Assembly (NCBI GenBank): GCA_030604905.1 | Contig: JAUVVA010000037.1 | Location: forward strand, 1 to 32,232 | Reading direction: 5' to 3' | Length of the DNA: 32,232 nucleotides | From: Verrucomicrobiota bacterium | GTDB lineage: Bacteria > Verrucomicrobiota > Verrucomicrobiia > Opitutales > Opitutaceae | Part shown: positions 1-32,232 of the stretch, in pieces | How positions within the stretch are numbered: the stretch's first letter is position 1 | Layout of the letters: each line of letters starts with the position of its first letter | Made by a program: the position numbers and the translations under genes | Notes under the pieces: generated by a model | Seen by the model: the letters and a program-made list of their open reading frames with translations, nothing else | Database searches by the model: none | What the model was told of the DNA's origin: nothing

Positions 1-74
1 ACGTGCCCTACGACGACAGCCGCTACCTCACAACCCTCGCCAAACGGCGCACACCCTTGGCGACCGCCGCCTGA
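1..74 (+). CDS. 3' end of an unidentified gene (partial)
   Basis: A reading frame open from base 3 ends at TGA 72-74. It encodes the last 23 residues of a protein, ending KRRTPLATAA. Most third codon positions are G or C, as in the clear genes of this window, so it looks like real coding sequence and not chance. The start and most of the gene lie outside the window. The tail is too short to assign a family. It converges on the minus-strand gene that ends at base 120, with 45 bases between them and no clear terminator hairpin. Confidence 0.5.
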   Translation, partial: VPYDDSRYLTTLAKRRTPLATAA

Positions 75-119
75 GCAAAACCTCAAAAAATCCTTGCGCG
101 GACCACCTCAGCTCTTGGC

Positions 120-767
120 TCAGCGCAACGCCACCGGCGGACCGAGCACCTCGCGCATCACGATCGCGCGACGCACCGCGCGCGGATCGCGCAGCTCGGC
201 GGCCACGCGGCGCGAGCCCAAGGCCGCGCCCCCTCCGGCGCTCGCCCCCGCCGCGGCCGGCCGGGTATTCCCGTGCACGCTCGCCGCCGCGAGACGTCGC
301 GCCTCGCGACGCTGCGCCTCCAACTGCTCCATTTGCTCGCTTAGACGCCGCTGCCGCTCCAAGGCCTCGGTGTCGACATAGGCCGACACCACCTCGCGCG
401 TCGGCAAGGGTGGCGGCACCCGCTCCGGCCGCAGAGGCGGCGGGAAGGGCGCCATCTCCTCGCGAAACACCGGCTCGCGCTCGGCATAGGCCGTCTCGGG
501 CATGGGCGGCGGCACAGGCTGGCCACGCCGCTCGGCGATCTTGCGCTGTATCTCTTCGCGGATGCGGCGGGCGCGCTCCTCCTGCTCGGATTCGCCGTTG
601 TCGAGCGTGCGCGGCTCAAGGTCGCGACGCGCCGGCCGCTCGGGGATGCCGTCGCCATCGTAGTCGGCCTCCTCGCCCGCCTTCTCACGGGCGCGCTGGT
701 TGAGCCAGTAGGCGATGGCGCCCGCCACCACGATGATGATGTTCAGGTTTTCGAAGATCCAGTCCAT
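120..767 (-). CDS. Membrane-anchored coiled-coil hypothetical protein, last gene of the nfeD-floA operon
   Basis: This 215-residue protein has one hydrophobic helix at about residues 8-21 (the ENLNIIIVVAGAIAYWLN segment). A highly charged body follows: an acidic stretch near 32-42 with an EF-hand-like DYDGDGIPE, a helical Arg/Glu region at 60-80, a Pro-rich linker at about 82-125 and a second Glu/Arg/Gln coiled coil at about 130-160. The C-terminus is basic. I recognise no catalytic family. It lies 93 bases downstream of floA on the same strand, and that gap contains 9-bp GATC repeats. The context suggests a cytoplasmic-facing membrane partner of the FloA/NfeD microdomain, but that is inference. 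ATG at 767 is the only start that keeps the N-terminal anchor. Confidence 0.75.
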   Translation of the reverse strand: MDWIFENLNIIIVVAGAIAYWLNQRAREKAGEEADYDGDGIPERPARRDLEPRTLDNGESEQEERARRIREEIQRKIAERRGQPVPPPMPETAYAEREPVFREEMAPFPPPLRPERVPPPLPTREVVSAYVDTEALERQRRLSEQMEQLEAQRREARRLAAASVHGNTRPAAAGASAGGGAALGSRRVAAELRDPRAVRRAIVMREVLGPPVALR

Positions 768-792
768 GGCGGGTGGCGGGGCTTTGGTGGGG

Positions 793-855
793 GATAGGTC
801 GGATCGGTCAGATCAGTCTGATCGGCCCGATCCATCAGATCGGCCCGATCAGTCA
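793..855. repeat. Seven tandem 9-bp GATC repeats
   Basis: GATC (GATA in the first unit) recurs exactly every 9 bases at 793, 802, 811, 820, 829, 838 and 847. Units are of the form GATCNGNCN, for example GATCGGTCA and GATCAGTCT. The array fills most of the gap between floA and the downstream coiled-coil gene. The same 9-bp family occurs at 7927 between imuA and imuB, so it is a dispersed family and not a one-off. Confidence 0.9.
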
Positions 856-860
856 GCCGG

Positions 861-1859
861 CTACTTCTTGTCCTCGGTGCCGATCACCTTGCGCATGCCG
901 GTGTCGGCCTGGATGTTCTCCATCTTGTAGTAGTCCATGACGCCGAGGCGGCCGGAGCGGAAGGCCTCGGCCATGGCGCGGGGCACCTCGGCCTGGGCGC
1001 GCACGACCTCCGCCTGCATCTCCTGCACGCGGGCCTTCATCTCCTGCTCGAGCGCGACCGCGGCCGCGCGACGGATTTCCGCCTGCGCCTGGGCCATGTT
1101 CTTGTTGGCCTCGGCCTGCGCTTCCTGGAGCTTGGCACCCACGTTTTCGCCGACATCGACGTCGGCGATGTCGATCGAGAGAATCTCGAAGGCCGAGCCG
1201 ACATCGAGGCCGCGCTTCAGCACGACCTTCGAGATGGCGTCGGGCGACTCGAGCACGATCTTGTAGGTCTCGGCCGAGCCGATGGTGGAGACGATGCCTT
1301 CGCCGACGCGGGCGATGATCGTGTCCTCCTTCGCGCCGCCGACGAAGCGGTCGAGGTTGGTGCGCACGGTCACGCGCGCCTTCACCTTCACCTGGATGCC
1401 GTCCTTGGCCACGCCGTCGATGGTGGTGCGGCCGGCGGCGGGGTTGGGGCAGTCAATCACCTTGGGGTCGACGCTCGTGCGCACCGCCTCGACCACGCTC
1501 TTACCGGAGCCCTTGGTCGCGAGGTCGATCGCGCAGGCGCGGTTCCAGTTGAGCTCGATCGCGGCCTTTTGCGCGGCGATGAGCGCCTGCACCGTCGGCA
1601 CCACGTTGCCGCCGGCGAGGTAGTGGGCTTCGAGGTCGTCGATGGTGATCTCGATGCCGGCCTTCTTGGCGGTGATGCGCGCATCGACCACGAGGCCGTA
1701 GGGCACCTGGCGGAGACGCATGGCGACGAGCGTCACGATGCCGACGTAGGCGCCGGCCAGCCAGGCGCGCAGCCACACGCTGAAGAAGGAAAAAACAATC
1801 GCCAGAAAGGCGAAGCCGAGCACGACGCCCGCGATAAGGATGACGGTGGTAAGGGTCAT
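861..1859 (-). CDS. floA: Flotillin-like protein FloA
   Basis: This 332-residue protein matches the bacterial FloA (YqfA/UPF0365) family in length and architecture. A hydrophobic membrane hairpin at about residues 5-45 is followed by an SPFH/PHB-like domain at about 50-220, recognisable in [32 protein letters not shown] and [16 protein letters not shown] long Ala/Glu/Gln coiled coil at about 225-300 ([20 protein letters not shown]) drives oligomerisation in this family. The C-terminus contains [21 protein letters not shown], which is strongly conserved in FloA. Family members assemble membrane microdomains and affect fluidity and signalling. The two upstream nfeD genes are its usual genomic partners. 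The start at ATG 1859 has no good Shine-Dalgarno sequence. Confidence 0.95.
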
Positions 1860-1953
1860 GGGAGTTGGAGTGTTGTTGGTTTGCTTGGGTTTCCGGGAAA
1901 GGAGTGGGATGGCGACAAAAGCCGGGGAAGAGGGATCAGCCCGGGCCGCGCGT

Positions 1954-2430
1954 CTAGTTCGATTGGATTACAACCAGTTGGAAAGATTCAACGCGAACCA
2001 CGCGCAGGCGAGTCCCTTCCTCCGCGAAGCCCGAGTCGCAGCGCGCCTCGTAGCGGCGGCCCTCGACCATCACGAGGCCGGTGGGCGCGAGCGCGGTGAG
2101 CGCCACCGCGTCCTTGCCCACCACGTCGGACGCGCGGTCCGCCACCGGAGGCTGGCTGGCGCCATCGATGGCTCCGGTCAGAAAGAGCCGCCGCCCGAAG
2201 CGTGTGCGCGGCACCACGCGCAGCTCCAGGTAAAGCAGCGCGGCCACCGCCGCCACCGCGACCACGAAGGCCACCGCCGCGCCTTGCACCCCATGCTCCA
2301 GCCAAGCCACGGCCACGCCGCCGAGCAGCAACAAGACGCCGGCGATGCCGAGAATCGCGCCGGGCAGGATGATCTCGAGCCCGAGAAAAATCAGGCCGAG
2401 GAGAAACAACGCCAGGATCAGGGTGCTCAT
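1954..2430 (-). CDS. Short NfeD-family membrane protein
   Basis: This 158-residue protein has two or three N-terminal transmembrane helices (about residues 3-25, 27-45 and 50-70; [20 protein letters not shown]). A C-terminal beta-rich NfeD OB-fold-like domain runs from about 100 to 158 ([26 protein letters not shown]). It lacks the ClpP-like protease domain, so it is the short NfeD1a/NfeD2 type. Its ATG overlaps the stop codon of the long nfeD gene by 4 bases (ATGA), which implies translational coupling. FloA follows 94 bases downstream. Short NfeD proteins are thought to partner flotillin/stomatin-type proteins in the membrane. The exact role here is unproven. Confidence 0.9.
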
Positions 2431-4124
2431 GAAACTTCGCGCTCCACGATGAGAATGCGCCCCGCGCGTCCGGTGACGCGCACGGGCTCATCGCGTTCCA
2501 AGGTGCCGAGCGCCGCCCGCGCCTCGTGGCGCCGGCCCTCGATCTCCACCTCGCCCATCGGACGCAAGACCGACACCGTGCGCCCGCGCGCGCCGATCAG
2601 CGATTCCGCCGAGCCGACGAGGAGGCCCGCGCCACCACCCGAGCCCGGCTCGATCCAGCCACCGGGCCGACCGGCCGCCGGAGCCGCGGCATCGCCCGCC
2701 ACCGCGGTCTGCAGGATCATCTTGTCCCAGAACCAGCCGCGCGGAAGGAAACGCCCGAGCGCGATCGCCCCGATGATCGCGATGGCCAGAGCCGCGGCCA
2801 CGTTGAGCACCGGCACCAGCAACAGGTCGCCGTCGAGCTTGGGCAGCTTTTCCCCGGGCCAGATGTCGACCATCGACCAAACGAGCGCGCCCAGCATCAA
2901 CGCGGCTCCGGAGATCCCCGCCACCAAGGTGCCGGGGATAAGAAAAATCTCCACCAGCACCAAGGCCAGTCCGAGCGCGAAGACCAAGGCCGGCACATGG
3001 CTCGACAACCCGGCGGTATGGTGACCGAAAAACACCAGCGCCACCATTACGCCGCCCATCAAACCGAAGATGCCAAAGCCGGGCGTCTTGGTCTCGATGA
3101 AGATGCACAACAAACCGAGCCCCATGAGCAGGGGCGACACCCGGTTGAGCCAGGCCGCCAGGTTCTCCGACCACGTCACCTCCACCTTCGACAACACATA
3201 GCCGCCCTCGCCGAACTTCGCGATCAACAAGTCCTCGAGCGTGGCGTGCGTGCCGGCCGAGAGCAGGGGCCGCGGCGGATCGCCAAAGGTCCGCGCCGCC
3301 TCGTCGTAGGTGAGCGTGAGCAGCTCGCCGCGCGGTTTGATGAGCTCGTCGCCGATCATGAACTCGAAGTCCGCGTCCATCATCGCGCGGATCACCTCGG
3401 CGCGGAAGTTGTCGCGCGCGGCCAGCGAGCGCACCTTCGCGTTGAGGTAGCTGTTAATCTTCTGCTTCATCGTCTCGGGGATCTCGGCCCCGCCCCCCGT
3501 CACCGCGGCGGCCGCGCCGATCACCCCGCCGGGCGCAAAGTGGATCTCGTCGACCACGGCCGAGATGATCGCGCCGGCCGAGATCGCCTCGCGATTCACG
3601 TAGACCACGGTCTCGCCGTCGAAGCGGCTGAGCGCGTCCATGATCTGGAGCGTCACGCCCAGCTGGCCGCCCGGCGTTTCCATATCAAGAATCACCGTGC
3701 GCATACCCTCGGCCTGCGCCTCCTTGAGCCCGCGACGAATCACATAAAGCACCGGACGCGCGATCGCGTCGCGCACCGGGATGACCTTCACCCCCACCGG
3801 CTCGCCACCACGAGGGACCACGGTCGCGGCGGGCGTCGCGCTGGTCGCGGGCGGGGGCGCGCTCACGGCCTCGGCGGGGGCAGGGGCCGCGGGCGCCGGA
3901 GCCTCGGGCGGCTCGGCCGGCTCGGCCGGCTCGGCCGACTCCGCCACGTTCACCTGTGTCGCCGGGCGTGCTTCGCCGGTCTCAGCAGTCTCGGGAGCCT
4001 CGCTTGCCTCAATCGCCGCGCCCGGCACCTCCAACGCGGGCGTAGCTTCCTCCGCCCGCCCCGCCAAGGCGGCCGCCAGGCCACACCCCAACGCGAAAAC
4101 CCACGAACGAAGGATTTGCATCAT
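2427..4124 (-). CDS. Long NfeD protein: membrane-bound ClpP-class serine protease
   Basis: This 565-residue protein has a signal peptide (cleavage near AGRA, about residue 24). An Ala/Pro/Glu-rich linker (25-100) includes three perfect 9-bp DNA repeats at 3910-3936 encoding Ala-Glu-Pro. A ClpP-like domain follows at about 112-260. The likely nucleophile is Ser182 in AISAGAIIS. A general-base Lys is expected about 40 residues later, and Lys222 (also 220 and 230) fits the Ser-Lys dyad known from archaeal NfeD. Four or five helices span about 325-457, and an NfeD OB-fold closes the protein (500-565). Family members cleave hydrophobic segments of stomatin-like proteins. The minus-strand ATG is preceded by a GAGG ribosome site 5 bases upstream. 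It heads the operon with short nfeD and floA. Confidence 0.92.
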   Translation of the reverse strand: MMQILRSWVFALGCGLAAALAGRAEEATPALEVPGAAIEASEAPETAETGEARPATQVNVAESAEPAEPAEPPEAPAPAAPAPAEAVSAPPPATSATPAATVVPRGGEPVGVKVIPVRDAIARPVLYVIRRGLKEAQAEGMRTVILDMETPGGQLGVTLQIMDALSRFDGETVVYVNREAISAGAIISAVVDEIHFAPGGVIGAAAAVTGGGAEIPETMKQKINSYLNAKVRSLAARDNFRAEVIRAMMDADFEFMIGDELIKPRGELLTLTYDEAARTFGDPPRPLLSAGTHATLEDLLIAKFGEGGYVLSKVEVTWSENLAAWLNRVSPLLMGLGLLCIFIETKTPGFGIFGLMGGVMVALVFFGHHTAGLSSHVPALVFALGLALVLVEIFLIPGTLVAGISGAALMLGALVWSMVDIWPGEKLPKLDGDLLLVPVLNVAAALAIAIIGAIALGRFLPRGWFWDKMILQTAVAGDAAAPAAGRPGGWIEPGSGGGAGLLVGSAESLIGARGRTVSVLRPMGEVEIEGRRHEARAALGTLERDEPVRVTGRAGRILIVEREVS

Positions 4125-4234
4125 TTTGCCTCATCAAATCCCGCTTGTTGCCGCACGCAAGCGCCACTCTCCCGCTCCCGCGGTGAAAAACCTTTTGCGC
4201 CATCCGCCCGCCCGCCCCATCCCTCCGCCTTCCC

Positions 4235-5176
4235 ATGCTCGATACCGTTCCCTTCCTCGGCGAGACGCTCCACCGCTGGCGCCTCGGTCGCTCCACCTTC
4301 GTCGCCCACCCGGGGCGCGGCGCGCGCCTGATGAATTGGAACCTCGAGCTCGCCGACGGCTCCGTGCGCGACGTCATCCACTGGCCCGAGATCGACAGCT
4401 TCGAGGGCTTTCACTCGATCCGCGGCGGCAACCCCATCCTCTTTCCCTTCAACGCCCGCAGCTTTGACCGCGGCGAGATCGGCTTCTGGCGCGACGCCGA
4501 GGGCACGCGCCGCCCCATGCCCATGCACGGCTTCGCCCGCCAAGGGCGTTTCGAGCTCCTGCGCGCCGACGCCACCGGCTTCGCCGCCACCCTCGTGCCC
4601 GACGCCGCCGCCCGCGAGGCCTACCCCTTCGACTACGAGTTCACCGTCGTCTACCGCTTCGCCCCCGCCGCCCTCACCTGCGAGTTCATCCTCAAAAACC
4701 TCGATTCGCGCCCCCTCCCGTGGAGCGCCGGCCACCACTTTTATTTCCACGTGCCTTGGGAACCCGGCCGCGGCCGCGCCGACTACCGACTCACCGTGCC
4801 CGCCACCCGCCGCCTCCGCCAGGACTCCGCCGGGCAACTCATCCCCGGCCCCGCCGCCCTCCCCGCCACCGACTCGCTGGCCAACCCCGAGTGGGTCGAC
4901 ACCTTCCACCTTGGCCTCTCCGCACCCACCGCCCTGCTCGCCCCCGCCGGCGGCGGCCGCGCCGGCGCCATCTCCGTGACCCTCGGCATGGACAAAAAAG
5001 CCAAGCCCGCCCCCGAGGCCACCTTCGTCACCTGGACGCAAAAACCCGATTCCCCCTTCTACTGCCTCGAGCCGTGGATGGGCCCGCCCAACGCCCCCGA
5101 GACCGGCCTCGGCCTCCACCACGTCGCCCCCGGCAAGAGCCAGAGCTTTGTCGTCGAGGTCGCACTCGCCACCTGA
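4235..5176 (+). CDS. Aldose 1-epimerase (galactose mutarotase-like) family protein
   Basis: This 313-residue cytoplasmic protein has no signal peptide. It has the mutarotase-like beta-sandwich signature: GGNPILFPFNAR near 64-75, MHGFAR with catalytic-type His98, GHHFYFHVPW at 166-175 with His167/168/172, and CLEPWMGPPNA with Glu279 in the position of the family's catalytic base. The enzyme would interconvert alpha and beta anomers of an aldose or sugar phosphate. The LacX/YeaD-like subgroup is likely, but the substrate is unknown. It is divergent from nfeD, with a 110-base intergenic region. The ATG at 4235 follows a pyrimidine-rich stretch without a Shine-Dalgarno sequence, as is common in this window. 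Confidence 0.85.
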   Translation: MLDTVPFLGETLHRWRLGRSTFVAHPGRGARLMNWNLELADGSVRDVIHWPEIDSFEGFHSIRGGNPILFPFNARSFDRGEIGFWRDAEGTRRPMPMHGFARQGRFELLRADATGFAATLVPDAAAREAYPFDYEFTVVYRFAPAALTCEFILKNLDSRPLPWSAGHHFYFHVPWEPGRGRADYRLTVPATRRLRQDSAGQLIPGPAALPATDSLANPEWVDTFHLGLSAPTALLAPAGGGRAGAISVTLGMDKKAKPAPEATFVTWTQKPDSPFYCLEPWMGPPNAPETGLGLHHVAPGKSQSFVVEVALAT

Positions 5177-5262
5177 GCGCCGCCGCGCTCTATTGGCCCG
5201 CCACCATCACCCGTCCCCCTCCAGCCCGCCCAAATCCCTCGCCCTACACCCACCCGCGCTCG

Positions 5263-5691
5263 ATGCCCGTCGTCCTCCTCGCCACCGCCACCCACTCCGC
5301 CACGCCCCCGCTCGCCTTTTTCCAAGGCATCGGGGCGATGGAGATGGTGCTCGTCGCCATCGTGGGCCTGCTGCTCTTCGGCGGCAAAGGCCTGCCCGAC
5401 ATGGCGCGCACGATCGGCAAGACCATCCGCGAATTCAAAAAAGCCACCAGCAACGTCGAGAACGAGGTGCGCCGCGTGATGAACGACGAGCCCGCGCCCA
5501 AGCGCCGCCCCCGCCCCGCCCCGCCCCCCGCCGACAACTCGCTCCCCGGCCCCCGCCCCGCCGCCGCCGCGCCCGACGACCCCTCGGACGAGGACGGCCA
5601 CTCCCCTCGCGACGGCATCCACGGGCCCGAGCCGCGCCCCGACACCCCACCCCCGCCCCCCGCCCCGCGCCCCCCGCCGCCTCCGAGCTAG
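5263..5691 (+). CDS. TatA/TatB-like twin-arginine translocase subunit with a Pro-rich tail
   Basis: This 142-residue protein has one helix at about 26-40, the hallmark FG pair (Phe39-Gly40 in LLLFGGKGLPDMA) and an amphipathic helix (about 44-72: ARTIGKTIREFKKATSNVENEVRRVM). A long Pro/Arg/Asp tail (75-142) ends in a poly-Pro run. TatA-family proteins form the export pore for folded proteins, and TatB-type members dock the receptor. The tail length and the NVENEVRRV region would also allow a TatB-like role. No tatC is adjacent. The upstream reading frame stays open, so the start is not fixed. ATG 5263 gives the FFQGIG lead-in commonly seen before the helix, while ATG 5338 would leave almost nothing before it. 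Confidence 0.82.
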   Translation: MPVVLLATATHSATPPLAFFQGIGAMEMVLVAIVGLLLFGGKGLPDMARTIGKTIREFKKATSNVENEVRRVMNDEPAPKRRPRPAPPPADNSLPGPRPAAAAPDDPSDEDGHSPRDGIHGPEPRPDTPPPPPAPRPPPPPS

Positions 5692-5748
5692 CCGGGATCC
5701 GCGGCCGCTCGCGCCGATCTTTCCCCTCTTCAACCCACTCCGCCCACC

Positions 5749-6300
5749 GTGCCTCCCTCCCTGCTCTACGGCTTCCTCCTCGGCCTCGCCCAGACCCTCG
5801 CGACCCTGCTCGTATTCGCGCTCGGACTACACGCCGCGGGCGAGACGCTCCAGCGCGCCCAGTTCATCGAAAACCTGGTCGGCTTTGTCCTCATGATCAT
5901 CGTCGTCGCCCTCGGCATGCGCGCCGCCCGCAAGGCGCGCGACGCCCGCGGCGACGAGTCGACCTTCGGCGCCGGCGCGCTCTCCGCCCTCGGCCTCGCC
6001 TTCGTCGGCGCGATCTTCGCCGGCATCGGCCAGGCCGTCTACATCGCCTACATCAACCCCGCGTTTCAGGAGGTGCTGCGCGCGGCCATCCTCGCCGGAG
6101 CCGCCGAACACCTCGCCGGGCTCACTCCCGAGGAGACCGCCGAGGCCACGCGCAACCTCGACCTCATGGTCTCGCCCATCGCGCGTGGTGTCACGCAGGG
6201 CATCAGCACCTTCCTCTTCGCCACCATCGTCGGCCTCGCCTTCGCCGTCGTGCTCCGCGCCGCCCTCCGCCGCGAAGCCGCCGCCCAAGCCCGAGGCTGA
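5749..6300 (+). CDS. DUF4199-like four-helix membrane protein
   Basis: This 183-residue integral membrane protein has four predicted helices at about 5-28, 40-58, 75-100 and 150-172. The layout fits the DUF4199 family: an early small-residue helix, then LMIIVVALGMRAARKARD, a STFGAGALSALGLAFVGAIFAGI segment and a last helix before a basic tail. No enzymatic function is known for that family. GTG at 5749 is chosen because it starts the first helix directly. It lies 57 bases after the TatA-like gene and about 105 bases before the LexA box. The family call rests on motif spacing only. Confidence 0.72.
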   Translation: MPPSLLYGFLLGLAQTLATLLVFALGLHAAGETLQRAQFIENLVGFVLMIIVVALGMRAARKARDARGDESTFGAGALSALGLAFVGAIFAGIGQAVYIAYINPAFQEVLRAAILAGAAEHLAGLTPEETAEATRNLDLMVSPIARGVTQGISTFLFATIVGLAFAVVLRAALRREAAAQARG

Positions 6301-6405
6301 GCCGCCCGCGGACGCGCACCGCGCACAAAAAAAACGCGCAAGCCCCCGTCCCCACGCGCTTCGCCCCGCGCTCCCGCGCACAAAGCAGGATTCCCGCTTG
6401 CGGAC

Positions 6406-6421
6406 GTGTTCAGCCGAACAC
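6406..6421. promoter_or_regulatory. LexA box upstream of lexA (SOS operator)
   Basis: GTGTTCAGCCGAACAC is a perfect 6+6 palindrome around AGCC. It contains the TGTTC-N4-GAACA operator known for verrucomicrobial LexA, centred about 21 bases before the lexA ATG at 6435. A possible -35 element TTGCGG sits at 6398-6403. A -10 with 17-base spacing would be the weak CATCGT at 6421-6426. The box would then occupy the promoter spacer, which fits autorepression. No second full box was found before imuA, imuB or dnaE2, so one operator may govern the whole cassette. Confidence 0.87.
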
Positions 6422-6434
6422 ATCGTAGGCGACC

Positions 6435-7043
6435 ATGCTCACCGAGAAACAGGAGGCCATTCTTGATTTCGTCCGCGCCATCCAGGCCGAGCGCGGCATC
6501 CCGCCCAGCACGCGCGACATCCAGCGCCAGTTCGGCTACGCCAGCCAAAACGCCGCCATGAACCACCTCCGCGCCCTGGCCAAGAAGGGCGTCATCGAGC
6601 AGATCGACGGCCGCACCTGGGGCCTCAAGGCCCGCCTCGTGCAGGCCCACCTCTTCACCGTGCCCGTCTACGGCAGCATCCCCGCCGGCCGCCCCACCGC
6701 TGAAGAGCAAAGCGCCGAGGAGACGCTCCAGCTCGATCCCAGCCTCTTCGGCCTGCCCGCCCGCGCCGCGAACCGGCTCTGGGCCCTGCGCGTCCGCGGC
6801 GACTCCATGACCGGCGCCCACATCCTCGACGGCGACCTCGCCCTCCTCGAACGCCGCGAGCCCCGCGCCGGCGACATCATCGCCGCGCTCGTCAACGGCA
6901 CCGAGACCACGCTCAAGCGCCTGCTCTACCGCGGCCGCGCCGCCATCCTTCACGCCGAGAACCCGCGCTACGCCGACATCGTGCCCGAGAGCGGTCTCGA
7001 GTGCCAGGGCGTGCTCGTCGGCCTCATCCGCCGCACCACCTAG
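6435..7043 (+). CDS. lexA: LexA repressor, SOS master regulator
   Basis: This 202-residue protein has an N-terminal winged helix (about 1-65; STRDIQRQFGYASQNAAMNHLRALAKKG holds the recognition helix). A hinge follows, then an S24-type self-cleavage domain. The autocleavage bond is Ala84-Gly85 in SIPAGRP, the nucleophile is Ser124 in GDSM and the general base is Lys161 in TTLKRL. All are intact, so RecA-stimulated self-cleavage should work. The gene begins the imuA-imuB-dnaE2 cassette and has its own operator at 6406-6421. The ATG at 6435 is preceded by a weak AGG. Some annotation systems would call it transcriptional repressor LexA, and nothing suggests a phage CI-type protein. Confidence 0.97.
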   Translation: MLTEKQEAILDFVRAIQAERGIPPSTRDIQRQFGYASQNAAMNHLRALAKKGVIEQIDGRTWGLKARLVQAHLFTVPVYGSIPAGRPTAEEQSAEETLQLDPSLFGLPARAANRLWALRVRGDSMTGAHILDGDLALLERREPRAGDIIAALVNGTETTLKRLLYRGRAAILHAENPRYADIVPESGLECQGVLVGLIRRTT

Positions 7044-7129
7044 TGGCACGGCGTCCCGCCCGTGGGCTTGTCCCCGTAGCATGGGCGTCTCGCCCATGGG
7101 ATCGTCGTGGCATGGGCGTCCCGCCCATG
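7044..7129. repeat. Three tandem GC-palindromic repeats (about 32-bp unit)
   Basis: Starting directly after the lexA stop, three diverged copies of one unit follow each other at about 7046-7064, 7079-7098 and 7109-7129. The core is CATGGGCGTCCCGCCCATG, an 8-bp inverted repeat around TCC. The cores are joined by spacers like GGGCTTGTCC and GGATCGTCG. As RNA each core can fold into a strong hairpin. The same unit occurs in frame inside dnaE2 at 9844-9897. It fills much of the 217-base lexA-imuA gap. Confidence 0.92.
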
Positions 7130-7260
7130 ATCCGTGTTCGATTTCTCCACTCTGCCTGCCCCCTCCGCTCCGCCCGCCCCGTCCGCCTCTTTCCCCCGTC
7201 CGCACCGGCGCTCCAGCCGCGCCTCCCCCTCCACCCTTCGCCCTCTCGCATGCACCCGCC

Positions 7261-7908
7261 GTGCCCGCTCCCGCCACCATCGCCTCTCTCCGCCAGATGC
7301 TGGCCGCTCGCTTCCCGCAAGCCGAGCGCCCGGCCGGCGGCCGCGTGCTGCCCACCGGCGTGCCCGCGGTCGATGACGCCGCCGGCGGCTTGCCGCGCCA
7401 CGCGCTGAGCGAGCTCGTGCGCCCCGCGCCCGCCGCGGGCGCGCAGCTTTTCCTCGCGCAACTGCTCGCCACCACCCGCGCCCTGCCCGCCCGCGTCGCG
7501 CTCATCGACGCCGCCGACCACTTCGACCCGCAATCCATCCCGCCCGCCGAGCTGCAACACCTCGTCTGGGTGCGCTGCCGTTCCCACGCCGACGCCTTGC
7601 CCGTCGCCGACCTCCTCGCCCGCGAGGCCAGCCTCGACCTCGTCGCGCTCGATCTCTCCGCCACGCCCCTGTCCGTCCTGCGCCGCACGCCCGCCACGGC
7701 CTGGTATCGCCTGCAGCGCGCCGTCGAGCAGACCGACCTTGCCCTTCTCGTCCTCACGCCGGCCCCGCTCGTGCCCAGCGCGCAACTCCGCCTGCGCCTC
7801 GACGGCGCCCACGCCCTCTCCGCCCTCGCCCTCGAGCGCCCCCACCTCGCCATCGACCTCGAAGTCTCCCGCGAGCGCCAGCGCCTCGCCGCCTCCGCCG
7901 CGGCCTGA
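7261..7908 (+). CDS. imuA: ImuA, RecA-like accessory protein of the SOS mutagenesis cassette
   Basis: This protein is 215 residues from GTG 7261. The frame is open further upstream, but there it reads through the palindromic repeats, so the GTG directly before the conserved TIASLRQMLAARFP start is preferred. The ImuA/SulA-like pattern is clear: LPTGVPAVDDAAGGLPRHALSEL (30-52), VALIDAADHFDP (79-90), LVWVRCR (101-107) and LDLVALDLS (125-133, Walker-B-like). Where a RecA fold would have a GKT P-loop the sequence is RPAPAAGAQLFLA, so ATP binding is doubtful. ImuA is known to be required for ImuB/DnaE2-dependent mutagenesis. The gene sits between lexA and imuB in the expected order. Confidence 0.87.
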   Translation: MPAPATIASLRQMLAARFPQAERPAGGRVLPTGVPAVDDAAGGLPRHALSELVRPAPAAGAQLFLAQLLATTRALPARVALIDAADHFDPQSIPPAELQHLVWVRCRSHADALPVADLLAREASLDLVALDLSATPLSVLRRTPATAWYRLQRAVEQTDLALLVLTPAPLVPSAQLRLRLDGAHALSALALERPHLAIDLEVSRERQRLAASAAA

Positions 7909-7926
7909 GCGCCGCGCCTGCTCCCC

Positions 7927-7966
7927 GATCAGTCCGATCCGTCAGATCAGTCCGATCCGCCCGATT
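7927..7966. repeat. 9-bp GATC tandem repeats between imuA and imuB
   Basis: GATC recurs every 9 bases at 7927, 7936, 7945 and 7954, then GATT at 7963. The units are GATCAGTCC, GATCCGTCA, GATCAGTCC and GATCCGCCC. This is the same family as the array at 793-855. It occupies most of the 70-base gap between imuA and imuB and ends 13 bases before the imuB ATG. Confidence 0.9.
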
Positions 7967-7978
7967 CCACCTCGCGCC

Positions 7979-9463
7979 ATGCTGGCCGTCCTCCACGTCG
8001 CCGACTTCGCCCTGCAGGCCCTGCTCCGCGCCGAGCCCGCCCGCCCCTCCGCCGCGCCCGCGGCGCTCATCGATCCGCACTCCCGCCCCGCCCGCGTGCT
8101 CGCCTGCACCCCTGCCGCGCACGCCCGCGGCGTTTCCCCCGGCCAGACCAGCGCGCAAGCCCTCGCCCGCTGCGAAAACCTCCGCCTCCTCCCACCGCGC
8201 CCCGAGGCCGAGGCGGAGGCCGCCGCCGGCCTGCTCGCGGCCGCCTTCTCGCTCTCGCCTTTCGTCGAGGCCACCGCGCCCGGCGTGTGCACGATCCAGA
8301 TCGAGGCGCTCCCGCCCGCGCGCCGCGAGCCCGCCCTGCGCCAAGCCCTCGCGCACCTCGACTCCCTCGGCCTCGCCGCCACCGCCGGCACCGGCTCCAC
8401 CCCGCTGCTCGCGCTCTACGCCGCCCGCCACGCCACCTGGCCCGACGCACCGCTCTTCCTGCCCGACAACGAGCGCGCCTTCCTCGCCCGCCTGCCCCTC
8501 GCCACCGCCGAGCCCCCACCCGAGCTCGCGCCCATCCTCGCGAGCTGGGGCCTGCGCACGCTCGGCGACCTCACCGACCTCTCCAAGGCCTCCATCGCCC
8601 AGCGCCTCGGCCCCGCCGGCCTCGCCCTCTGGGAACGCGCCGCCGGCCAGACCAGCCGCCCGCTCCACACCGTCGCCCCGCCGCAGGTCTTCGTCGCCGA
8701 GACCGCGCTCGAGCACGAGCTCGAGACGCTCGAGCCCCTGCTCTTTCTCGCGCGCCGCTTCCTCGACCGCCTCGCGCTCGAGATCCAAAACGCCTCCCTC
8801 GCCGCCGCCGAGATCGTGCTCCAGCTCACGCTCGCCGACGACACCCGCCACGTCCGCACGCTCCGCCTGCCCGAGCCCTCCACACGCGCCGACCTCCTCT
8901 TCGCCGCGCTCCAAACCTACCTCGAAACCCTCCGCGCCCCCGCCCCCGTCGTCGGCCTGCGCCTCGCGCTCACGCCCGCCCGCGCCGGCGCGCGCCAGTC
9001 CGGCCTCTTCGACCGCGCCCTCCGCGATCCGCACCGCTTCGCCGAGACCCTCGCGCGCGTCGCCGCCCTCGTCGGCGCCGAGCGCGTCGGCACGCCCGAG
9101 CTGCAAAACACCCACCGTCCCGACGCCTTCACGCTCGTTGCCCCCGCGTCCGACATCGCCCCGCCGCCGCCCGCCGCCTTTCGCCATCCGCCGCAGGGCT
9201 TGGTGCTCTGCCGGCACCGTCCGCCCCGCCCGGTGAACGTGCGCCTCGCGCCCGACACGCCGCGCCCGCTTGCCCTCGAAGGCCCCGCGCTCGTCGGCGA
9301 CATCAGCGCCTGCGCCGGCCCCTGGCGCGCCTCCGGCGATTGGTGGCAAGCCGACCAACACTGGTGGCGCGAGGAGTGGGACGTGCAACTCGCCGCCGGC
9401 CTCGGTCTGCACCGCCTCCTCCGCACCGCCGAGGGCTGGTTCATCGAGGGCGAATACGACTGA
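7979..9463 (+). CDS. imuB: ImuB, Y-family polymerase-like clamp adaptor
   Basis: This protein is 494 residues from ATG 7979. It keeps the Y-family outline (an N-terminal palm/fingers-like part, a helix-hairpin-helix-like LASWGLRTLGDLTDL at 188-201, and a little-finger-like part at about 230-335). The acidic polymerase motifs are replaced: the N-terminus reads LHVADFALQALLR where active enzymes have a DxDxF-type motif, and no SIDE-like motif is seen. It should therefore be catalytically inactive, as is typical of ImuB. A clamp-binding motif, QSGLF at 340-344, follows. The Trp-rich C-terminus (DWWQADQHWWREEWDVQ and GWFIEGEYD) is typical of the family. The role is to bring DnaE2 and ImuA to the beta clamp at lesions. 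Confidence 0.93.
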   Translation: MLAVLHVADFALQALLRAEPARPSAAPAALIDPHSRPARVLACTPAAHARGVSPGQTSAQALARCENLRLLPPRPEAEAEAAAGLLAAAFSLSPFVEATAPGVCTIQIEALPPARREPALRQALAHLDSLGLAATAGTGSTPLLALYAARHATWPDAPLFLPDNERAFLARLPLATAEPPPELAPILASWGLRTLGDLTDLSKASIAQRLGPAGLALWERAAGQTSRPLHTVAPPQVFVAETALEHELETLEPLLFLARRFLDRLALEIQNASLAAAEIVLQLTLADDTRHVRTLRLPEPSTRADLLFAALQTYLETLRAPAPVVGLRLALTPARAGARQSGLFDRALRDPHRFAETLARVAALVGAERVGTPELQNTHRPDAFTLVAPASDIAPPPPAAFRHPPQGLVLCRHRPPRPVNVRLAPDTPRPLALEGPALVGDISACAGPWRASGDWWQADQHWWREEWDVQLAAGLGLHRLLRTAEGWFIEGEYD

Positions 9464-9483
9464 GCACCGTCCTCCGTCGCTCC

Positions 9484-9511
9484 GTCATTCGTCATTAGTC
9501 ATTAGTCATTC
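9484..9511. repeat. Heptamer repeats between imuB and dnaE2
   Basis: Four consecutive 7-base units GTCATTC, GTCATTA, GTCATTA and GTCATTC lie in the 67-base gap between the imuB stop and the dnaE2 ATG at 9531. The AT content is well above that of the surroundings. No promoter or operator can be read with confidence in this gap. Confidence 0.88.
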
Positions 9512-9530
9512 CGCGCCAGCGGCCCCCGTC

Positions 9531-12500
9531 ATGTCCGTCTACATCGAGCTCCACGCCGCCAGCGCCTTCAGTTTCCTGCGCGGCGCCTCCATGCCGGCCG
9601 ACCTCGCCGCCGAGGCCGCGCGGCTGGGCCTGCCCGGGCTCGCCCTGCTCGACCGCGACGGCCTCTACTCCGCGCCGCGCCTCCACGCCGCCGCCCGCGA
9701 GGCCGGTCTGCGCCCGATCGTCGGCGCCGAGATCACGCTCGCCGACGGCTCCGTGCTGCCGCTCCTCGTGCAAAACCGCAGCGGCTACCAAAACCTCTGC
9801 CGCCTCCTCAGCACCACCAAGCTCGAGCCGCGCACGTCCCCAAGTGGCATGGGCGTCCCGCCCATGGGCTCGTCCTGCTCGGGCGTCCCGCCCGGGCAGC
9901 CTCCCTCCGATCTCCCTCCCGGCTCCGATCCCCGCGCCCGCAAGCGCCCCTGCTTCGCCACCTGGGCCGAGCTCGCCGCCCACGCCGAGGGCCTAGTCGC
10001 CCTCACCGGCGACGAGGACGGCCCCCTCCTCCGCGCCTGGCGCGCCCGCGGCGAGGCCGGCGCCGCCGAAGCCCTCGACCAGCTCGCGCGCGTCTTCGGC
10101 CCCGGCCGCCTCTACGTCGAGTTGCAACGCCGCCGCGCGCGAGGCGAGGAGCCCGCCCAGCGCATGCTCGCCGACCTCGCCGCCGCCCGCGGCCTGCCGC
10201 CCCTCGCCACCGGCGGCGTGCTCCACGCCACCCGCGCCGAGCGCGACATCGCCGATGTCTTCACCTGCCTGCGACACCACACCACGCTCGACGCCGCCGG
10301 CCGCCTGCTCGCGATCAACGCCGAGCGCCACCTCCGCTCCGCGCGCGAGATGAGCGCGCTCTTCGCCGACCACCCCGAGGCCCTGCGCAACACCCTGCGC
10401 CTCGCCGAGCGCCTCGAGTTCGGCCTGCACGACCTCGGCTACGAATTCCCCTCCTTTCCCGTGCCCGAGGGCGAGACGCAGGAAAACTTCCTCCGCGCCC
10501 GCACCTTCGAGGGCGCCCGCGCCCGCTTCCCCACCCTCACCCCACAGGTCGTCGCGCAACTCGAACGCGAGCTCGCCCTCATCACCAAGCTCGGTTTCCC
10601 CGGCTATTTCCTCCTCGTCTGGGATATCTGCCGCCGCTGCCGCGATCGCGGCATCCTCGTGCAAGGCCGAGGCTCCGCCGCCAACAGCGCCGTCTGCTAC
10701 GCCCTCGGCATCACCGCGGTGGACCCCATCGCGCGCAGCCTCCTCTTCGAGCGCTTCCTCAGCGAGGGCCGCGTCGGCACCGACGGCCGCCCCTCCTGGC
10801 CCGACATCGACCTCGACCTCCCCAGCGGCCCGCTGCGCGAGTCCGTCATCCAGGACGTGTATGCGCGCTACGGCCGCCGCGGCGCCGCCATGGTGGCCAA
10901 CGTCATCACCTACCGCGGCCGCGGCGCCACGCGCGAGGTCGGCAAGGTGCTCGGCATCCCCGAGGACGTCGCCGACCGCTTCTCCGCGCTCTACGCCAAC
11001 GGCGACTTCCCGCAGACGCTCGAGCTCTCGCGCCAGATCGAGGCCGCCGGCCTGCCCGCCAATCACCCGCGCCTGCCCGCCCTGCTCTCCCTCTGCCGGC
11101 GCCTCCCCGGCCTGCCCCGCCACCTCGGCCAGCACTCCGGCGGCATGATCCTCTGCCCCGGCAAGCTCGACCGCGTCGTCCCGCTCGAAAACGCCTCCAT
11201 GGACGACCGCAGCGTCGTGCAATGGGACAAGGACGACTGCGAGGACCTCGGCCTCGTGAAGATCGACCTCCTCGGCCTCGGCATGATGGCCGTGCTCCAG
11301 GACTGCCAAGGCCTCTGCGCGCAGAACGGCCGCCCCTTCGAGCTGCACACCGTGCCGCAGGAGGACGCCCAGACCTTCGAGGTCATGCGCCGCGCCGAGA
11401 CCATCGGCGTCTTCCAGATCGAATCGCGCGCCCAGATGGCCACCCTGCCCCGGCTCCAGCCCCGCACCTTCTACGATGTCGCCATCGCCGTCGCCATCAT
11501 CCGCCCCGGCCCCATCACCGGCGGTCTCATCGCCCCGTTGATCGAGCGCCGCGCGTATCCGGATAAACCCTACACCTGCATCGCCCCCGAGGTGGACGCG
11601 CTCGTGCGCCCCATCCTCGGCCGCACCTTTGGCGTCATCCTTTTCCAGGAGCAGATGCTCGGCCTCGCCATGCAGCTCGGCGGCTTCAGCGGCTCCGAGG
11701 CCGAGGAGCTGCGCCGCGCGCTCGGCTTTCACCGCGACGACAATCGCCTGCGCCGGGCCACGCTCAAGCTGCGCGAGGCCCTGCGCGCCCGCGGCCACTC
11801 CGAGCAGGTGGTCGAGGCCGTCAGCGCCGCCTCCGCCTCCTTCGCGCTCTACGGTTTCCCGGAGAGCCACGCCATCTCCTTCGCGCTCCTCGCCTACGCC
11901 AGCACCTGGCTGAAGGTGCACCGCCCCGCGGAGTTCTACGCCGCCCTGCTCAACAACCAGCCCATGGGCTTCTACTCCGCCGCCACGCTCGTGCAGGACG
12001 CGCGCCGCCGCGGCGTGAAAGTCCACCCCGTCTGCGTGCGCCACTCGGACTGGGATTGCACCGTGGAGGGCCCGCAAACGATCCGCATCGGCCTGCGCTA
12101 CGTGAAAGGCCTGCGCGAGGCGCGCGCTCACGAGCTGGTGCGCGCCCGCGCCGAGGCGCCCTTCGCCTCGCTTGGCGATTTTCTCCGCCGTGTCGCGCTC
12201 TCCGCCGCCGAGCGCCGCGCCCTCGCCGCCGTCGGCGCGCTCAACAGCTTCGCCGGCCACCGCCGCGCCGCGCTCTGGCAGGTCGAGGCCGCCTGGTCCG
12301 CCGAGGAGACGCTCTTCCAGCACGCGGGCGGCCTGCTCGACGACGCCGACGCGGCCGAGCCCCTCGCGCCGATGGCCCCGCACGAACGCGTGTCGGCCGA
12401 TTTTATCGGGCTCGGCCTCACCGTCGGCGCCCACCCCATGGCCCTGGTGCGCGAGCGCCTGCCCGACATCTGGCGCGCCGCCGACCTCGCCCTCGCGCGC

Positions 12501-12788
12501 GACGGCGAGCAGGTGGTGCTCGGCGGGAGCGTGATCTGCCGCCAGCGCCCCGGCACCGCCAAAGGCACGGTGTTTATCTCGCTGGAGGACGAGACCGGCG
12601 TGGCCAACGCCATCGTGCACTCCGCGCTCTTCGAGCGCCATCGCCTCGTGATCAACGAGGAGCCCTCGCTCCGCATCACCGGCCGCCTCCAAAACCGCGG
12701 CGGCGTCATCCACGTGAAGGCCGAGACCATTGAGGCCCTCCGCGTCGGCGACGCCGTCCCCGCGCAAAGCTCCCACGATTTTCACTGA
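9531..12788 (+). CDS. dnaE2: DnaE2 (ImuC), error-prone DNA polymerase III alpha subunit
   Basis: This protein is 1085 residues from ATG 9531, the usual length for DnaE2. It has a PHP domain at about 1-270 (IELHAASAFSFLRGAS at 5-20), a C-family polymerase core with FPGYFLLVWDI and GRGSAANSAVCYALG, catalytic Asp427 and Asp429 in PDIDLDLPSG, and a third Asp579 in KIDLLGLG. Tandem HhH and an OB fold lie near the C-terminus (VVLGGSVICRQRPGTAKGTVFISLEDETG). Motifs such as GLPRHLGQHSGGMIL mark the DnaE2 branch. It carries out translesion synthesis with ImuA and ImuB. An insertion at about residues 100-135 is partly encoded by palindromic repeat DNA (9844-9897), giving GMGVPPMGSSCSGVPPG, and the frame stays open. 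Confidence 0.96.
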   Translation: MSVYIELHAASAFSFLRGASMPADLAAEAARLGLPGLALLDRDGLYSAPRLHAAAREAGLRPIVGAEITLADGSVLPLLVQNRSGYQNLCRLLSTTKLEPRTSPSGMGVPPMGSSCSGVPPGQPPSDLPPGSDPRARKRPCFATWAELAAHAEGLVALTGDEDGPLLRAWRARGEAGAAEALDQLARVFGPGRLYVELQRRRARGEEPAQRMLADLAAARGLPPLATGGVLHATRAERDIADVFTCLRHHTTLDAAGRLLAINAERHLRSAREMSALFADHPEALRNTLRLAERLEFGLHDLGYEFPSFPVPEGETQENFLRARTFEGARARFPTLTPQVVAQLERELALITKLGFPGYFLLVWDICRRCRDRGILVQGRGSAANSAVCYALGITAVDPIARSLLFERFLSEGRVGTDGRPSWPDIDLDLPSGPLRESVIQDVYARYGRRGAAMVANVITYRGRGATREVGKVLGIPEDVADRFSALYANGDFPQTLELSRQIEAAGLPANHPRLPALLSLCRRLPGLPRHLGQHSGGMILCPGKLDRVVPLENASMDDRSVVQWDKDDCEDLGLVKIDLLGLGMMAVLQDCQGLCAQNGRPFELHTVPQEDAQTFEVMRRAETIGVFQIESRAQMATLPRLQPRTFYDVAIAVAIIRPGPITGGLIAPLIERRAYPDKPYTCIAPEVDALVRPILGRTFGVILFQEQMLGLAMQLGGFSGSEAEELRRALGFHRDDNRLRRATLKLREALRARGHSEQVVEAVSAASASFALYGFPESHAISFALLAYASTWLKVHRPAEFYAALLNNQPMGFYSAATLVQDARRRGVKVHPVCVRHSDWDCTVEGPQTIRIGLRYVKGLREARAHELVRARAEAPFASLGDFLRRVALSAAERRALAAVGALNSFAGHRRAALWQVEAAWSAEETLFQHAGGLLDDADAAEPLAPMAPHERVSADFIGLGLTVGAHPMALVRERLPDIWRAADLALARDGEQVVLGGSVICRQRPGTAKGTVFISLEDETGVANAIVHSALFERHRLVINEEPSLRITGRLQNRGGVIHVKAETIEALRVGDAVPAQSSHDFH
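9844..9897. repeat. In-frame copies of the palindromic repeat inside dnaE2
   Basis: Two cores lie here: CATGGGCGTCCCGCCCATG at 9848-9866 and a variant beginning CTCGGGCGTCCCGCC at 9879. The spacer GGGCTCGTCC between them matches the spacer of the lexA-imuA array. They fall in the coding sequence at about residues 105-122, in a stretch that interrupts the usual DnaE2 alignment between SGYQNLCRLLS and FATWAELAAHAEGLVALTG. Confidence 0.9.
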
Positions 12789-12834
12789 CCCGCGCCGCTC
12801 CATCGGCTCCGCCCCCAAGCGCTCCCGCCCGAGC

Positions 12835-12859
12835 CCAATGTTCGTAATACGAACATTGG
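12835..12859. repeat. 25-bp palindrome, copy 1
   Basis: Arms CCAATGTTCGT and ACGAACATTGG are perfect complements around a 3-base AAT centre. Flanking GAGC and GCTC extend the symmetry with one extra C. The core contains TGTTC and GAACA half-sites separated by 7 bases, against 4 in the LexA box. No T-run follows, so it is not a typical intrinsic terminator. The copy at 12936 is identical. Confidence 0.93.
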
Positions 12860-12935
12860 CTCGAACACCAACCCGACGTCCGGATCCGGCTTTCTTGCTC
12901 TCAAAATTGAACCGTCCACCCGCCGCCTCGCTCGT

Positions 12936-12960
12936 CCAATGTTCGTAATACGAACATTGG
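12936..12960. repeat. 25-bp palindrome, copy 2
   Basis: This is base-for-base identical to the palindrome at 12835-12859 and begins 101 bases after it. It lies 141 bases before the queA start. Sequences outside the 25 bases differ between the copies, so the conserved unit is the palindrome itself. Confidence 0.93.
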
Positions 12961-13101
12961 GCCGCACGGTGCCGGCATGCGGAGGCGTGCCCGCCGCCTG
13001 GCCGACGCGGGGCGCATTGGCCGGCCAAACGCGCTCGCCAGCCCCCGAGTCCGCGTTTTTCTCCCTTTCTCTTTTCGTTTCGCCTCCGCCTCCCACCCGC
13101 C

Positions 13102-14199
13102 GTGCCTCCGCTCTCCACCGACCTCTTCGACTACGAGCTCCCCGAGCGCCTGATCGCGCAGACGCCCGCCGCGCGCCGCGACGCCTCGCGCCTGCTCGTC
13201 GTGCACCGCGACACCCGCCGCCTCGAGCACCGCGTCTTCGCCGAGATCGGCGACTACCTGCGCCCCGGCGACACCCTTTTCCGCAACAACGCCGCCGTCC
13301 TCCCCGCCCGCCTCCTCGCCGCCCGACCCACCGGCGGCGCCGTCGAGTGCCTGCTCCTCCGCCCCGCCGCCTCGGGCGACGAGAACGAGTGGTGGTGCCT
13401 GCTCCGCCCGGGCAAAAAACTCCCCGTCGGCGCCAGCTTCGGCATCGCCGGCGCCTTCACCGGCACCGTGCGCGAGAAAGACGCCGAGGGCGCCGCGCGC
13501 GTCACCTTCGCCTGCCACTCCGCGCCCAACATCGTCGCCGTCGCCAACGCCGTCGGCGAGGTGCCGCTCCCGCCCTACATCGAGCGCCAACACACGCCCG
13601 AGGAACGCGCCGCCGACCTCGAGCGCTACCAGACGGTTTACGCCGATCGCCGCCGCCAGGTCGCCGCCGCCGCCCCCACCGCCGGCCTGCACTTCACGCC
13701 CGAGCTCCTGGAGAAACTCGCCGCCGCCGGCGTGCGCAGCGCCGACCTCACCCTCCACGTCGGTCTCGGCACCTTCAAACCCATCGCCACCGCCAGCATC
13801 GAGGAGCACGCCATCCACCGCGAGATCTACGAGGTGCCGCCCGCCACCCAGGCCGCCGCGCTCGCCCCCGCCCCCGGCACCCGCCGCGTCGCCGTCGGCA
13901 CCACCAGCGTGCGCACGCTGGAGGATTTTTTACGCAAGCACCCGCCCGGCGCGCCGCCCCTGCCCCACGCCTACCTCGACGAGGCGGCGATCTACCTGTA
14001 TCCACCGACCCGCTACGCCGCGGTCGACGCCCTCGTGACCAATTTCCACCAGCCGCGCTCCACGCTGCTCTGCCTGGTGAGCTCCTTCCTCACGCCCGGC
14101 TCCACCGACGGCATCGCCTGGCTCAAGGAAATCTACGCCGAGGCCATCGCCCGCGACTACCGCTTCTTCAGCTACGGCGACGCCATGCTGATCCTCTGA
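13102..14199 (+). CDS. queA: QueA, S-adenosylmethionine:tRNA ribosyltransferase-isomerase
   Basis: This 365-residue cytoplasmic enzyme transfers and isomerises the ribosyl group of SAM onto preQ1 at position 34 of tRNA, giving epoxyqueuosine. Family signatures include FDYELPERLIAQTPAARRDASRLLV at 9-33, GDTLFRNNAAVLPARL, EVPLPPYI, the YQTVYADRRRQVAAAAPTAGLHFTPELL block, LHVGLGTFKPI, and the C-terminal VTNFHQPRSTLL followed by FSYGDAMLIL. GTG 13102 is chosen because it precedes the conserved N-terminus directly. No other queuosine gene is adjacent. Two copies of a 25-bp palindrome lie upstream. Confidence 0.97.
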   Translation: MPPLSTDLFDYELPERLIAQTPAARRDASRLLVVHRDTRRLEHRVFAEIGDYLRPGDTLFRNNAAVLPARLLAARPTGGAVECLLLRPAASGDENEWWCLLRPGKKLPVGASFGIAGAFTGTVREKDAEGAARVTFACHSAPNIVAVANAVGEVPLPPYIERQHTPEERAADLERYQTVYADRRRQVAAAAPTAGLHFTPELLEKLAAAGVRSADLTLHVGLGTFKPIATASIEEHAIHREIYEVPPATQAAALAPAPGTRRVAVGTTSVRTLEDFLRKHPPGAPPLPHAYLDEAAIYLYPPTRYAAVDALVTNFHQPRSTLLCLVSSFLTPGSTDGIAWLKEIYAEAIARDYRFFSYGDAMLIL

Positions 14200-14306
14200 A
14201 CCCCGCCGCCCGCCTTGGGACCCGGGCCTGAGGTCACGCCCACTCCATCGGTAAATCTACCGCCCCTGCTTGCGCCCCGCGCGCGAAGCGCTTGCCTCCC
14301 CGCCAT

Positions 14307-14618
14307 ATGAGCGAGCCCGCCGGCCTCCCGCCCGCCTCCACCATCTCCGCCTGGCGCATCCTGCTGCGCGGCGCCGGCGTGCTCGTGGCGCTTTTTGCCT
14401 TCTGCTTCTGGGCCGCCAAGGGCTACCACCGCGGCTGGACCCAGCACCGCGTGCAGGTGATGCAATTTGATCCCGTCACCGAGATCGAGTTTCCGGTCTT
14501 CGAGGACCGCTTCGTGCCCGGCGTGGACTACCTCGGCGCGGGTATCTTCGCCGGCCTCGTCATTTTCGGTGTCACCTTCATCCCCGGCCGCAAGCGCCGC
14601 GCCGCCCCCGCCGCCTAA
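14307..14618 (+). CDS. Small two-helix membrane protein, unknown function
   Basis: This protein is 103 residues from ATG 14307; a TTG at 14292 in the same frame is the alternative start. Helix 1 is at about 19-38 (WRILLRGAGVLVALFAFCFWAA) and helix 2 at about 76-92 (YLGAGIFAGLVIFGVTFIPG). Between them a short loop rich in Asp/Glu/Phe (FDPVTEIEFPVFEDRFVPG) probably faces the periplasm. It ends in a basic Arg/Lys tail. I recognise no family. It is followed by a yceI-like gene 46 bases downstream on the same strand. Confidence 0.7.
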   Translation: MSEPAGLPPASTISAWRILLRGAGVLVALFAFCFWAAKGYHRGWTQHRVQVMQFDPVTEIEFPVFEDRFVPGVDYLGAGIFAGLVIFGVTFIPGRKRRAAPAA

Positions 14619-14664
14619 AACGCCGCCCGCCCGCTTTTCTCCTGCAAATCCTCAACACCCGCCT

Positions 14665-15282
14665 ATGACCACCACGCTTCGCTCCATCGTCCTCGCCGGC
14701 TTCACCATCGTCTCCGCCGTGGCCGCGCCCAAGGCCTTCGACTTTCAAGATCCCAAGGGCGTGAACGCCATCCAGTTCTCCCTCGACTCCGGGCTCGAGC
14801 CCATCGCCGGCACCGCCTCCCAGATCGGCGGCATCGTCAACTTCGACCCCGCCGCGGTCGAGACCACCCAAGGCCGCGTGACCGCCGCCGCTGCCTCGCT
14901 CAAGGTGCCCAACGCCACCATGACCGAGCACCTGCACAGCGCCGGCTGGGTCGACGTCGCCACCCACCCCGAGATCGCCTTCGAATTTACCCGCCTCGAT
15001 GACGTGCAGTCCTCCGGCGAAAACCGCTGGAGCGCCACCGCCCGCGGCAACTTCACCCTCCGCGGCGTCACCCGCGAGGTCACCGTGCCCGTGACCCTCA
15101 ACTACCTGCCCGGCCAGGCCGGCCGCCGCATCAACAAGCCCGAGGCCGGCGGCGACCTCCTCGTCGTGCGCGGCGCCTTCTCGGTCGAACGCGCCGACTT
15201 CGGCATCCATCCCGGCCAAAACGAGGACAAGGTGGCTCCCACCATCCAGCTCACCTTCGCCCTCGTCGGCACCGCGCCCTGA
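14665..15282 (+). CDS. YceI-family secreted lipid-binding-like protein
   Basis: This protein is 205 residues from ATG 14665. A signal peptide at 1-20 (LRSIVLAGFTIVSAVAA) is followed by a single YceI lipocalin-like domain. Motifs include VNAIQFSLDSGLEPIAGTASQIGGIVNFDP, the SAGWVDVATHPEIAFEFT segment corresponding to the family's D-x-x-x-xP-x-x-x-F pattern, GNFTLRGVTREVTVPVTLNY (the family hallmark) and RADFGIHPGQNEDKVAPTIQLTFALVG. YceI proteins bind polyprenyl or long-chain lipid ligands in the periplasm. The ligand here is unknown. An upstream reading frame is open but overlaps the previous gene, and only this start gives a signal peptide. Confidence 0.9.
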   Translation: MTTTLRSIVLAGFTIVSAVAAPKAFDFQDPKGVNAIQFSLDSGLEPIAGTASQIGGIVNFDPAAVETTQGRVTAAAASLKVPNATMTEHLHSAGWVDVATHPEIAFEFTRLDDVQSSGENRWSATARGNFTLRGVTREVTVPVTLNYLPGQAGRRINKPEAGGDLLVVRGAFSVERADFGIHPGQNEDKVAPTIQLTFALVGTAP

Positions 15283-15326
15283 TCGCCCGACCACCCGCCG
15301 ACGCGCCCTCCCCCCTCCGCGCCCCC

Positions 15327-15365
15327 GCCGCGCCGCCCCTCCGGGCCGCGCGGCCTTTTCTTTTT
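15327..15365 (+). terminator. Probable Rho-independent terminator after the yceI-like gene
   Basis: GCCGCGC (15327-15333) and GCGCGGC (15348-15354) form a 7-bp stem around a 14-base loop that can itself pair CC with GG. It is followed by CTTTTCTTTTTG. It lies 45 bases after the YceI-family stop codon. Confidence 0.5.
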
Positions 15366-15390
15366 GCGCCTTTTGCGCCTCTTTGCGGCC
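15361..15390. repeat. Short T-rich tandem repeat (TTTTGCGCC type)
   Basis: Three imperfect units, TTTTTGCGCC, TTTTGCGCC and TCTTTGCGGCC, follow each other 34 bases before the TPR gene. They partly overlap the T-run of the putative terminator. The type differs from the repeats in the SOS cassette. Confidence 0.65.
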
Positions 15391-15423
15391 ATTATCCCCC
15401 GCCTCCCTCCGCCCATACCGCCC

Positions 15424-15783
15424 ATGACCGACGACGAGCTTCAGACCCTGATCGACGACGCCACCTTCGACCACGCGATGGGCGAGACCGACGCGGCCCT
15501 CGCCAAGCTCACGCGCGCCACCGAGGCCGCGCCCGCCTCCTTCGCCGCCTGGCACGCCCTTGCCGAGGTGAACTTCCAGCTCCGCCGTCTCGACGCCGCC
15601 CTCGCCGCCGCCGAGCGCGCCCACGCCCTTCGCGCCGACGACCTCTTTATCAACACCACCCTCTCCCGCATCTGGATGGAGAAGGGCGACAAGCCCATGG
15701 CCGAAAAATTCGGTGCCCAGGCCAAGATCCTCGGCTGGAAGGACCAGCTCAAAAACCCCGCCGCCCACCAAGGCGGCCTGTGA
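15424..15783 (+). CDS. Small tetratricopeptide-repeat protein
   Basis: This protein is 119 residues from ATG 15424. It is all-helical with about three TPR-like units: LQTLIDDATFDHAMGETDAALAKLTRATEAAP, then SFAAWHALAEVNFQLRRLDAALAAAERAHALRAD, then DLFINTTLSRIWMEKGDKPMAEKFGAQAKILG. The A-x-x-x-G/Y and A-x-x-x-A spacing fits the TPR consensus. It has no signal peptide and no other domain, so it is probably a cytoplasmic protein-interaction adaptor. The partner is unknown. It is preceded by a likely terminator, so it is probably transcribed separately from the yceI-like gene. Confidence 0.85.
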   Translation: MTDDELQTLIDDATFDHAMGETDAALAKLTRATEAAPASFAAWHALAEVNFQLRRLDAALAAAERAHALRADDLFINTTLSRIWMEKGDKPMAEKFGAQAKILGWKDQLKNPAAHQGGL

Positions 15784-15943
15784 GGCCGCCTCGACACCGC
15801 AGGATCGTTCCACGGGCTACATCCGCCCGGTCGCATCCTCCTACCCGCTTGCCAACCAGGCCACTCCTCTGTCCGCCCCCGCGCGCAGCTTGACCACCGA
15901 CTACCCTTGACGAACAGACCGCGCATCTCGCAAACAGATTGCT

Positions 15944-17257
15944 ATGCGCCACATCCTGCTCCGCCTCCTCCTGCTGTCCTTGCTCCTCGGACACACGGCA
16001 CGCGCCGAGGAAAATCCGACCGTTTTCCCCCGCATGGACGGTATCGAGGTCGATGCCGATGGGACCCTCTGGGCGTGGTTTGGCTACGAAAACACGGGCG
16101 GCGAACCGCGCATCATTCAGTATAGTATAAACAATTTCTTCATACCGGAGCCTTCAACCCGTCGCGTCGCTCCGATCCGCTTCGCGCCCGGCCGACACCA
16201 CCGGGTGTTTCGCACTCCCATGGACCCGGTCGAGGGAGTCACTTGGCGTTTGCTCGGTCGTGATGCCATCGCCTCTCCCTCTATTATTGCGCCCCCCTTG
16301 CTTCCCTTCACTTTCCAGGGCGAGATCCGCCGCGACGGGAACCGTTTGGATGGCGAAGTAAGCCTGCGCGTGACTTTTTGGGACGCCCCCTCTCACGGCG
16401 AGCGACTCGGAACCCCGCGCCTTTTTGACGGCAACTCCTCTCCACGTGTTGCCGTGCAAAACGGCCTCTTTTCCCTCGCCTTGGTGCCCCCTTCCTCCAT
16501 CGGCCTCGACGGCCTCTGGCTTGAGATCGAAGTCTGGGATCCCGCAGTCGCCGGCTTCGTCACCTTGGGCGATCGCCAACCTGTGCATTCTACGCCCCGG
16601 GCTACCTTCAGCGCCCGCACTCGCGGGATCTTGGTCCACCCCAATCTCGTCGTGTTTGGAGACCGGGACACCCTCAGCACAGGACACCAAGCCGTTAGGA
16701 TCGCCAACCTACCCGAAGGATTCAGCTTGGGTTCTGGGACGGGCAGCACGCGAAGTTCGGGGGAAGGCAACGCTTGGCAGATCCAGGTCAGAAACGACCG
16801 GGTCGGCATCCTCCGCATTCCCACCACGCACACCCTCGAAGTCGCGGGCGAAGCCTCCAAGAACACCGCCGGTGCTTGGCTGGCCCACGCCGACGAGCGG
16901 ATCAAACGCGAGGTCCAGCCACTGGAGAACGCGCTCGGACGTATTCAACAAATCCGCCCCGTGCGCTTCCGCTACACTCAGGAGCACCTGGCGCGCACGG
17001 GCTGGACGATCCACGACCGCGAATACGTCAACGTGATCGCGCAGGAATTTGCCAACGTGTTCCCCGAACACGTCCAGAGTTCCGCCGACCTGCACCAAGG
17101 CCAAGCCCTGCTCCAAGTCGACACCCACCCGCTCACGCTCTACTCGGTCGCCGCGATCCAGGAAATCGCCGCGGCGCTCGAAGCGCTGCGCGCGGAAAAC
17201 GCCGCTCTCCGCAGCCGACTCGAGACCTTGGAAGCCCGCTCGGCCGTCACGCCCTGA
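15944..17257 (+). CDS. Secreted protein with a C-terminal Peptidase_S74-type chaperone domain
   Basis: This protein is 437 residues. A signal peptide at 1-21 (LLRLLLLSLLLGHTARA) is followed by an N-terminal beta-rich domain (about 25-110) with AWFGYENTGGEPRIIQY and RFAPGRHHRVFR. A middle region (120-300) precedes an endosialidase-type intramolecular chaperone domain at about 303-435: EASKNTAGAWLAHADERIKREVQPLENAL, IQQIRPVRFRYTQEH, EYVNVIAQEFANVFPE, and a final coiled coil. In phage tailspikes and their relatives this domain trimerises the protein and cuts itself off at a Ser in an S-D-x-R-x-K motif. Here Ala316 replaces that Ser, so cleavage is unlikely. Codon use is less GC-biased than in neighbouring genes, for example around 16116-16142. 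The next gene starts 10 bases on. Confidence 0.85.
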   Translation: MRHILLRLLLLSLLLGHTARAEENPTVFPRMDGIEVDADGTLWAWFGYENTGGEPRIIQYSINNFFIPEPSTRRVAPIRFAPGRHHRVFRTPMDPVEGVTWRLLGRDAIASPSIIAPPLLPFTFQGEIRRDGNRLDGEVSLRVTFWDAPSHGERLGTPRLFDGNSSPRVAVQNGLFSLALVPPSSIGLDGLWLEIEVWDPAVAGFVTLGDRQPVHSTPRATFSARTRGILVHPNLVVFGDRDTLSTGHQAVRIANLPEGFSLGSGTGSTRSSGEGNAWQIQVRNDRVGILRIPTTHTLEVAGEASKNTAGAWLAHADERIKREVQPLENALGRIQQIRPVRFRYTQEHLARTGWTIHDREYVNVIAQEFANVFPEHVQSSADLHQGQALLQVDTHPLTLYSVAAIQEIAAALEALRAENAALRSRLETLEARSAVTP

Positions 17258-17267
17258 TCCAGCGATC

Positions 17268-18041
17268 ATGCCGCGCCCACACCCACTCCTCGCCGCGCTC
17301 CTCGCGCTCGGGCTCCCCTCGGTGACGCTCCACTCCGCCGAGCAGCTCACCGGCTACAGCCTTGCCGGCTGGACCATCGGCGCCGGCGGCACCCGTTCCA
17401 GCTCCGGCGACTGGTCGCTCGTCGGCACGGTCGGCCAGCCGATCAGCGCCCGCTTCGAGAGTTCTCCGCCGGCCTGGGCTTTGCAGGCAGGTTTCTGGAA
17501 CCGCCTCCGCGACCACCGTTCACTTGCCCCGGCGACGCTTTCCCTCGCCCTCTCCGGTCGCTCCGCATCCCTCTCCATCTCCCTCGCCAGCCTCGCGAGT
17601 TCCCTGGCCGGCAGCGATCCGGGGCACGGCCTCGCCAAGGTCGATTGGGTCGCCGGCACCAGCCTCCTCGGTGGCTCACTGCTCATCGAAGACGACATCC
17701 TCCGCTACGAAGCGCCCGCCGGCCGCGACAGCGCGGATGTGTTCACGTTTTCGACCGTCGACCCGCTGGGTGAGCGCGTCTTCCACCACCTGGTCCTCGA
17801 CCTGGTCTGGCCCCTGGAGGTGCTTTCCATCGTCGCCGAGCCGAAGGACGCCGAGCACGGCGTCGCACTGCTGCGCGTTCGTTTTGGCGGCGAGCCCGGT
17901 CTCGGCTACCGAGTGCAGGCCAGCTCCGACCTCCTTATTTGGGAGGAGGCCGGGATCTACTTTGGCGATGCACGGGGCGAATTTGAGCACCAGGAGCCGC
18001 TCACCGAGCCCCGACGCTTCTTCCGCGCCGTCGCGCCCTGA
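17268..18041 (+). CDS. Secreted verrucomicrobial-type beta-rich protein
   Basis: This protein is 257 residues from ATG 17268. A signal peptide at 1-23 (LLAALLALGLPSVTLHSA) is followed by GYSLAGWTIGAGGTRSSSGDWSLVGTVGQPIS and WALQAGFWNRL. This repeat pattern ending in GFW is common in verrucomicrobial exported proteins. A middle domain follows (about 80-165) with a cadherin/Ig-like DSADVFTFSTVDP. The C-terminal module GLGYRVQASSDLLIWEEAG...RRFFRAVAP resembles repeats that close many secreted proteins of this phylum. No catalytic site is visible. It lies 10 bases after the S74-domain gene, so the two are probably co-transcribed and may act together at the cell surface. Confidence 0.8.
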   Translation: MPRPHPLLAALLALGLPSVTLHSAEQLTGYSLAGWTIGAGGTRSSSGDWSLVGTVGQPISARFESSPPAWALQAGFWNRLRDHRSLAPATLSLALSGRSASLSISLASLASSLAGSDPGHGLAKVDWVAGTSLLGGSLLIEDDILRYEAPAGRDSADVFTFSTVDPLGERVFHHLVLDLVWPLEVLSIVAEPKDAEHGVALLRVRFGGEPGLGYRVQASSDLLIWEEAGIYFGDARGEFEHQEPLTEPRRFFRAVAP

Positions 18042-18150
18042 GCCTGCATCCGGCGACAGCCGCGGCGCGCCTCGCTGAAAGCAGAGCCCGCACATGCCGC
18101 CCGAGCTTTCCCTTGACCGCCCGCCCCTCGCCCGCGGACGCTGACCGTTT

Positions 18151-19251
18151 ATGAAAGCCGGAATCGTCGGTCTCCCCAACGTGGGCAAGTCCACCCTCTT
18201 CAACGCCCTCACCCGCTCCCGCAAGGCCGAGGCCGCCAACTACCCGTTCTGCACCATCGACCCCAACGTGGGCGTCGTCACCGTGCCCGACGAGCGCCTC
18301 GTCCCGCTCCAGAAAATCGCCAAGACCAACGTCATCATCCCGGCCGCCATCGAGTTCGTCGACATCGCCGGCCTCGTCAAAGGCGCCAGCCAGGGCGAGG
18401 GCCTCGGCAACCAGTTCCTCGCCAACATCCGCGAGGTCGACGCCATCGTCCACGTCGTGCGCTGCTTCGAGGACAGCGACATCCTCCACACCATGGGCTC
18501 GGTCGACCCCGTGCGCGACATCGACGTCATCACCACCGAGCTCATCCTCGCCGATCTCGACGCCGTCCAGAAGCGCCTCGACAAGACCCAGAAGAAGGCG
18601 AAATCCGGCGACAAGGACGCCCAGGCCGAAGTCGCCCTGCTCGAGCGCCTCGTCCCCCACCTCAACGAGAACAAGCCCGCCAACATTCTCGAGGCCACCG
18701 AGGAAGAGCAAAAGCTCCTCAAGCTCTTCCAGCTCCTCTCCGCCAAGCCCGTCCTCTCCGCCTGCACCGTCGCCGAGGGCGCTCTCGCCACCGCCGAGCA
18801 CAACCCCTTCGTGCAACAAGTGGCCGCCTTCGTGACGGCCCACCACGACGCCGCCTACGTGCCGATCAGCGCCCGCATCGAGGCCGAGCTCATCGACCTC
18901 GCGCCCGAGGAGGCGAAGGAGTTTCTCAAGGACCTCGGCGTCTCCGACTCCGGCGTGAGCAACCTCATCCGCGAGAGCTACTCGCTCCTCGGCCTGCAGA
19001 CCTACTTCCCCGCCGGGGAAAAAGAGGTTCGCGCCTGGACGAGCAAGAAGGGCTGGAAGGCCCCGCAGGCCGCCGGCGTCATCCACACCGACTTCGAGAA
19101 AAACTTCATCAAGGCCGAGGTCGTCTCCTACGAGGACCTCGTGCGCCTCGGCAGCACCGCCGCCGCGCGCGAGGCCGGCAAATACCGCCTCGAGGGCAAG
19201 GAATACGTCTTCCGCGACGGCGACGTCGCCCTCTTCAAAGTCGGCGCCTGA
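18151..19251 (+). CDS. ychF: YchF/OLA1 redox-regulated ATPase
   Basis: This 366-residue protein is close in length to other YchF proteins. It has an Obg-like G domain with a P-loop GLPNVGKST at 7-15 and NYPFCTIDPNVGVVTVPDERL as switch region. FVDIAGLVKGASQGEGLGNQFL serves as G3. A helical coiled-coil insertion lies at about 130-200, and a C-terminal TGS domain covers about 283-366 (LLGLQTYFPAGEKEVRAWTSKKGWKAPQAAGVIHTDFEKNFIKAEV). Family members hydrolyse ATP rather than GTP, bind ribosomes and affect stress responses. The gene is monocistronic here. ATG 18151 lacks a Shine-Dalgarno sequence. Confidence 0.98.
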   Translation: MKAGIVGLPNVGKSTLFNALTRSRKAEAANYPFCTIDPNVGVVTVPDERLVPLQKIAKTNVIIPAAIEFVDIAGLVKGASQGEGLGNQFLANIREVDAIVHVVRCFEDSDILHTMGSVDPVRDIDVITTELILADLDAVQKRLDKTQKKAKSGDKDAQAEVALLERLVPHLNENKPANILEATEEEQKLLKLFQLLSAKPVLSACTVAEGALATAEHNPFVQQVAAFVTAHHDAAYVPISARIEAELIDLAPEEAKEFLKDLGVSDSGVSNLIRESYSLLGLQTYFPAGEKEVRAWTSKKGWKAPQAAGVIHTDFEKNFIKAEVVSYEDLVRLGSTAAAREAGKYRLEGKEYVFRDGDVALFKVGA

Positions 19252-19300
19252 GCCGGTCCGCCATCCGCGCCCCGCGCACGCGGCGCGCGGCTCCCCGCTC

Positions 19301-19377
19301 TGGCGTGTCCGGCGGGATTCGAACCCACGACCAGCCGCTTAGAAGGCGGCTGCTCTATCCAACTGAGCTACGGACAC
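19301..19377 (-). tRNA. tRNA-Arg (anticodon TCT)
   Basis: The minus strand folds into a complete cloverleaf. The acceptor stem GTGTCCG/CGGACAC is perfect, the D arm is GCTC...GAGC, the anticodon stem is GCCGC/GCGGC with loop CTTCTAA (anticodon TCT), and the T arm is GTGGG-TTCGAAT-CCCGC. The discriminator is G at 19304, and a genomically encoded CCA occupies 19301-19303. It converges with ychF. Confidence 0.97.
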
Positions 19378-19504
19378 CCGAGAGTGTCCGCAAAAAGCCA
19401 CGCCGCCCCCGCGCGGACAAGGTCAAAGCCGCGCACTCCAAAACCCGCGCCTCACGCCGCCCCGCCGCGCGGAGCCCACGCGCGGCTCCCGCCCCGACAC
19501 GCGC

Positions 19505-19536
19505 GAAGAAAAAGCCCCGCCGGTGAAGGCGGGGCC
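19505..19536 (-). terminator. Rho-independent terminator of the amtB-PII operon
   Basis: On the minus strand GCCCCGCC, a 6-base loop and GGCGGGGC (19514-19521 and 19528-19535) form a perfect 8-bp GC stem followed by TTTTTCTTC. It lies about 67 bases downstream of the PII gene stop, with no gene in between. Confidence 0.88.
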
Positions 19537-19602
19537 GGAAAATCACCGACGTCGGAGCCGCGCGCTGGGCGCGTGCCCCTCGGGCTCGGGCTCGGCTCGG
19601 GC

Positions 19603-21410
<1,808 letters not shown>

Positions 21411-21453
21411 GTGGACCGGACACCTCGCAGCACCCGGCACGCCATGAATCCCG

Positions 21454-21481
21454 CTCATAGCCCGATAAGTTTAATCACCAA
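21454..21481 (-). promoter_or_regulatory. Candidate promoter of amtB
   Basis: On the minus strand TTGGTG (21481-21476), a 16-base spacer and TATGAG (21459-21454) resemble a sigma-70 promoter. It lies in an AT-rich patch that stands out in this GC-rich window. Transcription would start near 21447, giving a leader of about 37 bases. Match quality is modest. Confidence 0.3.
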
Positions 21482-21657
21482 AGCATGCGCCTCATCATCA
21501 GCGGCTTGAATGATGAATAAAATTCACAGGCAAACAGCTCCGCGTGGTCAAAAACCGCCGCCCCAGCGAGATAGCGCAAGGCAGTGGCAGCGACGACTGC
21601 CTAAATCGGGGGGCGGGCGGGGCTGTTGCCGATGCTCGGCGGTGGGCGCCGCCTGGG

Positions 21658-22071
21658 CTAGGTGTTGGCGTCTTCGTCGGCCGCGAGGCGGCGCTGGTTG
21701 GCCGGCAGGTGCTGCGGCAGGACCAGGTAGTAGTTCATCAACCACCAACTGCGCGAGGAGCGGTAGAACAGCACGGGAAACAACACCGCGCCCACGCCCG
21801 CCGCCACCGCCGCCGTCGCGCCGCCGATCCAGCCGAAGAGGTAGGCAAGCAGGATGGGCAACAGGATCAGGCAGACCGTCACGCCGTAGTTGAGCGACAT
21901 CGCGCCGAGAAATCCGCCCTCGTCGCGCTCCAGCACGAGACCGCACTCGCCGCAGACCGGACGCAGCGTGAAGGGCCGGCCGGGCACGAAAAGCGCGCGC
22001 CCCCCGCAGTTGGGACAACGATTGGCGAGGCCGCGGGCGGCGATCTGCAGGCGCGTGACCTTGGGCTTCAT
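21658..22071 (-). CDS. DUF983 zinc-ribbon membrane protein
   Basis: This protein is 137 residues from ATG 22071. An N-terminal zinc-ribbon-like pair CPNC and CGEC (RCPNCGGRALF...RPVCGECGLVLERDEGGFLGAMSLNYG) is followed by two transmembrane helices (about 63-82 and 86-106). This is the DUF983 layout. A C-terminal WWLMNYYLVLP tail follows. The function is unknown in the family; in some bacteria it accompanies cytochrome oxidase genes, which are absent here. Its ATG overlaps the stop of the aminotransferase gene by 4 bases (ATGA), so the two are translationally coupled. The 247 bases between it and amtB hold only the candidate amtB promoter. Confidence 0.87.
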   Translation of the reverse strand: MKPKVTRLQIAARGLANRCPNCGGRALFVPGRPFTLRPVCGECGLVLERDEGGFLGAMSLNYGVTVCLILLPILLAYLFGWIGGATAAVAAGVGAVLFPVLFYRSSRSWWLMNYYLVLPQHLPANQRRLAADEDANT

Positions 22072-23435
22072 CGGGCGGCACCCTCGGCCTGCGCCGCGTC
22101 CGAAGCAAGCGGGGCGGCGCAGGCCCGCGCGGCCCGGCAAAAGCGCGCGCCCGCCTCGGCGAGCGCGGAGGGCGGAAGCACGCCGTAGCTCAGGCGCACG
22201 GTGTTTTTTGGCGGCGCGTCGCCGTGGCAGAGCGCGCCCGGCACGTAGAGCACGCCCTCGCGCAGGCAGGCGCGGCAAAACGCCGAGTCGCCCCCGGTGT
22301 CGAGGCCCGGCGGCCCCTCCAGCCAGAGATAAAGCCCGCCCTCGGGCACGCGCCAGCGCCAGCCGAGCCCGGCGAGCCCGCCCGCCACCAGCGCCTGGTG
22401 CAGCGCGTCGCGTTTCTCCCGGTAGGCTCCACGCAGCACGCCGAGCTGCGCCTCGAAGCCGCCGTCCAGCAGCGCGCGCTCGAGCAGCGCCTGGGCGAAG
22501 TTGGCCGTGCCGAAATCCTGGTGCCCCTTGACGTGCAGCATCGCGGAGCGCCAGGCCGCGTCATCGCACATGCCGAAGCCAACCTTCAGACCGGTCGCGA
22601 AAGGCTTGGTCAGCGTGCCCGTGTAGAGACGGGGAAAACCATCCCACGCGCGGTCGCCGAGCACCCCGGCCTGGGCCGAGGCGGCGGCGGGATCAAAGCC
22701 GAGCTCACGGTAGGCGGCGTCCTCGATCACCGGCACCACGCAGTCCTCCGCGCGCAGGGTGGCGGCGAGGACGCGTTTCTCGTCCGCTCCGAGCGTGCGT
22801 CCGCTCGGATTGGAGAACCAGCTCACGAAATACACCGCCTTGAGCCGCGAACGCGCCCCGGAGCTCCGTAGTTGCCCGAGCATTACGGCGAGCGCCCGCG
22901 CGTCGAGCCGCCCCTCGACGTCGGTCGGCAGGGAGCGCGCCTCGACGCCGAGACCGCCGAGCAGTTCGAGAAACACAAAGTAGCTGGGACGGTCGAGGAG
23001 CACGATGTCCCCCGGCTCGCACAGGGTCTGGACCGCCAGGTAGAGGGCCTGCTGGGAGCCGTTGGTGACAAAGGTCTGCGCGGCGCGGGCGGCGACCGCC
23101 TCGGGAGCCACGGCCGGAGCGCCGCCGCCGCCGGCGGCCGCGTCCTGCGCCAGCACGCGCGCCGCCAGGGCCGCGCGCAGGCCGGGGCGGCCGGCATTGG
23201 TGCCGTATTGCAGAAACTCCTTGTCCGGCGCCTCCAGCGTCAGCCGGCGCATGCCCTCGCCCAAGGCCGTGAGCGGCAGGGTCGCGTTGTCGGTGAACCC
23301 CGCCGCGAGCGAGAGCAGGCCGGGCGTCTCGAGCGCCACCTGCATCAAGGCCGTGATCGCGGGCGGGCGGGCACGCCGCCCCAGCGCGGACAAGACGGGC
23401 GGGACGGGCGAGGAGGCGGACGGGGATACGGACAT
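22068..23435 (-). CDS. PLP-dependent aminotransferase, fold type I
   Basis: This protein is 455 residues. It has the aspartate-aminotransferase fold without an N-terminal GntR-type helix-turn-helix. Key positions are YGTNAGRPGLRAAL at 77-90, TNGSQQALYLAVQTL at 124-138, DRPSYFVF at 148-155, SNPSG with Asn209, EDAAYRE with Asp239 and Tyr242, GTLTKPFATGLKVGF with the Schiff-base Lys277, and NTVRLSYG with the carboxylate-binding Arg. This resembles 2-aminoadipate/MocR-like aminotransferases. The substrate cannot be read from sequence. It lies in a run of minus-strand genes after trmO and is coupled to the DUF983 gene by an ATGA overlap. Confidence 0.9.
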   Translation of the reverse strand: MSVSPSASSPVPPVLSALGRRARPPAITALMQVALETPGLLSLAAGFTDNATLPLTALGEGMRRLTLEAPDKEFLQYGTNAGRPGLRAALAARVLAQDAAAGGGGAPAVAPEAVAARAAQTFVTNGSQQALYLAVQTLCEPGDIVLLDRPSYFVFLELLGGLGVEARSLPTDVEGRLDARALAVMLGQLRSSGARSRLKAVYFVSWFSNPSGRTLGADEKRVLAATLRAEDCVVPVIEDAAYRELGFDPAAASAQAGVLGDRAWDGFPRLYTGTLTKPFATGLKVGFGMCDDAAWRSAMLHVKGHQDFGTANFAQALLERALLDGGFEAQLGVLRGAYREKRDALHQALVAGGLAGLGWRWRVPEGGLYLWLEGPPGLDTGGDSAFCRACLREGVLYVPGALCHGDAPPKNTVRLSYGVLPPSALAEAGARFCRAARACAAPLASDAAQAEGAAR

Positions 23436-23542
23436 AGAGGGTCACTCTGTGCCCGGACCCGGCCGCCCGACAAGCCGCGCCTGCCACCTCCGGCGACCGA
23501 GGCGGATCCACCCCGCCCCGCTCACTCCGCGGCTCACGCGGT

Positions 23543-24448
23543 TCAGGCTTGCTTGCCCTCCTTGGGAGAGCGGGCCGCCGGGCCGCGGTAGACGGTCTTC
23601 AAAGGCAGCTCGCTGTCCGGCCATCGCGCCAAAAAAGCCCGCTGCGCCGCGCGATCCGGCACCTGCTCCGCGCCCTCGCGCTCCAGCTGCCAGCCCGGAT
23701 AGCCGGGCCCGAGCCCCGTCACCGTCACCCGCGCCGCCGCCTCGTCCACGACGAAGAGCGCGCGCCAAGCGCCGCAACCGATCTCCAGCCCTCCGCCGTG
23801 CTCTGTAGGGACTCGACGAATACGCCGCGTGCGATGAGGGGCGGGGTCGCGGCCGAGCAACTCGCGCAGTCGCGGCAAAAAATCCACCCCATGCCCCTCG
23901 CGCAGCCACGCGGCCTGCTCCGTCGCGCGCGGGGCGAGCACCACCTCGAAACGCGGAGCGGCGCGCTCCGCCGCATCGACCTCGTCGATCCAGCCCGCCT
24001 TCGCGCCGGGGAAGGCGTCGTAGGCCGGCACGTAAGGCTTGATGTCGAAAACCGGCGTGCCCTCCACCAGATCGCAAGGCCCGAGACGCAACAGACGCCC
24101 GCCCGCCTCCACTCCGAGCAGGCGCACCGGCGTGAGGCCGAGCGCGTTCGGGCGATGCGGCGAGCGCGTGGCGAAAACGCCTCTGCGCTTCTGCGGCCCC
24201 CGCGGGGGAATGACGGTCGGGCGCCAGGTGTTGTTGCGGTGAAACCACCACAGCAACCACACCCGCTCAAATCCCGCGAGGTCCCGCGTGGCGAGGGCGA
24301 GCTCCGCCTCCGGCAGAAGCTCCAGATAGTTTACTTCCGGCTCGCGCTCGTCGGGTTGATGTCGCGCCTGAAACTTCACCCCCTTCCCACTTCGGATGAA
24401 ACCGATGGGCCGGAGCGTGAGGGTGGCGGCGGGAGCGGAGTCGGACAC
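23543..24448 (-). CDS. trmO: TrmO-like tRNA (t6A37) N6-methyltransferase
   Basis: This protein is 301 residues from GTG 24448. The N-terminal beta-barrel TsaA/VirR domain is clear: PIGFIRSG, NYLELLPEAELALATRDLAGFERVWLLWWFHRN, the hallmark RGVFATRSPHRPNALGLTPVRLL, and DLVEGTPVFDIKPYVPAYDAFPGAKAGW. A C-terminal domain follows (about 170-301). TrmO enzymes use SAM to methylate t6A at position 37 of tRNA-Thr. It is somewhat longer than the enterobacterial protein because of the C-terminal part. Upstream lies a roughly 270-base inverted-repeat element that separates it from oleD. Confidence 0.9.
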   Translation of the reverse strand: MSDSAPAATLTLRPIGFIRSGKGVKFQARHQPDEREPEVNYLELLPEAELALATRDLAGFERVWLLWWFHRNNTWRPTVIPPRGPQKRRGVFATRSPHRPNALGLTPVRLLGVEAGGRLLRLGPCDLVEGTPVFDIKPYVPAYDAFPGAKAGWIDEVDAAERAAPRFEVVLAPRATEQAAWLREGHGVDFLPRLRELLGRDPAPHRTRRIRRVPTEHGGGLEIGCGAWRALFVVDEAAARVTVTGLGPGYPGWQLEREGAEQVPDRAAQRAFLARWPDSELPLKTVYRGPAARSPKEGKQA

Positions 24449-24547
24449 GAGGCAGGGTTACCGACAAACCGTCCCGGGTTGTAGCCTAATCTGGTCCGCC
24501 CTTCGACGGGAAGCGCCCCGCTCCCGCGCCACCCCGCCTTCGCGTTC

Positions 24548-24818
24548 CCTCAGCCGCCATCATGCAAATGGGCGGCAGAGCAGCGAGGTGAGATCGCGAG
24601 CAGATTTCGGTGCGGACCGAGCGAAGGAATACTCGGAGAGTATTTCAAGACGACGGAGCGCAGTAGCGCGGAGATGGCATCGCCGCAGGCGATGGCCCGG
24701 AGGGCCGCCCGGACTCGGGTGCCCGCGCAGCGGGCGGAGCCGGGCGCAACAGCCCCACCGAAAGGTGCCGCGAGATCACCTCGATGCGACCCGAACATTT
24801 GCATGATGTCGGCTCAGG
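24548..24818. repeat. Large imperfect inverted-repeat element with nested hairpins (MITE-like or structured RNA)
   Basis: This fills the 365-base gene-free stretch 24449-24813. Terminal 23-bp inverted repeats (24548-24570 and 24796-24818, 21 of 23 matching) share the core CATCATGCAAATG and its complement. Inside them a second pair (24584-24612 and 24756-24783) matches at about 21 of 29 positions, including CGAGGTGA and TTTCGGTG blocks. Between these lie local hairpins: AATACTC-GGA-GAGTATT (24628-24644) and CATCGCC-GCA-GGCGATG (24678-24694). Both termini are flanked by TTC (24545-24547 and 24819-24821), a possible 3-bp target duplication. The right terminus includes the oleD stop codon. No credible gene lies inside. 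Confidence 0.85.
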
Positions 24819-25851
24819 TTCGGCCCGCGCGCAAGGACGCCACGAGCTCGGCCGTGCCCTCGGCCATGCTCACCTTGGGCGAATAACCAAGATCGCGGCG
24901 CGCGGCGGAGATATTGAACCAGTGGTCCTTCGCCAGCTCCGCCGCGATGAAGCGCGTCATCGGCGGCTCGCCGCGCAGAGGCAGCAAGCGCCAGCCCAGT
25001 TCGCACACGCCTCCCAGCGCGCTCGCCGCCGCGAGGGAGAGCGCCTTGGTGACGGGCGGCTCGCCGAGCGCGCGCAGGAGATCGTTGATCCAGTCCCAGA
25101 GCACGACGGCCTCGCCGTTGGTGATGAAGTAGGCCCGGCCCGCCGCCGGCCCGCGCGCTCCACCCGGCGCGCCGAGCGCGCGCTCGGCCAGCAGGTGGGC
25201 GTCGACCGCGTTGCGCACGTGCACCATGTCGACCTGGTTTTGCCCGCGCCCCACGATGCGCAGGCGGCCGGCCCGCGCGCGCGCCAGGATGCGCGGCACG
25301 AGGTGCGGGTCGCCCACACCCCAGATCAGGTGCGGCCGCAGCGCGCAGACGCGAAACAGCTCCGTCGTCGAGGCCAGCGCCTCGCCCTCGGCGATCGCCT
25401 TGGTGACCGGATACGGGCTTGGGCAGTGCCGCGTGAGCGGCAGCGACTCGTCGGCGTCGGCGAGATCGAGGCCGTTGTAGACCACGCTCGGCGTGCTCGT
25501 ATGCACGAAGCGCGGCACGCCCGCCGCCTGCGCCGCGCGGATCAGCGCCCGGGTGGCGAGCACGTTGTCCCGATAAAAATCGTCATACCTGCCCCACACG
25601 CCGACTCGCGCCGCCACGTGAAACACCGTGTCCGCCCCGCGCACCGCCTCTTCGCAGACCGAGGCCTCGTGCAGCGGCCCCACCACCACGCGCACGCCGC
25701 GCGCCTCCAGCGCCGGCCGGGCCGAACGCGAGACCACCGTCACGCGACGCCCCGCCTCCAGCAGGCGATCGACCAGATGCGAACCAAGAAACCCGGTGCC
25801 CCCGGTCACCAGAACCGGAGTGTCGATGTCGGCGATCTTTTGCGTGCTCAT
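24814..25851 (-). CDS. oleD: OleD-like NAD(P)H-dependent 2-alkyl-3-oxoalkanoate reductase
   Basis: This 345-residue protein is an extended short-chain dehydrogenase. The Rossmann motif GGTGFLG is at 17-23. Ser119 in HTSTPSVVYNG and Tyr147-Lys151 in YPVTK form the catalytic set. The overall pattern follows OleD closely: VFHVAARVGVWGRYDDFYRDNV, LRPHLIWGVGDPHLVPRI, FITNGEAVVLWDWINDLL, and LRGEPPMTRFIAAELAKDHWFNISAARRDLGY. OleD reduces the beta-keto acid made by OleA to a beta-hydroxy acid in head-to-head hydrocarbon synthesis. It lies 12 bases downstream of oleC. The last bases and TGA coincide with the right terminal repeat of the neighbouring element. A general 3-beta-hydroxysteroid dehydrogenase annotation would be less specific. 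Confidence 0.88.
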   Translation of the reverse strand: MSTQKIADIDTPVLVTGGTGFLGSHLVDRLLEAGRRVTVVSRSARPALEARGVRVVVGPLHEASVCEEAVRGADTVFHVAARVGVWGRYDDFYRDNVLATRALIRAAQAAGVPRFVHTSTPSVVYNGLDLADADESLPLTRHCPSPYPVTKAIAEGEALASTTELFRVCALRPHLIWGVGDPHLVPRILARARAGRLRIVGRGQNQVDMVHVRNAVDAHLLAERALGAPGGARGPAAGRAYFITNGEAVVLWDWINDLLRALGEPPVTKALSLAAASALGGVCELGWRLLPLRGEPPMTRFIAAELAKDHWFNISAARRDLGYSPKVSMAEGTAELVASLRAGRT

Positions 25852-25863
25852 GGGAAGAGGGTC

Positions 25864-27561
25864 TCAGCGTTTGGGGTCGGACTCAAAACCAACCGCACCC
25901 TCCTCGTTGACCCAGCGGGTGAGGGTGAGGCGGTGGATTTTCGCGTTGTGCCGCACGTCGACCGGCAGCTGCTTGCGAAAGTAGAAGGATTTTAAGGCCG
26001 AGGTGTGCACGTGGGCGAGCGCCAGGGCTCGCAGCTCGCGCGCCAGCCGACGACAATGGTCGCCCGAGTCGACCTTCGTCGGGTCGTCCGGTTCCACCAC
26101 GATCGCCGGTCGCGCGCGTCCACCGACCAGCAGTTTGACCAAGGCCGCGCGCCGCACTTCCGCGTGCGCCTCAAAAATCGGCTCCACCTGCGCCGGGAAA
26201 AGCGGCCCGCGCGCGGTCTCCACCGCCTCCACCTTGCGCCCGGCGAACCAGAGCCGGCCCCACGCGTCGAGAAAGCCGAGATCGCCCATGCGGTGCCAGA
26301 CCTCGCCGCGCGCCGCGTCGGGGATCTTCGCCCCGGCCGTCGCCTCGGGCAGGCCGTCGTATTCCAGCGTCACGGTGGGGCCGCGCACGATGATCTCGCC
26401 GATCTCGTTCACCGCCGCCTCGTGCGTCTGCGCGATGTCGGCCACCGGTCCCTCGACCGGCGCGATCACGCGCACGGCGTTGGCCCCCAGCGGTCGGCCC
26501 ACGCAGACGCCCGCTCCCTGGAGCGTGTCGGCCGCGGTGCCGCCCAGCACCTCCTCGCCCGAGATCGTGCTCACCGGCAGCGCCTCCGTGGCGCCGTAGG
26601 GGCTGTGCATTTCTCCGTTCGGCATCACCTCGCGCATCGCCTGCCAGAGCCCGGGCGGCACCGGCGCGCCCGCGCAGAGCACGCGGCGCAGACTGGGCAG
26701 GGTGGTCTTCGTGCGCAGGCAATGCGCGGCGAGATTTCCCCACAAGGTCGGCGAGCCGAAGGAGGTCGTCACACCCTCCTGCCGGATCGCTTGCACGAGC
26801 TTCGCCGGGTCGGCCTGGGCCGGACGCGAGGGGTCGATCTCCGGCACCACCACCGTCATGCCGAGCGCGGGCGCGAAGAGCGCGAAGAGCGGCAACAGCG
26901 GCAGGTCCACCTCGCCGGGCTCGATGCCGTAGGTCTCGCGGATCAAGCGCACCTGCGCGTCGAACTGCCCATGCGTGTAGACGACGCCCTTCGGCGCGCC
27001 GGTCGAGCCGCTGGTGAACAAGATCGCCGCCGGCTCCGCCGCCGCGCACACCCGAGCTCCGCGGTCGCCGGCCGGCCGGCGCGCGCCGGACGGCGCGAGA
27101 CGCGCGGTCGTCGTGCCCGGCACCGCCACGCGCACCTCCACGCTGCGGAAAGCGGAGCGGAAAATCCAGGAGGCGAAGCGGGCGAGCGGAATGCCCACCA
27201 GCGCGCACGGACGGCTGTGCGCCACGCAGCGCAGGAAGGCTTTTCGGCCCATGCCCGGATCGATCACGACCGGCAGCGCACCGAGCTCAAAGAGGGCAAA
27301 CACCACCGCGATCAACGGCAGGCCCTGTCGCACCATCACCAGCGTGCGGTCACCGGGTCGCACCCCCGCGGCGGAGAGACGCTCCCGCCACGCGGCGACC
27401 TCGGCGGAGAGTTCAGCGTAGGAGAGGACGAGGTAGTCGATCCGGTCACCGCGCCGGCCGCGCGGCACCTTGAGCGCGGCCTGCGCCGGCTGGGCCGCCG
27501 CCTGGAGGACGAGGTGGCGGGCGATGTTGGCGGAGGCGTCGGCGGTCACGGCGAGGGTCAC
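25864..27561 (-). CDS. oleC: OleC-like AMP-forming beta-lactone synthetase
   Basis: This 565-residue protein is an ANL-superfamily adenylating enzyme. It has LVMVRQGLPLIAVVFALFELGALPVVIDPGMG at 74-105, the P-loop SGSTGAPKG at 184-192, DLPLLPLFALFAPALGMTVVVPEIDPSRPA, PYGATEALP, MGDLGFLDAWGRLWFAGRK and a catalytic-type Lys541 in VRHNAKIHR. The DPGMG, PLFALF and EIDPSRPA blocks are characteristic of OleC. OleC activates beta-hydroxy acids from OleD and closes a beta-lactone, which OleB decarboxylates to a cis-olefin. Start codon GTG 27561; GTG 27549 is an alternative. oleD follows. Neither oleA (thiolase) nor oleB (alpha/beta-hydrolase) is in the window. Confidence 0.88.
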   Translation of the reverse strand: MTLAVTADASANIARHLVLQAAAQPAQAALKVPRGRRGDRIDYLVLSYAELSAEVAAWRERLSAAGVRPGDRTLVMVRQGLPLIAVVFALFELGALPVVIDPGMGRKAFLRCVAHSRPCALVGIPLARFASWIFRSAFRSVEVRVAVPGTTTARLAPSGARRPAGDRGARVCAAAEPAAILFTSGSTGAPKGVVYTHGQFDAQVRLIRETYGIEPGEVDLPLLPLFALFAPALGMTVVVPEIDPSRPAQADPAKLVQAIRQEGVTTSFGSPTLWGNLAAHCLRTKTTLPSLRRVLCAGAPVPPGLWQAMREVMPNGEMHSPYGATEALPVSTISGEEVLGGTAADTLQGAGVCVGRPLGANAVRVIAPVEGPVADIAQTHEAAVNEIGEIIVRGPTVTLEYDGLPEATAGAKIPDAARGEVWHRMGDLGFLDAWGRLWFAGRKVEAVETARGPLFPAQVEPIFEAHAEVRRAALVKLLVGGRARPAIVVEPDDPTKVDSGDHCRRLARELRALALAHVHTSALKSFYFRKQLPVDVRHNAKIHRLTLTRWVNEEGAVGFESDPKR

Positions 27562-27580
27562 GGCGGCGAAAAGAATCGCG

Positions 27581-27610
27581 CTATAACGCAGAGCCCCACC
27601 GCTTCCGCAA
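27581..27610 (-). promoter_or_regulatory. Candidate promoter of oleC-oleD
   Basis: On the minus strand TTGCGG (27610-27605), an 18-base spacer and TTATAG (27586-27581) resemble a sigma-70 promoter. Transcription would start near 27574, leaving a short leader of about 13 bases to GTG 27561, or about 25 to GTG 27549. It lies in the 114-base gap between the histidine kinase stop and oleC. The same TTGCGG hexamer stands before lexA. Confidence 0.35.
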
Positions 27611-27675
27611 GCGCGGCCGGCCGCTTCCGGGTCGGCCCTTCTCGACTCAAGCCCACCCGGAGGCCACCCCGCGCC

Positions 27676-30267
27676 TCAACTTATCCCCTCCAGCACCTGC
27701 CGGATCACCTTGGCGAAATCGGTTATGCGATAGGGCTTCGGGATCATGCCACGGAATCCATAGGCGCGGTGATCGCTCATCACCGGGTCGCTCGAATAAC
27801 CGCTGCTCACGATCGCGCGCACCTCCGGGTCGATCTTCATCAACTCTCGCATGCACTGGAGCCCGCCCATGCCGCCCGGCACGGTCAAATCGGTGATGAC
27901 CAGATCGAAACGCCGCCCCTCCTCCAACGCGCGCTTGTAGGCCTCGATCGCAGCCGTGCCGTCGGCCGCGGCCTCCACCTTGAATCCGATGCGCCGCAGC
28001 AACTGCGAAGCCATGGTCCGGATTCCCTCCTCGTCGTCCATCAGCAACACGCGCCCGTTCATCGTCGGCGAGCCGCCGAAGGGAGTCTGCGTCAGCGTCG
28101 AAGCCTGCGCCGACCTGGTCGCGGGCAACCAGATGCGGAAGCGGGTGCCGCGACCGATCTCGGAATCCACCTCGATGTAGCCGCCATGCTTTTTCACGAT
28201 CGCATAGACCGTCGCGAGGCCGAGTCCGCTGCCTTCGCGCTTCGTCGTGAAATACGGGTCGAAGATCTTGCCCAGATGCTCCGGCCGGATGCCCGCCCCC
28301 GTGTCGCTCACCGACAACCGCACCGTCGGCCCGCTCAGGCCCGTGCGCAGCGGGGCCGCGCTGTCGTTGGCCAGGTTGATCCAGATCAGGCCGCCGTCGG
28401 GCATGGCCTGCGACGCGTTGAGCACCAGGTTTTGCACCACCTGCCCGATCTGGCCTTTGTCGACATCCGCCGCCCAGAGATCCTGCTCGATCTCAAATTG
28501 GCACTTCGCCTTCGCCCCGTGGAGGCAAAACTCCGCCGTCTCGCGCACCACCTCCGCCAGCTGCACCGCCGAACGGATCGGATCCCCGCCCTTGGCGAAG
28601 GTCAGCAACTGCTGCGTGAGATCGCGCGCCCGCATCAGGCCCTTCTCCGCCTCCTGCAACCACTGCGCGCTCGTGCTCTGCACCTGCGTGTCGAGCATCG
28701 CCAGCGTCACGTTGCCCATGACCACGGTGAGCAGGTTGTTGAAATCGTGCGCGATCCCGCCGGCCAGCACGCCCACGCTCTCGAGCTTGGTCGCGCGCAG
28801 CATCTCCGACTCCAGCTTCGCGCGCTCGGTGACGTCGCGCAGCACGAGCACCACGCCGGCCGGCTGGCTGGCGGTGTCGCGGACCGGGGCGCAACGCCCC
28901 TCGACCAGTCGCTGCACCCCCTGCCGGTGCAGCAGCGCCGTCGCCGCGGGCAGCTCCACCACCAAGGCCTCCGACAACGCGCGCAGATGCGGCGACTCCA
29001 CCGGCTCACGCGAGCGCTCGTGTTGCAAGGGGCACACGTCCGAAATCGAGCGACCGATCGCCACCCCGTCCGTCCATCCGGTGAGCTCCTCCGCCGCCTC
29101 GTTGATGTAGGTCACCACGCCCTTGCGGTCGGTCGTGATCACCGCCTCCGCCATCGCGCGCAGCGTCACGCGCAGCCGCTCGCGCTCGGAAGCGAGATCC
29201 TCTTCCGCCACCTTCCGCGCGTGGATGTCGGAGTGGGTGCCCACGAAACGCACCGGCCGCCCCGCCTCGTCAAACTGGGCCAGGCCGCGCGCGAGGATCC
29301 ACCGATAGCGCCCGTCCTTGCAAAGGAGCCGATGCTCCACGCGGTAGCTCTCGGTCCGACGGGCCAGGTGCATGTCCATCGCGCGCGTCGCCGCCGCGCG
29401 ATCCTCCGGATGCGTGAGCGCGTCCCAAGCCTCGCGCGATTCCTCCAGATCGCCCCGCCCGTAGCCGAGCATCTCGCGACTGCGGTCCGAAACGAAAAAA
29501 CGCCCGCTCGCAAAATCGACCTCCCAGATGCCGGCGTTGATGCCCCGCACGGCCAACTGCCAGCGATCCTCGCTCTCGCGCAGGCGCTCCTGCGTCTGCC
29601 GCAGGTCCGTCACGTCGGTGAAGACCGCCATCACCCGCGAATGGTCCGGCCGCCCCTTGTCCACCGGAACCGACCAGTGCATGATCGCCTGCACGCTCCG
29701 CCCGTCGCCCCGCCTCAGGCTCACGTTGTGCACCAGCTCCCGCTGCCCCGCCCACAAGGCCTCGAGCTTGGCGGAGAAGGCCGCCTCGAACTCCGGCCCG
29801 AAATCCGGCAGCCGATCCTGCGCTTCGGCCAGGTCCTTCAGCCCCGTGATCTCCAGCGCGGTCCGGTTGAGCGCCACCAGTTTCATGCGCTTGAACTGCT
29901 CCCGCAAAACCTGCGGACGCCTCCGCAGGTGCCCGGAGAAATCCGAAACCCCCTCCGCGCGAAGCTCCTCGACCCACGCCGCCTGCGAGCGCATGTCCAT
30001 GACCACCACGGCTACCGGCGCGTGATCGAACAAAAACTTCAACCGCTCGGCCGACACCGCAAAATCCGCGGTCTTCTTCCGCACCCTCGCCCGGTAAATC
30101 AGAAACGACACCAAGGCCGCCAGCGCCCCGGCCAAGCCCATCCCCCACCACTCCGCCACGCTCACGGCGACCCAGGGATCCTCCGCCGCACGCGCCACCG
30201 GCAGACCGGCCGCGGCACCGATCACACATAAACTGAAACGCCCGAAACAACGCGAAGAGGTAAGCAT
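27676..30267 (-). CDS. Hybrid PAS sensor histidine kinase with C-terminal receiver
   Basis: This protein is 863 residues. A signal-like N-terminus (to about 27) is followed by a transmembrane helix at about 40-58. Three PAS regions follow (about 75-220, 235-350, 365-480; DRWQLAVRGINAGIWEVDF and AMAEAVITTDRKGVVTYINEAAEELTGW). HisKA carries His507 in GGIAHDFNNLL. The HATPase has N box QNLVLNASQAM with Asn617, G1 DTGAGI at 655-660, FDPYFTTK and GSGLGL. The receiver has the acidic pocket Asp744/745, phospho-acceptor Asp793 in ITDLTVPGG and Lys844. All catalytic residues are present. The signal is unknown. No separate response-regulator gene is adjacent, so its output partner lies elsewhere. The 114 bases upstream contain an AT-rich patch with CGTAA repeated but no clear promoter. 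Confidence 0.95.
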   Translation of the reverse strand: MLTSSRCFGRFSLCVIGAAAGLPVARAAEDPWVAVSVAEWWGMGLAGALAALVSFLIYRARVRKKTADFAVSAERLKFLFDHAPVAVVVMDMRSQAAWVEELRAEGVSDFSGHLRRRPQVLREQFKRMKLVALNRTALEITGLKDLAEAQDRLPDFGPEFEAAFSAKLEALWAGQRELVHNVSLRRGDGRSVQAIMHWSVPVDKGRPDHSRVMAVFTDVTDLRQTQERLRESEDRWQLAVRGINAGIWEVDFASGRFFVSDRSREMLGYGRGDLEESREAWDALTHPEDRAAATRAMDMHLARRTESYRVEHRLLCKDGRYRWILARGLAQFDEAGRPVRFVGTHSDIHARKVAEEDLASERERLRVTLRAMAEAVITTDRKGVVTYINEAAEELTGWTDGVAIGRSISDVCPLQHERSREPVESPHLRALSEALVVELPAATALLHRQGVQRLVEGRCAPVRDTASQPAGVVLVLRDVTERAKLESEMLRATKLESVGVLAGGIAHDFNNLLTVVMGNVTLAMLDTQVQSTSAQWLQEAEKGLMRARDLTQQLLTFAKGGDPIRSAVQLAEVVRETAEFCLHGAKAKCQFEIEQDLWAADVDKGQIGQVVQNLVLNASQAMPDGGLIWINLANDSAAPLRTGLSGPTVRLSVSDTGAGIRPEHLGKIFDPYFTTKREGSGLGLATVYAIVKKHGGYIEVDSEIGRGTRFRIWLPATRSAQASTLTQTPFGGSPTMNGRVLLMDDEEGIRTMASQLLRRIGFKVEAAADGTAAIEAYKRALEEGRRFDLVITDLTVPGGMGGLQCMRELMKIDPEVRAIVSSGYSSDPVMSDHRAYGFRGMIPKPYRITDFAKVIRQVLEGIS

Positions 30268-30381
30268 GGACTCGGTATGGGTGCACGAACCAGACCAACC
30301 CGGCGGCGCTCCTGTCGAGGCGCAATCCGCAGACTTTTACGTTATCATTACGCAAACCAGCGCCCAAGCGCCCCCCGCTCG

Positions 30382-31167
30382 TCAGGCCCCTCGGTGGCGC
30401 CGCGCCCCCTCCAACCATCGCGAAAGCACCGACGCATCACGGAGAAACGCGTCCTCCGTATCCCCGGGCACGAACTCAAGCATCGCAAACCGCTCACCCG
30501 GCAAGGCCGCCAAGACCGGCCAGAACTCCGCCCACCTCGCCTCCCCCTCGGCCAAGGGCAAGCGCTGCGCCGAGCTCGGCCACCAATGGAAAACGTGCAC
30601 GTTGCTCACCCGCGCCGACACCGCGCGCAGCCCGGCCACGCACTCCTCGGTCGCCTCGCCGTTGTGCGGTTGCCAGCACGTGAAGAGATTTGGATGCGCC
30701 ACCTCCTCCAGCAGCCGGCTCGCCGACTCGTTGGTGTCGGTGAGGGTGTTGGCGTGAAACTCCGTCGAAATCGTCACCCCCACCTGCGCCGCCAGCGCGG
30801 TGATCCGGCGCAGATCCTCCACCACGGCCCGCCGCCCCTCGGTGCTCAGCTCCGCCGAGCCCTTGTTGCCCGGCCACACCCGGATCGTCGGCGCGCCCAG
30901 CTCCAGCGCCGAGTCGAGCACCTGCTTGAACGGCAGCCCGTTCGTCTCGCTGAACCCCGCGCGGTAATAGCTCCCGTAGGCCGCCACCCGCAGCCCCGCC
31001 TCCTGCGTCATCGCCCGCACCTCGCGCGCCCTCGGCAGGTCCCCGTGCGGCACATGGATGTCACCGCCCCACTCGATGCCGACCAAACCGGCCTTGCGCA
31101 CGAGCGCGATGATCTCGGCGGACGAGAGTTTGCGAAAGGTGATGGAGACCAGACCCGGGTGAATCAT
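30382..31167 (-). CDS. Sugar phosphate isomerase/epimerase (TIM-barrel, AP-endonuclease-2 superfamily)
   Basis: This protein is 261 residues from ATG 31167. It begins IHPGLVSITFRKLSSAEIIALVRKAGLVGIEWGGDIHVPHGD. Metal- and substrate-binding elements expected for the family are visible: the EWGGD region, IRVWPGNKGS, STEFHANTLTDT with a conserved Glu, LFTCWQPH, VSNVHVFHWWP and AMLEFVPGDTE with a late Glu. It is a xylose-isomerase-like barrel that would interconvert a keto and an aldo or epimeric sugar. The substrate is unknown. The open frame extends upstream to 31365 but there has GC-rich shadow composition, so ATG 31167 is chosen. It is divergent from the TolC-like gene, 95 bases away. Confidence 0.9.
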   Translation of the reverse strand: MIHPGLVSITFRKLSSAEIIALVRKAGLVGIEWGGDIHVPHGDLPRAREVRAMTQEAGLRVAAYGSYYRAGFSETNGLPFKQVLDSALELGAPTIRVWPGNKGSAELSTEGRRAVVEDLRRITALAAQVGVTISTEFHANTLTDTNESASRLLEEVAHPNLFTCWQPHNGEATEECVAGLRAVSARVSNVHVFHWWPSSAQRLPLAEGEARWAEFWPVLAALPGERFAMLEFVPGDTEDAFLRDASVLSRWLEGARRHRGA

Positions 31168-31262
31168 GCGCCCACCACAAGCCCCGCTCGCCCTCCTCAC
31201 AAGCCCGGGCAAAACTTTGTCGCCGGACCCGCCCCCCGCCGCGCGTAACACCCTCCGCATCC

Positions 31263-32232
31263 ATGCGCCCCTTCCGCCTCCTGCCCCTCGCCCTCGCCGT
31301 CGCGCTGTTGCCCTCCCCCGGGAACGCCGAGCCCCCGCTCGGCACTCCGTCCCCGCCGCCCCCACCCGCCGCCGCCCTCCTCCACGCCGTTTCCGAGGCC
31401 CCCACCCTCCAAGCCGCCCGCGCCCGCGCCGAGGCCGCCCGCGCCCGCCGCGCCTCCGCCGGCCGCTTCCCCGACCCGCAGCTCGAGGGCATGTATTCCC
31501 AGGTGCGCCGCCCCATGGGCATGGAGCAAAATCCCATGTGGGAAGTCTCCCTCACCCAGCCCCTCCCCAAGGCCGGCGAACGCGCCGCCGACCGCGACCG
31601 CGCCGCCGCCGCCGTCTCCATGGCCGAGGCCGACTTCGCGCTCATGGCCGGCGAGATGGCCGCCGACACCGCTCTCGCCCTCGCCGAGGCCGAGGCCGCC
31701 CGCGCCCGCGTCGCCCTTCTCCAACGCCAGGTCGAGCGCGGCGAGCGCATCCTCGCCGGCCTCGATGCCCGCCTCGGCGCCGGCTCCGGCCGCGTCGCCG
31801 ACCGCCTCGCCGTGCAAAGCCGCGTCGCCACCCTCCGCCTCCAGATCGAGCAGGAAAGCCGCCTCGCCGACGACGCCCTCGCCGAGGCCCGCGGCCGCCT
31901 CGGCCTCGCCCCCGAGGCCCCGCTCCCCGCCTTTTCCGCCCCCGCCTCCGCCGAGATCGACCCCGCCGCCCTGCCCGCGCTCCGCCTCGCCTCCGCCCGC
32001 GCCGACGAGGCCCGCGCCTTGGCCCGCATGGCCCGCGCCTCCGCCCGCCCCATGAGCGCCGTCGGCCTCCGCTTCGAACGCGAAGAAGAACGTATGGGCA
32101 ACATGGATACGGTCGGCGTCGCCTTCATGACCGAGCTGCCCTTCCGCGCCCGCGGCTACGCCCGCGCCGAGACCGCCGCCGCCCGCGCCGAGGAGCGCGC
32201 CGCCCGCGCCGAGGCCGAGACCGCCGGCCACC
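31263..32232 (+). CDS. TolC-family outer-membrane efflux protein (5' part, runs off the window)
   Basis: The first 323 residues are present with no stop before the window edge. A signal peptide at 1-22 (FRLLPLALAVALLPSPGNA) and a Pro-rich linker are followed by the OEP/TolC helical domain: LLHAVSEAPTLQAARARAEAARARRASAGRFPDPQLEGMYSQV, then MWEVSLTQPLPKAGERAADRDRA, and long Ala/Glu/Arg coiled-coil helices. Met clusters (RRPMGMEQNPMWEV and ERMGNMDTVGVAFM) resemble outer-membrane partners of metal (Cu/Ag-type) RND exporters, but a metal substrate is only inference. Membrane-fusion and RND genes would be expected downstream, outside the window. Confidence 0.87.
   Translation, partial: MRPFRLLPLALAVALLPSPGNAEPPLGTPSPPPPPAAALLHAVSEAPTLQAARARAEAARARRASAGRFPDPQLEGMYSQVRRPMGMEQNPMWEVSLTQPLPKAGERAADRDRAAAAVSMAEADFALMAGEMAADTALALAEAEAARARVALLQRQVERGERILAGLDARLGAGSGRVADRLAVQSRVATLRLQIEQESRLADDALAEARGRLGLAPEAPLPAFSAPASAEIDPAALPALRLASARADEARALARMARASARPMSAVGLRFEREEERMGNMDTVGVAFMTELPFRARGYARAETAAARAEERAARAEAETAGH

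Follow-up and report, generated by a model that had tools for sequence, protein, structure and literature searches.

RAYT-type HUH tyrosine transposases are thought to recognise the hairpin of REP elements on single-stranded DNA and to move the REP. GTAG-tagged REPs were defined by Di Nocera 2013 (PMC3733652), and according to excerpts of that paper most GTAG-20 units of O. terrae carry GTGG. The excerpts describe intragenic GTAG units as most numerous in O. terrae, place REPs within both uvrA genes of this species and name DnaE2 genes among the REP-tagged genes, the species not being given in the text. They also discuss flexible loops, speculate on mutators and regard REPs in repair genes as possibly selected. 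Furthermore, they state that the stop codon of a flanking gene is often provided by a REP end, and they report insertion at about one site only for recB of two Xanthomonas. REPs as in-frame gene inserts are thus not a new idea, having been published in 2013. In the RepRanger main text (PMC12306157), the terms Opitut, Verrucomicrob and intragenic are all absent.

Here, a repeat within dnaE2 of an Opitutaceae genome (4.19 Mb, 234 contigs, 81% complete) was analyzed. The window, i.e., the whole stretch of DNA analyzed, comprises 32,232 nucleotides (contig C158).

REP units in the lexA-imuA-imuB-dnaE2 cassette

The cassette and its REP units comprise the following features.

6407..6420, + strand: probable LexA box TGTTCAGCCGAACA upstream of lexA, exact TGTTC-N4-GAACA
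6435..7043, + strand: lexA, with LexA_DNA_bind and Peptidase_S24
7043..7065, + strand: REP unit after lexA, core one base short
7076..7098, + strand: REP unit in the lexA-imuA intergenic region, head GTAG by sequence
7107..7129, + strand: REP unit in the lexA-imuA intergenic region, head GTGG by sequence
7255..7908, + strand: imuA, start codon inferred; NF033429 match (E 8.7e-8) below its cut-off, Pfam match absent
7981..9463, + strand: imuB, named by gene order alone (between imuA and dnaE2), no family match
9531..12788, + strand: dnaE2, error-prone DNA polymerase, 1085 aa, above the cut-off of NCBIfam NF004225
9844..9897, + strand: in-frame REP doublet in dnaE2, 54 nt or 18 codons, exact 20-mer plus second core
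9844..9866, + strand: REP unit 1, head GTGG (9844-9847) plus palindrome CATGGGCG-TCC-CGCCCATG
9875..9899, + strand: REP unit 2, degenerate, stem CTGCTCGGGCG-TCC-CGCCCGGGCAG, without GTGG head

The sequence at 6407-6420 exactly matches a LexA motif of Verrucomicrobia. Matches to this motif with at most two mismatches were not above chance in the window (7 versus 4.9 expected). TGTTC-N4-GAACA at this position would fit an SOS-regulated lexA-imuA-imuB-dnaE2 cassette. The dnaE2 product contains PHP, DNA_pol3_alpha, finger and HHH_6 domains; together with the NF004225 match, they bear out the preliminary description, in which reading frame and polymerase domains were taken to be intact.

Three exact copies of the 20-mer GCATGGGCGTCYCGCCCATG are located at 7079, 7110 and 9847 of the window, with 0.01 occurrences expected from shuffling, and a second core with altered arms, GGGCGTCCCGCCC, lies at 9881 within dnaE2. 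Thus, the repeat unit between lexA and imuA is indeed also present at DnaE2 residues 105-122, as had been described. Counted from the ATG at 9531, these residues read SGMGVPPMGSSCSGVPPG; the peptide given earlier was correctly placed and lacked the first S. The limits of the doublet (9844..9897) are accurate to a few bases. The head of unit 1 agrees with the consensus of the 148 copies listed from the genome, while unit 2 has lost its GTGG head and differs in its arms, which counts against REP insertion as the explanation. The copy after the lexA stop is likewise degenerate, with one mismatch in the core at 7049. The first G of its GTGG head is common to the lexA stop codon TAG (7041-7043), a flanking stop at a REP end as described in the excerpts of PMC3733652.

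According to folding, a REP copy of the window has an 8-bp stem and a TCC loop. As single-stranded DNA, the dnaE2 insert folds into two adjoining hairpins (-22.1 kcal/mol, z of -4.5 against dinucleotide shuffles). Compared with stretches of the same gene, the folding of the window's DnaE2 loop was unexceptional, since 13 of 60 controls folded equally well.

Other repeats were observed around the cassette. A 21-nt near-perfect palindrome, AATGTTCGTAATACGAACATT, is present in two identical copies (12837-12857 and 12938-12958; 0 expected by chance) between dnaE2 and the next gene, which is queA-like as judged by inspection. A 9-bp iterated unit starting with GATC forms arrays at 784-858 and at 7918-7974, the latter between imuA and imuB. 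Iterated GTCATT(A/C) units lie immediately 5' of dnaE2 (9484-9510), and similar GGTCATT runs are also found in L003, one of the RAYT loci described below.

A dispersed REP family with in-frame copies

In the whole genome, the 20-mer yielded 149 matches with at most three mismatches, compared with 3 for the reversed control. Stretches fetched around the listed matches contained 148 REP copies in 93 clusters, dispersed over many contigs and in both orientations; the whole genome has somewhat more. Among the 93 clusters listed, 54 consist of a single unit and 39 of two or more units; the commonest start-to-start distances are 29-31 bp for units of opposite and 30-33 bp for units of the same orientation. 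An unpaired GTGG directly precedes the palindrome in 125 of the 148 copies listed, and the opposite end lacks a conserved motif. The third base of the stem covaries with the base opposite: of 148 copies, 71 have C-G and 58 have T-A, the other 19 being mostly unpaired. The family thus shows a tetranucleotide head, a short stem and loop, stem variants, a high dispersed copy number and a mostly intergenic location, as described for the GTAG class, whose stems measure 6-13 bp.

RAYT genes, which also belong to the description of this class, are present in the genome. Four PF01797 matches were found, three of which (L001, L002 and L003) lie above the cut-off of NCBIfam NF047646 and one (L004) below. 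The three are REP-associated tyrosine transposases (REP_Tyr_transpos), each flanked on both sides by other, similarly built REPs: GGAG-CGCCGGGC-TCCT-GCCCGGC at L001, GGAG-CGACGGGGC-TCCC-GCCCCGTCG at L002 and GTAG-CCACGGCTG-TCCC-CAGCCGTG at L003. The REP family of the window was absent from all four PF01797 loci (2.0 to 3.2 kb each). Since the genome is 81% complete, the cognate RAYT gene may be missing from the assembly.

The load of this REP varies strongly within the family Opitutaceae. With at most one mismatch, 43 of 150 sampled genomes contained at least one match, with 222 in G003, 157 in G046 and 140 in the window's genome, compared with 0 to 10 in each of the five genomes of the same genus in the sample. 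A subfamily with the loop GAC/GAY for GTC, e.g., GCACGGGCGACTCGCCCGTG, was noticed in three genomes of one genus (G002, G051 and G080), with some units in inverted pairs.

Clusters were called in frame if a coding signal was found in one frame on both flanks and the stretch was free of stops, the coding model being trained on the window's genome. Ten of the 93 clusters listed read through genes in this manner. One is the dnaE2 doublet, through which the coding signal continues; the others are as follows.

L156: uvrA, gene cut by the contig start
L165: flavin-dependent oxidoreductase or halogenase-like gene
L167: SNF2 helicase, REP inside the SNF2 domain
L174: acyltransferase-containing protein
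L185: FlhF-like gene, weak match
L197: DUF255 protein
L198: DinG/Rad3-like helicase
L209: waaA, WaaA match spanning the site
L210: folP, REP inside the pterin-binding domain

The flanking coding signal is weak at L185 and L209 (0.04 to 0.07), of which L209 is backed by the match across the site and L185 by no such match. Two solved structures lack the REP segment: residues 108-140 of the UvrA query face four residues in UvrA, and DHPS residues 215-243 face ten in dihydropteroate synthase. Among the 92 clusters for which both flanks were available, 10 had such a position in frame inside a gene, in contrast to 447 of 1000 random stretches subjected to the same test in the same DNA. Thus, the REP strongly avoids genes.

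In eight of the ten in-frame clusters, the first unit reads G-M/T-G-V-P/S-P-M/V, i.e., all eight share one frame. The probability of this bias is 1.9e-5 for a frame named beforehand and about 1e-4 after choice among six, computed post hoc and with one unit, the first, counted per cluster; subsequent units use other frames too. By reading, a GTGG-headed unit contains a stop codon in none of the six frames, whereas a GTAG head gives TAG in one. An insertion that keeps the frame would therefore merely add a Gly/Pro-rich peptide. The genome search with the core and the count of intragenic copies by frame thus support the earlier suggestion of a repeat family that adds flexible loops to genes. For annotation, peptide runs of the GMGVPPMG kind in Opitutaceae proteins may represent REPs and not domains.

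The PHP loop of DnaE2 and palindromes in other lineages

The DnaE2 closest to that of the window, with 75% identity, belongs to a MAG named Rariglobus. In 41 KRPC-type DnaE2 ORFs, the loop between GYQNLC..L and KRPC ranges from 11 to 50 residues, and it is short in DnaE2 ORFs without KRPC. Both anchors could be located in these 41 ORFs, among which four contigs are represented twice. The commonest length is 20 residues (9 of 41 by script, where the right anchor was off by one residue for L050 and L060; L050 really has 21 by eye). The loop of the window has 38 residues, i.e., 20 plus the 18 of the insert, so the Pro-rich flank that had been counted with the insert need not belong to it. Between aligned blocks, replicative DnaE (PDB 4jom) has 21 residues and the window's DnaE2 has 56. 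In an AlphaFold2 model based on 33 sequences hand-picked from the loci, the mean pLDDT was 85, and values below 50 were obtained for residues 105-131, between helices 83-98 and 145-150; the loop with the insert is thus predicted to be disordered. Since the insert occupies a loop of variable length and predicted disorder, conserved PHP sequence is not interrupted, contrary to the preliminary description. Nor is the gene essential, the domain having been described earlier as essential-looking: DnaE2 matches with E<=1e-100 were obtained in 69 of the 150 sampled family genomes, and matches at DnaE2 level in 5 of 15 genomes of the genus, so dnaE2 is dispensable in the family.

Alignment with relatives revealed the window's REP at this site in the window alone among the 114 DnaE2 ORFs read; as predicted earlier, most relatives lack it, and it is absent from the PHP loop of the nearest ones, L036 and L037. 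Other palindromes in the DnaE2 ORFs were surveyed by insert and folding in 106 of the 114 ORFs, eight being excluded because of insufficient length or a missing N-terminal motif. In four pairs, a single contig appears to be represented twice, once from each of two collections (L055/L081, L036/L074, L057/L082 and L062/L079).

The same PHP loop carries other inserts. In L055 (G116), the palindrome in this loop has 324 strand matches in its genome, many sites being counted twice because they are palindromic, compared with 10 for the control. The family in L139 (G168) is small, with 10 matches at up to three mismatches, one of them exact and one with a single mismatch, versus 0 for the control. 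Thus, one PHP loop holds three repeat families, those of the window, L055 and L139. Strong GCCGGC-rich hairpins in the same loop of L057 and L058, equalled by 0 of 60 same-gene controls, are candidate repeats; for most other loops at the PHP site, folding was not significant against same-gene stretches. On a DnaE2 tree of 43 rows, L055 and L058, whose inserts at one site differ, are sisters (100/100 support); the insert type of L057 and L058 requires two changes. Two candidates were rejected. The ACPERSRR-like insert of L075 gave 5 matches with at most three mismatches, the sole exact one on the contig of its own gene. The pattern-A matches of L062 and L079 (one contig, 3 mismatches) are likely due to chance and were dropped from the 15 of the 114 ORFs that gave a match of any kind.

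Inserts were also found at other positions of DnaE2. Near residue 164 (window numbering), one in-frame family is present in L098, L106 and L112 and another in L099, L105 and L125, all from MAGs whose names suggest soil or peat. These two families reach up to 137 and 122 strand matches per genome, versus 0 and 2 in the controls. Further inserts lie near residue 938 in L099, L112 and L125, and L109, outside the alignment, has one insert late in dnaE2. The window's own REP family is present near residue 938 in L053 (G003) as an inverted pair, the first unit of which is in the same frame (SGTGVSPVE).

Longer inserts were noticed as well. Near residue 938 of L098, a PERSRG-type peptide is encoded in frame by a hairpin (about 80 nt, -56 kcal/mol), so this dnaE2 holds a second palindrome type besides its residue-164 insert. 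Around residues 848 and 938 (window numbering), L139 carries very long inserts (99 and 64 aa), with the related peptides KCQVSSNKYQETEEQPLL and QVTSSKNQEAEEQPLL.

For comparison, the DnaE1 loci of 16 genomes contained no REP match; DnaE1 of the window's genome is in pieces, and in G169 only DnaE2 was found. The comparison is biased, since most genomes were chosen for DnaE2 inserts or REP load.

Origin of the dnaE2 insert and comparison with known systems

We consider it highly probable (about 0.88) that the 54-nt stretch is a GTGG-headed REP doublet of the GTAG/RAYT class that entered dnaE2 by transposition or copying, its length being a multiple of three bases. The REP unit would offer a short hairpin beside an unpaired tetranucleotide, and a RAYT presumably moved it. 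The insertion would have hit an already variable loop between two PHP-domain helices. Since this loop is very variable, DnaE2 could still fold and the allele could escape purging. The pattern is best explained by mobility of the RAYT type, with insertions being purged unless they keep the frame and lie in a permissive loop. DnaE2 with the insert probably stays active, and the effect of the insert would be near neutral. Most likely, the insertion was selfish and near neutral, and the loop was permissive enough to tolerate it.

The repeated occurrence of palindromes in loops of DnaE2 could reflect something beyond tolerance. SOS genes transcribed at stalled replication may expose single-stranded DNA, into which a single-strand RAYT would insert more often, making DnaE2 loops preferred targets. 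This is consistent with the presence of uvrA, the DinG-like helicase gene and dnaE2 among the ten in-frame matches, with the REP array that follows lexA within the dnaE2 cassette, and with the sisters L055 and L058, whose palindromes in one loop differ, that of L055 being the proven repeat of the two. A bias towards replication and repair genes is likewise reported in the excerpts of Di Nocera 2013 (PMC3733652). However, six of the ten in-frame matches are in genes unrelated to DNA (folP, waaA and others), and a very variable loop as the recurrent site is what tolerance alone predicts; we consider such targeting unlikely. A wider version, in which unrelated REP families across Verrucomicrobiota repeatedly land in a few DnaE2 loops, chiefly the PHP loop, because these are both single-stranded SOS targets and tolerant, appears equally doubtful. 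If it were true, the mutation-making polymerase itself would have been repeatedly lengthened by mobile palindromes.

It is improbable that the inserts were selected for altering DnaE2 through mutation rate, partner binding or mRNA stability. Palindromes do occur in several lineages and at several DnaE2 loops, but the inserted peptides differ among lineages, that of the window is predicted to be disordered, and the nearest relatives L036 and L037 lack the REP. Local slippage or tandem duplication could account for the doublet in dnaE2 and for same-orientation clusters with 30-33 bp spacing. It is nevertheless very improbable as the source of the dnaE2 segment, since copies with an asymmetric, conserved head are scattered in both orientations across many contigs; of the two origins named in the preliminary description, mobile or slippage-generated, the former therefore fits the dispersed family and the latter does not. 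An assembly or frame artefact in this fragmented, incomplete genome (234 contigs, 81% complete) of inferred metagenome origin is hardly credible, given that the coding signal passes through the insert and that this REP family is also found in frame, at another loop, in the DnaE2 of G003, a genome consisting of a single contig.

Both the element and its location within dnaE2 are thus of kinds already known. Like the Rickettsia palindromic elements (RPE), as treated in the excerpts of PMC3733652, the window's family consists of palindromes inserted in frame into protein genes. RPE differ in that they carry a CGTC tag and belong to a class without a dedicated transposase, whereas here the terminus is GTGG and RAYTs are present. 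The paired units of the window's genome resemble REPIN/BIME elements; the dnaE2 copy, however, consists of two units in the same orientation, one of them degenerate, and not of an inverted pair. Closest is GTAG-20 of O. terrae, which, according to the excerpts of PMC3733652, shares the short palindrome, one unpaired tetranucleotide that is mostly GTGG, and the occurrence in dimers and clusters. The REP of the window is likely GTAG-20, and DnaE2 of O. terrae was likely already among the 2013 examples. The present analysis adds further Verrucomicrobiota to that record of intragenic REPs, which comprised O. terrae and other species, and shows a strongly preferred frame. Whether repair genes tolerate or attract REPs was asked in 2013, and no later answer was found in the open-access literature searched; one loop with different inserts in related hosts is a natural series in which this can be asked. 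Compared with the excerpts of PMC3733652, what is new here is recurrence, i.e., the use of one DnaE2 loop by palindromes of different families.
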